Assembly (NCBI GenBank): GCA_017439405.1
Contig: JAFSJF010000094.1
Coordinates: 1-61,164 of the forward strand
Reading direction: 5' to 3'
DNA: 61,164 bases
Source: Bacteroidales bacterium
GTDB lineage: Bacteria; Bacteroidota; Bacteroidia; Bacteroidales; F082
Shown here: piece after piece, positions 1 through 61,164 of the stretch
How the letters are laid out: each line of letters begins with the position of its first letter
How positions within the stretch are numbered: the stretch's first letter is position 1
Translations under genes and position numbers: made by a program
Notes under the pieces: model-generated
What the model was told of the DNA's origin: nothing
Database searches by the model: none
Seen by the model: only the letters and a program-made list of their open reading frames with translations

Positions 1-79
1 ACAAATAAGGAAATCAATTTACTAACCAACAATAAACAAGTTGCTTCCGCGTTTTGTGAAAGCAACTTGCTTTCGTTTT

Positions 80-943
80 ATGGAAACAGAAAAACTACAT
101 AAAGCCTTACTCGAAGCCGACGCCATCGTCATCGGTGCAGGCGCAGGCCTCTCCACCTCGGCAGGCTTCAACTATAATGGCGAACGCTTCCAAAAGTATT
201 TTTCCGATTTTATCGAGAAATATGGCTTCACCGATATGTACACAGCGGGGTTCCATCAGTTCCCGACAGAGGAAGAACATTGGGCCTATTGGAGCCGACA
301 CATTTACTACAACCGCTTTGTACCCGCCCCGAAACCAGTTTACGACAACCTCTTGAAACTTGTGCAGGACAAGGATTATTTCGTCATCACTACCAATGTT
401 GATCACCAATTTCAAAAGGCTGGCTTCGACAAACAACGGCTGTTCTACACCCAAGGCGACTATGGTCTGTTCCAATGTGCGAAACCTTGTCACCAAAAGA
501 CCTACGACAACGAGGAAACAATCAGGAAAATGATTGCGGCACAGGGTGTAGAGACGTTTCCTGAAACGTCTCTACAGATACCGTCCGAATTAATTCCTCG
601 TTGCCCCGTCTGCGGCGGGAAAATGTCGGTCAACCTGCGTTCCGACAACACCTTCGTGGAGGACGAAGGCTGGCACAAGGCGGCGCAACGCTACCTCGAT
701 TACGTGAACGGCCACCAACACGGCAAGGTGCTGTATTGGGACCTCGGCATCGGCGCCAACACCCCGACCATCATCAAACTGCCGTTCATGCAGATGACCC
801 TCAAGAACCCCGAGGCCATCTACGCCACCGTCAACCTCGGCGAGGCGTTCACCGTGGAACAAATTCAGGACCGTTCCATTGTGATTGATGGGGATATTGG
901 GGAGGTTTTGGAAACATTGATGCAGCTAAATAGCAAAAACTAA
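80..943 (+). CDS. Class M-type sirtuin (SIR2 family protein ADP-ribosyltransferase/deacylase)
   Basis: A 287-residue SIR2-fold protein. The NAD-binding GAGAGLSTSAG lies at about residues 19-29, TTNVD at 104-108 and a QGD segment at 125-127. Four zinc cysteines form two pairs (CAKPC near 133/137, CPVC near 175/178). The GAGAG loop and the FQCAKPCH segment resemble class M sirtuins, which in other bacteria ADP-ribosylate a lipoyl carrier and sit beside a macrodomain hydrolase, as here (1370-2179). The ATG at 80 is preferred over the ATG at 41 because homology starts there. Residues about 156-166 are encoded by a 30-bp palindrome inserted in frame. The 3' end overlaps the convergent dgkA by 18 bp. 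The lipoyl-carrier and ligase partners are not nearby. Confidence 0.85.
   Translation: METEKLHKALLEADAIVIGAGAGLSTSAGFNYNGERFQKYFSDFIEKYGFTDMYTAGFHQFPTEEEHWAYWSRHIYYNRFVPAPKPVYDNLLKLVQDKDYFVITTNVDHQFQKAGFDKQRLFYTQGDYGLFQCAKPCHQKTYDNEETIRKMIAAQGVETFPETSLQIPSELIPRCPVCGGKMSVNLRSDNTFVEDEGWHKAAQRYLDYVNGHQHGKVLYWDLGIGANTPTIIKLPFMQMTLKNPEAIYATVNLGEAFTVEQIQDRSIVIDGDIGEVLETLMQLNSKN
547..576. repeat. GTAGAGACG palindrome, copy 1, inside the sirtuin gene
   Basis: A 30-bp hairpin with perfect 14-bp arms (TGTAGAGACGTTTC and its complement) around CT. It lies in frame within the sirtuin gene and encodes GVETFPETSLQ just before the second zinc cysteine pair. Its outer GTAGAGACG/CGTCTCTAC is shared with copies at 1596-1623 and 47682-47709, while the inner arm differs in each. 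Confidence 0.9.
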
Positions 944-1315
944 GTTTATGATTTTGGGCAAAAAGACAATCATTCCAACGATGGCCGCTGATATGGCACA
1001 TACCAAGACTGCTGCGGCTCCAAGGTCTTTTATGTCGCGCTTTCTGTCATCACGTTCTGCTTTCACAAAATCCGCAGTCCGCTCCAACGAAGAATTAATG
1101 ATTTCGGCGGCAAACACCATTCCAATCACTATGACAATAGCGACCCATTCCCAAGGACGAATACGAAACACAAAGCCAGCCACAACAGCCAGAATAGCCG
1201 CTAAGGAATGTATCCAAGAATTATGCTCTTCACGAAACAATACTCCCAAACCTGCAAACGCATAACGGAAGCTACGCAAACGTTTTGCAATGGAAAACTT
1301 CTCTTTTTGCTTCAT
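926..1315 (-). CDS. dgkA: Diacylglycerol kinase family membrane protein (DgkA-like)
   Basis: A 129-residue integral membrane protein matching the small prokaryotic diacylglycerol/undecaprenol kinase family in length and motifs. It has an N-terminal amphipathic segment (KRLRSFRYAFAGL), three hydrophobic helices (about 35-52, 56-74, 100-122) and the signature AAEIINSSLERTAD at about 70-83, which carries the metal-binding and catalytic Glu/Asn. It would phosphorylate a lipid alcohol with ATP at the inner membrane. Whether the substrate is diacylglycerol or undecaprenol cannot be read from sequence. It is convergent with the sirtuin gene and divergent from the macrodomain gene, separating two otherwise linked ADP-ribosylation genes. 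Confidence 0.85.
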   Translation of the reverse strand: MKQKEKFSIAKRLRSFRYAFAGLGVLFREEHNSWIHSLAAILAVVAGFVFRIRPWEWVAIVIVIGMVFAAEIINSSLERTADFVKAERDDRKRDIKDLGAAAVLVCAISAAIVGMIVFLPKIINLVFAI

Positions 1316-1369
1316 AACAATTCCTTTTTATTGACAAAAACATCCACAAACGATTTTTAGTATTCAAGA

Positions 1370-2179
1370 ATGGAAAAAATGAACAACCTAGACTTTTTGA
1401 TCAAATACCTTCTAGACGAAGCCCCCCAATACACCGAAATGCAGGTCCCATCGGATTTGCAAGGGAAACGCAACCTGTTCCGTGCGCTCTGCAATGTGCG
1501 TTGGCCGAAACCCGTCAGTGAGGAATTTATGCGTTTGCAGGATGAGGAACTGCAGGCGCAACTACAAGAAAAAGGTGTGGTGGAATTAAAGGCTTGTAGA
1601 GACGGTGTGCACACCGTCTCTACCAACAAACAATTGTTGGTTTGGCAGGGAGATATCACCCGATTAAAGGTAGACGCCATCGTCAATGCGGCCAACAGCC
1701 AGATGTTGGGCTGCTTCCATCCTTTGCACAAGTGCATCGACAATGCGATTCATTCCGCAGCGGGTGTGCAGTTACGCGAAGAATGTTACCAACTGATGCT
1801 CCAACAAGGTCACGAAGAGCCGACGGGGCAGGCCAAAATCACGAGGGCCTATAATCTGCCGTGTAAGTATGTCATTCATACGGTGGGACCTATCATCCCC
1901 AACGGCATCCCGACGGAATTCCAAAAGGAACAGTTGGCCTCCTGCTATCGTTCCATCATGGCTTGCGCCGATGAACACGGCCTCGAAAGCGTCGCCTTCT
2001 GCTGCATCTCCACGGGCGAGTTCCGCTTCCCGAATGAATTGGCCGCTGAAATTGCTGTGCGAACCGTCAAGGATTATTTTACCTTGCACCCCAATTGCAG
2101 CGTTATGACTGTCGTTTTCAACGTGTTCAAGGATATTGACAAGGAGATTTACGAGAGAGTATTGGGGAACAAGATTTGA
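1370..2179 (+). CDS. Zinc-dependent macrodomain protein-ADP-ribose hydrolase
   Basis: A 269-residue protein with a helical N-terminal extension (1-85) and a macrodomain (about 88-265). Visible motifs are QGDIT (93-97), VDAIVNAANS (101-110), the zinc-site GCFHPLHKCIDNAIH (Cys115, His120, Cys122) and the phosphate-binding CISTGEFRFP. Zinc macrodomains of this type reverse ADP-ribosylation made by class M sirtuins, and such a sirtuin gene is the nearest same-strand neighbour. Residues about 76-85 (CRDGVHTVST) are encoded by a 28-bp palindrome that sits in frame at the junction between the extension and the macrodomain. Confidence 0.88.
   Translation: MEKMNNLDFLIKYLLDEAPQYTEMQVPSDLQGKRNLFRALCNVRWPKPVSEEFMRLQDEELQAQLQEKGVVELKACRDGVHTVSTNKQLLVWQGDITRLKVDAIVNAANSQMLGCFHPLHKCIDNAIHSAAGVQLREECYQLMLQQGHEEPTGQAKITRAYNLPCKYVIHTVGPIIPNGIPTEFQKEQLASCYRSIMACADEHGLESVAFCCISTGEFRFPNELAAEIAVRTVKDYFTLHPNCSVMTVVFNVFKDIDKEIYERVLGNKI
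1596..1623. repeat. GTAGAGACG palindrome, copy 2, inside the macrodomain gene
   Basis: A perfect 28-bp palindrome with arms GTAGAGACGGTGTG and its complement and no loop. It is translated as part of the macrodomain protein between the N-terminal extension and the macrodomain core. It shares its outer nine bases with the copies at 547-576 and 47682-47709. Confidence 0.9.
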
Positions 2180-2190
2180 GCAAAAAAAAC

Positions 2191-2198
2191 TATTTTTG
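2191..2198 (+). promoter_or_regulatory. -7 promoter box for 2219-2869
   Basis: TATTTTTG followed by CAG, 21 bp before the ATG at 2219. It matches the Bacteroidetes -7 consensus TAnnTTTG. Confidence 0.6.
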
Positions 2199-2218
2199 CA
2201 GTCAAAAAACAAACGACT

Positions 2219-2869
2219 ATGCTCACACAAGAAATCTCCAGCCCCGAAACGATGGAACAGGCCATCCGCGAGGCGGGCATCATCCCGTTTTTCCACAGTG
2301 GCATCACGGGCTATTCCATCCGCGACCTCACCGCGCCGGGCTACTGGTTCGACGACGGCGAGGACACCCTCGGCCCCTGGGACTGGAAGATCGACTGCCT
2401 CATGAGCGGCGACATCGCCTACGGAAAGTTCCTCTATGGCGGCAAGGCCGCCTTCGCCACCGTCCCATTTTACCGCGAGCTGATGATTCTGCGCCGCGCC
2501 ACCACCGAACCCGACAAAAGCGGGCTGCAAATCATGGCGCAACTCGAAAAGCAAGACAGCATCACCATCAAGGAAGTGCGGGCACTTTTGGACGTAAGGA
2601 AGGGCCAAGCCGATGCCGCCATGTCGAAGCTGATGCACCAGTGCCGTGTGGTGACCGGTGCCATCGAGCGGGTGTATCGTGGCCCCGAGCAGACCTACAG
2701 CGGCTGGCAGGTCTCCTATTTCTGCAAGCCCGAGACGCTGTTCGACGGCATCATCGACCTTCATACCGACCACACGCCCGAGGAGTCGTTGGAATTCCTC
2801 GTCGACCACATCTCAAGGCTGACCGATGGGACGGCTACGAGAAAACAGATTACGAAGGTGCTGAGATAA
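2219..2869 (+). CDS. Conserved protein, possibly AlkZ/YcaQ-related winged-helix protein
   Basis: A 216-residue soluble protein. The N-terminal half has aromatic-rich blocks (YWFDDGEDTLGPWDWKIDC at about 42-60, YGKFLYGGKAAF at about 66-77). Residues about 105-150 (IMAQLEKQDSITIKEVRALL) look like a winged helix. The arrangement recalls proteins annotated as AlkZ-related or YcaQ-like in Bacteroidales, a superfamily that includes DNA glycosylases, but no catalytic motif was confirmed. It has its own -7 box (2191-2198), and its last 20 bp overlap the convergent radical SAM gene. The product name is tentative; that the gene is real is fairly sure. Confidence 0.6.
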   Translation: MLTQEISSPETMEQAIREAGIIPFFHSGITGYSIRDLTAPGYWFDDGEDTLGPWDWKIDCLMSGDIAYGKFLYGGKAAFATVPFYRELMILRRATTEPDKSGLQIMAQLEKQDSITIKEVRALLDVRKGQADAAMSKLMHQCRVVTGAIERVYRGPEQTYSGWQVSYFCKPETLFDGIIDLHTDHTPEESLEFLVDHISRLTDGTATRKQITKVLR

Positions 2870-3605
2870 ACGCCTCCACTTCATCGCGGTGTTCCCAAAG
2901 CGTACAGCCGCCCGTGTGTTGCCAGCTTAGCGCATTGGCATCGCGAATCTTCCGGAACAGCGGCGATTGCAAGGCTTGTCGAAGACCTGTTTCCGCCACA
3001 TTCCTGTCGCTGAAGGGCGAAAACGGGCAGGGCTCCGCACTGCCGTCGGGACCGATGTGGAAAAACCCGCGACCCGAAGCAAGACAGCCGCCAACGTACT
3101 TTTCGTCGCCAGGGAACGAGAAGAAAATCATGTTCTCGAACTCGGTGCGACGCTCTTCCACCGAAGCCTCCATCTCGCTAACGTGAGTTTCGGTAAGGGC
3201 AAGGTGCTCGGTGCCTTTTTCGGTGGGTACATATTCCACCAAAAACACGATTTTGCAACCCATCTTGATGCCTAACTCAGCCGCTTCGGTGAAGATGTCG
3301 TGCCATTGTTGTGGCGTGAGTGTTGCCTTCCGAAGGTCTTCCTTGTCGTTGGCGATGCCATTGGATCGGGCATAACAGCCAGCGCAATGCAGGTTGCAAG
3401 TGGTGGCGATGCTGCTGATGAGAAATGGAGGCACGTCGAGGCCTTCCGTTTCCTTCAATTCCTTGCGGCGTTGTTCGGCCTTGCGGAACTGCTTCTGCAT
3501 CCGAAACACAAACTCGGCCTCGCGCGGATTGGACAAAACATTCTTGTAAGCTCGCGCCATCATCTTACGGATGGTGTTGCTCATGTATTCGGCTACGTCA
3601 ATCAT
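2850..3605 (-). CDS. Radical SAM protein with internal in-frame deletion
   Basis: A 251-residue radical SAM protein with the cluster motif CNLHCAGC (CxxxCxxC) at about residues 71-78 and a cysteine-bearing C-terminal region (GGCLASGRGFF, EPCPFSP). After EAAELGIKMG the chain jumps to CKIVFLVEYVP. In related proteins about 90-110 residues, including the GGE SAM-binding motif and central barrel strands, lie between these segments. The frame is intact across the junction, so this is a clean in-frame deletion and the enzyme is probably inactive. The C-terminus overlaps the convergent upstream gene by 20 bp. The missing length is judged from memory of the family. Confidence 0.7.
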   Translation of the reverse strand: MIDVAEYMSNTIRKMMARAYKNVLSNPREAEFVFRMQKQFRKAEQRRKELKETEGLDVPPFLISSIATTCNLHCAGCYARSNGIANDKEDLRKATLTPQQWHDIFTEAAELGIKMGCKIVFLVEYVPTEKGTEHLALTETHVSEMEASVEERRTEFENMIFFSFPGDEKYVGGCLASGRGFFHIGPDGSAEPCPFSPFSDRNVAETGLRQALQSPLFRKIRDANALSWQHTGGCTLWEHRDEVEAFISAPS

Positions 3606-3623
3606 AACCAGAGGTTTACGTCA

Positions 3624-4295
3624 TTAAGCCCAAACGAAATTCTCCTTTCCAGCCCCAATCTCGAAGTGGCACTTGACGATGCCGAGATCCAATTTGGCGT
3701 AAGGCGTAAGGGCAAAACGAGTCTTGGCGGTCACTTGGTTGCCGTTGGTCAGGCCGAACTCAAACCGTTGCTGGTTGATGGCTGTGGGCGCGAGCAAGGC
3801 TGCTTCCATGCCTTGGCGGAACCATTCTGGCATTGCACCTTCCACATGGCAGAAATGCTCTATGCCTTTCTTTTGGGGATGCGGCGTGCCTTGGTTGGCG
3901 CCATAGCCTAATGAAATGACGGCCACAAGGGTTTCGCCTTCAAGCACTTGGTATTGGTCGGGTTGTTTCTTGTACGACAGTCCGACCCAGCAGGTGTTGA
4001 GGCCGAGTGTTTGTGCCAACAGCACCACTTTTTCGCCGTAGTAGCCTAATTTTTCGTCTTCGCCCTTGGGTCCGATGACGGCGATGTAGTTGCTCACGCC
4101 CGAGAACTTGCCGTATTTCGCCATGCCGCCCGCAAAGGCTTTAGGCTCGCTGATAACTAATTGGAGATGCAGCCCGTCCTCGCGATTGCACTCGTCAATC
4201 AGGGCCTGTAGTTGCGTGATCTTTTCGGTTTCGATAGGTTTTTCGAGATACTGGCGCACCGAGTGTCGTGCGCTGATGGCTTCTTGTAATGTCAT
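3624..4295 (-). CDS. Nitroreductase family protein (TM1586-like)
   Basis: A 223-residue FMN-dependent nitroreductase-fold protein. The N-terminal motif ISARHSVRQYLEKPI binds FMN phosphate in this family. GLNTCWVGLSYKK and MEAALLAPTAINQQ lie mid-protein and toward the C-terminus. The long single chain fits the putative TM nitroreductase group rather than the short NfsB type. It likely reduces nitro, quinone or flavin-linked substrates in the cytosol. It is divergent from the SDR gene at 4490, and the shared intergenic region holds the redox operator at 4409-4440. Confidence 0.82.
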   Translation of the reverse strand: MTLQEAISARHSVRQYLEKPIETEKITQLQALIDECNREDGLHLQLVISEPKAFAGGMAKYGKFSGVSNYIAVIGPKGEDEKLGYYGEKVVLLAQTLGLNTCWVGLSYKKQPDQYQVLEGETLVAVISLGYGANQGTPHPQKKGIEHFCHVEGAMPEWFRQGMEAALLAPTAINQQRFEFGLTNGNQVTAKTRFALTPYAKLDLGIVKCHFEIGAGKENFVWA

Positions 4296-4408
4296 AGTAT
4301 ATTTAATTGAATTTGATGGGGCAAAGATAGTGGTTTTGGAGGTGCTTTGTAACTATGCTGCCATAAAACACAAAAAAAGTCACCATGCCGATGACCCTAT
4401 CCAAAAAA

Positions 4409-4440
4409 TGAAACCAAATCCGAAAAAAGTGAAACACCCG
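4409..4440 (+). promoter_or_regulatory. Redox operator copy O1 (21-bp direct repeats) upstream of the SDR gene
   Basis: Half-sites TGAAACCAAATCCG (from 4409) and TGAAACACCCG (from 4430) start exactly 21 bp apart. They overlap a hairpin (AAATCCGAAAAA pairing with TTTTTCGGATTT, about 4415-4453) followed by the -7-like GTTATTTTGC (4456-4465). The same layout precedes four other redox genes in this window. Two helical turns between direct repeats is what an AraC-type dimer would bind. Confidence 0.6.
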
Positions 4441-4489
4441 TTTTTCGGATTTGCCGTTATTTTGCATCAAATTCAAATCGGGAAAAACC

Positions 4490-5323
4490 ATGAAGAAAGT
4501 AGCAGTCCTTATCGGGGCGGGAAGCATCGGGATGGCCATCGTCAGGCGCGTGGGCGTGGAGAAGCACATCGTGTTGGCCGACTATAACCTCGCCCATGCC
4601 GAAGCCGCAACGCAGACCTTGGAAAATGCGGGCTTCGAATGCTCCACCATTCAATGCGACTTAGGCGACCGTGAGTCCATCCTCGACCTCGTGAAATATG
4701 CCCAAACAAAGGGCGAAGTGCATAACCTCATCAACGCGGCAGGCGTGTCACCCTCGCAAGCGCCCGTCGAGCGTATCCTGCAAGTCGACCTCTATGGCAC
4801 CAGCGTGCTGTTGGAGGAGTTCGGCAAGGTCATCGCTGAAGGCGGAAGCGGAGTGATTATTTCTTCGCAAAGCGGCCATCGTCTGCCTGCCTTGCCGCAG
4901 GAACAGAACGATGCCTTGGCCATGACACCATGCGAGGAATTATTGGATTTGCCTTTCCTTAAAGCCATCACCGACACCTTGAAGGCCTACCAATACTCGA
5001 AGCGTTGCAACGTGCTCCGCGTGATGATGGAAGCCACACGATGGGGTAGGAGAGGGGCCACCGTCAACAGCATCAGCCCCGGCATCATCATCACACCGTT
5101 GGCCATCGACGAGCTGCACGGCCCGCGCAAGGACGGCTATCTGAAGATGATTGAAGGTATGCCCGCACGTCGCGCCGGCACCCCCGACGAAGTGGGCGAC
5201 TTGGCCGAGTTCCTGATGTCCTCGCGTGGCCGTTTCATCAGCGGTGCCGACCTGCTCATCGACGGCGGCTGCACGGCCTCCTATTGGTACGGAGACCTAC
5301 AATACCTTAAAGCAACACATTGA
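4490..5323 (+). CDS. SDR family oxidoreductase
   Basis: A 277-residue short-chain dehydrogenase/reductase. The Rossmann motif is GAGSIGMAIV (residues about 8-17), with NLINAAG for the adenine site, a catalytic serine in IISSQSG, the YxxxK pair in AYQYSKRC and the C-terminal SGADLLIDGG. The ATG at 4490 follows the promoter, so the in-frame extension to 4451 is unlikely to be translated. It heads a run of four same-strand genes (4490-6786) with short gaps. The alcohol or ketone substrate is unknown. It is probably controlled by operator O1. Confidence 0.85.
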   Translation: MKKVAVLIGAGSIGMAIVRRVGVEKHIVLADYNLAHAEAATQTLENAGFECSTIQCDLGDRESILDLVKYAQTKGEVHNLINAAGVSPSQAPVERILQVDLYGTSVLLEEFGKVIAEGGSGVIISSQSGHRLPALPQEQNDALAMTPCEELLDLPFLKAITDTLKAYQYSKRCNVLRVMMEATRWGRRGATVNSISPGIIITPLAIDELHGPRKDGYLKMIEGMPARRAGTPDEVGDLAEFLMSSRGRFISGADLLIDGGCTASYWYGDLQYLKATH

Positions 5324-5368
5324 TAATCAATTCAACATTTCAACAATCAACAGTTAAACAACAAAAAC

Positions 5369-5800
5369 ATGGATTTCAGAATGCAAGACCGCATGGAGTT
5401 GAAGGCTTTAGTAGACTACTATGCAACCGAGAGTGACAAGAACAACCAAGACTGCTATGTGGAGATTTTCCGCCCCGACATCAAGTTGGACGTTTATTTC
5501 GGCGACAAGTTGGGCATGCAGGCCCGTGAGGTACACGACATGATTCGTCAATACAAGGCCTTCGGCGCCGCCAAGGTCTCCTTCCACATGAACGGACAGC
5601 AAAACGTGGATTTCGTTGACGACACCCATGCCACTGGCACCTGCTATGCTTTAGCCACCCTCGTCACGGAAGAGGACGGCAAGGACAAGCTGACCGTGCA
5701 TGCCGTGCGCTACTACGACAAGTACGTGAAGATCGACGGCCGCTGGTGGATTGCCGAGCGCGAACAACACTTTGAGTGGTCAACCGTACCAGCTTTATGA
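5369..5800 (+). CDS. SnoaL-like / NTF2-superfamily protein
   Basis: A 143-residue alpha+beta-barrel protein of the SnoaL-like group. It starts with MDFRMQDRMELKALVDYYATESD and ends with the strands VRYYDKYVKIDGRWWIAEREQH, both typical of the fold. Members include dehydratases and isomerases that bind small hydrophobic substrates. It lies 45 bp after the SDR gene and 15 bp before the acetyltransferase, so co-transcription is likely and a shared small-molecule pathway is possible. The reaction is not identifiable. Confidence 0.75.
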   Translation: MDFRMQDRMELKALVDYYATESDKNNQDCYVEIFRPDIKLDVYFGDKLGMQAREVHDMIRQYKAFGAAKVSFHMNGQQNVDFVDDTHATGTCYALATLVTEEDGKDKLTVHAVRYYDKYVKIDGRWWIAEREQHFEWSTVPAL

Positions 5801-5815
5801 TTTTGCCAAAACACA

Positions 5816-6343
5816 ATGGAAGAGTTTAGACTTGACCCAAGACTGAGCACACCCGAGGAGCGTGCCGTCTATTTGGAGCAGGCCACCATTCAGCACCGCT
5901 TCAACAACAGCATCCCCTACTCTCCCGAGGCCGCCGCAGCCGCTAAAGAGCTGTTCGGCGAGGGGCTTGGCGAGGGGGCTTGGATCCAGCCGCCAGTGAA
6001 AGGCGTGGCTTTCCACAACGTGCATATCGGAAAAAATGTGATGATCATGCCCGACTGCCTGATGATGGCCCGAGGCGGCATCACCATTGAGGATGGCGCG
6101 ATGATAGCCGCCAACGTGCAACTCATCAGCAACAACCACGACCTGCACGACCGCCAGATCCTGATATGCAAGCCAGTACGTATCTGCAAGAACGCTTGGA
6201 TTGGTGCCGGTGCTACCATCCTGCCAGGCGTCACCGTGGGCGAAAACGCAGTGGTGGCCGCTGGGGCTGTCGTTACCAAGGACGTGGCACCTGACACCAT
6301 CGTGGGCGGCAATCCGGCGAAGTTCATCAAGATGGTAGAGTGA
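5816..6343 (+). CDS. Sugar O-acetyltransferase (left-handed beta-helix, Maa/LacA type)
   Basis: A 175-residue acyltransferase. An N-terminal Maa-type helical region (RLSTPEERAVYLEQ, FNNSIPYSPEAA) precedes hexapeptide repeats from about residue 65 to 172. The catalytic histidine is probably in SNNHDLHDR, and the C-terminus ends with the usual IVGGNPAKFI. It would transfer acetyl from acetyl-CoA to a hydroxyl. Residues GEGLGEG come from a short tandem repeat (GGCGAGGGGCTT twice, about 5956-5982) in a surface loop. Its TGA overlaps the next ATG. Confidence 0.85.
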   Translation: MEEFRLDPRLSTPEERAVYLEQATIQHRFNNSIPYSPEAAAAAKELFGEGLGEGAWIQPPVKGVAFHNVHIGKNVMIMPDCLMMARGGITIEDGAMIAANVQLISNNHDLHDRQILICKPVRICKNAWIGAGATILPGVTVGENAVVAAGAVVTKDVAPDTIVGGNPAKFIKMVE

Positions 6344-6786
6344 TGTCCAACATTACGTTTCAAACAATGGGATTGTTTTTTGCACTGATTATGGCTACGT
6401 CACAAATGAATGCACAAGTCGCTGAAAAGCAACAAATACGCCATCTCTACGAGACGATGTATCAGGCCATGGTGGCCAAAGACACTGCCACGCTCAACCG
6501 CGTCCATGCCGACGACTTCGTGCTCGTCCACATGACGGGGATGCACCAGTCGAAGCAGGAATATATCAACGCCATCGCCGACGGCACGTTGAACTACTAT
6601 TCCGCCCAACACGAGCAGATGGACATCCAAATCGACGGCGACCAAGCCACCCTGACGGGTCGCAGCCGCGTGACGGCGGCGGTCTTCGGCGGCGGTCGAG
6701 GCACATGGCGGCTGCAACTGCGCTTCAAGCTCGTCAAACGCGAGGGACAGTGGCTGTTCACTGAGTCACGGGCTTCGACGTATTAG
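6343..6786 (+). CDS. Secreted NTF2-like (DUF4440-type) protein
   Basis: A 147-residue protein with an N-terminal hydrophobic segment (TMGLFFALIMATSQMNAQ) that looks like a cleaved signal peptide. An NTF2-like domain follows (LYETMYQAMVAKDTATLNRVHADDFVLVHMTG). The ATG at 6343 overlaps the acetyltransferase stop (TGATG), which indicates translational coupling and supports this start. Probably periplasmic; function unknown. Confidence 0.7.
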   Translation: MSNITFQTMGLFFALIMATSQMNAQVAEKQQIRHLYETMYQAMVAKDTATLNRVHADDFVLVHMTGMHQSKQEYINAIADGTLNYYSAQHEQMDIQIDGDQATLTGRSRVTAAVFGGGRGTWRLQLRFKLVKREGQWLFTESRASTY

Positions 6787-6916
6787 TCCACCTTTTCACG
6801 CGCATCCCTTGTCTTTCAATATCATCCTCCATCCTCGGGCGGAAGCCGTCGCCCCAGTCGCGCAGCTGCTCGATGATGGGGATGAGGGTGCGTCCTAGGT
6901 CGGTGAGGCTGCCATC
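6758..6916 (-). pseudogene. 3' remnant of an HxlR-family regulator
   Basis: On the minus strand the frame reads SLTDLGRTLIPIIEQLRDWG followed by a basic tail. This matches the end of an HxlR-type winged-helix regulator, the wing and C-terminal dimer helix. The N-terminal recognition helix and start are absent. At about 6912-6917 the sequence switches to the old yellow enzyme remnant on the other strand. HxlR regulators are commonly divergent from the oxidoreductases they control, so one deletion probably removed both 5' halves. Confidence 0.65.
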
Positions 6917-7237
6917 ATCACGGGCATCACCTCGGTGGTGAAAGACGACGAAGAGGTGGGCGAAGGTGCCAAGTTTTACGACGACTCGTTCATCGAGAAC
7001 CACCGTCGCCTCACGGAAGCCGTCCATCGCCACAACTGCAAAATCATCTTGCAAGCGGCCAAAATCAACGAAATTCTCAACAACACGGCCATCCAGTATG
7101 TCAGCCTCTCGCGCCCGTTCATCCGCGAGCCTAACCTCATCAGCCGCTGGCGGGGTGGCGACACGACACCTTCAAAATGCATTTCGTGCAACGGATGCTA
7201 TAGGACGATGGGGCATCGGTGCGTGTTTAGACGATAG
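6908..7237 (+). pseudogene. Remnant of NADH:flavin oxidoreductase (old yellow enzyme family)
   Basis: The frame begins within ITGITSVVKDDEEVGEGAKFYDDSFIENHRRLTEAVH, a piece of the N-terminal part of the barrel. After KIILQAAKINEILNN it jumps to YVSLSRPFIREPNLISRWRGGD and the iron-sulphur-type CISCNGC near the C-terminus. It lacks the N-terminus and most of the barrel, and the ending is truncated. It abuts the HxlR remnant head to head. Confidence 0.7.
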
Positions 7238-7297
7238 GGGTTCGCAATCCTATTTACTTTTTTCGACTTGCAGGACACACTTTTGCCAAAAAATCCG

Positions 7298-7305
7298 TAC
7301 TTTTG
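7298..7305 (+). promoter_or_regulatory. -7 box before the MFS transporter, with a partial redox half-site
   Basis: TACTTTTG followed by CAGCC. Just upstream, TGCCAAAAAATCCG (from 7284) matches the redox half-site TGCAAAACAATCCG at 12 of 14 positions, but no clear second half-site lies 21 bp away. Confidence 0.45.
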
Positions 7306-7351
7306 CAGCCGATTTTAGAATGCTTGGTAGAGCTTGTACTCCGTAAAAATT

Positions 7352-8527
7352 ATGTCAAAAAACACACAAAACGGAAAGCTCTCCTCAGCGATTCTTTCCA
7401 TCTCACTTCTCACCGTAATGGCAGGTGCCGCCGTCGCCCCAGCCTTGGGCATCATCCGCGACCATTTTGCCGGTATGCCCGACATGCTGCTGCAGCTCAT
7501 CATCAGTCTGCCGGCATTGCTTATCATCGTCACCAACCTGGTTTTCCCTTGGTTGTGTTCCAAGTTTAAGACCCGCACATTGGCTTTGTCGGGACTCGTG
7601 TTGTATGTGGTTGCCGGTGCGGGATGTTTCTTTGTCGATAACCTCACCTTGCTGCTCGTGCTTCGCGCCCTGCTCGGCGTGAGCGTTGGCGTGATGATGC
7701 CGCTGTCCACGGGATTGCTCGCCTATTATTATCCGCCTGAGCAGCAAGCCTCGCTGATGGGTCTATCGGCAGCCATGAACCAGATGGGCGGCGTGGTGGC
7801 CACCTTGCTGGCCGGACTCCTCGCCAACATCGGTTGGAACTACGCCTTCTTGGTGTATCTCTTGGGCTTGATTGCCGTGGTGCTAGTGGTGATGTACCTG
7901 CCCAACGAGCAACTTGGAGGCGGCAACAGGCCTTCGTTGAAGCTGTTGAAGCAGTTCCATCCGTCAGTAGTCGGTATGTTTCTGGTGATGATTCTGTTCT
8001 TCATCTACCCTACCCGTTTCGCCATCAGTGCTCATGCAGGAACAAGCCTTTCCAACAATGCCATCACGCTTATCATGGTTGGTCTCGACTTGGTAGCCTT
8101 CCTCATCGGACTATTGTTTGGCCGCATGATGCGGAGTTTCCGTTATGGGATGAAATACATTCCACCCATCGGCTTCATCATAGGCTATCTCTTCCTTTCG
8201 TTGGGTTCCAGCCTGCCGCTGTTGCTGCTCGGTTCGGCCTTCATCGGCATCGCCAACGGTATCGGTGTGCCTTATCTCAACACCATCGCATCGATGAAGG
8301 CAGGAAAGACAGCTGCCTCCACCGTGATGCCCTTGCTTTCCATCGCCCTGTACCTCGGGCAGTTCCTGTCGCCGTTGTTGGTCACGCCGTTGGGCAACCT
8401 TTGCTTCGGCCCAACCGACCTGTTGGCATCGTTCAAGGCAGGTGCCATCATCGGGGTCGTGTATCTGGTTCAGGCATTCCTGACAAGGAAGAAGCAAGTA
8501 GTTGAAGAACAAGCAAATCAATCATAA
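7352..8527 (+). CDS. MFS transporter
   Basis: A 391-residue, very hydrophobic protein with about 12 membrane segments, fitting a DHA1-type major facilitator transporter (drug or metabolite efflux). The loop after helix 2 (FPWLCSKFKTRTLALSG) resembles the family signature. The helix 4-5 region LLGVSVGVMMPLSTGLLAYYYPP fits motif C of exporters. The ATG at 7352 is chosen because MSKNTQNGK leads directly into helix 1. The gene ends 12 bp before the esterase, so the two may be co-transcribed. Confidence 0.85.
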   Translation: MSKNTQNGKLSSAILSISLLTVMAGAAVAPALGIIRDHFAGMPDMLLQLIISLPALLIIVTNLVFPWLCSKFKTRTLALSGLVLYVVAGAGCFFVDNLTLLLVLRALLGVSVGVMMPLSTGLLAYYYPPEQQASLMGLSAAMNQMGGVVATLLAGLLANIGWNYAFLVYLLGLIAVVLVVMYLPNEQLGGGNRPSLKLLKQFHPSVVGMFLVMILFFIYPTRFAISAHAGTSLSNNAITLIMVGLDLVAFLIGLLFGRMMRSFRYGMKYIPPIGFIIGYLFLSLGSSLPLLLLGSAFIGIANGIGVPYLNTIASMKAGKTAASTVMPLLSIALYLGQFLSPLLVTPLGNLCFGPTDLLASFKAGAIIGVVYLVQAFLTRKKQVVEEQANQS

Positions 8528-8539
8528 AACAAACAACAA

Positions 8540-9484
8540 ATGAAAAACACATTCGTATTATTAGCGGTTTTGCTCACCCTCGCCGCCAGTGCGCAAAAAC
8601 CCAAAGAACAACAAAACGGTCCTCACAGAGGCGGCGGCATGATGATGGAAAACAAGGATGCCGACTCCACTTTCGTGGCCTTGAAAAACGAGACCTTGGC
8701 GAAGTTCAAGCAGTTCACTTTCAACGACACCGTGACGGACAAGACGATGCAGTACAACCTGTTCGTTCCCGAAGGTTACGATGGCACCGAGGCCTATCCT
8801 TTGGTGCTCTTCATGGCCGATGCCAGCACCGTCAACAAAGACGTGACCGTGCCGCTCACCCAAGGCTATGGCGCCCTCGAGTTTGCCTCTGACCGCGACC
8901 AGCAGAAGCATCCTTCGTTTGTCCTCGTTCCGCAATACACCACTTGGACCGTCGGCGAAGGCGAGATCAAGAGCGACGAGGTGGAGATGACCATCCGCCT
9001 GTTGCAGTCGGTGATGGGAAGTTACAACGTGGACCGCAGCCGCGTTTACACCACGGGCCAGTCGATGGGCGGCATGATGTCGTTCCACTTCAACATCAAG
9101 CACCCAAACCTCTTTGCTGCCTCGCTGTTCGTCAGCTGCCAGTGGGACACCACCCTGATGCACGACTTCGGGCAAAAGACATTTTTCTACATCGTAGCCG
9201 CTGGCGACGAGCGTGCCTCAGCTGGTATGAACGGCCTCACCGAAGTGCTCGAAAAGCAAGGCGTTGCAATCCACAAAGCCACCTGGAGCGCCAAGCTGCC
9301 CCAAGCCGAGCAAGACGCCAAGGCCCAAGCCCTCATCGACGAAGGCGGCAAGATCAACTTCATCGTCTGGGAGAAAGGCACCGTCCTCCCCGAGTCGGGC
9401 CAAGGCATGGAACACATGGCCTCGTTCGATTACGCCTACAAACTGGCACCGGTTAGGGATTGGCTGTTTGAACAGAAGAAATAA
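8540..9484 (+). CDS. Secreted esterase / alpha-beta hydrolase (PHB depolymerase-like)
   Basis: A 314-residue protein with a signal peptide (MKNTFVLLAVLLTLAASAQ). The hydrolase core has the nucleophile elbow GQSMGG near residue 177, a probable acid in VAAGDERAS and a probable histidine in GMEHMASF. The sequence YNLFVPEGYDGTEAYPLVLFMADA resembles polyhydroxybutyrate-depolymerase-like or feruloyl-esterase-like enzymes of Bacteroidales. It would act in the periplasm or outside the cell on an ester. The substrate is unknown. Confidence 0.8.
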   Translation: MKNTFVLLAVLLTLAASAQKPKEQQNGPHRGGGMMMENKDADSTFVALKNETLAKFKQFTFNDTVTDKTMQYNLFVPEGYDGTEAYPLVLFMADASTVNKDVTVPLTQGYGALEFASDRDQQKHPSFVLVPQYTTWTVGEGEIKSDEVEMTIRLLQSVMGSYNVDRSRVYTTGQSMGGMMSFHFNIKHPNLFAASLFVSCQWDTTLMHDFGQKTFFYIVAAGDERASAGMNGLTEVLEKQGVAIHKATWSAKLPQAEQDAKAQALIDEGGKINFIVWEKGTVLPESGQGMEHMASFDYAYKLAPVRDWLFEQKK

Positions 9485-9509
9485 TTAGGTCGGATTTCGA
9501 AATAATTTG

Positions 9510-9517
9510 TACCTTTG
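9510..9517 (+). promoter_or_regulatory. -7 box before the DUF1016 pseudogene
   Basis: TACCTTTG followed by CAAAG, about 45 bp before the ATG at 9562. Confidence 0.55.
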
Positions 9518-9561
9518 CAAAGTTCAAAACAACGTGGCGGAATTGCCCTAACACAGTGTTC

Positions 9562-10026
9562 ATGTCTGAACTTGACAAATACAACGGCGAAAATAGTTTG
9601 CTGGCTTCGCAAGTGGCGCAAGTCATCCGCGAGGCACGGCAAACAGCCTATCGTGCAGTGAATTTCACGATGGTGTTGGCCTATTGGAACATAGGGAAAC
9701 TCATCGTTGAGGACGAGCTTCACTGGGAACGTGCCGACTACGGCAAGGCCGTTTTGCGCAACCTCTCACAACGCCTGACACAGGAATTCGGGAAAGGTTT
9801 TGACGAGCGCGAACTTCGGAAAATGTGCCAGTTTTATCGTTGCTTTGAGATTCGGGACACACTGCGTCCCGAATTGAGTTGGTCGCATTACCTAGGCTGA
9901 TAAGTGTTGAAAATCAAGCAGCAAGGATGTGGTATATGAACGAAGCAATAAATACAAACTCGCTCTGCCCACCGAGGAGGAACTTTAAGCCGAATTGACC
10001 GAAGCCCAAAAGAGATTGGAAGAATA
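9562..10026 (+). pseudogene. DUF1016 (YhcG-type PDDEXK nuclease) pseudogene
   Basis: The first 113 residues match the DUF1016 N-terminal domain (VIREARQTAYRAVNFTMVLAYWNIGKLIVE, FGKGFDERELRKMCQFYRCF) up to the hinge ELSWSHYL, where a TGA follows. Downstream fragments in other frames match later parts of the family (VENQAARMWYMNEA, then KYKLALPTEEEL before the end). The whole nuclease domain is missing. A hinge palindrome is present at 9850-9874. The likely history is an internal deletion plus frameshift. Confidence 0.75.
9850..9874. repeat. DUF1016 hinge palindrome (a)
   Basis: Arms ATTCGGGAC and GTCCCGAAT (9 bp, perfect) around the 7-base loop ACACTGC. It encodes I-R-D-T-L-R-P-E directly before LSWSHY. 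The other three DUF1016 genes carry a palindrome of different sequence at the same hinge or close to it. Confidence 0.85.
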
Positions 10027-10096
10027 GTTTTATAAATAATTGAATATCAAAATAATAAAAAAATAGTAGTCAATAAATAATCAATATTTTTCAAAG

Positions 10097-10189
10097 ATGA
10101 AAGAATACAATCTTGGCTTCATTTCAGACGAAAACATTTATAATCACGTTAAAGAAACTGTGTTGCAACTAATAAGAACGATGATATGA
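10097..10189 (+). pseudogene. N-terminal remnant of an Eco47II-type restriction endonuclease
   Basis: A 30-codon reading frame (MKEYNLGFISDENIYNHVKETV...) matches the beginning of Eco47II-family endonucleases, as recalled, and then ends. Nothing downstream continues the family, so all but the first helix is deleted. Eco47II cuts GGNCC, the same site as the TdeIII family encoded immediately downstream. Confidence 0.5.
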
Positions 10190-11019
10190 ATAACGATAAC
10201 GTAATAGAAAGCATCAAAAGTGTAGTCACGTATCTGATGGATAGGGTGATGGAACGGGTGTTGGTAACAGATCCTTTCTGCGTAGACAAGCATCATGCAG
10301 AAAAGCCGCTCTATGCTGCACTTGTGCCAGATGAAATTTTCAAAGGATCACATTTCGAACGTCGATTCGTCACTCCATTTGGTAATGCTTGGGAGAAACT
10401 GGCAGTAGCTGTTGGCAAGGCATATCATGGAGATTGTGTTCAAGGTGCAACCATTGAGGGAACGATAGGCGATGAGAGTCTGCGCTGAATCCAAGAAGTG
10501 TTGAACCGTCTTGAGCATCGTGTAAGCGGTGAGCAGAAATACAAGCCCGATTGGAAAACAGAGATAGAATACATCATGACTGGAGGTGGAGAGCCTATAC
10601 CAATCAGTGTGGTATGTGACATTTTAATAAATAGCAAAGTAACAAATCAGTCATACTCATTTGAGTTGAAGGGTCCTCTGCCCAACAGTGACCAGACCAA
10701 GGTTAGCAAGGAAAAAATGTTGAAGTTGCTTGCCATGCGCGAAAAGCCTGTTAGCGCAGCCTATTATGCTCTGCCTTACAATCCATACGGAAAGCGAGAA
10801 CGGTACGAATGGTCGTTCCCTAATCGGTGGTTTGATATGCGGCATGACCCCTGCGTATTGATTGGTGAAGAACTATGGGACATGATTGGCGGCAAGGGCA
10901 CTTATCAAATGTTCATCAAAGAGTTGAACAAGATAGGCGTTGAATACAAAGAAAGGATTTATCGCGAATACCTTGGAATAGAACCGCCCGAAGGATTTAA
11001 CAAAGAATTATTGAAGTGA
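10186..11019 (+). pseudogene. TdeIII-family type II restriction endonuclease with an in-frame stop
   Basis: The reading frame is continuous from 10186 to 11019 except for one TGA at 10486-10488 (DESLR-stop-IQEVLNRLEHR). The family has a second arginine there, so a single CGA to TGA change explains it. Flanking blocks match TdeIII-type enzymes (LYAALVPDEIFKGSHFERRF, PDWKTEIEYIMTGGGE, FELKGPLPNSDQTK). The D...ExK-like residues in VCDILI...FELKG are probably catalytic. TdeIII recognises GGNCC. The stop overlaps the methyltransferase ATG. A sequencing error at the TGA is possible. Confidence 0.8.
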
Positions 11020-12575
11020 TGGCTAATTTTACTTTTATCGATTTGTTTGCTGGCATTGGTGGTTTTCGACTTGCTCTTGAAAGTGTCGGTGGACATTGTA
11101 TTGGGTTCAGTGAGATTGCTCCTGATGCCATCCGCACTTATTGTGATAATTTTCACGAACCAACCTATTGCAATTTTGGAGACATAACAAAGTTAGACAG
11201 ACTACCCAAACACGACTTGATGACCGCAGGAGTGCCCTGTCAAAGTTGGTCAATCGCAGGGAAGAATCTTGGCTTTGATGATGACAGGGGACAGTTATGG
11301 AATGACACGCTTTTCCTTCTCAACAAAGTCCGTCCCAAAGCCTTTATTTTTGAGAATGTCAAGGGACTATCCGACCCAAGAAATAGACAGGCGCTTGACT
11401 ATATTATGCAGCGTATTAGTGAAGCAGGTTATCATGCAAAGAAATTCGTGTTGAACGCATACGACTATGGAGTTCCTCAGACAAGAGTGCGTATCTATAT
11501 TGTTGGCTTTAAAGAAAAACAGTATCTTGAAAAGTTAGTTCTTCCAGCTCCATGTCCCGGAAGCATTCAGCTCAGTGATGTACTTGATGAAACCCTTCAC
11601 GAAGTTTCTCATCGACAATTTTTGAATAAGACCCGATGGAGTCTGTCTTGCAACGACCAAGGGTTTAACGACTACTTTCTATTCAACGATTTGCGTAACG
11701 GCGCAACGACCATTCATTCATGGGATATTCAAGAAACTACTGAGCGACAGAAAAGCATTTGCTATCTACTCCTACGTAACAGACGTAAGAGTGAATATGG
11801 ACATTTAGATGGTAATCCCCTCTCGCTTGATAATTTCCAGGCATTGGACTCCACAATCAAAGAAGAGGAACTGGAGCAGTTGGTCATCATGCAAATCCTT
11901 AAGCGCGTGGCCTATCTCTATGAAATAGTTGATGAAGGCAGTGCTACAACAGAGGCAGAGTATCAGATTCTTTCATTACGAGAGGGAAACATGCTCAATT
12001 ATGACAAACTGAAAGTAAATCGTGAGATAAAGAAACGAGGATACAATGTTGCAGAGTCTTTGCAAGCAATGGAAAACAAGGGAATGGTCCGCTGTGTAGA
12101 AATCCGATATGATTTTAAGAACACTAAGATTAGCACCGGGCTTGCGGGGGTGAATCGCATATTCCTTCCCACGTCTAAAATTTATCCTACACTTGTGGCC
12201 AGCGACACCAATGATTTTGTAACACCTTTAAAAATTGAGGCATCGAATATTGAAGATTTTCGTATCGCATTTCTTGAAAAGGTATATGAAGCAGGTAATT
12301 ATCGGAAAATCACAAAATCCGAAGCCTGTCGCATCCAAGGTTTTCCTGAAGACTTCCGTCTTCCGCCGACACGTCAGCGTTGGATGAAACTTATTGGAAA
12401 TAGCGTAGCTGTACCTGTAATAAAAACTTTGGCCAAAGCCATTGTTGATACTGGAATCTTCGCGGGGAATCCTTTCTTGACAAAAGAAGATAAAACAATT
12501 ATTCGCTCAAATATGCAGAATCAATCTTTGTTCAGGACATATCAGAAACAAGGAACACAAACAGTTCTTTTTTAA
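11019..12575 (+). CDS. DNA (cytosine-5) methyltransferase, predicted GGNCC specificity
   Basis: A 518-residue C5 methyltransferase with all main motifs: FIDLFAGIGGFRLALE (motif I), GVPCQSWSIAG (motif IV, catalytic Cys), FENVKG (VI), QTRVRIYIVG (VIII) and LIGNSVAVPVI (X). The variable region between VIII and IX (about residues 175-380) is long and would read DNA. It overlaps the end of the broken TdeIII-family endonuclease gene, so it most likely protected GGNCC and now acts as a solitary methylase. AT-rich relative to flanking genes, suggesting transfer. Confidence 0.88.
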   Translation: MANFTFIDLFAGIGGFRLALESVGGHCIGFSEIAPDAIRTYCDNFHEPTYCNFGDITKLDRLPKHDLMTAGVPCQSWSIAGKNLGFDDDRGQLWNDTLFLLNKVRPKAFIFENVKGLSDPRNRQALDYIMQRISEAGYHAKKFVLNAYDYGVPQTRVRIYIVGFKEKQYLEKLVLPAPCPGSIQLSDVLDETLHEVSHRQFLNKTRWSLSCNDQGFNDYFLFNDLRNGATTIHSWDIQETTERQKSICYLLLRNRRKSEYGHLDGNPLSLDNFQALDSTIKEEELEQLVIMQILKRVAYLYEIVDEGSATTEAEYQILSLREGNMLNYDKLKVNREIKKRGYNVAESLQAMENKGMVRCVEIRYDFKNTKISTGLAGVNRIFLPTSKIYPTLVASDTNDFVTPLKIEASNIEDFRIAFLEKVYEAGNYRKITKSEACRIQGFPEDFRLPPTRQRWMKLIGNSVAVPVIKTLAKAIVDTGIFAGNPFLTKEDKTIIRSNMQNQSLFRTYQKQGTQTVLF

Positions 12576-12587
12576 AAAAAAATTACT

Positions 12588-12866
12588 ATGACAGAACTTT
12601 ATGAGACAATATTCGTCGTAACTCGCATTTTCATCTCAGCATCAGACCAAGATACAAATGGCCACTCTGATTGCGAGGTTATTCGTAATAGAGATGAAGC
12701 CCGTCGGTTGTTTTACACATAACGCGAAGAAGAATTGAATTTAAGAAAAGAAGCAAGCTGCGATTACAACATTCACACTGACAATAAAGAGAAATTCCAT
12801 TGCTCATGGGATAACGATTTGGAAATGCTTGTCTTAACAATAGCAGAGAAAGTGATCAAATCTTGA
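12588..12866 (+). pseudogene. Degraded small gene downstream of the methyltransferase
   Basis: From the ATG at 12588 the frame reads MTELYETIFVVTRIFIS and meets a TAA at 12720-12722. It continues in the same frame (REEELNLRKEASCDYNIHTDN...) to a TGA at 12864-12866. It could be one gene of about 92 codons with a nonsense mutation. No function recognised. Confidence 0.4.
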
Positions 12867-12876
12867 TTTGTCATAG

Positions 12877-13026
12877 TGTTCCTATGAATGTGACGAAAAC
12901 GACATCCGCATCGTTTTTGAGATTGAGTTCGTAAAACAGCTTTTTGACGATTACAAGCCATTAAAACTGATGATTTGGCATACTTTTACTGATACAAACC
13001 TCAGGGCAATTCTTGCGATGTGTTAA
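12877..13026 (+). pseudogene. Remnant of the N-terminal domain that precedes a C5 methyltransferase
   Basis: The frame CSYECDENDIRIVFEIEFVKQLFDDYKPLKLMIWHTFTDT... lacks a start. It is closely similar to residues about 120-155 of the methyltransferase at 24910-26670 (MFQFKFVKHLFDDYRPHDLQIWYCFTDT). It is thus a piece of that N-terminal helper domain, left by deletion. Confidence 0.6.
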
Positions 13027-13050
13027 TAGTAAAAGGATATTAGTGTAAAA

Positions 13051-13089
13051 CAATCCGCAACCCAAAGCCATAGCTTGAATTGCGGATTC
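13051..13089 (-). terminator. Terminator hairpin, TCCGCAA/GCTTGG type, copy 1
   Basis: Read on the minus strand: AATCCGCAA, a short inner stem around GCTATGGC, then TTGCGGATT and TTTT, just after the stop of 13109-13420. Similar stems end 33265-34428 and 36390-37169. Confidence 0.7.
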
Positions 13090-13108
13090 CATGCTTGATT
13101 GTCTTTCG

Positions 13109-13420
13109 TTAGCGCTTGTCCTGCACGCCGTATTTGATCCAATCCGGCTGCTCGTAACGGCCTTTGACGGCCTTGCGGTAGGTGAGCATCTGCGACTTCA
13201 ACTCATCCAAAAGCTCGTGGTTTTCGCGACCTTTCAGAGCGGCCTGCTGGCGCAGCGCATCCACTTCCTCGTCCTTTTGGAGCAAGACCTTGTAGGCCTC
13301 TTCCAACTTCTTGATCCCATCCTCGGTGACGCCGATTTGCTTCACCTCGTCGAGATGCTTCCTCAGGCCCGAAACAAGCACTTCGGCCTTGTCGATTTCT
13401 TTCTTGATTGTTACTGACAT
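13109..13420 (-). CDS. Small coiled-coil protein of unknown function
   Basis: A 103-residue, highly charged protein predicted to be almost wholly helical with heptad-like spacing (KAEVLVSGLRKHLDEVKQIG, KLEEAYKVLLQKDEEVDALR). It ends with WIKYGVQDKR. The length and style fit a conserved Bacteroidales hypothetical family. It has its own -7 box (CAAAGATA on the plus strand at 13523-13530) and terminator (13051-13089), so it is a single-gene unit. No signal peptide or membrane segment. Confidence 0.75.
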   Translation of the reverse strand: MSVTIKKEIDKAEVLVSGLRKHLDEVKQIGVTEDGIKKLEEAYKVLLQKDEEVDALRQQAALKGRENHELLDELKSQMLTYRKAVKGRYEQPDWIKYGVQDKR

Positions 13421-13574
13421 AATACTTTGTTTTGATGATTAATGGGTCTTCCCCACATGATTTTATATCCTTGAAAACAAGAATGTTACACTCTTAATAT
13501 ATAGGCTTTTGACAGCCTCATGCAAAGATAGGATTTTTTTCGGATTAGACAATTTTTTCGCATGACCGTGTTTT

Positions 13575-15137
13575 TCATTTCCTCGAAAACACCTTGAACG
13601 CCTTGCCCAATGTAGGTAGGGTGTTCTTGATTTGTGGCTGGTAGCGACTGGCAAGCAGTATGCCGAGAGTGACAATGCCGATGAAGGCGGTCAAGGCGTA
13701 CAAGTTGCGCAAACTCAGCATTATGGCGTTTTCAACCACCTCGTTGGCGATGGTGCCGTAATCGTGGCTGCGGAACGAGACGACATTCACCTGCGAACCC
13801 AATGCCGCAAGGTTACGCGCCATTTCCTTCTTGAACAGAAGCCCGCAAAGCGAAGCACCCACCGCCGAGCCAGGGCCGATGCGCACAAAACCCAAGATGG
13901 TCAGCACCTGGAAGCGATGCTGAAGCGGCACGATGCCCTCGACGTAGGTCGTCAACACGATGAAAATCATCACATGGCCAAGGCCGTAGAGAAACATGGG
14001 AAGATAGAACCAATGGATGGGCGTTTGCGGCGCGATGGCGAAAGTCATCAGCAAAACATACAAGGTCAGGCTTCCTATGCTTATGGAAGTCAGGAGTTTA
14101 TAATTCCAATGCCACCTGTCGATGGCCTGCACCGAAAGGAAGCCGCCAAAGAGTATGCCCGCCACGACCCACCATTTCAGGTTGGCGACGCTGAGATTGC
14201 CGTAATGCAGCACTTCCTCGATGAAGATATGGTGCAAGACGCTCTCCGTGCTCATAATCAAGGCGGCCAAGAAGAACAGCATCAAAATGTTCCAAAGATT
14301 GCGGTAACGGAAGGCTGGGTATTCGAGGTAGGGATGCCGATAATGGAACATTCTGTAAACCAGTACAGAAAGCGAAACGAGCATCACGCCGATGGCGATG
14401 TGCGTGTAGGGCGAATGGAACCAGCCGATTTGGTCGCCATAGACGAAAATGAAGGTGAACGCCATCAAGACAAAGCCCCAAAGCAGCATCCCAATCCAGC
14501 TGATGCCGTAAAGCCGGTTCAAGGGCATCAGGCGGATATCACGCATCAAAACGATAACCAACAGCGCCACAAACAGTTGCAGGCCCATCATGATGTAGTT
14601 CATGTATTGCCAAGGCAGGCCGTAAACGACATGGTTGGCCAAGATACCCGACAACTCGATGCCGCCAAAGACCACAGTGAACACGATGGCCAAAAACGGC
14701 GCAAAATTGTAGCGTGGCGACACCTTCATCATGATGGACGAAAAGCACTCAAACGAGCCCCAAAGCTTCAGTATGCCGAAGACGAAATTGGTGAGTGTCA
14801 AAACAGGCATAAAGATGGTATTCAGGCAGATGAGGTTGCAAGCCACCATGCCCAACGAAACGATGAGCAGGATTTGGCGCGTGGTGAAACGGAACTTGAA
14901 CCGGAACAACACGGGAAAGGTCACCGTGACGCCAATCATACCGCAAAAGCCACAGAACAGCACGTCGTTAGGCGTGAGCGAGGTGGTGGCTGAAATCGGC
15001 CCGGAAAGCCCCATGAAAAGCGCGTCCGACATCTGGAAAACCAAGGGAAAGAACAAGGTAATCCAGAAGCGCAGCTTCTCGGGGACGAAGTCCTTGTACA
15101 TGGGCATGGAGAAGCCCTGATTTTGTTGCCAAGCCAT
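13575..15137 (-). CDS. MFS multidrug efflux permease (EmrB-like)
   Basis: A 520-residue permease with roughly 14 membrane segments, the size and topology of DHA2-type EmrB proteins. It begins with a short cytosolic segment (MAWQQNQGFSMPMYKDFVPEK). The start is immediately after the stop of the adaptor gene (15138), indicating tight coupling. It would be the inner-membrane pump of the EmrAB-TolC-like complex encoded by 13575-17483 and would use the proton gradient to expel amphipathic compounds. It is the last gene of the operon. Confidence 0.85.
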   Translation of the reverse strand: MAWQQNQGFSMPMYKDFVPEKLRFWITLFFPLVFQMSDALFMGLSGPISATTSLTPNDVLFCGFCGMIGVTVTFPVLFRFKFRFTTRQILLIVSLGMVACNLICLNTIFMPVLTLTNFVFGILKLWGSFECFSSIMMKVSPRYNFAPFLAIVFTVVFGGIELSGILANHVVYGLPWQYMNYIMMGLQLFVALLVIVLMRDIRLMPLNRLYGISWIGMLLWGFVLMAFTFIFVYGDQIGWFHSPYTHIAIGVMLVSLSVLVYRMFHYRHPYLEYPAFRYRNLWNILMLFFLAALIMSTESVLHHIFIEEVLHYGNLSVANLKWWVVAGILFGGFLSVQAIDRWHWNYKLLTSISIGSLTLYVLLMTFAIAPQTPIHWFYLPMFLYGLGHVMIFIVLTTYVEGIVPLQHRFQVLTILGFVRIGPGSAVGASLCGLLFKKEMARNLAALGSQVNVVSFRSHDYGTIANEVVENAIMLSLRNLYALTAFIGIVTLGILLASRYQPQIKNTLPTLGKAFKVFSRK

Positions 15138-16172
15138 TTACTTCACCATCTCACATTCCACATTGAAGCCGGCGCGAAGTTGCTGCATGGCTTCGGCATC
15201 GTTGTCACTGTCAAAGGCGATCTTCACGGGGACGCGCTGCTCCGTCTTGACGAAATTGCCCGTCGAATTGTCTTGTGGCACAATGGAATAGCGTGCTCCC
15301 GTGGCATTGGAGATGGCCGTCACCGTGCCACTGAAGACCACATCGGGAATGGCGTCGACGGTGATTTTCATTTTTGAGCCAACGCCGAGATGCCGCAATT
15401 GCTTCTCGCGGTAGTTGGCGATGACCCAATAGTCCTCGTCGCTGACAATGGAGACAAGGCTCATGCCGGGTTGGATGAGTTCGCCCACGTTGACGGTTTT
15501 GGGCGAGGTGTAGCCGCTGCAAGGTGCGGTGACGACCGTATAGGACAAGTTCAGCTCGGCAAGGTTGAGCGCGGCCTCGGCGATGGCAATGCCCGCGTCG
15601 TTTTGGTCGAGGCGCTGGGTCTGCTCGCTTTTCACCAATCGTGTGGTTTGCTGCTGCTGTTTCATCGTCTCGTAATTGGCTTTCATGGCCTCGTATTGGG
15701 TCTTCACGGCATCAAACTGCGCCTTGGTCACGGTTTCGGTCTCATACAGGTTCTTGTAGCGGACGTAATCGGCCTCGGCGTTCTTCAGGCGGATTTCCAT
15801 TTCACGGAGGCTCGCGTCGCTCACGGCGATGTTGTTTTGCGTGGTGCGGATGCTCGTGTTCATGGCTGCCTTGCCCGCGGTGGCGTTTTTGTAATTGGCC
15901 TGTGCCTGAGCCAATTGCAGACGAAACTCGGCGTCTTCAATGACGACCAAAGTGTCGCCTTTGCTGACGTGCTGGAACTCGTCGAAACGGATTTCCTTGA
16001 TGAAGCCCGGCACCTTGCTGCTCACGGGCGTAATGTTCTGATACACTTGCGCATTGTTGGTGTAGGTCGTCTTCATGGTATGCCAAAGCTGGGCGCACAC
16101 CCAAGCGATGCCGATGACTAATAAGGCGACGACGATGATGTTGGCGACGATTTTCTTTGTCTTCTTTTTCAT
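15138..16172 (-). CDS. HlyD/EmrA-family periplasmic adaptor
   Basis: A 344-residue membrane-fusion protein. It has an N-terminal membrane anchor (IIVVALLVIGIAWVCAQLW), a split lipoyl domain (SKVPGFIKEIRFDEFQHVSKGDTLVVIED and APCSGYTSPKTVNVGELIQPG) and a long coiled-coil hairpin between (about 85-205). A beta-barrel segment (VGSKMKITVDAIPDVVFSGTV) follows. It would bridge the permease and the TolC-like channel. It starts 3 bp after the end of the outer-membrane gene. Confidence 0.88.
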   Translation of the reverse strand: MKKKTKKIVANIIVVALLVIGIAWVCAQLWHTMKTTYTNNAQVYQNITPVSSKVPGFIKEIRFDEFQHVSKGDTLVVIEDAEFRLQLAQAQANYKNATAGKAAMNTSIRTTQNNIAVSDASLREMEIRLKNAEADYVRYKNLYETETVTKAQFDAVKTQYEAMKANYETMKQQQQTTRLVKSEQTQRLDQNDAGIAIAEAALNLAELNLSYTVVTAPCSGYTSPKTVNVGELIQPGMSLVSIVSDEDYWVIANYREKQLRHLGVGSKMKITVDAIPDVVFSGTVTAISNATGARYSIVPQDNSTGNFVKTEQRVPVKIAFDSDNDAEAMQQLRAGFNVECEMVK

Positions 16173-16175
16173 GGG

Positions 16176-17483
16176 TCAAAGGTTTCCTGTTAAATAATTG
16201 AGGTTGAGGTAATAATAGACAATATTGATTTTCGCGTTGAGCAAGTCAAGCTCGGCGGTAAGTTTGCTGTTGGAGGCATCTATCAGTTCGGTGAGCAACG
16301 CCATTTCGTTGTCGTAGCGGTTGCGTGTCATGCGGTAGTTCTCGTTGGCCAAGTTCAGGGCGTTCTCGCTGATTTCGAGGCTCTTCACCGCTTCCCAGTA
16401 CTGCACAAAAACTGCATGGATGGCATTGTCGATGTCCTCGGCCACGGCTTCTTTCTCTTCAAGGCTGCGTTGCGTCTCCAAACGCGACTTGCGGATGTCG
16501 TGCGTGCTTTTGTAGAGCGACGAGAGGTCGTATTGCAGGCCGAGTCCGACAAACCAATAGTTGAAGTTCTTGTCGATGACGGGCACCTCGATGAGGATGG
16601 GGCCGTCCAGATGTTCCTCCCCGACGAGGGCAACCTTGGGCCGTCGCGCCGAAAGTGCCAACTGTTCCTTCTGCTCGTTCATCTTCACGACGAGGTCGAG
16701 TTGGCGAAGCGCAGGAGAGGAAAGGTTGCCCGCTTGCTGCCAATCGCTTTCGGGGAGCGAAGTCAATTCCTTGGTTGTCAACGTGTTGTCTGGCTCGATT
16801 TCGATGGAAGTGTCGAGACCGATGGCATGGGTCAGTTGGTAGTTGATGATGTTTTTGCCGTTCAGGAGACGGGTGCGTTGCAGTTTCAGGTTTTCGAGTT
16901 GCAGCTCGTAGCGGGTGATGTCGTTCTTCAGCGCAAGACCTTGTTTCTCGCGGTTTCGGATGTCGTCGATCACCTTTTCGGTGAGGGCGATGTTTTGGTC
17001 GAACACGCGGATTTGGTTGTTCAGCTTGAAGAGGTCGAGGTAGTAGCCGGCCAACAGAAAACGCAGTTCCTGACGCTTTTGGTCGTGCTGCAACTGCGCC
17101 ATTTGCAGGCCAAGGTCGGCCAAGGCGATGCCGCTGTTGATGGCCCCACCGGCATAGACGACCTGTGCCACCTGAAGGCTGAAGTTGTTGCCGAAGTGCG
17201 GCATGTCGATGGGCATCCCGTTGCTGAAATTGCGGTCCCAAAGATAGCCGTTGCCGATGTAGGAAGCCGACAGCGAAGTGTTGACATCGGGCAGGCGGCT
17301 GCTTTTGGCCGACAGCAAGCCTTCTTCCGTTGCTTTCACTCCGATAGCACTGGCTTTCAGCGACTTGTTGTTCTCGTCGGCGAGGCGGAACACTTCTTCG
17401 AGGGTCATTGGGCGTTTCTGTGCCTGTGCCGAAAGGCACACGGCAAACGACAGAAACATCACTATGTAATGTCTGGTTTTCAT
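16176..17483 (-). CDS. TolC-family outer membrane efflux protein
   Basis: A 435-residue protein with a signal peptide (MKTRHYIVMFLSFAVCLSAQAQ) and two repeated outer-membrane efflux domains rich in long helices (MTLEEVFRLADENNKSLKASA, ENLKLQRTRLLNGKNIINYQLTHAIG, NALNLANENYRMTRNRYDNEM). It is the first gene of the three-gene efflux operon, in order outer-membrane channel, adaptor, permease. A -7 box is at 17638-17645. No dedicated regulator is adjacent. Confidence 0.88.
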   Translation of the reverse strand: MKTRHYIVMFLSFAVCLSAQAQKRPMTLEEVFRLADENNKSLKASAIGVKATEEGLLSAKSSRLPDVNTSLSASYIGNGYLWDRNFSNGMPIDMPHFGNNFSLQVAQVVYAGGAINSGIALADLGLQMAQLQHDQKRQELRFLLAGYYLDLFKLNNQIRVFDQNIALTEKVIDDIRNREKQGLALKNDITRYELQLENLKLQRTRLLNGKNIINYQLTHAIGLDTSIEIEPDNTLTTKELTSLPESDWQQAGNLSSPALRQLDLVVKMNEQKEQLALSARRPKVALVGEEHLDGPILIEVPVIDKNFNYWFVGLGLQYDLSSLYKSTHDIRKSRLETQRSLEEKEAVAEDIDNAIHAVFVQYWEAVKSLEISENALNLANENYRMTRNRYDNEMALLTELIDASNSKLTAELDLLNAKINIVYYYLNLNYLTGNL

Positions 17484-17637
17484 AAAAGATGGAAATTGAA
17501 GGTTATCGTTAGTTTCTCATTGTCCTGTTTTTACCTAAATCACTGGTTGGCAATTGGATTCCGGCTGGTAACAGGATTTACATGCCTAGGGGGCAAAACG
17601 CGTTCATTATACGCACGAAACTCCGTTTTTCGGGCGG

Positions 17638-17645
17638 CAAAGGTA
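17638..17645 (-). promoter_or_regulatory. -7 box of the efflux operon
   Basis: On the minus strand TACCTTTG followed by CCGCCCG, about 155 bp before the TolC-family ATG. This leaves a long 5' untranslated leader. Confidence 0.55.
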
Positions 17646-17718
17646 CGAAAAAAGCGAATACAAGTGTGTTTTTTTGAGAAAAATTGCCTTAAAAGATAAT
17701 CAATCCAATTTTTTGTTG

Positions 17719-17726
17719 TATATTTG
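17719..17726 (+). promoter_or_regulatory. -7 box of the toxin-antitoxin operon
   Basis: TATATTTG followed by C, 23 bp before the ATG at 17749. It supports that start over the more upstream in-frame start at 17674. Confidence 0.65.
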
Positions 17727-17748
17727 CATCGGTAAAAACGAAATACTT

Positions 17749-18228
17749 ATGACAAAAGCGACCATACTATCAGTTGAGCAGACCGAGAAAGCAGGATTGT
17801 TCACCATCATCTTTGAAGGCGAGGGAATGTCGGAATTCGACAACTTCTACACTAAGTTCATCAACGATGCGGAGCGTAGCAGCGATCTTCAGCAGATTCT
17901 TAACCAAATTGATTTGATGATGAATGTGCGAGGTTTTACGGAACGGAATTTCCGCTACGAAGGCAAAGCCGGCGACAATGTGGTGGCACTGCCTGTCTAT
18001 AAGAACTCGTTGCGTCTCTATTGCCTTCGCTTGTCCGACAGCGTGTTAATTGTTGGTAACGGAGGCGTAAAAACCACTCGCACCCATGAAGAAGACGACA
18101 CCTTAAACGGCTATGTCATCAGTCTTCAGAAACTTGATGCGCTACTTAAAGCGGACATCAAGAAGGGCATTGTGCGCATTGAGAAAACGGAAATAATTGG
18201 TGTTGACGATAAAGAGTACGACCTATGA
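17749..18228 (+). CDS. Putative toxin of a type II toxin-antitoxin pair
   Basis: A 159-residue protein (MTKATILSVEQTEKAGLFTIIFEGEG..., then RLYCLRLSDSVLIVGNGGVKTTR). The later part has the strand pattern and wording of HigB/Gp49-like toxins (VALPVYKNSLRLYCLRL, GVKTTRTHEEDDTLNGY). The stop overlaps the ATG of an XRE-family protein (ATGA), the standard toxin-then-antitoxin arrangement of HigBA-type loci. It would be an mRNA endonuclease neutralised by its partner. The family assignment is by context and weak similarity. Confidence 0.65.
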   Translation: MTKATILSVEQTEKAGLFTIIFEGEGMSEFDNFYTKFINDAERSSDLQQILNQIDLMMNVRGFTERNFRYEGKAGDNVVALPVYKNSLRLYCLRLSDSVLIVGNGGVKTTRTHEEDDTLNGYVISLQKLDALLKADIKKGIVRIEKTEIIGVDDKEYDL

Positions 18229-18503
18229 AACAAGATGTAAATGGGGCGAAGCATTTCCATGAGGCATTGGCAGCCACCCCAAAGGATTTAAGGCAGCAAA
18301 TGGAATGGTCATTCCATATTGCCGACGAGATTGAAGATGCGCTGAAAGCCAAAGGCATGACGCAGAAAGAACTTGCCCAGCGCCTTGGCACGTCTGCCGC
18401 AGCCGTGTCACGCTGGCTTGGCGGCGGACACAACTTCACGCTATCCACTTTGGCAAGGATTTCCGTCGTGCTGGATGTGCCGCTGATTTCAGTGCCGAAT
18501 TAG
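18225..18503 (+). CDS. XRE-family antitoxin / HTH regulator
   Basis: A 92-residue protein with a clear Cro/C1-type helix-turn-helix at about 45-88 (KAKGMTQKELAQRLGTSAAAVSRWLGGGHN). The N-terminal helical tail (FHEALAATPKDLRQQMEWSFHIADEIEDAL) probably contacts the toxin. It is coupled by a 4-bp overlap to the gene above and likely represses their shared promoter at 17719-17726. Confidence 0.8.
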   Translation: MKQDVNGAKHFHEALAATPKDLRQQMEWSFHIADEIEDALKAKGMTQKELAQRLGTSAAAVSRWLGGGHNFTLSTLARISVVLDVPLISVPN

Positions 18504-18608
18504 GTTTTGGGTTGCAGATTGTTCTATCTTATCAATTGGAAAAACTTTGACTATCTTTTGAAACACCTTGGTAACATCTAACTTTTGTAACCTCATTTTT
18601 GAACCACC

Positions 18609-19310
18609 ATGTACAGCCTAAAATACAAAGTAACCACCAGCACTTGCGACGAGAACGGTCGGCTGAAACTCTACTCCGCCCTCCAGATGATGCAGGACTG
18701 CTCGGAGATGTGGCTCGAAAGCGAGCCTGCGGTGAAGGAATACTTCCACCGCGAGAACATGGCGCAGCTGCTGGCCTCGCGACAGGTCGAAATCATGCGT
18801 GTGCCGAGTTTCAAGGAAGAACTGACCGTGACCACCTCCGTGTTTGAGATGAAGCCCATGTTCGGGTTCCGCAACACCTTTATTTATGACGCTGAGGGCA
18901 AACCCTGTTACCGCACTTGGAGCATGGGCGCTTTCGTCGACATGAGCAACGGCAAGCTGAAGCGTGTGGACGATGCCGTGGCCAAAAGCCTGCTCATCGA
19001 ACCCAAACTGGAGATGAACTACCGCGACCGTAGGATTATCCTGCCCAAGGAATGCGGCCTCATGATGGAGCCCGTCAAGGTGATGCGCGCCGACATCGAC
19101 TACAACCGCCACGTCAACAACGCCAACTACATCCGCATGGCGATGGAGCTGCTGCCCGAGGCTTTCGAGGTCAAGGATATGCGTGTGGAGTATCGCGTCG
19201 CCGCCAAGTTGGGCGACACCTTGACCCCCACGGTTTATGAAATCGAGAACGGCTACGTCATCGCGCTTTCGACTGGAAGTGAGGCGAGTGCCATTGTGGA
19301 GTTTATGTAA
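18609..19310 (+). CDS. Acyl-ACP thioesterase
   Basis: A 233-residue protein with two hotdog-fold repeats. The N-terminal half has SALQMMQDCSEMWLES and the C-terminal half DIDYNRHVNNANYIRMAMELLPE, matching the bacterial acyl-ACP thioesterase family. The catalytic Asn/His probably lie in RHVNNANY. It would hydrolyse acyl-ACP in the cytosol to release free fatty acid. It lies 12 bp before a radical SAM gene on the same strand. Confidence 0.85.
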   Translation: MYSLKYKVTTSTCDENGRLKLYSALQMMQDCSEMWLESEPAVKEYFHRENMAQLLASRQVEIMRVPSFKEELTVTTSVFEMKPMFGFRNTFIYDAEGKPCYRTWSMGAFVDMSNGKLKRVDDAVAKSLLIEPKLEMNYRDRRIILPKECGLMMEPVKVMRADIDYNRHVNNANYIRMAMELLPEAFEVKDMRVEYRVAAKLGDTLTPTVYEIENGYVIALSTGSEASAIVEFM

Positions 19311-19322
19311 AATACTATAATC

Positions 19323-20225
19323 ATGACCATCAAAGACATAGAAGTCAAAACCATCATGACAAAGACGAACCTGCCGGTGTCGGACTTCGCCGTCAACCCG
19401 TATGTGGGCTGTTTTCATGCCTGCAAATACTGTTACGCCTCGTTCATGAAACGGTTTACGAACCATCCTGAGCCTTGGGGCGAGTTTATCGACGTGAAGA
19501 ATTGGCCTGCCATCAAGGACCGTGGACAGTTCCGTGGCAAGGAGGCCTTTTTCAGTTCTGTCACCGACCCCTATCAGCCCCACGAGGCCAAATACCAACG
19601 CACCCGCGCCATTCTGGAGCAACTGCAAGGCACGGGCATCAAGCTCAGCATCTCCACCAAGAGCGACTTGATTCTTCGCGACCTCGACCTCATCAAGTCG
19701 TTCCCTGAAGCGCGTGTGTCGTGGTCAATCAACACCTTGGACGAGGCTTTCCGCAAGGAGATGGACCGTGGCACAAGCATCGAGCGTCGCTTGGAGGCCA
19801 TGCGCCACTTTTACGAGGCGGGCGTGCAGACCACCTGCTTCATCTCGCCCATCTTCCCTGGCCTCACCGACGTTCAGGCCATTATCAAACGGGCTAAGGG
19901 CATCTGCAACCTCGTTTGGCTTGAGAACCTCAATTTGCGTGGCGACTATCGCGCTCGCATCCTCGACTGGATTCACCAAAACCACCCCGAACTGGATCAG
20001 CTCTATCACGACATCTATGCCAAGAAAGACCGCAGCTATTGGAGCGAACTCGATGCCGATCTGCGCCAGTTCTGCACCAACGAAGGCCTTCCCTACCTCC
20101 GCAACGACGATACCGTCCGAAGCAAGCACGGCGAGCCGCCCGTGGTGGTCAACTACTTCTATCACGAGCAAATCGTGAAATCTGCCTTGAAGGAATTTCT
20201 TCCGAAAACCCGCACTTGCTGCTGA
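19323..20225 (+). CDS. SPL-family radical SAM protein
   Basis: A 300-residue radical SAM protein with the cluster motif CFHACKYC (CxxxCxxC) at about 36-43, preceded by NPYVGC. This is the signature of the spore-photoproduct-lyase-like, Rv2578c/PA0069-type radical SAM group. Further conserved stretches are SSVTDPYQPHEAKYQRTR, LSISTKSDLILRDLDLI and SWSINTLDE. It probably carries one 4Fe-4S cluster and cleaves SAM. The substrate is unknown, and repair of DNA damage is only suggested by the family name. Confidence 0.82.
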   Translation: MTIKDIEVKTIMTKTNLPVSDFAVNPYVGCFHACKYCYASFMKRFTNHPEPWGEFIDVKNWPAIKDRGQFRGKEAFFSSVTDPYQPHEAKYQRTRAILEQLQGTGIKLSISTKSDLILRDLDLIKSFPEARVSWSINTLDEAFRKEMDRGTSIERRLEAMRHFYEAGVQTTCFISPIFPGLTDVQAIIKRAKGICNLVWLENLNLRGDYRARILDWIHQNHPELDQLYHDIYAKKDRSYWSELDADLRQFCTNEGLPYLRNDDTVRSKHGEPPVVVNYFYHEQIVKSALKEFLPKTRTCC

Positions 20226-20250
20226 AAGCGTCCATATCGACAGAACAGAC

Positions 20251-20793
20251 CTAAACTTTGGCCTTGCAATTCTTCTGATGTGTCTTTAGCAGCTTCGCCG
20301 CCTGTCCATACGGACTTGTGGTGACGCTGGCGAAATAGGCTGCCATGTCGGTGGTGTAAGTGTTCTTGTAGTAGCCTTTGGTGAAAAGTTCCTCCTCGGT
20401 GAAGCTCTCTGCGAGGCCAATCATCTCGTTGTGTGTCTGTTGCAAGAGTTGTTGGGCTTCCTCTAACGGGGTTTGTTGGTGCTTCTCCACCAGCATCTTG
20501 TCCATCTTGTGATAGTTGCGGCGGTATCTGTCGGGCAAATAATCCTTAGGGTGGCCATCGCGGATGTTTTGCACAAATACACGCATCAGCACCTGCCACT
20601 CGTATAGGTGAATCAGCAGGTCACGGACGCAACGATCGTACTGCCAGCGCACTCCGCATTTCTTGGGATTGACGGCAACGTCGAATGGCATCGCGATTTG
20701 CTCCGGCGTCATCTTGCCGATTTGTTCATTCAGTTTGGCATAGCCATCGGCAATGGAGGCCACAAGCTCTTGTTTGGTCTTGGGGGCAGGCAT
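20251..20793 (-). CDS. ClbS/DfsB-family four-helix bundle protein
   Basis: A 180-residue helical protein starting MPAPKTKQELVASIADGYAKLNEQI, with VRDLLIHLYEWQVLMRVFV, DYLPDRYRRNYHKMDKMLVEKHQQTPLEEA and GYYKNTYTTDMAAYFASVTTSPYGQA. This is the DinB-like fold of the ClbS/DfsB family, whose named member protects against colibactin. Here a general detoxification role is more likely because no biosynthetic genes are near. It lies 54 bp downstream of the lipoprotein flavin reductase gene and probably shares its promoter. Confidence 0.8.
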   Translation of the reverse strand: MPAPKTKQELVASIADGYAKLNEQIGKMTPEQIAMPFDVAVNPKKCGVRWQYDRCVRDLLIHLYEWQVLMRVFVQNIRDGHPKDYLPDRYRRNYHKMDKMLVEKHQQTPLEEAQQLLQQTHNEMIGLAESFTEEELFTKGYYKNTYTTDMAAYFASVTTSPYGQAAKLLKTHQKNCKAKV

Positions 20794-20847
20794 AATGTCG
20801 TGGTTTTATGGCGCAAAGGGCTTCAACGGCTCCTTGGTCTATGGGTT

Positions 20848-21540
20848 TTACTGGAACTTCTTCCCGCTGCCCCATGCCTGGCCGACGCTGTCACTGAGGG
20901 CGCGGTAGCACATTCCGGCGGCATCGAAGACGATGGGCTTGAGTTTGGTGAGGTCCACCTTGCCGTCGGTGAGGATGCTCTCGTCGGCGCTTTGGTTCAC
21001 CACCTCGCCGATGAGCATGCCGTCCTCGAAACTCACCACACGGCATTCCAAAGTGAGCGGATACTCGTTCACGATGGGCGCGTCTACATTGGGGCTGGGC
21101 GTGACGGTGAAGCCGGCGCGAGCCACCTTGTCGGGCACGTCGTTGCCACTCACGAGGCCGAAGTAGTCCGACTCGGCCACGGTGCGCTCGTCGGCAAAGC
21201 TGACGGTGAAGGCACCCGTGAGTTCAAGGTTGTCGGTGGTCTTGTGCTTGCTCAGGCTGATGACTATCTGGTTGTAATCTAATTGTCCGGCCCAGGCCGC
21301 CATCATCACGTCGGGGTTGTGGTCTTTGTCCCATGTGGCGATCATCACGCACGGCTGGGGCGTGGTCACGAGGGCGTGTTGGTCGCCGAAGTTCTTGCGG
21401 CCGGGCACTTCTTTGAGTGTTGTTTCTGTTTTCATTTCAGGAGTGTTTTGATTGGTGCTTTCCTGTTTGTTTTCTTGCTGGTTGCAGGCCGTCATTGCCA
21501 TAATCAATGCGGCTGCGACGAGGGTGAGGGTGTGTTTCAT
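20848..21540 (-). CDS. Flavin reductase-like protein with lipoprotein signal
   Basis: A 230-residue protein with an N-terminal lipobox (ALIMAMTAC, Cys19) and an Asn/Gln-rich linker. The FMN-binding flavin reductase domain follows (LVTTPQPCVMIATWDKDHNPDVMMAAW, ISLSKHKTTDNLELTGAFTVSF, SGNDVPDKVARAGFTV). The parent family is cytosolic, so this copy appears to be exported and lipid-anchored. The leader closely resembles that of the flavodoxin at 35643 (MKHT start, ACxQ, NQ...PEM linker). Operator O2 and a TATCTTTGC promoter lie just upstream. Confidence 0.8.
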   Translation of the reverse strand: MKHTLTLVAAALIMAMTACNQQENKQESTNQNTPEMKTETTLKEVPGRKNFGDQHALVTTPQPCVMIATWDKDHNPDVMMAAWAGQLDYNQIVISLSKHKTTDNLELTGAFTVSFADERTVAESDYFGLVSGNDVPDKVARAGFTVTPSPNVDAPIVNEYPLTLECRVVSFEDGMLIGEVVNQSADESILTDGKVDLTKLKPIVFDAAGMCYRALSDSVGQAWGSGKKFQ

Positions 21541-21584
21541 ATCGGTCTAAAATTTGCTGCAAAGATACAAACAATCCATCACTT

Positions 21585-21615
21585 GATACTTTCCCAAATT
21601 TCGGATTGTATTGCA
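21585..21615 (-). promoter_or_regulatory. Redox operator copy O2 upstream of the flavin reductase
   Basis: On the minus strand, half-site TGCAATACAATCCG and, 21 bp on, GGGAAAGTATC. The -7 box TATCTTTGC follows (plus-strand 21559-21567). The first half-site is nearly identical to those before the aldo/keto reductase and flavodoxin genes. The second is weaker. Confidence 0.55.
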
Positions 21616-21780
21616 CAAATTGCCGTAAAGACCTCAATCAAAAATCAGCTCGTTTTCCGTTCATATCGGTATTATCCATAATTTTGCCATCTTCAACCCC
21701 AAAAGAATAGTTAGACACAGAAGATATCTGGTTGATTACGAACAGAGCTGCCCCTTTCGCATAGAAAACAAGTTAAAGAG

Positions 21781-22323
21781 ATGAACGATATTGCAGCAGA
21801 AATAGCCAGGCTTCACACACTAAAAGGAGCCGACTACTCCAGACAGGTGGAAAGGATTGCTCGTATGGGTAATTTCCATCCCGTCGAAGGAGAAATCAAC
21901 ATTTTCTCAGCAGGCAGTGGAAGCCAAGCCGACTACAGCAATCTCCTTAATGCTGCGCGTAAAGCCGTCATCCACGGATACAAGGTGTATATCCTTCCCA
22001 ATCCAAGCGGGACACGAACTCCAGACTTTATATTTGAGCGGAAAGGCGTTTTTAGAATATATGAGCTAAAGACCATACAAGGTAGTTCGTCGGCCTCAAA
22101 TCGCTTGATGGATTCAACCAGTCAGTCAAACCACGTCCTTCTGAACATGGTCACACGTTACAATGGCGGCTTGTTGGCTGTTCAGATTAAAAGTTATTTC
22201 GAGCAAAACGATCAGGCATTGGAGGTGCTTATTTTCAAGGGCAAGATTTCTCTCTCCATAAAGAGGAACTTCGCTTCTCAAAAAGACTTCGTGAGGAAAT
22301 TCCGAAAAGAATATGGGAAATAA
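21781..22323 (+). CDS. CdiA C-terminal-like nuclease (orphan toxin domain)
   Basis: A 180-residue protein. The segment RTPDFIFERKGVFRIYELKTIQG looks like a PD-(D/E)xK-type active site (PD...ExK), as found in CdiA C-terminal tRNase toxins and phage-associated relatives. The surrounding VIHGYKVYILPNPSG and SQSNHVLLNMV fit that group. There is no delivery domain, signal peptide or adjacent immunity gene, so it is either an orphan or a cargo nuclease. It ends in a strong terminator (22327-22358). Confidence 0.55.
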   Translation: MNDIAAEIARLHTLKGADYSRQVERIARMGNFHPVEGEINIFSAGSGSQADYSNLLNAARKAVIHGYKVYILPNPSGTRTPDFIFERKGVFRIYELKTIQGSSSASNRLMDSTSQSNHVLLNMVTRYNGGLLAVQIKSYFEQNDQALEVLIFKGKISLSIKRNFASQKDFVRKFRKEYGK

Positions 22324-22326
22324 AAA

Positions 22327-22358
22327 ATGGAGACTGTTGTCAATCTCCATCTTTTTTT
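22327..22358 (+). terminator. Rho-independent terminator
   Basis: Stem ATGGAGA/TCTCCAT with a 10-base loop followed by CTTTTTTT, directly after the stop at 22323. Confidence 0.85.
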
Positions 22359-22569
22359 CGGAGCAGGGGCGGTGTAGTCTTACTCCCACGCGGAAAATAC
22401 CGGATTAGTCATTTCTGACAATGCAAAAGTACAACAATTTTCGTTCCTCGCAACACTTTTTCATACTTTTTTCCATATTTCCTACAAAAAAAAATACCAT
22501 CCCGAACTTCCTAAGCCAACAATCCACATGGATTTGAACTTTTTTATTCGCCATTCCCCGAAGTTTCCC

Positions 22570-22577
22570 TATATTTG
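22570..22577 (+). promoter_or_regulatory. -7 box and leader of the DUF1016 gene
   Basis: TATATTTG followed by CACTCAC, about 140 bp before the ATG at 22718. The leader contains a GTCGCC...GGCGAC hairpin (22591-22618) and the 71-bp repeat at 22617-22687. The stretch 22360-22560 upstream is AT-rich and holds nothing recognised. Confidence 0.5.
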
Positions 22578-22616
22578 CACTCACTACCCCGTCGCCCTCG
22601 CGGAAACGCCTTGGCG

Positions 22617-22687
22617 ACCCTAAAAGAACAAAAGACAGAACAAACAACTGATTAAATAACATATTGATATAAAGCGTTTTTGCTTTT
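22617..22687. repeat. 71-bp leader repeat, copy 1
   Basis: Begins ACCCTAAAAGAACAAAA and ends in a small hairpin (AAAGCGTTTTTGCTTT). It differs at two positions from 23927-23997. The two copies bracket the DUF1016 gene, and each follows a -7 box, so this looks like a duplicated transcribed leader. Confidence 0.85.
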
Positions 22688-22717
22688 TATAGTAATTGTT
22701 AGACGAAAAACAGCACA

Positions 22718-23899
22718 ATGAACTTTGAATCATTAGTCGGCCGTATCAACCAAGTGCAAGACGTGTTGCAAGCACAAACTGCACATGCCATAAATCTCGC
22801 GCTTACTGCCCGAAATTGGTTGGTTGGGTGTTATATTGTGGAGTTTGAACAGCATGGCGAAGATCGGGCTAAATATGGCGAAAAGCTTATTAATCGATTG
22901 GCTGAAAGCATTAATCGTAAAGGATTTGAACCACGACGTCTTCGCGAATATAGGCAGTTATATATTGTGTACCCGCAGTTAGGCATAGAAGTTGAGAAAT
23001 TCGTTCAACACGCTCAGCAGCTGTTACCAGAAAACGAGACCACTTTAATTTGGCGGTCAGCGCCCGCCAAATTACAAACGCTTGATAATAAAGGATTTGA
23101 AAAATGGCGGACAATGCCCGCCGTATTGGAAGAATGGCATACACCTCCGGACAGACTTTTCCATCGTATTAACTATACTTGTTTGTCATATTTGGCAAGT
23201 ATTGAAAATCCTTTGAAACGTGCTTTCTACGAACAAGAGACCATCCGTGGCTGCTGGACGAGTAGGGAACTCGACCGTCAAATATCCTCGCAATATTACG
23301 AACGCATGGGATTATCGAAGGACAAGAAAGGCTTACAAAGACTGACGGGTAAAAATGCGCAACAACTGACACCTAAAGACATCATTCACGATCCTGTCAC
23401 GCTTGAATTCCTTGGCTTGCCGTCGCAGGATGTTTACACCGAGACCAGATTGGAAACGATTATCTTGAATCATCTCCAAATGGTGTTGTTGGAGATGGGA
23501 CGCGGGTTCTGCTTTGAAGCCCGTCAGAAGCGCATCCTCGTCGACCAAGACTATTTCAAGGCCGACCTCGTCTTCTATCACCGTATCTTGAAGTGTCACG
23601 TCATTGTCGACCTCAAGATTGACCGCTTCCGTCATGAATATGCCTCGCAACTCAACCTTTACATGAATTACTACAAGCATGAGGTGATGCAAGCTGACGA
23701 CAACCCGCCCATCGGACTGTTGCTCTGCGCCGACTATGGTGAGACCACTGTGCAGTATGCCACCGAGGGTCTATCACAGAACCTTTTCGTCAGCAAGTAT
23801 CGTCTTCAGTTGCCGTCGGAAGAAGAGATGCGGCAGTACCTTCTGGAAAGCGTCACTGAAGCCGATTGGGAGGAATACAAGAAAGAGAAAGAGATATAG
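22718..23899 (+). CDS. DUF1016 (YhcG-type) PDDEXK nuclease
   Basis: A 393-residue protein with the DUF1016 N-terminal helical domain (AHAINLALTARNWLVGCYIVEFEQHGEDRAKYG, RRLREYRQLY), a hinge (about 110-150) and the C-terminal nuclease domain (ETIILNHLQMVLLEMGRGFCFEARQKRI, DLVFYHRILKCHVIVDLK as PD-(D/E)xK core). The family is predicted to bind and cut DNA and is common in defence-rich regions. The hinge carries two palindromes and lacks the usual LSWSH sequence. Intact by length and domain order. Confidence 0.85.
   Translation: MNFESLVGRINQVQDVLQAQTAHAINLALTARNWLVGCYIVEFEQHGEDRAKYGEKLINRLAESINRKGFEPRRLREYRQLYIVYPQLGIEVEKFVQHAQQLLPENETTLIWRSAPAKLQTLDNKGFEKWRTMPAVLEEWHTPPDRLFHRINYTCLSYLASIENPLKRAFYEQETIRGCWTSRELDRQISSQYYERMGLSKDKKGLQRLTGKNAQQLTPKDIIHDPVTLEFLGLPSQDVYTETRLETIILNHLQMVLLEMGRGFCFEARQKRILVDQDYFKADLVFYHRILKCHVIVDLKIDRFRHEYASQLNLYMNYYKHEVMQADDNPPIGLLLCADYGETTVQYATEGLSQNLFVSKYRLQLPSEEEMRQYLLESVTEADWEEYKKEKEI
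23046..23074. repeat. DUF1016 hinge palindrome (b1), with second copy b2 at 23106-23122
   Basis: Arms TAATTTGGCGG and its complement, 11 bp and perfect, around the 7-base loop TCAGCGC. A second, shorter one (GGCGG/CCGCC, loop ACAATGC) follows at 23106-23122. The encoded peptides IWRSAPAKL and KWRTMPAVL show that the second is a diverged duplicate of the first. Confidence 0.85.
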
Positions 23900-23909
23900 A
23901 GAAAAATAA

Positions 23910-23917
23910 TATCTTTG
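23910..23917 (+). promoter_or_regulatory. -7 box downstream of DUF1016
   Basis: TATCTTTG followed by CAG, 9 bp before the second copy of the 71-bp repeat. Transcription from here would run through the long inverted repeat at 24004-24112 into the PLD-domain gene. Confidence 0.5.
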
Positions 23918-23926
23918 CAGTCAATA

Positions 23927-23997
23927 ACCCTAAAAGAACAAAAAACAGAACAAACAACCGATTAAATAACATATTGATATAAAGCGTTTTTGCTTTT
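23927..23997. repeat. 71-bp leader repeat, copy 2
   Basis: 69 of 71 bases match 22617-22687. It ends just before the long inverted repeat at 24004. Confidence 0.85.
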
Positions 23998-24003
23998 CAA
24001 GTG

Positions 24004-24112
24004 TACCTGAAATCGCCAAATTTCAAATCTTAATGCACAAGAAAGCGGAAATGCTCACGGTGTATCCGTGGGCTTTCTTGTTTGCATTAAGGGTTTTGGC
24101 GAACCTCAGGTA
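24004..24112. repeat. 109-bp long inverted repeat (MITE-like element or structured RNA)
   Basis: Nested stems: TACCTGA (24004-24010) with TCAGGTA (24106-24112), CGCCAAA with TTTTGGCG, CTTAATGCACAAGAAAGC (24029-24046) with GCTTTCTTGTTTGCATTAAG (24072-24091), and apical CTCACGG with CCGTGGG. It is transcribed if the -7 box at 23910 is used. It could be a small mobile element with terminal inverted repeats or a leader RNA for the PLD gene. Confidence 0.75.
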
Positions 24113-24180
24113 TAGACAGTAGTTCACGGATTACATTTTTTGATGCTCGAAAGGCGAAGCGCTCAAAACGCCAAGCCATA

Positions 24181-24798
24181 ATGAGTACCAAGTTCTTCAA
24201 TAATATCGAGTCGACGCTGATGGACAAGTTCCACGGCATCGCCTCAGCCATGGCCAACTTCGACATCTTCCATGCCATGGTTGGCTTTTTCCGTTCCTCG
24301 GGGTATTTCAAGCTCCGGCAGGAACTCTCCTCGACACAGGAAATCAAGATCCTTGTCGGCATCAACATCGACAACCTCTTCCGTCAGGCCCAAACTGCCG
24401 GGAAGATGTTTTTCGGCGACCGCGACGCGTCGATAGAACAGTACTGCGAGAGTTTCCTGCGCGATGTGCGCCAGTCAGACTACAGCAACGAAGTCGATGA
24501 AAGCATCCGCCAGTTCTGCGAGGACATCGCCTCGGGCCGGCTGCAAATGCGCATCCATCCTACCAAAGACCTCCACGCCAAGTTCTATCTCTGCCTTCCC
24601 AAGAAGCACTCCGAACATAGCGACGGCTGGGTCATCATGGGCAGCAGCAACATCAGCGCCCAGGGACTCGGCATCAGCGAGCCGCCCCGTTATGAACTCA
24701 ACGTGGCCATGAAGGACTACGACGACGTGGCAAACTCCTTGCAGAGAGCAATGAGCGGGAATAAGGATGTGGAACAATATTGTATATCTTCAAGATAG
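24181..24798 (+). pseudogene. Truncated PLD-domain protein, N-terminal part of a helicase-type defence protein
   Basis: A 205-residue phospholipase D-like nuclease domain (FDIFHAMVGFFRSSGYFKLRQEL, HAKFYLCLP, VIMGSSNISAQGLG as the HxK/N motif). In Bacteroidales this domain usually starts a much longer helicase-like protein paired with an Eco57I-type methylase. Homology stops near ELNVAMKDYDDV (about 24730). The last 20 residues look random, and the helicase part is absent. The AT-rich R-M cassette begins right after, so an insertion or replacement has cut the gene. Confidence 0.65.
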
Positions 24799-24865
24799 CG
24801 AATAACGAGTGTGACCTTTGGCAAAACGTTTTTTTATTTTATTTCTCTTATTCGTTATTATTTCG

Positions 24866-24873
24866 TACTTTTG
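24866..24873 (+). promoter_or_regulatory. -7 box of the NgoBV-type R-M cassette
   Basis: TACTTTTG followed by CAAAG, 37 bp before the ATG at 24910, inside the cassette. Confidence 0.6.
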
Positions 24874-24909
24874 CAAAGTTGATTTGTTATGTAACTACGA
24901 TATCTATAT

Positions 24910-26670
24910 ATGCAAAAACACAACAGGCAAAAGGCAAAAATACTAAGTATCGACTTTGAAGAGTTTCGAGAAACTTATCAAAATGGAATTGTTCCAGCAT
25001 TTAATGCAATAGAGAATGATGGGTTGTACTATGGGCTCAATCCCAAAGCAAGAGTTCTTGTCGCCTATGTGCCACAAGACAATGCCAGTCCATTTGACCA
25101 ACTCAAAGCATCAGAATATTATACTCGTCCGAAGTTTCCCAATACTATCAATTTGAAGGAAGTGGAGTATTTTGTACCCTATTTCAAAGGCAAAGGTATA
25201 CGAGATGTTTATCGGGTACATCATATTAACACATGTACAAAAAAGGACTTTGACCCCGATAGCGATGATGAACGAATGCGTTTGATGTTCCAGTTTAAGT
25301 TTGTCAAACACTTATTTGACGACTACCGACCTCATGATTTGCAAATTTGGTATTGTTTTACTGATACGACCGTAAAAGAACTTATTGACAACAAGCCTAT
25401 CATACGCTTTGTTGACCTTTTTGCTGGTATAGGTGGCATCCGATTAGGTTTGGAACAAGCGGCACACGAAATGGGTTATACCACGGAGTGCATGATGACT
25501 TCAGAAATAAAGCCTGCTGCCATTAAAGTGTTGAAACAGAATCATCCGCATGAGTCAATTTGGGGAGATATTACAAACATTGATTCGGATAGCATACCCG
25601 ATTTTGATATTCTATGTGCGGGCTTTCCTTGTCAGGCTTTTTCTTACGCAGGAAAACGGATGGGTTTTGAAGACACAAGAGGAACATTGTTCTTTGAAGT
25701 TGCTCGGATATTGAGAGATAAACGCCCCAAAGGGTTCATTTTGGAAAATGTTGAAGGATTGGTAACGCACGATGGAGGAAAAACATTAGAGGTGATAATG
25801 AACACATTGCATTCATTGCACTATAATGTTGCATATAAGGTACTAAACTCAAAAGATTTTGGTGTCCCTCAAGAAAGAAAACGTATTTATATTGTCGGAA
25901 TCAAAGCCAAAGCAATTGAGTTAGACGACTTTGTTTATTCTCATAATCCTGTAGAAACCATTCTTGAGAAAGGCCAACCTTTATCCCATAGCAGGTTTGT
26001 AAGCAATCTTCTACGCTTTTATTCTGCAAAGTCTTTACAAGGAAAGAAAATTAAAGATAAAAGGGGTGGCAAAGACAACATCCATAGTTGGGATTTAGAA
26101 ATGAAGGGGCATATTACTGCCGAACAAAAGGATTTATTAAACCAGCTTTTGCATGAACGTAGGAAGCATAAATGGGCTGAATTATATGGAATTGAATGGA
26201 TGGATGGAATGCCTTTAACTATTGATATGATTAGACAGTTTTACGATGCCTCTGATTTGGGAAACATGCTTGATGATTTGGTTGATAAGGGATATTTGGT
26301 CTATGAACATCCCAAAAAAGTAGTTATAAGACAGTCTGCAACAGGTACTATTCGTTCAAGGGAAAGGGATGCTAATTTGCCACGGGGATATAATATTGTG
26401 GCAGGCAAACTGAGTTTTGAGGTGTCCGAAATATTAGATCCAAAAGGATTTGCACCAACTTTGGTCGCTATGGATATGCATCGCATACATGTTGTAGATG
26501 GTGATGGTCTTAGACAATTAACCTTGACGGAAGGGAAAAGACTTTTCGGCTATCCTGATAGTTATAAATTAGATGTTACAATAAAGGAAGGTTACGATTT
26601 ACTGGGTAATACTGTAGTCGTTCCTGTAATTAAAGCAGTCGCAACAAAATTGTTAAATTCAATACTATGA
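24910..26670 (+). CDS. DNA (cytosine-5) methyltransferase with N-terminal helper domain, predicted GGNNCC
   Basis: A 586-residue protein. Residues 1-165 form an extra domain (EVEYFVPYFKGKGIRDVYRVHHINTC, FKFVKHLFDDYRP). The rest is a C5 methyltransferase: FVDLFAGIGGIRLGLE (I), GFPCQAFSYAG (IV, catalytic Cys), LENVEGL (VI), QERKRIYIVG (VIII), LLGNTVVVPVI (X). It overlaps the NgoBV-type endonuclease by 4 bp, so its target should be GGNNCC. A piece of the same helper domain is left at 12877-13026. AT-rich; part of a transferred cassette. Confidence 0.88.
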   Translation: MQKHNRQKAKILSIDFEEFRETYQNGIVPAFNAIENDGLYYGLNPKARVLVAYVPQDNASPFDQLKASEYYTRPKFPNTINLKEVEYFVPYFKGKGIRDVYRVHHINTCTKKDFDPDSDDERMRLMFQFKFVKHLFDDYRPHDLQIWYCFTDTTVKELIDNKPIIRFVDLFAGIGGIRLGLEQAAHEMGYTTECMMTSEIKPAAIKVLKQNHPHESIWGDITNIDSDSIPDFDILCAGFPCQAFSYAGKRMGFEDTRGTLFFEVARILRDKRPKGFILENVEGLVTHDGGKTLEVIMNTLHSLHYNVAYKVLNSKDFGVPQERKRIYIVGIKAKAIELDDFVYSHNPVETILEKGQPLSHSRFVSNLLRFYSAKSLQGKKIKDKRGGKDNIHSWDLEMKGHITAEQKDLLNQLLHERRKHKWAELYGIEWMDGMPLTIDMIRQFYDASDLGNMLDDLVDKGYLVYEHPKKVVIRQSATGTIRSRERDANLPRGYNIVAGKLSFEVSEILDPKGFAPTLVAMDMHRIHVVDGDGLRQLTLTEGKRLFGYPDSYKLDVTIKEGYDLLGNTVVVPVIKAVATKLLNSIL

Positions 26671-27404
26671 ACAGTGTCACTATCGACCAAGCTTACAACG
26701 AACTCGTTAGTAAATTTGAGATTAATAATGCATCAGGACACATCCGATTTAATCTGAAGGACTTTCAAATAGTTGTTAAGCAACCAAATGTTGTTGGCAA
26801 TATTATTGAAGAATGGCTTTCTGATTATTGGATGGAAAACAAGAAGTATCCAATCATACACAACTTGGGACAGTCCGCTCCCGATTTTTGGTTTGATCCT
26901 GATGACAAAGAGCATGAATTGTTGGAAATAAAATGCTTCGATTATATTAATCGTGGCCCTGGATTCGATATCGCCAATTTCCAATCCTATATTCGGGAAA
27001 TAGTCGATAAACCTTACCGTTTGCATAGCAAGTATCTGGCAATTGGATATGGTATGGATATTGAAACAGGTTTGGTTACCATTTATCAAGTTTGGCTAAA
27101 GAACGTTTGGGAAATGTGTTGTTCAAGCAGTAACAGACCCATCAAAGTGCAAGAGAAGAAAAATGTCATATACAATATACGCCCTTCTGTTTGGTATGGC
27201 AACCGTTCCAATTTCCCTACTTTTGAGACGTTAGAGGACTTTTTGGCCGCCATCGAGCAAACCATTTACGACTATAATCAAACACGTCCTATTGCAGAGC
27301 ATTGGTTAAAGAACTTGAAAGAGAGCTATAAGAGCTTTTATGGCATTTCTCTTGATGTGCCAAGATGGTATGACATTAAGGAAAAATACAGACTTGGTAG
27401 TTAA
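26667..27404 (+). CDS. NgoBV-family type II restriction endonuclease
   Basis: A 245-residue endonuclease. Characteristic stretches are NVVGNIIEEWLSDYWMENK, SAPDFWFDPDDKEHELLEIKCFD (the PD-(D/E)xK site PD...ExK), GFDIANFQSYIREIVDKPYRL and VIYNIRPSVW. These match NgoBV-type enzymes, which cut GGNNCC. The frame is complete and overlaps the methyltransferase (ATGA). This is the only R-M pair in the window that looks fully intact. Confidence 0.75.
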   Translation: MNSVTIDQAYNELVSKFEINNASGHIRFNLKDFQIVVKQPNVVGNIIEEWLSDYWMENKKYPIIHNLGQSAPDFWFDPDDKEHELLEIKCFDYINRGPGFDIANFQSYIREIVDKPYRLHSKYLAIGYGMDIETGLVTIYQVWLKNVWEMCCSSSNRPIKVQEKKNVIYNIRPSVWYGNRSNFPTFETLEDFLAAIEQTIYDYNQTRPIAEHWLKNLKESYKSFYGISLDVPRWYDIKEKYRLGS

Positions 27405-27414
27405 TAAGTCTTGA

Positions 27415-29991
27415 AATAAGGAATCCGCCAGCGCGAAGCGATTCTCGTATATCTTAGGCGACGAGCAAGGCCAGTATAAAACGCCCTTGGAACGACTCGA
27501 CACCATCTACGCCAAACGAGGGAAGTTCGTCTTGAACGATTTGCGCGAAGCCTTCTCCGTCGATGCCCTCAGCGACGAGTTCTTCGACGAGTACCATGTC
27601 CATTACGACCATATCGTGGCCGAGTTGACGCGACAAGGCAAGTCGGGAGCCGTGTATCACGATTATGTGAAGAAGCTGATGGGGCGCATCGTCTTCCTGC
27701 ATTTCCTGCAAAAGAAAGGCTGGCTCTGTGGCGACACCAACTTCATGCTCAACACCTTCGACAAAAGCAAACGCAAGGACGACTATCTGGAAAGCGTGCT
27801 CGAACCGCTGTTCTTCGGCATCCTCAACACCGAACCTGCCAAGCGCGAACAAGTGTTCGGCAGGAACAGCTGGCCGCAACAGTGGGTGGAACAATGGGCC
27901 GACATCCCTTATCTCAACGGAGGCCTTTTCGAGCGCGATGCCGTCGACGAGCTAAGGATTGTGTTGCCCCGCTATCTTTTCTCCGACCTTTTCAGTTTCT
28001 TGGCCTCCTACAACTTCACTGTCGATGAAAACGACCCCGACGATGCCGAGATTGGCGTTGACCCCGAGATGTTGGGCAAGATCTTCGAGAGCCTTTTGGA
28101 GGACAACAAGGCCAAAGGCGCTTTCTACACGCCCAAGGAGATTGTGCGCTATATGTGCAAAGAGTCGCTGATAGCCCATCTCGCATCCAAACTGCCCAAC
28201 GTGGCCGATAGCGTTGTGCATGCCTTTGTGGAACACCACGAGATGCAGCCCGAGTTGGAGCCATGTCGCGTCACCCTCGAAACCGCCTTGCGCGACGTGA
28301 AGATTTGTGACCCCGCCATTGGCTCAGGTGCCTTCCCGATGGGTTTGCTCAACGAATTGTGGCGTTGCCGCGAGGCCTTGGGGACTGAGCTTTCGCGCCT
28401 ACAGTTGAAAAAAGAGATTATTGAGAACAACATCTATGGCGTTGACATCGAACGCGGTGCCATCGACATCGCCCGACTGCGCTTCTGGTTGAGCATCGTC
28501 GTCGATAGCGAGACAGCTGAGCCTTTGCCCAACTTCGACTACAAGTTCATGCAAGGCAACAGCCTGATTGAGAGTTATGGCGGTTTCGACCTCAGCCGCA
28601 TCGCGGGCAAGACCGTGGGCCGTCCGTCCACTTCCACGCAGTATGTGATTGGCCTCGACAGCGACCTGAGCCAGAAGAACCTGCAACGTCTGTTGCGCGA
28701 ATACTTCTCCGTCACCGACCACCAAAAGAAAGCCACCATGCGAAGCGCCATCAACGCCGAGGTGAAGACCCTCATCCGCGAAAGCGTTGGCGGCACCCCG
28801 GCCTTCCTCGCCAAGTTGGACCAACTCGACCCCTCCGCCAACCAAGACTTCTTCCTCTGGCACACCTGGTTTAAGGACATCTTCGACAAGGGTGGATTTG
28901 ATATTGTGATTGGGAATCCGCCGTATATAGATTATAGAAGAATTGATGAGGCAACAAAAGTCGGCTTAAACAAGTATTTGTCATACCAGATAGAAAAGAA
29001 GGGCAGTCTTTATGTTTACTTTATTGAAATGGGTTTGGGGTTGCTAAAGCCGTCTGCCAGATTGTACTTTATTAATCCGTATCAATATCTTTCGGCTGAA
29101 TCGGGTCGTGGAATAAGGTCGTTTCTTATTCCCAAGCATAATATTGAACGTATAGTGGATGTGTCTAACATCAAAGTGTTTGACGAAGCGAGTACATACA
29201 CATGTATCAATATCATCCAGAAGAATTCAATCCAAAGAGATATTTGGTTGTCAAGACCGAGAGGCTTGTCCAATTTGGACGAAAATGTTACAAATGTTGC
29301 GAAAACGACCTTCATAAATAAACCGTATTATACCATAACATTGTCAACCAACAATCTTGTTGAAAAGATCGAGAAAGCAAAACACAAACTGTCAGATGTC
29401 TGTTCAATCTTTTGTGGCTTGTCGAAAACGGGATTTAGGGATTACGTGTCTTCTACAAAAGAAAATGGTGATTATCAAATCTTTGTGGAATCAAAGCAAA
29501 TATTACGGTATGTGACTGATAGCAAGAAGTACATTGATACTTCTTTGTTTAGCTATAATGCGATGAATGCATTTAGGACTCCTTGTTTGTTTATGACAAG
29601 AATGACCAGCCATTGTAGGGTTGCTTTGGCCAAAAAGGGAGAAACGGCAGGAAAGGTCAACGTGTTGCACAACTTCAAAAAGTATGACATCCTATTTGTT
29701 TTAGCATTGCTCAACAGCAAGCTTGTGAATTACTATTATAGGATAACGAATGAGTCCAAACATCTTAATGGAGGAGCACTACCTTTTGATACAGAATCGG
29801 TTAAAGTGATACCGATACCAGAGGCATCAACAACCCAGCAACAAGAAATAGAATCGGTTGTAAAACAGATTCTTTCAAAGAAACAAACTGTGCTGACAAC
29901 CGATACTTTAGACTTGGAGCAACAAATTGATGAATTGGTTTATGAGCTTTATGGGCTTACCGAAGAGGAAATTGCAGTGATTGAGCAATAA
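27415..29991 (+). CDS. Eco57I-type adenine DNA methyltransferase, N-terminally truncated, mosaic
   Basis: The open frame runs from 27415 without an ATG; the first usable start may be TTG 27487 (834 residues). The domain order is a helical N-terminal piece (FSVDALSDEFFDEYHVHYDHI), AFYTPKEIVRYM, motif I DPAIGSGAFPMG, IYGVDIERGAIDIARLR, motif IV GNPPYID at 28915, then a C-terminal target recognition domain. The beginning of the family is missing, cut where the NgoBV cassette ends. Base composition drops sharply to AT-rich at about 28890, just before NPPY, so the recognition half comes from another source. Activity is uncertain. Confidence 0.75.
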   Translation, partial: NKESASAKRFSYILGDEQGQYKTPLERLDTIYAKRGKFVLNDLREAFSVDALSDEFFDEYHVHYDHIVAELTRQGKSGAVYHDYVKKLMGRIVFLHFLQKKGWLCGDTNFMLNTFDKSKRKDDYLESVLEPLFFGILNTEPAKREQVFGRNSWPQQWVEQWADIPYLNGGLFERDAVDELRIVLPRYLFSDLFSFLASYNFTVDENDPDDAEIGVDPEMLGKIFESLLEDNKAKGAFYTPKEIVRYMCKESLIAHLASKLPNVADSVVHAFVEHHEMQPELEPCRVTLETALRDVKICDPAIGSGAFPMGLLNELWRCREALGTELSRLQLKKEIIENNIYGVDIERGAIDIARLRFWLSIVVDSETAEPLPNFDYKFMQGNSLIESYGGFDLSRIAGKTVGRPSTSTQYVIGLDSDLSQKNLQRLLREYFSVTDHQKKATMRSAINAEVKTLIRESVGGTPAFLAKLDQLDPSANQDFFLWHTWFKDIFDKGGFDIVIGNPPYIDYRRIDEATKVGLNKYLSYQIEKKGSLYVYFIEMGLGLLKPSARLYFINPYQYLSAESGRGIRSFLIPKHNIERIVDVSNIKVFDEASTYTCINIIQKNSIQRDIWLSRPRGLSNLDENVTNVAKTTFINKPYYTITLSTNNLVEKIEKAKHKLSDVCSIFCGLSKTGFRDYVSSTKENGDYQIFVESKQILRYVTDSKKYIDTSLFSYNAMNAFRTPCLFMTRMTSHCRVALAKKGETAGKVNVLHNFKKYDILFVLALLNSKLVNYYYRITNESKHLNGGALPFDTESVKVIPIPEASTTQQQEIESVVKQILSKKQTVLTTDTLDLEQQIDELVYELYGLTEEEIAVIEQ

Positions 29992-30036
29992 ACAAGGGCA
30001 AACCTCGTTCCCTCGAAAAAGGAAAAGAATTAGAAG

Positions 30037-31236
30037 ATGGATAAGCAATTACAGATTAGAAATATAATTCGATATAATAGAAAAAACATTGCTTTTGTTA
30101 TTGGCAATGGCATCAATCAGCGTTTCTTCAAGGGGCAAATACCCTTATGGAGCCAATTAATAAAATCTCTTTCAGAGAATTTCTTGTCAAAAGGACTTGA
30201 TGCACCAGATGATATTTCTTTTACAGAATTATTTGATTTAATTGAGTTGTCTGCAGTTTCAAATCATGGACCGATCAGAGAATTAATAGAGTATTTGAAA
30301 GATAATAACATAGGTAAGTATAAGAATTTGCTTGACATTTATACTATTGACTATGAAAACATTTTACAAATAGTGAATGCTCCCAATGATGGTAATAAAG
30401 CCGTAAGTCATATTTTAGAGTCAAAATCTATGGAATCTTTTAAAAAAACACATTCAGAATATATTAAAGGTTGTAGAAAATGGTGTATGAATAATAGGGA
30501 TGACACCGAATCGCTTACGGATGGACAATGTGTTGAGTGCTTTATGGAAATGGCAAGTAATCCTATTAAGATAAAAATGATGAAAAACACCGTTAAGCGA
30601 ACGGTAGCACGAACATTTGCACAGGAATTGAACAATTCTGATTTAACAAAATTGATGACCTATTTTCAGAGTCTTGACGTTCCAGTGTTGACAACTAACT
30701 TTGATACATTAATGAGCCAATCGTTGCATTTATTCAAGCATAAAAAAATGGGATCTTCATTTACGGATTTCTATCCATGGAATGTTTATTTCAGTGACAA
30801 AGAGTTAGAACATCCAGCTTCAGGTTTTGGAATTTGGCATATTAATGGAATAGTAGAATATCCTCGAAGCATTAAGTTGGGTATTAGTGACTATATGGGA
30901 AATGTTGAAAGAGCAAGAAAGATGCTTCTCTCGCATGATTTCAATGAGTTTTTTAACGGAATGAATCAAAGCAATTGGTCAGGTTACTACACATGGCTAC
31001 ATGCCTTCTTTAACAAGGACTTGTTTATCTTTGGACTTAAGTTGAACAATGATGAGGTGTTTTTAAGGTGGCTGTTAATTCAGAGAGCCAAGTATTCTCA
31101 ATTATATAATAAAGGACTTAAGGGGTGGTTTGTTGATTACAACATATCAAAAGCAACAAGATTCTTCCTTGAACACATTGGTTTTGAAGTTATTAGTATC
31201 AAAAAGTATGATACTTTATACAAAGCATTGAATTAG
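30037..31236 (+). CDS. SIR2-like domain protein, probable NAD-consuming defence effector
   Basis: A 399-residue AT-rich protein with the SIR2 fold signatures AFVIGNGINQRF (about 22-33), LTTNFDTLMSQS (about 217-228) and GIWHINGIVEYP (about 266-277). These correspond to the GAG, TxNxD and HG motifs of SIR2-like domains found in anti-phage systems such as Thoeris and DSR, where they destroy NAD. There is no zinc-finger cysteine quartet. It follows the methylase gene by 45 bp and shares its AT-rich composition, so it probably arrived with the recognition-domain segment. No sensor partner was found. Confidence 0.75.
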   Translation: MDKQLQIRNIIRYNRKNIAFVIGNGINQRFFKGQIPLWSQLIKSLSENFLSKGLDAPDDISFTELFDLIELSAVSNHGPIRELIEYLKDNNIGKYKNLLDIYTIDYENILQIVNAPNDGNKAVSHILESKSMESFKKTHSEYIKGCRKWCMNNRDDTESLTDGQCVECFMEMASNPIKIKMMKNTVKRTVARTFAQELNNSDLTKLMTYFQSLDVPVLTTNFDTLMSQSLHLFKHKKMGSSFTDFYPWNVYFSDKELEHPASGFGIWHINGIVEYPRSIKLGISDYMGNVERARKMLLSHDFNEFFNGMNQSNWSGYYTWLHAFFNKDLFIFGLKLNNDEVFLRWLLIQRAKYSQLYNKGLKGWFVDYNISKATRFFLEHIGFEVISIKKYDTLYKALN

Positions 31237-31377
31237 ATTAATTTAGGGTGCGTCAACCGAACCATGTCAGCAGTGTAGTTTTTGTCCTGCCAAGAGGCTG
31301 CTGTGGGTCAAACTGGTGCATCCCTTTCTTGGCAACCTCTTCACCCCATTCATTGGGTTAGAACGATGAAAAAGTAT

Positions 31378-31385
31378 TATCTTTG
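31378..31385 (+). promoter_or_regulatory. -7 box before the four-helix-bundle remnant
   Basis: TATCTTTG followed by CC, 24 bp before the ATG at 31409. The stretch 31237-31377 upstream holds nothing recognised. Confidence 0.45.
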
Positions 31386-31408
31386 CCTCGAAAAAAGAGC
31401 CACTAGAT

Positions 31409-31566
31409 ATGCAAGCAAACAGATTCAGTTATTATTGGTTGGATACATGGGTGTTGGCCAACATTGCGGAAGGCAACTCGCGGCATTCCACCTCAAAGGA
31501 GACCGAAATGCGCCTTTCAGTGCCTCCCGGGCAAGTCTGGCGGAATTGGCCAATTCAAACATGTGA
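31409..31566 (+). pseudogene. Remnant of a four-helix-bundle suffix domain protein
   Basis: Two pieces typical of this Bacteroidales family are fused: MQANRFSYYWLDTWVLAN and IAEGNSRHSTSKETEMRL. After KETEMRL the homology shifts to another frame (SASRASLAELANSN). An internal deletion and a frameshift have left about 50 codons of a protein of roughly 200. Confidence 0.55.
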
Positions 31567-31646
31567 AAACGTAAAATTGCGGATGCCATTACGACATTAT
31601 TTTACTTTTTTCACCAAAACACTTGCTGTGTAAACAAAATTGTTCG

Positions 31647-31654
31647 TATTTTTG
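31647..31654 (+). promoter_or_regulatory. -7 box of candidate Abi small RNA 1
   Basis: TATTTTTG followed by CAGC. The same string precedes the second candidate RNA at 47590. Confidence 0.6.
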
Positions 31655-31659
31655 CAGCA

Positions 31660-31712
31660 CTAGAACCCGCCAAGCCTCTCAACGATGCTCAAATGTGCGG
31701 GTCGTTTTTTTT
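31660..31712 (+). ncRNA. Candidate small RNA beside the truncated Abi gene
   Basis: About 50 nt between its own -7 box and a T8 tract. ACCCGC (31665-31670) pairs with GCGGGT (31697-31702), leaving a large loop that contains CCTCTCAACGATGCTCAAA. It aligns by eye with the RNA at 47603-47651 (CC...CT.ACG...TCAAA...G.GGG). Abi_2/AbiF proteins have been described with a structured RNA acting as antitoxin. The RNA ends 7 bases before the Abi ATG, so it could also act as a transcription attenuator. Confidence 0.55.
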
Positions 31713-31719
31713 AATACCC

Positions 31720-32112
31720 ATGCCGAACCGAATACCTTTCCATAAGATCTACACGAACGCCCAAGACCTCGTTTTACTGCTTCAGTCACGAGGACTTACT
31801 GTCAACGACCCAGCCAAAGCTGAGCGTTATCTTGAATATATCGGCTACTATCGCCTGTCTGCCTACATGTATCCGTTGTTTCAAATGCCCAAGGAACTGC
31901 ACCAATACAAACAAGATACCTCGTTCGATCAGGTAATGACACTCTACCGTTTTGATAAGAAATTGAGGCTACTTATCTTCAATGAGATTGAGAAAATCGA
32001 GGTGGCCGTCCGGCGAGACAAATTGCTCAATTTGTTGGCAGATTATCCTTCCATAGATCAAGCAGCTATGGGATTCCCTTTGGGGTGGCAGCAAGAACCT
32101 TTGTGGCAGTAA
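31720..32112 (+). pseudogene. Abi_2 (AbiD/AbiF-type) protein with large internal deletion
   Basis: The first 95 or so residues match the Abi_2 N-terminus (LVLLLQSRGLTVNDPAKAERYLEYIGYYRLSAYMYPLF, DKKLRLLIFNEIEKIEVAVRR). The last 25 match its C-terminal end (YPSIDQAAMGFPLGWQQEPLWQ). The 150-200 residues between, including the C-terminal HEPN RxxxxH site, are gone without a frame change. A toxin of this family would be inactive. The upstream RNA unit is intact. Confidence 0.7.
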
Positions 32113-32142
32113 GAATCTTTTTGCCTGTCTTCCACAGCTCTT

Positions 32143-32203
32143 GGGTGCAATCGAGGGGGCGGCAGCAGAAATTTCTCTTTGTTTGCCCCCCCCTATGCAC
32201 TCA
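32143..32203. terminator. Possible bidirectional terminator between Abi and the aldo/keto reductase
   Basis: GTGCA with TGCAC and GGGGGC with GCCCCC form a long stem between the convergent genes. The flanking T tracts are modest. Confidence 0.45.
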
Positions 32204-32204
32204 C

Positions 32205-33050
32205 TTAACCATAAGTCTCAATCAGATACTTCACAAAATTGATGTCGTTGAACGTGACGGTACCCGTGTCGTGCTGGTTCATCGTGGCGATTTGGGCCAT
32301 TTCGTCGTCGATGAGGATGAAATCGAAGATGTCGAGGTTCTGTGCCATGCGTTCCTTGTGGGTGGATTTCGGGATGGCGACGATGCCGCGCTGGGTGAGC
32401 CAGCGGAGGGCGACCTGCGAGGCGGTCTTGCCGTACTTGGCGCCGATGCCGCCCAAAAGCTCGCTCTTGATGATGCCGTCAACGCCTTGTCCGCCGAGGG
32501 GTCCCCAAGCCATCATCTTCGTGCCGAACTCGTTGAGGGTCGGCTCGATGCCTTGTTGCTGGATCATGGCGTTGCATTGCAGCTGGTTGACCATCGGCTT
32601 GATGTCCACATAGTGGCAGAAGTCGAAGAAGCGGGCCTGCTGGAAGTTGCTCACGCCGATGGCGTGCACTTTGCCGTCCTTGTAGGCCTTTTCCATCGCG
32701 CGCCACGTGCCGAACACGTCGCCGTAGGCCTGGTGGATGAGCAAAAGGTCGAGGTAGTCGGTCTTCAGCTTGCGCAGGCTCTCGTCGATGCTGCGGGCGG
32801 CCTTCTCTTCGCCGCTGTTGCTGATCCATACTTTCGTGGTCAGGAAGATTTCGTCGCGCTTGATGCCGCTCTTGGCCATGGCGTTGCCAACGCCTTCTTC
32901 GTTTTGGTAGGCTTGCGCCGTATCGATGAGGCGGTAACCCACGCTCAAGGCGTCGCTGACACAGCGTTCACATTCCTCGGGGCTGACGAGAAACACGCCG
33001 TAGCCCAACAATGGCATTTCGATGCCGTTTGACAGTTTGATGTATTCCAT
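32205..33050 (-). CDS. Aldo/keto reductase
   Basis: A 281-residue TIM-barrel NADPH-dependent reductase. The catalytic tetrad is visible: Asp and Tyr in LIDTAQAYQNEEGVG, Lys in FLTTKVW and His in LLLIHQAYGD. The C-terminal IPKSTHKERMAQNLDIFDF binds the cofactor 2'-phosphate. It starts MEYIKLSNGIEMPLLGYG like DkgA/DkgB types. It likely reduces small aldehydes and ketones. It is the last of the minus-strand redox group (36239 to 32205), with operator O3 upstream. Confidence 0.88.
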   Translation of the reverse strand: MEYIKLSNGIEMPLLGYGVFLVSPEECERCVSDALSVGYRLIDTAQAYQNEEGVGNAMAKSGIKRDEIFLTTKVWISNSGEEKAARSIDESLRKLKTDYLDLLLIHQAYGDVFGTWRAMEKAYKDGKVHAIGVSNFQQARFFDFCHYVDIKPMVNQLQCNAMIQQQGIEPTLNEFGTKMMAWGPLGGQGVDGIIKSELLGGIGAKYGKTASQVALRWLTQRGIVAIPKSTHKERMAQNLDIFDFILIDDEMAQIATMNQHDTGTVTFNDINFVKYLIETYG

Positions 33051-33164
33051 GTTGTTGAATTGTTGATTGTTGAATTGTTGAATTGACTTCGTCTAATCTT
33101 CGATTTGTCGTTTGAGATGTATCCCTTTGATTTGTTGTAAAAAAACAAAAAAAACCGTCACATA

Positions 33165-33194
33165 ATTTTTTCGCAGATTGCGGATTGTGTTGCA
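33165..33194 (-). promoter_or_regulatory. Redox operator copy O3 upstream of the aldo/keto reductase
   Basis: On the minus strand TGCAACACAATCCGCAA, then a weaker second half-site (CGAAAAAAT) starting 21 bp after the first. It lies between the alcohol dehydrogenase terminator and the aldo/keto reductase start. Confidence 0.5.
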
Positions 33195-33210
33195 CTTTTT
33201 TCCGCTTTGA

Positions 33211-33250
33211 CAAAAATCCGCAACCCAAGCCTTTGCTTGGATTGCGGACT
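33211..33250 (-). terminator. Terminator of the alcohol dehydrogenase, TCCGCAA/GCTTGG type, copy 2
   Basis: On the minus strand AGTCCGCAATCCAAGC, loop AAAG, GCTTGGGTTGCGGATTTTT. It is a strong stem with a T tract 15 bp after the stop. It is related to 13051-13089 and 36338-36375. Confidence 0.8.
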
Positions 33251-33264
33251 GTTGAAATCATTGG

Positions 33265-34428
33265 CTACAAGCTGGCTGTGATTATCTCTGCAATATCCTT
33301 CTCGGCAAGCGGTGCGTAGGCTTTGTCGAGACCTTCGTTCACGGCGATGTGGTGTGCCATCTCGCCGATGCGACTATCGTCGATGCCGACCTCGCGCAGG
33401 TGCATTGGGATGCCAATGCTCTCGAAGAACTTGTAGGTCTCTTCAATGGCATGGTTGGCGATTTCCCATTGGCCCAGCGTGGCATCGATGCCGAAGACGT
33501 TGATGCCGTATTTCACGAAGCGGGGCAGTGTGCGCTCGTTGAGGATGTGTTTCATCCAACGCGGAGTGATGATGGCCAATCCTTCGCCGTGGGTGATGTC
33601 GTAGTAAGCGCTAAGGGCGTGCTCGATGCCGTGGCAAGGCCAACCGCTGTAGCTGTTGCCGAGGGCCAAGATGCCGTTGCAGCCGTAGGTGCAGGCGAGC
33701 ATCATCTCGGCGCGGGCGGTGTAGTCTTCGGGATTCTCCAAGCACTTGCGCCCGTTGACCATCAGGCTGCGCAGCATGCTTTCGCAGAAGCCGTCGTTGA
33801 GCAAGGTGGCATCCTCCACGAAATATTGCTCAATGGTGTGGTTCATCGCGTCGGCGATGCCGGCGGCGGTCTGTTTCTTGCTCACCGTGAAGGTGTATTC
33901 CGGGTCGAGGAACGAGGTGTGCGGGAAGAGGTGACGGTCCATATAGCCAATCTTATCGTTGGTCTCGGTGCGTGAAATGACGCCACCGCAGTCGTATTCG
34001 CTGCCAGTGGCCGCAAGGGTGATGATGTCCACAATGGGCAGTGCGGCCTTGGCCTTCACCTTGTAGGAAATGAGGTCCCACGGGTCGCCATCATAACAGG
34101 CACCAGCGGCGATGGCCTTCGAGCAGTCGAGTACGCTGCCACCGCCCACGGCGAGGATGACATCGATGTTGTGCTCCTTGCAGAGACGCACGCCGTCCAA
34201 CACGCTGGGGTCGTATTTCGGGTTGGGCTGAATGCCGCTGAGTTCGATGATTTCGTAGCCTTTCAAAAGCTCGTACACTTTCTGGTAAAGGCCGATTTTC
34301 TTGATGCTGCCTCCGCCGTAGGTAAGGAGGAGTTTCTTGCCGAACTGCGCCATCACTTCGGGTAGTTTCTCAACCACTCCCTTGCCGAAGATGAGGCGCG
34401 TTGGGGTTTGGTAATCAAAGTTTTGCAT
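33265..34428 (-). CDS. Iron-containing alcohol dehydrogenase (YqhD/BDH type)
   Basis: A 387-residue group III alcohol dehydrogenase. It starts MQNFDYQTPTRLIFGKGVVEKLPE. NAD(P)-binding GGGSVLDCSKAIAAG lies at about 98-112, and the metal-ligand region includes GIADAMNHTIEQYF, SGWPCHGIEHALSAYYDITHGEGLAIITP. These match NADPH-dependent butanol dehydrogenase/YqhD proteins, which reduce short and toxic aldehydes. It is a single-gene unit with operator O4 and its own terminator. Confidence 0.9.
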   Translation of the reverse strand: MQNFDYQTPTRLIFGKGVVEKLPEVMAQFGKKLLLTYGGGSIKKIGLYQKVYELLKGYEIIELSGIQPNPKYDPSVLDGVRLCKEHNIDVILAVGGGSVLDCSKAIAAGACYDGDPWDLISYKVKAKAALPIVDIITLAATGSEYDCGGVISRTETNDKIGYMDRHLFPHTSFLDPEYTFTVSKKQTAAGIADAMNHTIEQYFVEDATLLNDGFCESMLRSLMVNGRKCLENPEDYTARAEMMLACTYGCNGILALGNSYSGWPCHGIEHALSAYYDITHGEGLAIITPRWMKHILNERTLPRFVKYGINVFGIDATLGQWEIANHAIEETYKFFESIGIPMHLREVGIDDSRIGEMAHHIAVNEGLDKAYAPLAEKDIAEIITASL

Positions 34429-34501
34429 AAATAAGTAGATTTGGTGTTTAACTACGATAGTTTCTTGATGTTGGTCGCAAAATAACGAAAAATCCGCAAG
34501 A

Positions 34502-34533
34502 CGTGGGTTTCACATTTTGCGGATTGTTTTGTG
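34502..34533 (-). promoter_or_regulatory. Redox operator copy O4 upstream of the alcohol dehydrogenase
   Basis: On the minus strand CACAAAACAATCCG and, 21 bp on, TGAAACCCACG. The hairpin AATCCGCAA/TTGCGGATT (34491-34525) with a T run follows, then GTTATTTTGC at the -7 position. The hairpin can double as the terminator of the upstream hydrolase gene. Confidence 0.6.
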
Positions 34534-34544
34534 ATTATTACGGT

Positions 34545-35621
34545 TTATTGTATGCCGTGGTTTTCCAACCAGCTGAAAACCAAGTCGGCAATCTCGGCGT
34601 TGTTCATCTCCTGGAACATGAAGTGGCTGTTGCCGTTGATGCCTTGGTCGGGCAGGTGGATGACGGTGGCGTCGCCGCCGTCGGCGTTGTAATGCTCGGC
34701 AAAGTCGCGGCACTGGTTCAGCACCATCTGCCAGAAACCGGTGGATTGGATGTCCTCGGGACCGTTCATGATGTAGTCGCCAAAGAGGAACAGCATCGGC
34801 ACCTTGGCCTCAACGAATTTCTGGTATTCAGGCGAACCCACCATGGGCGCGAAGCCCGGCTCCACGGCAATGATGGCGGCAACGTTCTCCGTGTCGGTCT
34901 GCCAGCCCACGCGGCCACCCTGCGAGTGGGTGATATAAACGGCTTTCTTGCCCGTCATCTTCTGGGCGTCTGCCATCACGGCACTCAACGCCTGGCCGAA
35001 AAGCGGCTCGTCGTAGTTGCCCGTGTTGGGGGTCATCTGGCAGAAAAACTGTGTCTGGGCTTCATCTCCGGCGGGGAACTGCGAGCCTTCGTAGCGCTCG
35101 GGAGCCACGCGCCCGATGCGGAAGTGCGTGTACCAAGCCTGTTCGCCCACCTTGAACTTCGGGCCGTCAACGTCGCCTTCGTCGGTGACGATGAACTCTG
35201 TGGCGGCTGCCGCACCACGGCGCGGCTGGTCGACGAGGAAGGTCGAGTAGCCTTTCTTCAGGAAGAGGTCGGCCCAGCCTTCGCGTCCGTCGGACGTGGC
35301 TTGCCAGCCCGTGCGGGTCTGGCCGTAGCCGTGCAGGAACACCACGGGAATGCCGTTGCCATTAGCCGGAATCTGGTAAAACGTGTTGGCGTGATCGACG
35401 TGCGTGGTCGTGCCCTTGCGGGTGGCGTCCATCCAGTTTTGGGTAGCGTCATATTCGCCGGGAATAGGGTTGGTCACATGTCCACCCGACGAGAAAACGC
35501 CTTGCTTTGCAATGACCAAGCCTTCAGGCTGAACGGTGGCTTGTTGGTCTTGAGCCGAATTGTTGCAAGCCGCAAAAGAAAGCATGGCGGCAAACATTCC
35601 TATGATAAGTTGTCTTTTCAT
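34545..35621 (-). CDS. Alpha/beta hydrolase lipoprotein
   Basis: A 358-residue protein with a lipobox (MLSFAAC, Cys19). The hydrolase core has the oxyanion region VVFLHGYGQTRTGW, the nucleophile in THSQGG (about 235), the acid near LFGDYIMNG and the histidine in GNSHFMFQ. It resembles esterase-like lipoproteins in which a redox cassette carries a secreted hydrolase. It is probably anchored in the outer membrane or periplasm. It starts 21 bp after the flavodoxin stop, so the two form an operon. Confidence 0.8.
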   Translation of the reverse strand: MKRQLIIGMFAAMLSFAACNNSAQDQQATVQPEGLVIAKQGVFSSGGHVTNPIPGEYDATQNWMDATRKGTTTHVDHANTFYQIPANGNGIPVVFLHGYGQTRTGWQATSDGREGWADLFLKKGYSTFLVDQPRRGAAAATEFIVTDEGDVDGPKFKVGEQAWYTHFRIGRVAPERYEGSQFPAGDEAQTQFFCQMTPNTGNYDEPLFGQALSAVMADAQKMTGKKAVYITHSQGGRVGWQTDTENVAAIIAVEPGFAPMVGSPEYQKFVEAKVPMLFLFGDYIMNGPEDIQSTGFWQMVLNQCRDFAEHYNADGGDATVIHLPDQGINGNSHFMFQEMNNAEIADLVFSWLENHGIQ

Positions 35622-35642
35622 TTTGTTCGGTTTTAAGATTAA

Positions 35643-36239
35643 TCAAAAACCTAATTCTTTCAGCCATTGCTCGACTTTGCCCATCTTTTCGGCCATGCCG
35701 ACGCCGCCCATTTCGGTGGTGATGACGGCGAGGCCTTTCTCGTGGCTTGACTTGGGCGTGGCCTTCACGATGTCGTTCATGGTCTGGTATTCAGCGGTAT
35801 AGGCCGTGCAGAAGGGAATGACGGTCTTGCCCTCGAAGTTGTAGCCTTCGAGGAAGGTGAATACGGGCATCGGGGCGGTGTACCACCAGCAGGGCGCGCC
35901 AACGAAGACGACGTCATACTGGTCGAAGTCCTTGACTTGGCCTTTGATGGCGGGATGGATGTTGGCTTCTTTTTCGGCCTTGGCCTCTTCCGTGCAAGGT
36001 TCATAATCAGAGGAATAAGGCTGTTCGCGTTCGATGACGAACAGGTCGGCATTGGTCTTTTCGGCGATGTACTCGGCCATGACCTTGGTGTTGCCGCTCC
36101 ACGAGAAGTAGGCGACGAGGACTTTCTTGTTGTTCATTTCAGGATTGCTTTGGTTGTTCTTGTTGTTGTTTTGCGCGCAAGCCGTAATGCCACTGAGGGC
36201 AATGATGGCGGTTGCAATGATGGTGATGGTGTGTTTCAT
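35643..36239 (-). CDS. Flavodoxin with lipoprotein signal
   Basis: A 198-residue protein. The N-terminal lipobox ALSGITAC is followed by an Asn-rich linker. Then comes a flavodoxin (KKVLVAYFSWSGNTKVMAEYIAEKT with the FMN phosphate loop SWSGNT, VFVGAPCWWYTAPMP with aromatic FMN stacking residues, ITTEMGGVG). The ATG at 36239 gives a proper signal peptide. The leader resembles that of the flavin reductase at 20848. Exported flavodoxins are uncommon, and a partner in periplasmic electron transfer is not evident. Confidence 0.82.
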   Translation of the reverse strand: MKHTITIIATAIIALSGITACAQNNNKNNQSNPEMNNKKVLVAYFSWSGNTKVMAEYIAEKTNADLFVIEREQPYSSDYEPCTEEAKAEKEANIHPAIKGQVKDFDQYDVVFVGAPCWWYTAPMPVFTFLEGYNFEGKTVIPFCTAYTAEYQTMNDIVKATPKSSHEKGLAVITTEMGGVGMAEKMGKVEQWLKELGF

Positions 36240-36284
36240 AATGATAAGTATTGATGCTGCAAAATAACGAAAAAACCGCAAGTT

Positions 36285-36315
36285 GGTTGTTACCTAATTT
36301 GCGGGTTGTTTTGCA
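36285..36315 (-). promoter_or_regulatory. Redox operator copy O5 upstream of the flavodoxin
   Basis: On the minus strand TGCAAAACAACCCG and, 21 bp on, GGTAACAACC. The stem CCGCAA/TTGCGG (36276-36304) and GTTATTTTGCAGC at the -7 position follow (GCAAAATAA at plus-strand 36259-36267). Confidence 0.6.
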
Positions 36316-36337
36316 TGATTTACCGCAAAAATTGAAA

Positions 36338-36375
36338 AATCCGCAAGCCAAGCCTAAGCTCGAATTTACGGATTC
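36338..36375 (-). terminator. Terminator of 36390-37169, TCCGCAA/GCTTGG type, copy 3
   Basis: On the minus strand GAATCCGTAAA..., GAGCTTAGGCTT, then TTGCGGATTTTTC, 15 bp after the stop. It is a diverged relative of the stems at 13051 and 33211. Confidence 0.7.
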
Positions 36376-36389
36376 AATTGGTGATTATT

Positions 36390-37169
36390 TCATTGCTGCG
36401 CTGCGAAAGCGTACCGCTTTTCCATTAAAGCCAGTCTGATTTCATTGTCTAATTGATCTTCGTCGTATTTTGTTGACCAATACTCGCTTTCGCTGACCTT
36501 CTTGAAATTGAGAAGATAGTCGGTCCGTAGTCGCGACACGAAATAGAAATACTCTGGTTTTATTCCATTGCTTGTCACATAACCATAGTCGTCCTCTCCG
36601 CAGAAAACACGCAGCCCTTTGTCTATCGGGAACGAAGACGAGACGGCATAGTATTCGCAAAATCCTTCAATTTTCCAATTCTCGGAATGTGTTTTGACTA
36701 AATCGCGAACCATGCCAAGCTTTTTCCATTCATAATGATGAAGCGTTTCGTGCAGTAGAACCGAGGAAAGGCTGCGTGGCAAAAGTTGTGGCTTTCGTGG
36801 CTCAATGGAGTTTTTCGCCCGGTCGCAGGGTCGAAACAAGGTTGTCTTTAGGAGGGCTCGTGTCAAAGCGAGAGGTTTACCCATTGTTAGTGCCTTTATT
36901 CGAAACCCGGTCATCGTTTTGCAGAAATAGATTGAGATTTTAGGGGAATAATCCTCGTCGACCTCCAGCAACCGTACCTTAAGCGTTTCAGCCATTTGTT
37001 TAGCCTCTTCTTCAAACCGCGCATCGTCAGCATAAATGGAAATGCCGTTATCGGAATAAACCTTTTTCAGGCCTATGCCACACGCCAAACGATAGGCTGG
37101 AGCAAAAAGGAGCAAGACGGCCAAAACCTCAAGTACGGAGATAACAATTCTTTTCGGATTCTTTTTCAT
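36390..37169 (-). CDS. Membrane-anchored putative zinc metallopeptidase-like protein
   Basis: A 259-residue protein with one N-terminal membrane segment (VISVLEVLAVLLLFAPAYRLACG). A zincin-like motif HETLHH (HExxH) lies at about 140, and GFCEYYA about 30 residues later offers the third ligand, as in gluzincins. Nothing else was recognised. If active it would be a periplasmic protease. It could equally be a degenerate member. It is 12 bp downstream of the DUF1016 stop and is probably co-transcribed with it. Confidence 0.6.
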   Translation of the reverse strand: MKKNPKRIVISVLEVLAVLLLFAPAYRLACGIGLKKVYSDNGISIYADDARFEEEAKQMAETLKVRLLEVDEDYSPKISIYFCKTMTGFRIKALTMGKPLALTRALLKTTLFRPCDRAKNSIEPRKPQLLPRSLSSVLLHETLHHYEWKKLGMVRDLVKTHSENWKIEGFCEYYAVSSSFPIDKGLRVFCGEDDYGYVTSNGIKPEYFYFVSRLRTDYLLNFKKVSESEYWSTKYDEDQLDNEIRLALMEKRYAFAAQQ

Positions 37170-37181
37170 TGTGTGATACGG

Positions 37182-38210
37182 TTATCTATTCTCTTGCTGC
37201 AATCTATACAATTCCTTTTGTTGCTCTATCTCGAGGCGCAACTCTTCCTCGGTGGGCATCAAAGGCATGTATTTGGCGGCAAAAAGATTGTCGCTGTCGT
37301 GCAGAATCGAGTAACGGGCAATATCCTTGCTGGTCTCACTGCACAACACAATGCCAATGGTCGGATTGTCGCCCTCGGTGCGTTTCAGGTCGTCGTACAT
37401 GCGCACATACATGTCCATTTGCCCCACGTCTTGGTGGGTGATTTGTCCTTTTTTCAAGTCGATGAGGACGAAGCACTTCAAGAGATAGTTGTAGAAAACG
37501 AGGTCGATGTAGAAATCGCCCATGTCGGTGAAGATATGCTGCTGACGGGCCACAAACGCAAATCCGCGTCCCATCTCAACCAAGAAATCCTGCAAATGCG
37601 AAATCAGGCCTTTTTCCAACTCCGTTTCCGAAAAGTCGGTGTCGTGCTTGAATCCGAGAAATTCAGCCATGATGGGGCTTTTCAGAATCTCTAATTTGTC
37701 AGGGAACGTCTTGTTTTCAGGGTTTTCCAAAATCTGCGGCTGCTTAAAATGCCGCTCGAAATATTGTGTGCTGATGTTACGGTCGAGGGTGCGCACGCTC
37801 CACATTTCCTGCGAAGCGGTTTGCAGATACCACCTTGCCGCAACGGGGTCTTCGACACGCAAGGTAGTCAGGATATGAGACCACTTCAAATTGTGCAAAC
37901 GCGTTTGCACAATTTCCAAGTTATTGAAAGTCAGATAGAAACTTCTAAAATACTGAAGATTACGTTTGCTGAAACCTTTACCGTATGTTTTAGTGAGTTC
38001 CTCGGAAAGCATTTCTATCAACTGCGTTCCATATTCCGCGCGTTCCTTGCCTTTCTGCTCTTGCTCCACGATGCGTTGCCCTATGCGCCAATAGGTCTCA
38101 ATCATCACGGCATTCACCGCTCCGTAGGCCGCACTGCGTCCTTGCTCAACAAGGCGTTTCACCTCATCGACAAACAACGTGTCCACTATTTTTCGCAACT
38201 CCTTCGCCAT
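37182..38210 (-). CDS. DUF1016 (YhcG-type) PDDEXK nuclease
   Basis: A 342-residue DUF1016 protein with the canonical order. The N-terminal domain has VKRLVEQGRSAAYGAVNAVMIETYWRIGQRIVE and KRNLQYFRSFYLTF. The hinge is EIVQTRLHNLKWSHI, and the nuclease domain has EKGLISHLQDFLVEMGRGFAFVARQ and DFYIDLVFYNYLLKCFVLIDLKKG. The ATG at 38210 begins MAKELRKIVDTLFVDEV. The longer in-frame extension covers an AT-rich hairpin region and is unlikely to be translated. A 28-bp hinge palindrome lies at 37888-37915. Confidence 0.87.
   Translation of the reverse strand: MAKELRKIVDTLFVDEVKRLVEQGRSAAYGAVNAVMIETYWRIGQRIVEQEQKGKERAEYGTQLIEMLSEELTKTYGKGFSKRNLQYFRSFYLTFNNLEIVQTRLHNLKWSHILTTLRVEDPVAARWYLQTASQEMWSVRTLDRNISTQYFERHFKQPQILENPENKTFPDKLEILKSPIMAEFLGFKHDTDFSETELEKGLISHLQDFLVEMGRGFAFVARQQHIFTDMGDFYIDLVFYNYLLKCFVLIDLKKGQITHQDVGQMDMYVRMYDDLKRTEGDNPTIGIVLCSETSKDIARYSILHDSDNLFAAKYMPLMPTEEELRLEIEQQKELYRLQQENR
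37888..37915. repeat. DUF1016 hinge palindrome (c)
   Basis: A perfect 28-bp palindrome, arms AAATTGTGCAAACG and its complement. It encodes IVQTRLHN directly before LKWSHI. Confidence 0.9.
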
Positions 38211-38320
38211 GTTTTTGGTCGCATTTTCACCCCGCAAAAATAAACATTTTACAGCAACACGCCAACAAAAAAAAAGCGCAGCCCCGAAAAGCCGCGCAAA
38301 AAAACGAAAAAACCGCAAAA

Positions 38321-38352
38321 CGCGTGTTGCACATTTTGCGGTTTGTTTTGCA
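38321..38352 (-). promoter_or_regulatory. Redox operator copy O6, target unclear
   Basis: On the minus strand TGCAAAACAAACCG and, 21 bp on, TGCAACACGCG, the best-conserved pair in the window. The downstream -7 region is weak (TTTTTTTGCG). The nearest minus-strand gene is DUF1016 at 38210. The operator may be left over from a deleted redox gene. Confidence 0.5.
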
Positions 38353-38375
38353 GTTTTTGGAGGAGGTTTTTTGTA

Positions 38376-38519
38376 GGCAAAGCACAAATTAGCGACGGCA
38401 GCAAGCGCATTGCCGACAACACCCTTGTCGCCCTCACTCTGATGGTTGCCGAAAGCAAGCCCGAGGGAAAAGACGTGGTGGTGAAGGTAGTGGTGAATTT
38501 GATTAACCAGAGGAATTGA
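38376..38519 (+). pseudogene. Gene fragment of unknown family (C-terminal end)
   Basis: An open frame of 47 codons (GKAQISDGSKRIADNTLVALTLMVAESKPEGK...NLINQRN) has protein-like composition and GC-rich third positions but no start. It probably is the tail of a gene whose body was deleted at the boundary with the O6 region. Confidence 0.35.
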
Positions 38520-38536
38520 GACTCACTTCCGAAACG

Positions 38537-38851
38537 CTACGCAAACTCATACTGCAAAATCGAGATGTTCAAGGCACCCTCCAACTTGCAGATGGTTTCA
38601 AGCGAGAGGTTCTCTTTGCCCTTCAAAAGTCGGGAAACGTATTGCGGCGAGCATCCCATCCGCTCTGCAACATCCTGTCTTGAAAGGTTTTGCTGTTTCA
38701 TGGCAAGAGCCAGTTTGATCGCGATTTTGCGTGAATACTGCAACCATCCTTCTGCTTTGGCTTGATGGCGTTTTTTTTCATCCTCTCGCCAAGTTGATGG
38801 CATGTCGGACTGATAGCGGCTCAATCGGGCAATGGCTTCTTCTTGTGTCAT
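38537..38851 (-). CDS. XRE-family HTH antitoxin
   Basis: A 104-residue protein with a C-terminal Cro/C1 HTH (AMKQQNLSRQDVAERMGCSPQYVSRLLKGKENLSLETICKLEGAL, about 50-95). The helical N-terminus (ARLSRYQSDMPSTWREDEKKRHQ) is typical of Bacteroidales antitoxins. Its ATG overlaps the stop of the remnant reading frame upstream, so its original partner gene is mostly deleted. Confidence 0.8.
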   Translation of the reverse strand: MTQEEAIARLSRYQSDMPSTWREDEKKRHQAKAEGWLQYSRKIAIKLALAMKQQNLSRQDVAERMGCSPQYVSRLLKGKENLSLETICKLEGALNISILQYEFA

Positions 38852-38913
38852 GGTTCAATCTCCTTTTGGTAATCAATGAAACTATCTTCGTCAAAAACAT
38901 GCGTTTCATAGGT
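38848..38913 (-). pseudogene. C-terminal remnant of the former partner of the XRE antitoxin
   Basis: The minus-strand frame ILTYETHVFDEDSFIDYQKEIEP ends in a TGA that overlaps the antitoxin ATG (ATGA), as a coupled upstream gene would. It is preceded by a TAG, so only about 23 codons remain. Confidence 0.45.
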
Positions 38914-39221
38914 CAATATCTAATCATCGACGACGGCAGGATTTTGTCAACAATCACATAATCACCCTCGATGTGGAAAATTGCTGTCAGTTTGCGCCTG
39001 CAAATCGGTAAAGTCTTGGCTTGAGGATGATAGCGTTTTGGCAATATCCACGGACAATCTGGTCTGATGGTGGCTAAATAACTCAAATCTGCCAGTTCGT
39101 CCAATAAATTCTGCGTGTAGCGTTCGGCGTGTTATGGCCTTGAAACGCTGATGATAAAGTCGGAAATAGTCCCAATGTCTAATCTGACAGTTTCACTCAG
39201 TATGACTTTCTTTTCCGTCAT
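38913..39221 (-). pseudogene. RelE/ParE-type toxin with a nonsense codon
   Basis: From the ATG at 39221 the frame reads MTEKKVILSETVRLDIGTISDFIISVSRP, then TAA, then HAERYTQNLLDELADLSYLAT...PKRYHPQAKTLPICRRKLTAIFHIEGDYVIVDKILPSS. Without the stop it is a complete 102-residue ParE-like toxin. Its start overlaps the antitoxin stop at 39218. A single base change explains the loss. Confidence 0.7.
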
Positions 39222-39409
39222 ACCTTACTTCTGACGGCAGACAACAATTCTTGCCCAAATTGCTCCAATGTGATATACTTTTTCGGCTGGTCCATATTGC
39301 GCATGTCGCGTTCAATGGATTCCAACCAATAGGCACGCTGCTCGGGCGTTAGTTCGTCCTGCATCGTGGCGAGGTCGATTTCTTCTATGATATCAATAAC
39401 TGTGTCCAT
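39218..39409 (-). CDS. Small antitoxin-like protein
   Basis: A 63-residue acidic protein (MDTVIDIIEEIDLATMQDELTPEQRAYWLESIERDMRN...) translated immediately upstream of, and overlapping, the ParE-like toxin gene. By position and size it is the cognate antitoxin. No DNA-binding motif is obvious. Confidence 0.65.
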   Translation of the reverse strand: MDTVIDIIEEIDLATMQDELTPEQRAYWLESIERDMRNMDQPKKYITLEQFGQELLSAVRSKV

Positions 39410-39590
39410 CGCAAATTCATTTTCTTGAGTGCAAACCTTTGCAGGAAGAGTAAATATAACAGCCCACGCGTAACGCGCGAACCCTTATACTCACTTGCCT
39501 GCGAAATTTCTCACGTTTCTAACTACAAGACGAGCATAACGCTTCGTGTTCCTTTATGTTGGCGGCACAAAGTCCGCCATAAGAACCGCT

Positions 39591-39654
39591 GCAAATATGC
39601 GAAGAAATCGGAAAGGCAAGGCGGATTTGGAGAAAAATTCTTATTTTTGCGGCA
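39591..39654. repeat. 64-bp promoter-region repeat, copy 1
   Basis: GCAAATATGCGAAGAAATCG ... TTCTTATTTTTGCGGCA matches 40548-40611 at 61 of 64 positions. It contains the -7 box TTATTTTTGC. Each copy sits 16-20 bp before a small toxin-antitoxin-type gene, so one promoter has been duplicated for two loci. Confidence 0.85.
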
Positions 39655-39669
39655 AAATGGCAGCAAGCA

Positions 39670-39984
39670 ATGAGCAACGAAAACGTACTGCAACAAATCC
39701 GGCAACTTGCAAAAATGGTGCTTCCACCAGATGCACATCTGTTTTTTTATGGTTCCCGAGCCCGAGGCGATTACCATGATGGTTCCGATTGGGATTTGCT
39801 TATTTTGCTTAACCGTCCGCAAGAAGCATCTGATTTCCAAAATATTGCCTATCCAATTATGGAACTCGGATTTGACTTGGGCGAGTATTTCAGTGTGCAA
39901 ACCTATTCGCAAGAAGAATGGGAGGCAATGCGTTTTTTGCCCTACTATAAGAATGTCGAACAAGATAAAATCGTGTTGGTATGA
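39670..39984 (+). CDS. MNT-type nucleotidyltransferase (antitoxin of a HEPN/MNT pair)
   Basis: A 104-residue minimal nucleotidyltransferase with the signature FFYGSRARGDYHDGSDWDLLIL (GSRARG...SDxD metal ligands) at about 27-48. In MntA-HepT systems this protein AMPylates and silences a HEPN RNase. Here the stop overlaps an ATG whose frame starts like a HEPN protein but is lost after a few codons, leaving the MNT gene alone. Confidence 0.82.
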   Translation: MSNENVLQQIRQLAKMVLPPDAHLFFYGSRARGDYHDGSDWDLLILLNRPQEASDFQNIAYPIMELGFDLGEYFSVQTYSQEEWEAMRFLPYYKNVEQDKIVLV

Positions 39985-40036
39985 GTTTGAATGATGAGGG
40001 CGCAACAATTATGCTGCGCCTTCATGCTGGGTTTTC
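39981..40036 (+). pseudogene. Start of a HEPN (HepT-like) gene, deleted after about seven codons
   Basis: ATG at 39981 overlaps the MNT stop and encodes MSLNDEG, a typical HEPN-partner start. A hairpin (GGCGCA/TGCGCC, 39999-40020) with a T-rich stretch follows, and no HEPN helices follow. Confidence 0.4.
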
Positions 40037-40088
40037 TGTTTTTGGAGGGTCGTTTCGCAAAAGAAATCTGTTTAATTCAAGTCGATTC

Positions 40089-40517
40089 TTATATCCCTTT
40101 TATTTTTTGAATGATTAATGAGATTGTTACGATGGCAACAAGCCCAAAGATAGCAACAAACGCAATAATGAAAGGTAATATGACAAAATAAACATTCAGT
40201 TTTCTTATTTCCTTGTCTGATAGTTTGCTTGATCCTTTTCTCAACTTGTCATGTCTCAGTTTATACTCAAGAATTCCGCCTATTACATAGCCTAATACAA
40301 TAAATACTAGGCCAATTATCAAAGCTGTTTTGACTATCGTTGTCGGCACTTCACGGTTTCTTATGACCAACAAAAAGACGGTTACGATGATAACGGCCCA
40401 CATGCTGATAGCACCACCGACTGCAAGCCCTGGCCCTAACATGCTACCTAACAGTTTTTTGTATTTCGGGTTTCTTTGCATCTTGTCCAGGTTATATGTC
40501 ATTCTATGAAGTAGCAT
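40089..40517 (-). CDS. Small membrane protein of unknown function
   Basis: A 142-residue protein with about four hydrophobic helices (near 30-52, 62-84, 108-135) and a basic loop between them (KLRHDKLRKGSSKLSDKEIRK). No family recognised. AT-rich and flanked by toxin-antitoxin fragments, so probably accessory. The start may be ATG 40502 instead. Confidence 0.5.
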   Translation of the reverse strand: MLLHRMTYNLDKMQRNPKYKKLLGSMLGPGLAVGGAISMWAVIIVTVFLLVIRNREVPTTIVKTALIIGLVFIVLGYVIGGILEYKLRHDKLRKGSSKLSDKEIRKLNVYFVILPFIIAFVAIFGLVAIVTISLIIQKIKGI

Positions 40518-40547
40518 GATAATCCGTCTTTGTTGTTTCTTATGAAC

Positions 40548-40611
40548 GCAAATATACGAAGAAATCGGAATGGCAAGACGGATTTGGAGAAAAATTCTTA
40601 TTTTTGCGGCA
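40548..40611. repeat. 64-bp promoter-region repeat, copy 2
   Basis: Three mismatches to 39591-39654. It includes the -7 box for 40632-40811. Confidence 0.85.
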
Positions 40612-40631
40612 TAAACACAAAAATAATCACA

Positions 40632-40811
40632 ATGACAACGATAACGCTAAGCTATAATGAGCGCAACAAAACGGCACAGGCAGTCGTCAAGTTTTTGGAA
40701 AGCCTTGGAGTTTTCAAGATTCTGAAGGACGACGAGCCTAACGCAACGACGATAAAGGCTATTGAGGAGGTGAAGTCAGAGTGTTCACATTCGAAATTGT
40801 TCAAAAGGTGA
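40632..40811 (+). CDS. Small antitoxin-like protein (DUF2683-type)
   Basis: A 59-residue protein, MTTITLSYNERNKTAQAVVKFLESLGVFKI..., resembling short Bacteroidales proteins that precede RelE/ParE toxins. It uses the duplicated promoter at 40548-40611. No toxin gene follows before the vWA gene at 40838, so the pair is incomplete. Confidence 0.6.
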   Translation: MTTITLSYNERNKTAQAVVKFLESLGVFKILKDDEPNATTIKAIEEVKSECSHSKLFKR

Positions 40812-40837
40812 GGTTCTTGTACTCTAAATTTCATTAA

Positions 40838-42910
40838 ATGCCCATCGGAATCCCCATCTGGATGTTAATTGTATCCCTGCTGGCTGGTCTGGCAGCAGCC
40901 ACGGTGTTGTATGTCCGCAACAAGAAACAACACTACGGCAAAGCCTTGACAATCATCTTGTTTGCACTGCGGACATTGATTGTCGGCTTGGTGGTCTTGC
41001 TGCTCTTCAACCCGCTGATTCGGCAGAAATTCAGCTCGGTGGAAACGCCAACAATCATCTTGGCGCACGACAATTCGGCTTCGGTTGCCTTGTGCAAGGA
41101 TTCCGCTTTCTACAAAAACGATTATCTGACACAATTCGAGCAGTTCAGGAGCCAACTGAACGCTGATTTTCAAGTGGATGAATATGCCTTTGGCGAAGAT
41201 GTGCGCGATTTTGAAAACCTGGATTTCTCCGACCAACTGACGGACTTGTCGTCACTCATAAAGACCTTGGACAGGAGGTATTACAAGCGTAATGTGGGTG
41301 CAGTGCTGCTCTTCTCCGATGGCATTTATAACCGTGGTTTCGAGCCGGAGTTGTTGGCCGAGAAATTTCCGTATCCTATTCATACTGTGGTGCTTGGCGA
41401 CACGGTTTCTTATCCCGACCTCGCCATCCGCAACGTGCATTATAATAAGTTGGTGTCGCTTGGTGCGACCTTCCCCATCCGCGTGACCGTCGCAGCCCGC
41501 GACTTGGCCGGCCGCAAGGCCCAACTGACCCTCAAGGAAAGCGGTCGCCTCATCGAGAAGCGCGACATCGAGATTCTCTCCAATCGCTTTTCCAAGGAAG
41601 TCGACTTCATGCTCGATGCCACCAAGAAAGGCGTGATGGCCATCGACATTGAGGTGAGCGGCATCGCCGAGGAGGAACAACTGCTGAATAATGTGCGCCA
41701 TATCTTTGTCGAGGTGCTCGACCAGAAATACAAGCTGCTGTGCGTGGCCAATTCGCCGCATCCCGACTTGGGCGCCTTGCGCAGTGTGCTCAACGACAAC
41801 TACGAGGTGGATTTCTGCTTTGGCAAGGAGACTTTGCCCGAGTTCGAAAACTACGATTTGGTTATCCTGCATCAGGTGCCATCCGCCAAGACGGATTTCA
41901 ACGCCTTGAAGGCGCAGTTGGACAAAAACGTGAAGTTGCCCGTCTTCTTCATCGTTGGCAGCGACACCGACCGCGACATGCTTTGCAAGTTGCAGAATGT
42001 CTTTGTCTTGAGCTCTGGCGCGACCAACACCCAATTGGATGTGAAGGCGCACCAAAACACGGCCTTCGCGACCTTCACCTTTGATTCAAAGTCGGAACAA
42101 CTCATAGCGAAATACCCGCCTTTGGCTTTGCCGCATGTGGAAATCAACGCCTTGAAGTCGCATGACGACCTGCTCTTGCAGGAAGTGATGGGCATCAAGT
42201 CGGGGTTGCCGCTGTTGAGTTTTGCCCAGGATGGACGCAAGATGGCCTTCCTGTTCGGTACCAACGTATGGCGTTGGCGGCTGTTCGAGTATTACCAGAA
42301 CAAGAACCATGACGTGTTCGATGAGATGTTCTCCAAGTCGCTGAAATACTTGTTGTTGTCGGCAAACGACGGTTCGGCCATCTATGCCAAAGAGACCTAT
42401 TACAGCAACGAGCCCGTCATCATCACGGGCGAGTTGCGCAACCCGAACAACGAGTTGGTCACCGATCCTGACATGACGATTCAGATTGAGAACAAACTGA
42501 CGGGCGAGACCTACGACTACACCTTCTCGAAGCGTGACCACGACTATGAGTTGAACGTCGGCCTGTTGCCCGAGGGACTTTATGTATATAAGGTGCAGGC
42601 GCAGATGGGCGAACGCAAAATCAGCGTGAGCGGCAATTTCAGCGTGGCGGCCATCGGCATTGAGGAACAGCAACTTACCGCCGACATCGACCGAATGCGC
42701 GCATTGGCCCGCTTGACCAACGGCAAATGCTACACAACCCACGATTTGCAACAACTTTTTGCCGACTTGCACAATGATTCGCGCATCACCACCGTTGAAC
42801 ACCACGAGAGCCGCTTCGAGGACCTGATCCACTCCAAGTGGATATTCTTCGTCCTCATCGGCCTGGCTGCAATAGAATGGTTGTTGCGGAAGATGTTTGG
42901 GTCATATTAA
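40838..42910 (+). CDS. Membrane-bound von Willebrand factor A domain protein (BatA-related)
   Basis: A 690-residue protein. Two membrane helices lie near the N-terminus (5-25, 36-58), followed by a vWA-like domain (TIILAHDNSASVALCKD as degenerate MIDAS, VGAVLLFSDGIYNRG), beta-sandwich repeats and a C-terminal helix (about 668-686). This arrangement matches large vWA/glutamine-amidotransferase-like membrane proteins of Bacteroidetes linked to BatA aerotolerance clusters. GC-rich and core-like. The role is unknown. Most of the protein would face the periplasm. Confidence 0.75.
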   Translation: MPIGIPIWMLIVSLLAGLAAATVLYVRNKKQHYGKALTIILFALRTLIVGLVVLLLFNPLIRQKFSSVETPTIILAHDNSASVALCKDSAFYKNDYLTQFEQFRSQLNADFQVDEYAFGEDVRDFENLDFSDQLTDLSSLIKTLDRRYYKRNVGAVLLFSDGIYNRGFEPELLAEKFPYPIHTVVLGDTVSYPDLAIRNVHYNKLVSLGATFPIRVTVAARDLAGRKAQLTLKESGRLIEKRDIEILSNRFSKEVDFMLDATKKGVMAIDIEVSGIAEEEQLLNNVRHIFVEVLDQKYKLLCVANSPHPDLGALRSVLNDNYEVDFCFGKETLPEFENYDLVILHQVPSAKTDFNALKAQLDKNVKLPVFFIVGSDTDRDMLCKLQNVFVLSSGATNTQLDVKAHQNTAFATFTFDSKSEQLIAKYPPLALPHVEINALKSHDDLLLQEVMGIKSGLPLLSFAQDGRKMAFLFGTNVWRWRLFEYYQNKNHDVFDEMFSKSLKYLLLSANDGSAIYAKETYYSNEPVIITGELRNPNNELVTDPDMTIQIENKLTGETYDYTFSKRDHDYELNVGLLPEGLYVYKVQAQMGERKISVSGNFSVAAIGIEEQQLTADIDRMRALARLTNGKCYTTHDLQQLFADLHNDSRITTVEHHESRFEDLIHSKWIFFVLIGLAAIEWLLRKMFGSY

Positions 42911-42916
42911 ATAATA

Positions 42917-43075
42917 AACTACGAATTGCACGAATGGAACGAATTGAATCAAAGAAATTTTGCGGCTTTGCCGCTAATTCATACGAATCTTGTTGCTTCG
43001 GAAATTCGTATGAATGGGATGCTTGCATCCATATAATTCTCAATCCGATTCGTATAATTCGTAAAATTCGTAGTT
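42917..43075. mobile_element. MITE-like palindromic element, 159 bp
   Basis: Terminal inverted repeats AACTACGAATT (42917-42927) and AATTCGTAGTT (43065-43075) are perfect. An inner palindrome ATTCATACGAAT/ATTCGTATGAAT and several AATTCGTA words lie between. It encodes no protein and fills the gap between the vWA and slyD genes. Confidence 0.65.
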
Positions 43076-43117
43076 AAATAAAAGAATATCAATTGTTAAA
43101 CATAAAACTGTTGTAAA

Positions 43118-43657
43118 ATGAAAATTCAGGATCAAGCCGTCGTCACCATGACCTACGTCCTGCGTGAGAACGACGAGAACGGTCCCATCTTGCAGGAGAC
43201 CACCAAAGAGAATCCCTTTGTCGCCATCTTTGGCATGCACCAACTGTTGCCCAAGTTCGAGGAGAACCTAATGGGCAAGGAGCCGGGCGACAAGTACGCC
43301 TTCCACCTGACCCCCGAAGAGGGATACGGCGAGCGCGACGAGAACTACATTATGGATCTCGACAAGAATATGTTTATGCAGAACAACGTTCTGATGGATA
43401 TGGTGAAAGTCGGTGCTCAACTGATGATGCAAACCTCCGATGGTCGCCCGATTGCCGGCATCGTCCGCGAAATCGGCGACAACCACGTGAAGATGGACTT
43501 CAACCACGATATGGCGGGCAAGCACCTCCATTTCTCGGGCGAAATCCTCGACGTGCGCGAGTCGACGGACGAGGACTTTAGTGCAGGCGGCTGCGCCGGT
43601 TGTGGCGGCGACTGCGGCGAAGGCGGTTGCGAGGGCTGCGGCGGTGGCTGCAATTGA
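43118..43657 (+). CDS. slyD: FKBP-type peptidyl-prolyl isomerase, SlyD-like
   Basis: A 179-residue protein with an FKBP domain split by the insert-in-flap domain (PEEGYGERDENYIMDLDKNMF ... GNHVKMDFNHDMAGKHLHFSGEI region) and a C-terminal Cys/Gly-rich tail (about 160-179, nine cysteines) suited to metal binding. It is a cytosolic folding helper and nickel/zinc-binding protein. It ends in a strong symmetrical terminator. Confidence 0.88.
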   Translation: MKIQDQAVVTMTYVLRENDENGPILQETTKENPFVAIFGMHQLLPKFEENLMGKEPGDKYAFHLTPEEGYGERDENYIMDLDKNMFMQNNVLMDMVKVGAQLMMQTSDGRPIAGIVREIGDNHVKMDFNHDMAGKHLHFSGEILDVRESTDEDFSAGGCAGCGGDCGEGGCEGCGGGCN

Positions 43658-43664
43658 TTTTGAC

Positions 43665-43713
43665 AAAACTCTGGGGAAAAATCATAATTTTTGTGATTTT
43701 TCCCCAGAGTTTT
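43665..43713. terminator. Bidirectional terminator after slyD
   Basis: Perfect 20-bp arms (AAAACTCTGGGGAAAAATCA with its complement) and a 9-base loop, with A and T runs on both sides. Confidence 0.85.
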
Positions 43714-43732
43714 ATTGTTTAGAAAGACTCCA

Positions 43733-43832
43733 TTTTCCGCCAAATCGATGAAATTTTAATCGAAATGGCGGAATTTGAATCGCTTATTTTCCGCCAAATC
43801 GATGAAAAATCGCTCGATTTGGCGGAAATTAG
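43733..43832. repeat. 100-bp direct repeat flanking the AAA ATPase, copy 1
   Basis: It contains nested inverted repeats (CCGCCAAATCGA with TCGATTTGGCGG). It is identical to 45309-45408 except at about two positions. The two copies lie at the two ends of the ATPase gene in the same orientation. Confidence 0.9.
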
Positions 43833-43834
43833 CT

Positions 43835-45253
43835 TTATTGAAACAAGTCGTCCATGGTCACTTCGGCGGTGATATAGTCGGAGTACATGTTCCGCTTCAT
43901 GCCGAATGTGGTAATCAAAACAGGGTGTATGGCCGCCCGTGTTTTGGTCTCTTCCTTGAAGCTCCCACAACGGTTGCGCAAGCGCAGGTCTTCGTCCTTG
44001 TCGATGGCGTATTCTCTTTGCGAATACTTCACCTCGCACACGTTGACGACTTGGTCGGCTCGCTCGATAATGAGGTCGATTTGCACGGCGGGAGTGCTTT
44101 GTTTGCTTCGCCACGAGTAAAAACTTGTCTGAATGCTGTCTATGTGTAAAGCGTTCTTTATTTGCGGGATGTGTGCCATGCATAGCCGCTCGTAGGCAAG
44201 CCCGAACCAATTGTTTTGGACAGGCTTGTCGATGGTCGAAGACCAAAAATTGGGGTTGGTGGACGGCGCAAGGCAGAAAGTCAGATAGAAGAACGTGAAG
44301 AAGTCGGTCATTTGGTAGATGGCCGAGGTGGATTTCACCTTTTTGTCCTTCACATAGTAGCGCCTGATGAAGTCGCAATAGATGAGGTTGTCGAGCTTGT
44401 CGCTCAAGCCGCCGCCTGATGTAAGTTTGAGTGCCTTAGCGACTTCGTCCCTGTCCATCCCCGATTTCTTTTTGGCAAGTTGCTCAAGTATAAGTTGATA
44501 CGGCTCCGGATTACGAAACAGCGACTTGAACAGCCGCTTGTATTCTCGGTGCATTTCGGCATCATCGGCGAAAAACAGTCGGTCGATGTTTTGTGGTAGG
44601 CTTTCCGCTGGACGTAGAAGGCTTAAATAGTATGGGATTCCACCCAAAATCATGTAGGTCTGCGCGATTGACAGCCGATTCCAGTTGAATTTGTTGGCGT
44701 TGAGGTAAAGCTCGGTTTCGTGAAGCGTAAACGGGTGTAGATGCATCTCATGCGTAATACGATTGTGCAGTCCGCCGTGGTTGTCAATGATGTTTTTCAC
44801 AATCCACGAGGTGGCTGAGCCGCAAGCGATGAGCATGATGTTCGCCTGATGGGCTGCCCAACCGTTCCAGAAATGGTCCAAGGCCATGACGAATTTGCTG
44901 CCGTGGGTATCGAAGCAGGGCATTTCGTCGATGAATACGATGCAACGTTTCTTGCGTTTTTGTTTTGATAGCAGTTGCTCCAAACAGGCGAATGCCTCGA
45001 ACCAATCGGCGGGCGGTGTGATGATTTTCGCGCCGTATCTCATTAAGGCTTCGGTGAATACCTTCAGTTGGTCGATACCTTCGCCTTCGACGATGCCCGA
45101 CACCTCGAACGTGAACTTGTTGTCAAACAATTCCCTGACGAGAAATGTTTTTCCGACGCGCCTGCGTCCGTAAATGGTGACAAACTCTGCTTTGCCCGAG
45201 TTTTCGTATTCGGTCAGCAGTTTGATTTCGTTTTCCCTCCCGATGATGTCCAT
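43835..45253 (-). CDS. AAA ATPase with C-terminal DUF234-type nuclease-like domain
   Basis: A 472-residue protein of the archaeal-type ATPase/DUF234 group. Walker A is GRRRVGKT (29-36), Walker B CIVFIDEMP, and a sensor-like IACGSATSW follows. The C-terminal VQIDLIIERADQVVNVCEVKYS resembles a PD-(D/E)xK core (D...ExK). Such genes are common solitary cargo in Bacteroidales; their role is unknown, possibly defence or DNA transactions. The ATG at 45253 begins MDIIGRENEIKLL, as is usual. The gene is enclosed by 100-bp direct repeats. Confidence 0.82.
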   Translation of the reverse strand: MDIIGRENEIKLLTEYENSGKAEFVTIYGRRRVGKTFLVRELFDNKFTFEVSGIVEGEGIDQLKVFTEALMRYGAKIITPPADWFEAFACLEQLLSKQKRKKRCIVFIDEMPCFDTHGSKFVMALDHFWNGWAAHQANIMLIACGSATSWIVKNIIDNHGGLHNRITHEMHLHPFTLHETELYLNANKFNWNRLSIAQTYMILGGIPYYLSLLRPAESLPQNIDRLFFADDAEMHREYKRLFKSLFRNPEPYQLILEQLAKKKSGMDRDEVAKALKLTSGGGLSDKLDNLIYCDFIRRYYVKDKKVKSTSAIYQMTDFFTFFYLTFCLAPSTNPNFWSSTIDKPVQNNWFGLAYERLCMAHIPQIKNALHIDSIQTSFYSWRSKQSTPAVQIDLIIERADQVVNVCEVKYSQREYAIDKDEDLRLRNRCGSFKEETKTRAAIHPVLITTFGMKRNMYSDYITAEVTMDDLFQ

Positions 45254-45308
45254 TTTTCTGCTTTTTATCTGCCGCAAAGGTACGATTCTTTCCCGAAACC
45301 GCTGCCGA

Positions 45309-45408
45309 TTTTTCGCCAAATCGATGAAATTTTAATCAAAATGGCGGAATTTGAATCGCTTATTTTCCGCCAAATCGATGAAAAATCGCTCGATTTGGCG
45401 GAAATTAG
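45309..45408. repeat. 100-bp direct repeat flanking the AAA ATPase, copy 2
   Basis: 98 of 100 bases match 43733-43832. On this side it lies upstream of the ATPase start and may contain its promoter or operator. Confidence 0.9.
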
Positions 45409-45647
45409 AATTATTTATAATGCTGTAAAACAATTTATTATATTGTTTTATGCTGCAAAAAGTAGGTCGGATTTTGTTCAATATTTTTGTATGATTTGCA
45501 TGTAAGAATCTGGTCGGAATTTTGACGTTGTTATTGCCTCAAATCCATCCAGATGTTTTATGGAAACGTTTCTTCGTTGCTGTGATGGCGATTCGTGTTT
45601 TTTGGAAAATTTTTTCTCTTTTTCTGGCACTTGGAATCATTTTCTTT

Positions 45648-45905
45648 ATATTTGCAGCGTCGTTATGCAAAGTGCATGCGACAGACATATTGACAAAGAC
45701 GCTGAACTGGCGTTTATTCGCGGCTTGTAGAATCTCGCAAATTCTAAATTGTTACGCGATAATGCGATGGTCATCGTCCCTTAAGTGGTGTATATTGTTC
45801 TCAATATCATACCAAAGCGTGGGCTGATGCATTGCTTATCTCTAACAATGGGCAATGCGAGAGCCTCTACAAGCGGGATAAGCAAAAGTTGATTCCCGCG
45901 CTTCT
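45648..45905 (+). ncRNA. Candidate structured RNA upstream of 46000-46716
   Basis: A TATATTTGC -7 box near 45648 is followed by about 250 nt without a convincing gene but with successive stems. These are TAGAAT/ATTCTA (45728-45746), GGTGTATATTG with CAATATCATACC (45787-45813), GCATTGC/GCAATGC (45829-45858) and GCGGGA/TCCCGC (45873-45899). It may be a long leader or an independent RNA. The interval 45906-45999 holds nothing else. Confidence 0.4.
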
Positions 45906-45999
45906 TTCTTTGTGTTCCTCAACAATTCAAACAATACGGTGTTCGGGAGTCCGCCAAACTAAAAGTTGCGCCCGATGACGAATTTAGGGCTTATGAGTT

Positions 46000-46716
46000 A
46001 TGAGAAATCTGTTTCCGGATTTTAGCCATTTGGTTGTCTATGCCTATGTTTTTGGTATCCTGGCAATTATAGTTGCTATATGGTCAATTATGAGCATGAT
46101 TAAATCCAAAAACAGGGTCGGTAATAAGGTGCTTTCTATAATTCTTTCAGGGTGCATTGTTGCCATCTGCGTGTATATTCTTTGCATGGATAACTATTTG
46201 AAAACACATACACCAAAATTTGATATAGCCTTTAAGGATGGTGTCGGGATGGTTTATGAATCGAACGCACAGATATACAAGGATGATATTTCATCCAACT
46301 CTCGTTTGCTCATAACTTGTTCTGAGTGGATTACAGAAGATGTTAGGATTTTTTCTGCTTACCGATACCAGAAACATGACTATATCGATGACGAAGAAGA
46401 CTTCTCGATACACGTACTTGTTCCGTTAAACCCCAATGGTGAAATTGGAAATAAAAGTAGGATGTTTAAGATTTCCCTAGCGGATGTTGGTGTGATTGAA
46501 CCTTTTGAGATTAAGTTGGAGTCTGAAAACTCTGATGGCATCCAAGTTGGCTATTATTTCCGTATTTCGGACTTTGTGAAACTTAGTAACAGTCTTATTC
46601 TGTCGGCTGTATTTGAATCTCCAAATAAGTTGGGCGAACAAATCAATATTGATAAAGTCAATGTTGGTATTCTTGAAGGGCAAGTGAAAGTGATAAAGGA
46701 ACGACTTGACAGATAG
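46000..46716 (+). CDS. Membrane protein of unknown function
   Basis: A 238-residue AT-rich protein with two N-terminal membrane helices (about 12-32 and 43-62). A soluble region of mixed beta strands follows (DEEDFSIHVLVPLNPNGEIGNKSRMFKISLADVGVIEPFEIKLESE). No family recognised. It ends in a clear terminator. The composition suggests transferred cargo. Confidence 0.6.
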   Translation: MRNLFPDFSHLVVYAYVFGILAIIVAIWSIMSMIKSKNRVGNKVLSIILSGCIVAICVYILCMDNYLKTHTPKFDIAFKDGVGMVYESNAQIYKDDISSNSRLLITCSEWITEDVRIFSAYRYQKHDYIDDEEDFSIHVLVPLNPNGEIGNKSRMFKISLADVGVIEPFEIKLESENSDGIQVGYYFRISDFVKLSNSLILSAVFESPNKLGEQINIDKVNVGILEGQVKVIKERLDR

Positions 46717-46728
46717 GATAAAACATAA

Positions 46729-46762
46729 AACGGGATTCATCAGTTGTTGGTGAAGCCCGTTT
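46729..46762 (+). terminator. Terminator after 46000-46716
   Basis: AACGGG...TTCA pairing with TGAA...CCCGTTT, followed by CTATTTTC. Confidence 0.75.
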
Positions 46763-46778
46763 CTATTTTCATTCGAAA

Positions 46779-46844
46779 ATCATCCCCTCAGCCCCGCCAG
46801 CTGCTGTTCAATTACGGCAATCTTGGCTTCGGCGTCAGCAATGT
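46779..46844 (-). pseudogene. Displaced 3' end of valS
   Basis: On the minus strand this reads [21 protein letters not shown]-stop, nearly the same as the last residues of ValRS ([21 protein letters not shown]-stop, 47719 onward). At DNA level the two differ at about nine of 56 positions, nearly all synonymous. It is a second, diverged valS tail on the far side of the Abi cassette, as left when an element inserts at a gene's 3' end and supplies a new end. Confidence 0.75.
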
Positions 46845-46849
46845 AGCGA

Positions 46850-47542
46850 CTATAATTGGTTTATTTTGGCGCAAACCTGTTGCACATGGTCAAGACCATA
46901 AAGCAAAGCGCGAGAGTCAATGCCCATCCACATAAAGAGGGTTTGTATCTTTTGATACTCGTTGATGATGTAAGATGTGTCGGGAGTTATCGTTGGAGGC
47001 ACAAAACAAATTGTTTCATGATGGGCAATTCTGTTGCGTAACTTATTGACTTTGTCTAATTCATTGTAAATATAGGCCTGATTGATTTGTAGTTGTGGAG
47101 TGGAGCGCTGTTTGTTTGGGAATACTTGCAAAAGCGATTGTCCCGTGGCACGATATTGCAAGGTGGAGAACATATATTTCCACACTCCAAATTCCATTGC
47201 AGTAAGAAGTTGTGTATGTGAATATGTATGGTCTTGAACGAGTTTTTGATACGCCTTTTCAATAATTCTAGTTGTTCCAATAAAATTGACATTGGTTTGG
47301 AATATACCATTGGGGAGAATGGAGTCTCTGAGCCAGTCGTTTCCAAACCGAGGTCGCATGTGGCGGTCAATGGCATTTCGCAAAGCGACTTCAAAACAAC
47401 TGATTACTGTAAACATCTCCTGCGAAAGTTGCAGATTGTAACGATAGAGTGTCATGGCTTTTCTACTGTCGCCGCCACAGGCTTGGAGGTAACGCCCCAT
47501 TCGTTCTGATGATAAGACATATTCAAAGTCGGAATACTTCAT
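46850..47542 (-). CDS. Abi family protein (HEPN-type abortive infection toxin)
   Basis: A 230-residue helical protein: YRYNLQLSQEMFTVISCFEVALRNAID near the N-terminus, LLTAMEFGVWKYMFSTLQY in the middle and KVNKLRNRIAHHETI (RNxxxH HEPN active site) at about 165-180. It fits the Abi_2-like superfamily, whose members are RNases that stop growth on phage infection. The gene is complete. A candidate RNA on the opposite strand lies just upstream (47603-47651). AT-rich, and lodged between valS and a displaced valS tail. Confidence 0.75.
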   Translation of the reverse strand: MKYSDFEYVLSSERMGRYLQACGGDSRKAMTLYRYNLQLSQEMFTVISCFEVALRNAIDRHMRPRFGNDWLRDSILPNGIFQTNVNFIGTTRIIEKAYQKLVQDHTYSHTQLLTAMEFGVWKYMFSTLQYRATGQSLLQVFPNKQRSTPQLQINQAYIYNELDKVNKLRNRIAHHETICFVPPTITPDTSYIINEYQKIQTLFMWMGIDSRALLYGLDHVQQVCAKINQL

Positions 47543-47589
47543 TTTTTAGTTTTTTTTCGCAAAACCATTGCGATTAGGGAAATAAGTTG

Positions 47590-47597
47590 TATTTTTG
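47590..47597 (+). promoter_or_regulatory. -7 box of candidate Abi small RNA 2
   Basis: TATTTTTG followed by CAGCC, identical to the box at 31647-31654. Confidence 0.6.
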
Positions 47598-47602
47598 CAG
47601 CC

Positions 47603-47651
47603 TTGATTCCCACCTGTCCCTGACGCAAGTCAAACTGGTGGGTTTTGTTTT
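47603..47651 (+). ncRNA. Candidate small RNA divergent from the Abi gene
   Basis: CCCACC (47609-47614) pairs with GGTGGG (47637-47642), followed by TTTTGTTT. The loop contains CCCTGACGCAAGTCAAA. Promoter, spacing, stem position and loop words correspond to the RNA at 31660-31712 beside the other Abi gene. It could be the RNA antitoxin of the Abi protein. A simpler reading is a terminated leader, but no gene follows on this strand. Confidence 0.55.
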
Positions 47652-47681
47652 ATGATAATTTGCTGATTTTTGATAGACATA

Positions 47682-47709
47682 GTAGAGACGTAGCGCGCTA
47701 CGTCTCTAC
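47682..47709. repeat. GTAGAGACG palindrome, copy 3, beside the valS stop
   Basis: A perfect 28-bp palindrome, arms GTAGAGACGTAGCG and its complement, 9 bp from the valS stop codon. It could serve as the valS terminator stem. Confidence 0.9.
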
Positions 47710-47718
47710 CATTATAAA

Positions 47719-50700
47719 TCATCCCTTCAGCCCAGCCAACTGCTGCTCAATCACAGCGATTTTCGCTTCGGCGTCGGCTTTCTTCTTGCGCTCCTTGTCG
47801 ACGACGGCGGCAGGAGCACCACTCACGAAGCGTTCGTTAGAGAGCTTCGCCTCAACGCTCTTCAGGAAGCCCTGAGCGTATTTCAGTTCTTCTTCCAACT
47901 TCTTGATTTCGGCCTCGACATCGACGCTGCCGGTGAGCGGCACGAAGAACTCGGTGCTGCCCACGATGAAGCCGAAGGCACCAGCGGGAGCCTCTGCAAC
48001 ATAACTGATTTCGCTCACGTTGCAGAGCTTGGCAATCACACAGTCGAAGTCCTTGTTGGCGGTGCCTTTCACCACGAGTTGGATGGCGTCGCGGAAGGCG
48101 ATGTTCTTGTCAGAACGCACCTTGCGGACGTTGTTAATGACCTCTTGGGTGAATTCAAACTGTTTCAAGATGTCGGCAGCCTGGTCGCTGAGCCTGTCGA
48201 AGCGAGGCTGCTGAGCGATGATGATGTCGTCACCTTCTTTGCGCTCGGCGATGGCGTGCCAAATCTCCTCGGTGATGAACGGCATGAAGGGGTGCAACAG
48301 CAGCATCAGGTTTTCGAAGAACTGGATGGTGGCAGCGTAGGTTACAGGGTCGATGCCCTGGCCCTGCGGAGCCTTCACCATCTCGAGGTACCACGAGCAG
48401 AAGTCGTCCCAGGTGAGCTTGTAGATGCCCATCAAGGCGTCGCTCAAGCGGTACTTGTCGATGTTGTCGTTGGTCTCGGCCAGCACTTGGTTGAATCGGG
48501 CTTCGAACCACTTGACGGCCATCTTGGCAGCCTCGGGCTGGGCGGCGCTTTCGTCCACGTTCCAGCCTTTCACGAGGCGCAAGGCGTTCCAAATCTTGTT
48601 GCAGAAGTTGCGGCCTTGCTCGCAAAGGGCTTCGTCGAAGAGGATGTCGTTGCCGGCAGGGGCGCTGAGCATCATGCCCATGCGCACGCCGTCGGCGCCA
48701 AACTTCTCGATGAGCTCAATCGGGTCGGGCGAGTTGCCGAGCGATTTGCTCATCTTGCGGCCTAACTTATCTCTCACGATACCAGTGAAATACACGTTCT
48801 TGAACGGCACTTTGCCTTGGTATTCCTCGCCAGCCATGATCATGCGGGCCACCCAGAAGAAGATGATGTCGGGGGCGGTGATGAGGTCGTTGGTGGGGTA
48901 GTAGTACTTGAACTCGGCATTGTCGGGGTCAAGCACACCGTTGAAGAGCGACAAAGGCCAGAGCCACGAGCTGAACCAAGTGTCCAAAGCGTCGTCGTCC
49001 TGACGCAAGTCTTTCATCGTCAAGTTGTTGTTGCCAGTCTTCTCGATGGCGAGTTTCAAGGCTTCTTCGGGCGTTTCGGCCACCACGAAACCGCCTTCGG
49101 GCAGGTAGTAGGCCGGAATCTGATGGCCCCACCACAGCTGGCGGCTGATGCACCAGTCCTTGATGTTCTCCAACCAGTGGCGGTAGAGGTTAACATATTT
49201 CGCAGGATAGAACTTGATGTCACCGTTCAAAACGGGTTTCAGCGCGATGTCAGCAAGGTGCTCCATCTTGAGGAACCACTGCATCGAAAGTTTCGGCTCA
49301 ATCGGCACATTGGTACGCTCGGAATAGCCCACCTTATTATTATAGTCCTCGATCTTCTCCAGCAGTCCGGCTTCCTTCATGTCGATGATGATCTGCTTGC
49401 GGCAGTCCTCACGGCTCATGCCGATGTACATGCCCGCAGCCTCGCTCAAAGTGGCGTCATCGTTGAAGATGTTGATGCTCTGCAAGTTGTGCTTCTCGCC
49501 TAACATATAGTCGTTCACATCGTGGGCAGGAGTGACCTTCAGACAGCCCGTACCGAACTCGATGTCGACATAGTCGTCCTCGATGACGGGGATGACGCGG
49601 TTGACCAACGGCACCACGACTTTCTTGCCGCGCAGCCATTGGTTCTTCGGGTCGGCGGGGTTGATGCACATGGCCGTGTCGCCCATGATGGTCTCGGGAC
49701 GTGTGGTGGCCACCACCGCGTAGGGTGCCCCACCAACCTCCCCCGAGGGGAGGCTTTTTAGTGTGTAGTTTATGGTGGAAAGCGTCTTTTCGGTCTCAAA
49801 AAGGACTTGTTCGTTTGTAAATCTAAGAATGGTATAACCTTGCAATTCAAGAATTTCAGAGCGAAGTTTGTCGTTTTCGGCCACTTGAGGGTCATTGTGA
49901 TAACCGCCATCCACTTCAATGATGAGGTGTTTTTCCAAGCAAAGGAAATCAACGATGAAATCACCTATAATGTGTTGCCTTCTGAATTTGAATCCGGTTT
50001 TCTTTCCCCTTAGTTGTTCCCAAAGAGTACTTTCTGCTTCTGTGGGTTGGCTCCTCATTCTCTTGGAATGCTCCTTAAGAGTGGAATAGGAATAAGGATT
50101 GGCTGTTCGGTACCTATTGATGAGCTTGGGGAGCTCCCCCTCTGGGGGAGTTGAGGGGGCCAAATAGTATCTCAGGTAGTACAGCTTGCTGTGTTCATCC
50201 TTGAAGATGACTTCCTCGTCGCTCAAGGCGGTCAAGGCTTTCGGGTCCCAGTTGACCATGCGCACGCCGCGATAAATCAGTCCTTTGTTGTAAAGGTCAA
50301 CGAAGGCGTGGATGACGCTCTTCGAGCGGATGTCGTCCATGGTGAACGAGGTGCGTTCCCAGTCGCAGGAGCAGCCGAGGCGGCGCAACTGCTTGAGGAT
50401 GATGCCGCCGTGCTTGTGGGTCCAGTCCCAGGCGTGCTTGAGGAACTCCTCGCGGCTGAGGTCGGTCTTCTTGATGCCCTGTTGCGCCAGCTTGTTCACC
50501 ACCTTGGCTTCGGTGGCGATGGATGCGTGGTCGGTGCCGGGCACCCAGCAGGCGTTCTTGCCCTGCATGCGGGCGCGGCGAATCAGGATGTCCTGAATCG
50601 TGTTGTTCATCATGTGGCCCATGTGAAGCACGCCGGTCACATTGGGTGGCGGGATCACGATGGTGTAGGGTTCGCGTTCGTCGGGCGTGGAGTGGAAGTA

Positions 50701-50772
50701 GTTCTTCTCCATCCAGTGTTCGTACCATTTGCCTTCAACTTCCGAAGGGCTGTATTTGCTGCTGATTTCCAT
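47719..50772 (-). CDS. valS: Valyl-tRNA synthetase with an in-frame DUF559 nuclease insertion
   Basis: A 1017-residue class I synthetase that charges tRNA-Val. HMGH (HIGH) lies at 50-53, [11 protein letters not shown] (KMSKS) farther on, the editing motif [13 protein letters not shown] follows residue 354, and a C-terminal coiled coil is present. Residues about 205-350 are foreign: a DUF559 endonuclease domain between LYYLRYYL and [11 protein letters not shown]. Without it the length is about 871, the norm for Bacteroidales ValRS. The gene is probably essential and the frame is open, so the insertion in this CP1 editing-domain loop must be tolerated. The 3' end appears to have been replaced (see 46779-46844). 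Confidence 0.92.
49723..50162 (-). mobile_element. DUF559 endonuclease element inserted in frame in valS
   Basis: About 440 bp bounded by GC-rich inverted ends. The left end in coding direction is GGCCCCCTCAACTCCCCC plus GAGGGGGAG. The complement of the right end reads GGTGCCCCACCAACCTCCCC plus CGAGGGGAGG. It encodes [56 protein letters not shown] and LRFTNEQV, the conserved order of DUF559/Vsr-like nucleases with D...ExD residues intact. The ends are translated too ([21 protein letters not shown]), so the element is open from end to end. Confidence 0.85.
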
Positions 50773-50855
50773 GTATTTATTGTTGATATTTTCTTTGCGT
50801 TCAGAATGAACGGCAAAAGTAGGAAAATTTCGGGTAAGTGCTTGAAGTTTCCCGA

Positions 50856-53006
50856 TTATTTCGCGTCTTTCGGATAACTCAATCCCATGTTATACAGGAT
50901 GAACGAATAAATGTCGGCCTGTTCTTCCAGAACCTTGGAGATGGGCTTGCCGCCGCCGTGTCCGGCCTTCGTGTCGATGCGGATGATTTTAGGCTCGTCG
51001 CCGGTTTGGGCGGCTTGCAAGGTGGCCGCATACTTGAACGAGTGGGCGGGCACCACGCGGTCGTCGTGGTCGGCAGTGTTGACCATGATGGCGGGATAAT
51101 GCACGTCGGCACCGCTCTTGATGGTGTGCAGCGGCGAGTAGGCATACAACGCCTTGAACATGGCCTCGTCGTCCTCGCTGGTGCCATAGTCGCTGGCCCA
51201 GTTCCAACCGATGGTGAAGAGGTGGTAGCGCAGCATGTCCATCACGCCGACTTGCGGCACGGCCACGCCAAAGAGGTCGGGGCGCTGGTTGACGACCGCA
51301 CCGACGAGCAGACCGCCGTTGCTGCCACCGTTCAGAGCCAGATACTTTGGCGAAGTGTAGTTGTTGTTGATAAGGTATTCGGCGCAGGCGATGCAGTCAT
51401 CGAAGACGTTTTGCTTCTGCAACTTGGTGCCGGCGATGTGCCATTCCTCACCGTACTCGTTGCCGCCGCGAAGATTCATCTGGGCATAGATGCCGCCATT
51501 TTCGATGAAGGGCAGGCGCGAGGTGCTGAAGCCAGGATTGAGCGTGATGTTGAAACCGCCGTAGCCGTAGAGCAGGGTGGGGTTGGTGCCATCTTTCTGC
51601 AAACCTTTCTTGTAGGTCAGGAACATGGGGACCTTGGTGCCGTCCTTCGAGGTGACAAAGACCTGTTCGGTGACGTAGTCGTCCGACTTGAAGTCGATGG
51701 CGGGAGCGCGGAACACCTCCGATGTGTTCGATTCGATGTCGTATTTGTAGATAGTGGTCGGGAAGGTGAAGGAGGTGAAGGCGTAGAACACTTCGGGCTC
51801 TTTGTATTTGCTGCTGAAGCCGACGGCGCCATAGGTCGGCAAGGCAATCTCGTGGAGTTGTTGGCCGTCCATGGTGTAGACGTATGCGTGGTTGGCTGCA
51901 TCCTTGTCGTAGGTGACAATCATCTTGCCCTTGGCGAGGTTGATGCCAGCGATGACGTTGTCGCTCTCAGGAATTACATCCACCCAGTTTTCCATCTGTG
52001 GGGTCTTGGCCGACATTTTGCAGATACGGCCCTTGGGCGAATTGTAATTGGTAAAGATATACAGCACATCATCAATCACATCGATGGGATTGTACTGGTA
52101 GTCCATATCGAAGGCAATCTGCACGAATTTGCCCTTCGGGTCTTGCATGTCACGGATCCATAACGTGCTGCCTGCGCCTTGACCGCTCTCGAAGAGGAAC
52201 ATGTAATGCTCATCCTCGGTGAGGTCTACTTGGTGGAAATAGCGTGGCTGGGCGGGGTTGTGGTAGAAGAGTTCATCCTGTTCCTGAGGCGTGCCGAGTT
52301 TGTGATAATAGATCTTGTGGTTCTCGTTCACATTGCTGAACTCCTTGCCGGATTCTGGGCGGTCGTAGGCGGCATAGAAGAAGCCGTCCTTATACCATGA
52401 TGCGCCCGTGAACTTAGCCCATTCGATGTGGTCGGGGAGGAGTTCGAGGGTGGCCATGTCCTTCACGTAGATCTCAACCCAGTCGGAGCCGCTGCGTTGG
52501 ATGGTGTAGGCCATGTATTTGCCGTCGTTGGAGAGGCTGATGCCACCCAACGATACGGTGCCGTCATCGGAGAGTTTGTTGGGGTCTAACAAGACGGTGG
52601 GCTCGCCGTCGAGTGTCTCCTGCATGTAGATGACACTTTGGTTTTGGAGGCCGTCGTTCTTCGAGTAGATATAGCGCCCGTGTTCCTTCGATGGCATACT
52701 ATAGCGCTCGTAGTTAACCAATTGCGTCAGGCGGTCCTTGAGTGCGCTGCGGAAAGGGATGTGGCTGAGGTAGTCCTGCGTGACCTCGTTCTGTTCCTTG
52801 ACCCATTTCGCGGTCTCGGCGGAGGTGTCGTTTTCGAGCCAACGGTACGGGTCGGCGACCTTCGTTCCGAAGTAGTCGTCAACGACGGTGGTGTCTTTTC
52901 TCGTCTCGGGATAGGCCTTGACGGAATAGCGTTCAGGCTGCTGTGGTTGCTGGTTGCAGCCGAAGAGGGTGATTGTTCCCATGATTAATAAGGTGGATTT
53001 TTTCAT
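50856..53006 (-). CDS. Prolyl oligopeptidase family (S9) lipoprotein
   Basis: A 716-residue enzyme with a lipobox (MGTITLFGC) and an N-terminal seven-bladed propeller ([18 protein letters not shown] at the start). The C-terminal hydrolase domain has the nucleophile in [11 protein letters not shown], Asp in [13 protein letters not shown] and His in KAGHGGGKP. It cleaves after proline in short peptides, probably in the periplasm. The start at 53006 (MKKSTLLIM) gives a proper signal. Core-like composition. Confidence 0.9.
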
Positions 53007-53112
53007 TATTGCTTGATTTATAGATTTAAGATTCAAAATTCAAGATTTAAAATTATTGCGGACAAAAGTACGATTATTTGGTGGAAGTATTGGAGTTGAC
53101 GGTAAATTTTGC

Positions 53113-53120
53113 TAATTTTG
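53113..53120 (+). promoter_or_regulatory. -7 box of DUF1016 at 53144
   Basis: TAATTTTG followed by CAGC, 23 bp before the ATG at 53144. It supports that start over an in-frame one at 53078. Confidence 0.6.
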
Positions 53121-53143
53121 CAGCGGATAAAGATTCAAAACTC

Positions 53144-54328
53144 ATGGACATTATCAAAAGCCGACAAACCGATGAACTTGCCAGTGCGGTACAGATAATC
53201 AAGGAGGCCATACAACAGAGCCAGTTGAGAGCCTTGGGCGCGGTCAATCAAGAGCAATTGGCTTTGTACTATGGCATTGGAAGGTTTATTTCAGCCAACA
53301 CGCGCAATAAGAATTGGGGCAAGGGCTTCATTGAGGCTGTGAGTGAGCAACTGCGGAAGGAATTGCCTGGTTTGCGCGGCTTTTCGGTACGCAATATCAA
53401 GAATATGCGCACTTTTTATGAAGAATGGCAGACGCTTGAAAACCATAATTCGGCAGTTGCAACTGCCGAAAATGAAAGCGGCAAGAGATTGTTCGTTGGA
53501 ACGAACGAAAATGAGAATTTGGCAGTTAAAACTGCCGAATTCAGCACGGACAAAATCTATCAGTTAAAACTGACAAATCTCCCTGATTTTCCCGTTGTGG
53601 CCTTTTTGAGTATTAGTTTTACGCACCACACAGCCATCCTCACCAAGGTTAAATCATACGAAGAACGTATATTCTATATCCAGTTTGCTGCCGATACGAA
53701 AGCCAAAGTTGAGGATTTGGAGCAGTTGATTGATGATGACCTGTTTCATCACCAAGGCCAACTCCCCAACAATTTCAAGAAGAACATTCCAAGCCAATTG
53801 CAAGCCTACCGCGCCATATCGATGTTCAAGGACGAATACCTTCTTGATTATATCAATGTTGAGGAATTGTTTGTGCGCGACAAGGATCGTGATGAGCGAG
53901 TTATCGAACAAGGCATCATCCAGAATGTGAAGAACTTCATTATGACTTTTGGCAAGGACTTCACTTTTGTAGGCAACCAATATCATTTGGAGAAATTTGG
54001 CGTGGAAGAGTTTCCCGACCTGCTTTTCTTCAATAGGGAATTGTCTGCATTGGTCTGTGTGGAATTGAAAAGCGGTCCGTTCAAGACGGCCTATCTTGGG
54101 CAATTGGCAGGTTATTTACGCATTCTCGATGATGAGGTGCGCAAACCCAACGAGAATCCTTCCATTGGTATCCTTTTGTGCAAAAGTGCCAACAAGAAAT
54201 TTGTCGAGTATGTCATCCAGGATTATGACAAACCTATGGGTGTAGCCACATATAAAACTGCTGCTGACATGGACGAGCGACTGAAACGGTTGCTTCCTTC
54301 GGTGGATGAATTGGAGAAATTGCTGTAA
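53144..54328 (+). CDS. DUF1016 (YhcG-type) PDDEXK nuclease with expanded palindromic hinge
   Basis: A 394-residue protein. The N-terminal domain has IIKEAIQQSQLRALGAVNQEQLALYYGIGRFIS and GFSVRNIKNMRTFYEEW. A long hinge (about 95-145: NSAVATAENES, NENLAVKTAEF, YQLKLTNLPD) leads to LSISFTHHTAIL. The nuclease domain has NFIMTFGKDFTFVGNQYHLE and FPDLLFFNRELSALVCVELKSG (PD...ExK). The hinge is encoded by four successive palindromes (53449-53572). Complete and probably active. Confidence 0.85.
   Translation: MDIIKSRQTDELASAVQIIKEAIQQSQLRALGAVNQEQLALYYGIGRFISANTRNKNWGKGFIEAVSEQLRKELPGLRGFSVRNIKNMRTFYEEWQTLENHNSAVATAENESGKRLFVGTNENENLAVKTAEFSTDKIYQLKLTNLPDFPVVAFLSISFTHHTAILTKVKSYEERIFYIQFAADTKAKVEDLEQLIDDDLFHHQGQLPNNFKKNIPSQLQAYRAISMFKDEYLLDYINVEELFVRDKDRDERVIEQGIIQNVKNFIMTFGKDFTFVGNQYHLEKFGVEEFPDLLFFNRELSALVCVELKSGPFKTAYLGQLAGYLRILDDEVRKPNENPSIGILLCKSANKKFVEYVIQDYDKPMGVATYKTAADMDERLKRLLPSVDELEKLL
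53449..53572. repeat. Four tandem palindromes in the DUF1016 hinge (d1-d4)
   Basis: d1 TTCGGCAGTTG plus its complement (53449-53470, perfect). d2 GTTCGTT/AACGAAC (53491-53506). d3 AATTTGGCAGTT/AACTGCCGAATT (53516-53541, one mismatch). d4 CAGTTAAAACTG (53561-53572). d1, d3 and d4 share CAGTT/AACTG. Confidence 0.85.
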
Positions 54329-54341
54329 TTGAAGGATTGAT

Positions 54342-54716
54342 ATGGCTGGCTTTATCGAAAACTGGGGACGAGGCTATGAGAAGATAAAGAATGCCTTTGA
54401 GCAGGAAAGCCTCCAAGTTCCCACTTTCGAGCAAGTCCGAGGTGGTGTATTGGCCACCATCCAGCGTGAAAGATTTGTTGCTCTCAATAAGCAAAGTGGC
54501 GGTAATGACGGTGATGTGTCGGTAATGGAACTTACTGAAAGACAGAGTAAACTGCTGGATTTGATAAAAGCTTATCCAACAGTTTCCGTCGCACAAATGG
54601 CGGTAATGATGTCGGTGAAGAAACGCACCGTTGAAAGGGAACTTGCCGTTTTACGGAAGAAAGGTATAATTGCGCGCGAAGGTAGTCCACGTACAGGCCG
54701 ATGGATAGTGAAGTAA
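54342..54716 (+). pseudogene. C-terminal part of an AlbA_2/HATPase_c_4-type ATP-binding regulator
   Basis: A 124-residue open frame. The beginning (GFIENWGRGYEKIKNAFEQ) matches the end of the ATP-binding domain of AlbA_2-type regulators. The rest (LTERQSKLLDLIKAYPTVSVAQMAVMMSVKKRTVERELAVLRKKGIIAREGS) is their C-terminal winged helix. The usual N-terminal 250-400 residues are missing. The winged helix alone might still be made from the ATG at 54342. It lies 13 bp after the DUF1016 stop. Confidence 0.65.
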
Positions 54717-54935
54717 TAATCCGATTACCTATTGTCTTTCCGCCAACTCGCCGAATGGCATTTTTGCCAAGTTCCCAAATGAAGAGAAGTGTGCATCTGT
54801 AGTTGATTATGTCAACTTTGAAAGATTTTTTCTAATAATTCTTCTCCATTCCAATATTTTTTCGTTTCTTTGTCATGCCAAAGGGGAATGAAGCGTGTGG
54901 CAAACAAAGATAAAGAAAATCAAAAATAATCAGAT

Positions 54936-57230
54936 ATGAGTAAATTCACGAAGGCAATAGCGGCCATAATGCTAATGGTAGCAGTGGTTTTTTCCACTGG
55001 ATGTAAGAAAGACCCTGATAATGGTGGAAACAACAATGGTGGTGGCAACGGAGGAGGAAACGGTGGTAACTCCAATCCGATTCCTGAGGGAATCTACCTT
55101 GGAATCATCGGGTTTAACCAACACCTTTATGAAAAGGAAATCAGTTTGTTGAAAGCTTCTACCAAAGAGTCTTTTATATCGCATATTAACGGCTTGGAGA
55201 CGAGAGATGGAACAGGCTTGTATTGGGCAGACAATACAGCATTAATGAGGCTGAAGTCTTTTGGAGAACCTAAAAGGTTAACTACTGTGGCTTTGGTCAC
55301 TTTTACCGATGGTTTGGATAATGTCTCTTTGGATGATAATGTGACGAATCCCGACAACTATCCTACCAAAGAAGCATATTTGGAGGGATTAAGCGGAAAA
55401 ATCAGGCAAGATAAAGTGTATAATAAAGACATCACTGCTTATACAATCGGATTAAGAGGTAATGATGTGAATGATGTGGATGAGTTCCATGCCAATATAA
55501 AGAAGTTGGCGAGTGAGGACGGTAATGGAATCGAGGTGTCTGATATGAACCATGCTCTTCAAAAATTTACTGAAATTGCGGAATCTTTGCATTCGGTTAC
55601 TTTTACTGCATCTCTAACTCTGTTAATTCCGCCTGGTTATGATGATGGTCAAATTGTCAGATTCACGTTTGATGACATCCCTTCAACATCCACAGCTGCG
55701 GAGAATTCAACATCATATATAGAATGTACTTACAAAAGGACGGAGGATGGTAGACGTTTGGAGAATATCACCTATCACGGTTGGCAACCAGGATCTTCAT
55801 CCGTGTCGTCATTTGAAAAAGTTGACAGATATTATAAAGTAGCGTTCGAAAACCTCACAAAAACGAATGGAAATTTGATCTCAAATGACGATAAGAGATA
55901 TTTGCAGTTGTTTTACAAAACTCCATCGGGTATTTGGCAAAAGGATAGTGAATTTAAACCAGATACTTTTAGTAATGTCATCGAGGAGCAAAGTAGTGCT
56001 TTGATTTTGTTAGTGCTTGATTGCACAACTTCATTGGGAAGTGAGTTCTCTTCATTGAAGAATGCTGCCAAACAATTCGTTGAAACCTTGGTGAGATCCA
56101 ATAGTGGAGGAAGTAATGGTGGTGGCGGAAATGGAGGCGGAAGCAGTCAGTATTACGATATTAGTGTTTCGGCAAATCCAAACAACGGAGGCACAGTGAG
56201 TGGTGGCGGCTCATACCAGCAGGGGCAAACATGCACTTTGTCGGCCATACCCGCCTCAGGTTATACTTTCGTAAAATGGACGGAAAATGGCAGCCAAGTC
56301 TCAACTAATGTCAATTACACTTTCACGGTGACGGGCGACCGCTCATTGGTGGCAAATTTCAATTACAATGGCGGCAGTAATGCCCCGACTGGCGCGATAG
56401 ATGGTTTATTTACAATTAATTCCAACGGGAATCAGGTGTATTTCTCTAAAGGTAACTTGCAATACAAAGCAAGTAATGGTACATGGCGTTTTGCAACCAA
56501 CCAATGGGATTATGTTGGAACTCAAACACCTGACCAATGGGGATGTGTTGGAGGAACTGTTGAAGGAAGTGATAACAGATACATCTCTGAGACATACAAT
56601 GGTTGGATAGATCTCCTTGGTTGGGGTACCAGTGGCTGGAATTGTGGAAACACATATTATTACCCTTGGGATTCCGACGATTCATGTCTTGAGTGCTACG
56701 GACCTTATGGAAATAACAACTTAACTGGCAGTTTTGCCAATTCAGACTGGGGATTTTACAATTCCATTAGCAATGGAGGCAATCAAAGCCACCAATGGCG
56801 CACTCTTACCCTATCAGAATGGGACTATGTTATCAACCAGCGTACCACCACTTCAGGTATCCGCTATGCTAAAGCAGTGGTGAACACCGTCCAAGGGATG
56901 ATTCTATTGCCAGATAATTGGAGTGCTTCATACTACTCGTTGGGTGACACTAATAATGGCGAAGCATCTTTTGATAGCAATATTATTAATTCTTCAACTT
57001 GGATAAATTCTCTTCAAGCACATGGTGCTGTATTCTTGCCTACTACAGGCTATCGTCTAGGGCCAACGAGGGTTGATTTTGTCAATGTAGTTGGCTATTA
57101 TTGGTCAGCTTCTCACGAGAGCGGAAGAAATGCATACAATTTGATGATTCAAAATGCTTACATTCAAACTGACGACTCGTACTTCCGTTGTGCTGGTTTT
57201 TCTGTGCGTTTGGTCTGCCCCGCCCAGTGA
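54936..57230 (+). CDS. Large surface lipoprotein: vWA domain, InlB B-repeat, paralogous C-terminal domain
   Basis: A 764-residue protein with a lipobox (VVFSTGC, about residue 23). A Gly/Asn-rich linker is followed by a vWA-like region (about 45-225, with TVALVTFTDGLDN) and a second beta-rich region. A linker then leads to one InlB B-type repeat (YDISVSANPNNGGTVSGGGSY ... GYTFVKWTENGSQV, about 408-478). The C-terminal 280 residues (FSKGNLQYKASNGTWRFA, YWSASH...SVRLVC) match a family often present as many copies on Bacteroidales and Fibrobacter surfaces. Probably surface-exposed; function unknown. AT-rich. Confidence 0.78.
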   Translation: MSKFTKAIAAIMLMVAVVFSTGCKKDPDNGGNNNGGGNGGGNGGNSNPIPEGIYLGIIGFNQHLYEKEISLLKASTKESFISHINGLETRDGTGLYWADNTALMRLKSFGEPKRLTTVALVTFTDGLDNVSLDDNVTNPDNYPTKEAYLEGLSGKIRQDKVYNKDITAYTIGLRGNDVNDVDEFHANIKKLASEDGNGIEVSDMNHALQKFTEIAESLHSVTFTASLTLLIPPGYDDGQIVRFTFDDIPSTSTAAENSTSYIECTYKRTEDGRRLENITYHGWQPGSSSVSSFEKVDRYYKVAFENLTKTNGNLISNDDKRYLQLFYKTPSGIWQKDSEFKPDTFSNVIEEQSSALILLVLDCTTSLGSEFSSLKNAAKQFVETLVRSNSGGSNGGGGNGGGSSQYYDISVSANPNNGGTVSGGGSYQQGQTCTLSAIPASGYTFVKWTENGSQVSTNVNYTFTVTGDRSLVANFNYNGGSNAPTGAIDGLFTINSNGNQVYFSKGNLQYKASNGTWRFATNQWDYVGTQTPDQWGCVGGTVEGSDNRYISETYNGWIDLLGWGTSGWNCGNTYYYPWDSDDSCLECYGPYGNNNLTGSFANSDWGFYNSISNGGNQSHQWRTLTLSEWDYVINQRTTTSGIRYAKAVVNTVQGMILLPDNWSASYYSLGDTNNGEASFDSNIINSSTWINSLQAHGAVFLPTTGYRLGPTRVDFVNVVGYYWSASHESGRNAYNLMIQNAYIQTDDSYFRCAGFSVRLVCPAQ

Positions 57231-57257
57231 TAATCTTTGAGTAAGGCAAGGCATTAG

Positions 57258-57311
57258 ACCATCCTCTCATTCCCATTTACAAAACGGAGTGGGAGGATGG
57301 TTTGGTTTTGT
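57258..57311 (+). terminator. Terminator after the surface lipoprotein
   Basis: ACCATCCTCTCATTCCC pairs with GGGAGGATGGT (about 57258-57301), followed by TTGGTTTTG. Confidence 0.8.
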
Positions 57312-57333
57312 ACACATTTATCAAAGGAAGCAG

Positions 57334-57678
57334 CAGTTCTTTCCCAAATGGAAATAACTGAAAACAATGGCTATTGCAAAAATTGCAACTGTCATCTTAT
57401 AAGTTGAGGAAACGCAACCTGTCGGAAATTCCGACAATTTCATTCAATTGTTTCATAGAAAAAACGGAATTTCCGATTTATCCTCAGTTGTTGCAAATTT
57501 TGCAATAACTGCCCGACTATTTCCATTTTGGAAACTGTCAGTAGTTCGGAAAAACCGAACAACTCCAGCAGAAAGGAAATCAAATCATGGTTGTTTCTAA
57601 AATGGAAATAACCACTCAATACAGCAACTGTTTCGGTTTGTGAAACAATCATTACTTAAGTATCCGAGGAAATCTCGG
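57334..57678. repeat. Array of about ten short palindromes
   Basis: Successive stems of 20-30 bp occupy most of this stretch. Examples are 57334-57360 and 57485-57511 (both 27 bp, CAGTT...AACTG outside), 57420-57436 (TGTCGGAA/TTCCGACA), 57465-57475, 57515-57539, 57540-57564, 57589-57613, 57629-57647 and 57664-57678. Inner words recur (TTTCC/GGAAA, TTGCAA). No long frame fits on either strand. Units resemble the DUF1016 hinge palindromes, so it may be an expanded hinge relic or a separate element. The rest of 57230-57841 holds only the terminator. Confidence 0.8.
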
Positions 57679-57841
57679 TAACTGACAAGAAGAAAAATGT
57701 AATTCTCAGAAAATCTTGCCATCCCAAAGCATCTTGAGAAAATCCGTCACATAAAAGAGTTCCTTGTCTTCGGATATTCTTGTGATAGGGTCGAGCGAGA
57801 CCAATGTACATATTATCAGGATAGTAAAGTCGAATTTTCAA

Positions 57842-59098
57842 TCAAATAATCGCCCACTCAAATCTCTGCGCAAACCTCTCTTGTTCAGACTTCGAGATTT
57901 GGCATTGATTTGCCGTGATTCTCCAATTCTTTATTCCTTGCTTTACTTCTCGGATAATAGTTCCAGCTTCTTTTTGGTCAATCATGTAATCTTCGCAGGC
58001 ATCAAGGAGAATGTCTAAAGAGGACTCGTTTGTATTGGAAGAAATCAATAGACTTTGTGTCGTCATATTAGTTGGGTTCAGGTCGTAGGCAGGCGACAGT
58101 TGCCAACCTTTTTTACCTAAAAGGAATCCGTGGTTCCTGAAATGGTCGTCATGGTTGCCAATGCAAATGTTGAATGCCACACGGCGGTACAGTTCTTTCA
58201 GCGTGGCACTTGTGTCAGCCACCCCTGTGGGGCCAATGATGACATCCACAATGTCAAGGTAACCGTGTCCTGTGGAAGCGTTATTACCGTCTTTGAGGTT
58301 GGCCAAAGTCAAGGCAGAAGCGAAATGCCGACGACCATTGTCAGTTCGGTCGAAACGACGTGACAACAATGTGTGATATTTTACGCCGTCAAGTTTCAAC
58401 AAACGGGTTTCGGCAACATTGATGCCAACTTTTCTGGCCAACACATGCGCAAAATGCTCCCAAAGAGCAACATCGTAGTCATCGGAGACCGATGGAATCT
58501 TGGCGATACACAAATGGTCATTTTCATCCATGACATTGGCTTTGGGCCGTGCACCACCCAAAGACGAACCTTGACGGAACAGGTTATCGAGCCATTCCTC
58601 TTTTGTTGATTGTCCCGACTGCTCGTTTTTTTCATACTCGTGTGCCATGAAAACAAATTCGCGGAGGCTGGTCAATGGCGGCACACGCATGTCTTGTTCA
58701 GAGGCCCCAATAAACACATCGCCTTGTTTGAATCGAAACGCACCCATGCGCGAAAAATCGTCCAGTTGGGTCAGATAGTCATAGTCGGTGAAAGTTTTTG
58801 GGATGCGCTTTTCTTGTTCGGCTTTTATCCTTTCTCGCTTGTCAATTAGCCTTTTGCCCCAGCGGTCAGGCATGGCATCACCAAAACAGCCGAAAATCTC
58901 GCCTGATTTGTATTGTTTGCCTGAGAAGTTCATCAAGTCGCCACTTAAAAGGATAGACCGATTCGAGCGTAGCCATTCCACATCAAAAGAAAAACCGTAT
59001 GAAGGTGTTCCTCTAAGCATTTCATGACTTAATGTGCCAACCAAAACAGGGGCATCAAGCCAGTCGAAATCCGCATATACTTGAAGCCTTTCCATCAT
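57842..59098 (-). CDS. hipA: HipA-type serine/threonine kinase toxin
   Basis: A 418-residue HipA-like kinase. The N-terminal subdomain (VGTLSHEMLRGTPSYGFSFDVEWLRS) is followed by GSSLGGARPKANV (nucleotide loop), HLCIAKIPS (Lys), the catalytic NICIGNHDDHFRNHGFLL and the metal-binding AYDLNP. HipA kinases phosphorylate targets such as glutamyl-tRNA synthetase to cause dormancy. It overlaps hipB by 4 bp, with the toxin second. Confidence 0.88.
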   Translation of the reverse strand: MMERLQVYADFDWLDAPVLVGTLSHEMLRGTPSYGFSFDVEWLRSNRSILLSGDLMNFSGKQYKSGEIFGCFGDAMPDRWGKRLIDKRERIKAEQEKRIPKTFTDYDYLTQLDDFSRMGAFRFKQGDVFIGASEQDMRVPPLTSLREFVFMAHEYEKNEQSGQSTKEEWLDNLFRQGSSLGGARPKANVMDENDHLCIAKIPSVSDDYDVALWEHFAHVLARKVGINVAETRLLKLDGVKYHTLLSRRFDRTDNGRRHFASALTLANLKDGNNASTGHGYLDIVDVIIGPTGVADTSATLKELYRRVAFNICIGNHDDHFRNHGFLLGKKGWQLSPAYDLNPTNMTTQSLLISSNTNESSLDILLDACEDYMIDQKEAGTIIREVKQGIKNWRITANQCQISKSEQERFAQRFEWAII

Positions 59099-59418
59099 TC
59101 CGTCTTTTTTGAAGCCCTTTGGCGCTGCTTCAAGTCTAAGTCTTGCAGGTTTCGCCCGATTTCATCTTTTTGTGCCAACAAGAGAATGTCCTCGTCCAAC
59201 TGCAAAGCATACAAAACGCGCAAATAAATCCCTATAGCTACGGTGGGCGCACCTTTCTCGACGCGCATTACCGAAAGTTGGGAACATGTGGCGCGCTCAG
59301 CCACCTGTGCGATGCTTAGGTCGCGCCTTAATCGGGCCAACTTGATTTGCTCTCCAACAATGGCGAGGTTCTTGGCGAGTTTCCTTGGAAGCAGGGTGCC
59401 TTTTGTCGATTTTGTCAT
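59095..59418 (-). CDS. hipB: HipB-type XRE antitoxin
   Basis: A 107-residue protein with a Cro/C1 HTH (QIKLARLRRDLSIAQVAERATCSQLSVMRVEKGAPTVAIGIYLRVLYAL, about 23-75) and a charged C-terminal tail. It binds and silences HipA and represses the operon. A perfect 11-bp inverted repeat spans its promoter. Confidence 0.88.
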   Translation of the reverse strand: MTKSTKGTLLPRKLAKNLAIVGEQIKLARLRRDLSIAQVAERATCSQLSVMRVEKGAPTVAIGIYLRVLYALQLDEDILLLAQKDEIGRNLQDLDLKQRQRASKKTE

Positions 59419-59420
59419 AA

Positions 59421-59476
59421 TAAACTATCATTTGAGACTGCAAAAATAGTAAATTATTGCATTATATGATAGTTTA
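59421..59476 (-). promoter_or_regulatory. hipBA promoter and HipB operator
   Basis: TAAACTATCAT (59421-59431) and ATGATAGTTTA (59466-59476) are perfect inverted repeats 34 bp apart. On the minus strand a TATTTTTGC -7 box lies between them. A dimer at each arm could loop or clamp the promoter. Confidence 0.7.
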
Positions 59477-59486
59477 TGCAGAAAAT

Positions 59487-61163
59487 TTACATCTTATCCA
59501 TCTCCGAATCATCCTCAATCCGAAGGTTCTGGATGATGAACTTCTGGCGTTCCATGGTGTTCTTGCCCATGTAGTATTCCAGCAGCTCCTTGATACCGAA
59601 GTCGTAGCGCAGGATGACGGGTTCGAGGCGCATGTTGGGACCGATAAAGCCTCGGAACTCGTCGGGGGAAATTTCGCCCAAACCTTTGAAGCGCGTGATT
59701 TCGGCCTGCTTGCCGCATTTCTCCTTGGCGGCGATGCGCTCCTCGTCGTTGTAGCAGTAATAGGTCTCTTTCTTGTTGCGCACGCGGAACAAGGGGGTCT
59801 GTAAGATGTAGACATGGCCGTTGCGCACCAGGTCGGGATAGAACTGGAGGAAGAAAGTGAGCATCAGCAGGCGGATGTGCATTCCGTCTACATCGGCATC
59901 GGTGGCGATGACGATGTTGTTGTAGCGCAGGTTCTCGATGTCCTCGTCAATGTTCAAGGCGGCTTGCAGCAGGTTGAACTCCTCGTTCTCGTAGCACACT
60001 TTCTTGGTCATTCCCAAGCAGTTGAGCGGCTTACCGCGCAAGCTGAACACGGCTTGGGTCTGCACGTCGCGGCTCTTGGTGATGCTTCCCGATGCGGAGT
60101 CGCCCTCGGTGATGAAGATGGTGCTTTCGAGGCGCTTCTCGTGGTTAGTGTTGAGGTGGATGCGGCAGTCACGGAGCTTGCGGTTGTTCAGGCTGACCTT
60201 CTTGGCGCTCTCGCGGGCGGCTTTCTTGATGCCGGCAATCTCCTTGCGTTCCTTCTCGTTGGCTTGGATCTTTGCCTGCAACACGCTGACCGTCTCAGGG
60301 TTCTTGTGCAGGTAGTTGTCCAAATGGCGCTTCAGGATGTCGAAGACGTATGTCTTGAGGAAGGGGCTGTCGTTGGTGCCGTCGGGGTTGTTGGGTGCAA
60401 GGTGGGTGGAGCCGAGCTTGGTCTTGGTTTGTGCTTCAAACACAGGCTCTTGAATCCTCACGCACAAGGCGCATATCAGTCCTTGGCGGATGTCGGCAGG
60501 CTCGTATTCCTTTTGGTAGAACTTGCGCACCACGCGGGCGTAGCCTTCGCGGAAAGCCGACTGATGCGTGCCGCCTTCGGTGGTGTGCTGGCCGTTGACA
60601 AACGAATAGAAATAGTCGCTCGACTGCCCGTTGACGTGCGTGAAAGCCGCCTCAAAGTCGCCGTCCTTGATATGGATGATGGGGTAGAGGCCTTCGCCTT
60701 CCATGTTGTTCTGCAAGAGGTCGAGAAGGCCGTTCTTGGAATAATAGCGCTTATCGTTGTAGATCAGGCTCAAGCCACGGTTGAGGTAGGCGTAGTTCCA
60801 AATGCGCTTCTCGATGTATTCATCAACGTAGTGGTAGTTGCCGAACAGGGCGGAATCAGGGATGAACTCAGTGATGGTACCTGTGTCGCCATCGGAAGGG
60901 ATGATGCCCGAATCGCTCACCAGCTTGCCTTGCGCGAACTCCACAATCCTCGTTTTGCCTTCGCGAATCGACTGCACCCTGAAATAAGACGAAAGCGCGT
61001 TGACAGCCTTGGTACCGACGCCATTCAAGCCGACCGATTTTTGGAAGACCTTGCTGTCGTATTTTGCACCAGTATTTAGCTGTGATACGGCCTCTTTCAG
61101 TTTGCCCAACGGGATGCCACGGCCATAGTCGCGGATGCTGACTTTCTTTTCGGCCTTATCCAC
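59487..61163 (-). CDS. parE: DNA topoisomerase IV subunit B (partial, N-terminus outside window)
   Basis: 558 residues of a type IIA topoisomerase ATPase/TOPRIM subunit. Present are [18 protein letters not shown] (ATP lid), the transducer region, [29 protein letters not shown] (TOPRIM Glu), [19 protein letters not shown] (DxD) and [13 protein letters not shown]. These fit ParE of Bacteroidales rather than GyrB. The gene runs off the right end, so the first part of the ATPase domain is missing. It acts with ParC to unlink daughter chromosomes. Confidence 0.88.
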
Positions 61164-61164
61164 C

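Follow-up and report, generated by a model that had tools for sequence, protein, structure and literature searches.

An in-frame DUF559 nuclease element in a Bacteroidales valine-tRNA ligase gene, probably one copy of a mobile family translated within its host proteins

The usual view is that inteins and introns can persist in essential genes only by splicing. An intein starts with Cys or Ser and ends with His-Asn. The Vsr endonuclease and NGO0050 (3HRL) are free-standing proteins. In the accessible part of one review, six homing endonuclease families are distinguished, of which EDxHD is the latest described, and I-Bth0305I, which has a long DNA-binding region, is treated among the group I intron endonucleases (PMC3943268). 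A cyanobacterial genome paper, likewise accessible in part, assigns a DUF559 gene to EDxHD (PMC9403480). Excerpts of a third paper describe palindromic DNA inserted in frame in Rickettsia genes and present RAYTs as tyrosine transposases (PMC3733652). Our literature search, which covered few subscription journals and some texts only as excerpts, found no description of nuclease elements translated inside Bacteroidota genes.

The window, which is the whole stretch of 61,164 nucleotides analysed here, contains a valS gene for valine-tRNA ligase (ValRS) with an in-frame insert. The features are as follows.

47719..50772, minus strand: valS, valine-tRNA ligase ORF of 1017 aa (ORF list and profile matches)
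49726..50162, minus strand: whole in-frame element, 437 nt including its inverted ends, replacing the native loop
50128..50162, minus strand: left palindromic end (5' in valS), translated APSTPPEG...
50086..50112, minus strand: N-terminal conserved stretch of the element protein, YRTANPYSY (consensus YxTAxPxxYxLLKE)
49759..50079, minus strand: DUF559 (PF04480) nuclease domain of EDxHD/Vsr type, aa 232-338
49726..49759, minus strand: right palindromic end, translated ...LPSGEVGGA
49690..49710, minus strand: ATTRPET motif, immediately 3' of the element in valS

Two NCBIfam models for valine-tRNA ligase, PRK05729 and valS, match well above their cut-offs in two stretches flanking DUF559, and this is the single ValRS match in the window's genome (E <= 1e-100). 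The HIGH-type (aa 41-53), KMSKS (aa 673-677) and ATTRPET (aa 355-361) motifs are intact; we assume their usual roles in ValRS and take ATTRPET to be the editing-domain motif. The preliminary description had read the extra residues as a DUF559 nuclease, and the Pfam match at aa 232-338 bears this out (E 3e-32; 111 bits, cut-off 20.6). It is nested in tRNA-synt_1 and is the only DUF559 match in the genome (E <= 0.001). The same description also holds for the anatomy of the 1017-aa ORF: there is no stop codon in the insert, the GC-rich inverted ends are translated, and the insert lies just before ATTRPET. The frame is open end to end and kept throughout, with the junctions YYLAP.. and ..GGAPY. 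GC content is 0.41 in the element core (GC3 0.44) and 0.73 in the ends; valS outside the element has a GC of 0.57 and a GC3 of 0.80-0.86. Elsewhere near valS, two long ORFs (53078-54328 and 43835-45319) resemble, on visual inspection, a DUF1016-type nuclease and an AAA-ATPase.

Splicing of the insert is not supported. No Pfam match to a Hint or intein domain was found in the valS ORF (E <= 0.01), and the junctions have neither a Cys/Ser start nor a His-Asn end. Rfam gave 0 matches (E <= 1) in 49500-50400, and no group I or group II intron was recognised there. The earlier comparison with an intein without splicing is therefore apt. Removal of the insert ahead of protein function, whether by splicing of the protein or the RNA or by ribosome bypassing, is very improbable. 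The left and right ends do pair in the predicted RNA fold, but the RNA structure across the insert was rejected as a candidate at z -1.31, a value that 11 of 100 shuffles match or better, and frame retention through the element also speaks against removal.

The domain of the element is DUF559 with a Vsr-like fold and matches the fold of the I-Bth0305I catalytic domain, as expected of EDxHD. Four positions, E27, D55, H72 and D81, are kept in 100-101 of 101 in-gene copies, these being alignment columns rather than residues mapped onto 3r3p. The dN/dS of the element, computable in 9 of 15 pairs, is 0.05-0.24 in these and mostly higher than that of the host. Such purifying selection would also arise if the domain served the host, in defence or regulation for instance. 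That explanation is hardly credible, as the hosts are unrelated, presence is patchy and a selfish nuclease would leave an equal signal.

In the window's genus, 55 of 60 genomes have a ValRS match, and the match runs into an insert only in G000 and G012; in at least two of the 55 (G008 and G080) the match stops short of the site. With the insert in 2 of 55 genomes, vertical sharing by all close relatives, the pattern that had been named as evidence against a recent mobile insertion, is not seen. Twenty valS stretches of the genus were fetched, and the junction is readable in 14, of which one is occupied (G012) and 13 have a native loop, so that the empty sites anticipated in close relatives do exist. 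Eleven of these loops are 24 aa long, while that of G022 has 23 aa and that of G081 has 56. Since a loop is present at empty sites, the element replaces it, and excision would not yield the exact length of the relatives. The loop that the element replaces is variable and lies between YYL and ATTRPET; the in-frame DUF559 insert of the preliminary description thus stands, whereas its claim that removal restores the usual ValRS length does not. In the G022 loop (L082) we observed a GTGGAAAGTGGAGAGTG-like simple repeat, so the ValRS loop accepts other sequence as well.

In a valS tree of 26 rows, the window and G012 are sisters (support 100/97), and one gain is therefore enough there. Their elements differ at 2 of 440 positions, both residue-changing, against 30 of 643 in the flanks (27/611 upstream and 3/32 downstream; Fisher 1.4e-5 versus the element). 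Differences restart 33 bases upstream and 5 bases downstream of the element. An assembly chimera is unlikely, given the same insert in G012 and in-gene copies in the single-contig G812, G897, G933, G555 and G579.

The same inverted ends with DUF559 had been predicted to occur in other coding genes, and they are found in frame in many. In the window's order, 129 of 393 genomes have a DUF559 match (E <= 1e-15), and among the matches listed, 32 of 150 DUF559 places lie in open frames of at least 500 aa. From the order we read the window, the other 31 in-frame places and three in shorter frames (L122-L124). A contig scan with a profile of 12 aligned elements gave at least 575 relatives. Among the best 80 of these and the best viral-contig locus, 70 of 81 lie in frame in ORFs of at least 333 aa (10 of these 70 ORFs run off the contig end) and 11 are solo. 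Removal of the duplicates L128 (= L097) and L163 (= L104) left 114 labelled elements. Their hosts were identified from profile matches in the window copy and 18 more, and from motifs or by eye in the rest. They are LeuRS before TTRPDT (18), IleRS (16 + 2, at two sites), RecG (16), MetH (13 + 1), ValRS (11), restriction-modification genes (9), DegT aminotransferases (4), MetRS (2) and an epimerase/cupin-like protein (2), with 13 solo copies. Single hosts are UvrA, PurL, MazG, CCA transferase, ABC-F, a helicase and a second LeuRS site. Cultured species with MetH copies include Winogradskyella sediminis and Flavobacterium frigidimaris. Across 296 genomes of the phylum, 22 top-scoring places lie in ORFs of 425-1402 aa and lower-scoring ones mostly in short ORFs, the profile being derived from in-gene copies and hence biased toward them. 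Twenty more copies among these 22 lie in RecG (3), MetH (4), LeuRS (7, two sites), methylmalonyl-CoA mutase (2), UvrD-type helicases (2), a GATase_5 protein and an M23 peptidase.

In tblastn searches with the element, phage DNA (50,697 records) yielded 5 matching records and plasmid DNA (72,556 records) yielded 38, and every best place was below 60% identity. IMG/VR has 25 loci with an element match, and the best of them, L205 (IMGVR_UViG_2894185313_000007), holds a ValRS with the insert and was read as bacterial rather than viral DNA. Phage carriage was rejected on these grounds. Two apparent carriers in Pseudomonadota, L162 (a Limnohabitans record, RecG) and L179 (a Candidatus Nitrotoga record, MetH), look misbinned; the L162 RecG groups with G637 (100/99) and the L179 element with Flavobacterium copies. 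A different arrangement was observed in four genomes of the window's genus (L011, L012, L013 and L014 in G016, G027, G028 and G021). There, an ORF that resembles a GNAT acetyltransferase by eye continues across a CCCCCTTTAAAGGGGG-type palindrome and carries a DUF559 domain at its C-terminal end, and an inverted palindrome follows the stop, giving a read-through fusion of another lineage.

The inverted ends in the window lie at 49726-49744 and 50144-50162 and are 74% complementary; the fuller ends span 49726-49759 and 50128-50162. The palindrome CCTCCCC-N3-GGGGAGG has one exact occurrence in the window's genome. Ungapped hairpin and inverted-repeat scores against shuffles are weak: of 91 in-gene copies, 44 have inverted ends that outscore each of the 20 shuffles, and the window is not one of them. 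A gapped consensus test with control positions was used instead. The consensus was built from RecG ends only and scored on the other in-gene sites, with restriction genes and solo copies kept apart. Both ends of the window score 34 against a maximum of 18 among the 148 control stretches of the tested copies; maximum control scores were 20 for RecG copies and 24 for restriction-gene copies. Both ends exceed the control 95th percentile (14; 148 stretches) in 64 of 75 copies, the left end in 70 and the right end in 68. The left-versus-right score exceeds its control 95th percentile in 44 of 75 copies, and the window, at 20, stays within its control range (95th percentile 24). As the left-right score of the window alone is weak, the case for shared ends stands on the common consensus.

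The borders are clearest in RecG. The empty site reads KLWKKN-IPPH, and the insert starts at about AGCCC..CCTCCC-AAA-GGGAGG and ends at about CCTCCCCTCTGGGGAGGTTGGTGGGGCT. No target duplication was noticed by eye at empty and occupied RecG sites. The reading phase of the end palindromes is noisy, with none detected at 45 of the 92 left ends and at 63 of the 92 right ends, and the restriction-modification relatives have ends partly of another, double-hairpin kind. In L103, L135, L091, L112 and L113, we observed by eye extra in-frame copies of the translated end adjoining the element, sometimes with a YxTAN piece, as if ends can multiply.

These ends raise a serious rival or partner of homing, namely end-driven transposition. 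In its full form, the element would transpose by its palindromic ends in a REPIN/RAYT- or MITE-like manner, with DUF559 as the transposition nuclease, and recurrence at the same sites would reflect few tolerant sites. Terminal inverted repeats, by which insertion sequences are recognised, are present, and the ends are common to different sites. In G107, two relatives with 76% DNA identity over 545 bp (element and ends) occupy unrelated genes, an HsdR gene and an N6/N4 methylase gene. Dispersed palindromes of the form CCTCCC-N2-6-GGGAGG number 37 in Dysgonomonas G365 (control pattern 2) and 23 in G037 (control 0). Among 20 palindrome stretches of G365 read by eye, most palindromes lie outside long frames, and in one stretch, L259, two of them lie close together in inverted orientation and resemble a miniature element. 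Genomes with DUF559 have at least five palindromes in 8 of 42 cases, against 3 of 87 without it (p 0.005), and at least three in 13 of 42 against 5 of 87. However, the excess is not significant after two ends per genome are subtracted (rank test, p 0.50), the carriers G107, G300 and G688 have 0 such palindromes, and the lack of a noticed target duplication counts against this account as well. Lineages also keep to one site, within one family too. Transposition is an unlikely explanation, though one to be taken seriously. In another of the 20 G365 stretches, at about position 842 of L273 (G365:C6 225200-226900) a palindromic end without DUF559 is read in a 566-aa frame, perhaps a miniature in-gene copy.

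The association of lineages with sites was measured on a tree of the 114 elements, which has few columns and many open forks. Site labels require 30 changes, where the least possible is 20 and the shuffled mean 82.8. RecG copies form one group (support 89), as do MetH copies (83), and the two element copies of Dysgonomonas G365 group by their sites. Site and family are partly confounded, RecG and MetH copies being mostly from Flavobacteriaceae. Within 25 Flavobacteriaceae rows, site takes 2 changes (least possible 2, shuffled 9.8), and LeuRS, IleRS and ValRS copies are each spread across several families. Family labels also cluster, with 20 changes against a least of 13 and a shuffled 36.4 (64 rows). 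The window copy is placed apart from the main group of ValRS copies, though without firm support, and its nearest sequence is the ValRS copy L125 at 63%.

Presence is patchy in RecG as well. The insert is found there in 2 of 283 genomes of the class with a RecG match, among the matches listed by E, and clean empty sites occur in the genus of G688. On a RecG host tree of 29 rows, occupied and empty sites alternate with 7 changes, 6 of them forced, the occupied rows having been chosen for the tree. Element and host divergence were compared in 61 same-site pairs with a host identity of at least 0.80, of which 42 are unsaturated (host fourfold difference below 0.62, a threshold that we set). In these 42, element divergence is lower in 28 and equal or higher in 14; it is significantly lower in 10, significantly higher in 0 and not significantly different in 32, with p values uncorrected and pairs sharing sequences. 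The clearest cases are G688/G983, with 1/43 in the element versus 72/243 in the host, and two Tenacibaculum, with 8/53 versus 94/237. The G688/G983 elements differ at 4 of 437 positions, and outside them there are 0 to 9 differences per 60 bases. No clear co-conversion tract was seen in window/G012 or G688/G983, where the stretch of low divergence ends sharply.

Within sites, the protein identity of elements is correlated with that of hosts (r 0.36-0.77), and the element proteins have on average diverged more than the host proteins, so much of the history has been co-inherited. This correlation, the 32 of 42 pairs without a significant difference and the variable length of the empty ValRS loop would suit old domain insertions in tolerant loops, inherited vertically with frequent loss and no longer mobile. 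Against that stand the rarity of the RecG and ValRS inserts among clean empty sites, the one-sided excess of less diverged elements and the intact catalytic columns, and we hold it to be improbable. Conservation beside the insertion site is not exceptional everywhere. Ten-column means are 0.85-1.00 at 20-50 columns out in RecG and MetH and mixed in IleRS and LeuRS. For RecG, MetH, IleRS and LeuRS in turn, 30-column right flanks lie at the 90th, 97th, 89th and 53rd percentile and left flanks at the 30th, 78th, 49th and 50th.

The insert is probably one copy of a Bacteroidota-wide mobile DUF559 family that is translated in its host and is proposed to home. The sequences display its anatomy, in-frame position, intact catalytic columns, empty sites and recurrence in conserved genes, as well as lineages tied to sites and similarity confined to the element between some species. 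The earlier idea of a mobile element that survives in an essential gene by being read through fits this patchiness, the other hosts and the grouping by site, and its suggestion of homing by the element's own nuclease gains support, at the level of sequence, from the kinship with I-Bth0305I and the divergence pattern. The unit of the family is a pair of GC-rich inverted ends, mostly themselves palindromic, around one DUF559 coding unit of the Vsr/EDxHD fold. With no stop in the host frame, an element in a protein loop would be translated as an extra domain and not spliced. The nuclease may cut the same host gene of another cell where this carries an empty allele, and repair templated by the occupied allele would then bring in a copy of the element. 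Rarer jumps to new genes might occur via the palindromic ends. Essential hosts would shelter the element, because imprecise deletion would be lethal. The host gene would thus give expression and shelter and the loop tolerance, and nearby conserved stretches could be a lasting target. Counting against this reading are the co-inheritance signal, the many pairs without a significant difference, the family grouping, the position of the window copy in the tree, the single gain that suffices for the window and G012, the lack of clear co-conversion or of a noticed target duplication, the element dN/dS mostly above that of the host, the palindrome-free carriers and the loss of significance of the palindrome excess.

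More tentatively, and with somewhat more doubt than belief, such elements might constitute a fourth habitat of homing endonucleases beside introns, inteins and free-standing genes: a fully translated, unspliced element that would home between alleles of essential genes throughout the phylum and mobilise miniature palindromic relatives. If true, a translated-only family in ValRS, LeuRS, IleRS, RecG, MetH and others would mean that loop tolerance can replace splicing, and the old question of how splicing elements begin would become testable. The family would likewise account for unusual DUF559 fusions among annotated proteins of the Bacteroidota and would offer natural domain-insertion sites for protein engineering, together with many nucleases tied to known conserved genes.

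Among known systems, the Vsr endonuclease and NGO0050 (3HRL) differ from the DUF559 element in that the latter is a bounded unit inside a host ORF. Rickettsia palindromic elements (RPEs) share in-frame palindromic insertion, a likeness drawn from the accessible description and not from sequence; to our knowledge, RPEs carry no nuclease gene, unlike the DUF559 element. Paired inverted palindromes and gene-less dispersed copies in some genomes recall REP/REPIN sequences. Unlike RAYT systems, as far as the excerpts describe them, the element has a Vsr-like nuclease; the domain found in it is DUF559 and not a tyrosine (HUH) transposase. I-Bth0305I, in the accessible account, is tied to a group I intron and has a long DNA-binding region, whereas the element has no intron match, no such region was recognised in it, and its nuclease is translated within the host protein. 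Inteins likewise place a nuclease in frame in conserved, often essential proteins at recurrent sites. Unlike inteins, the element has no Hint domain, sits in variable loops and is bounded by DNA palindromes.
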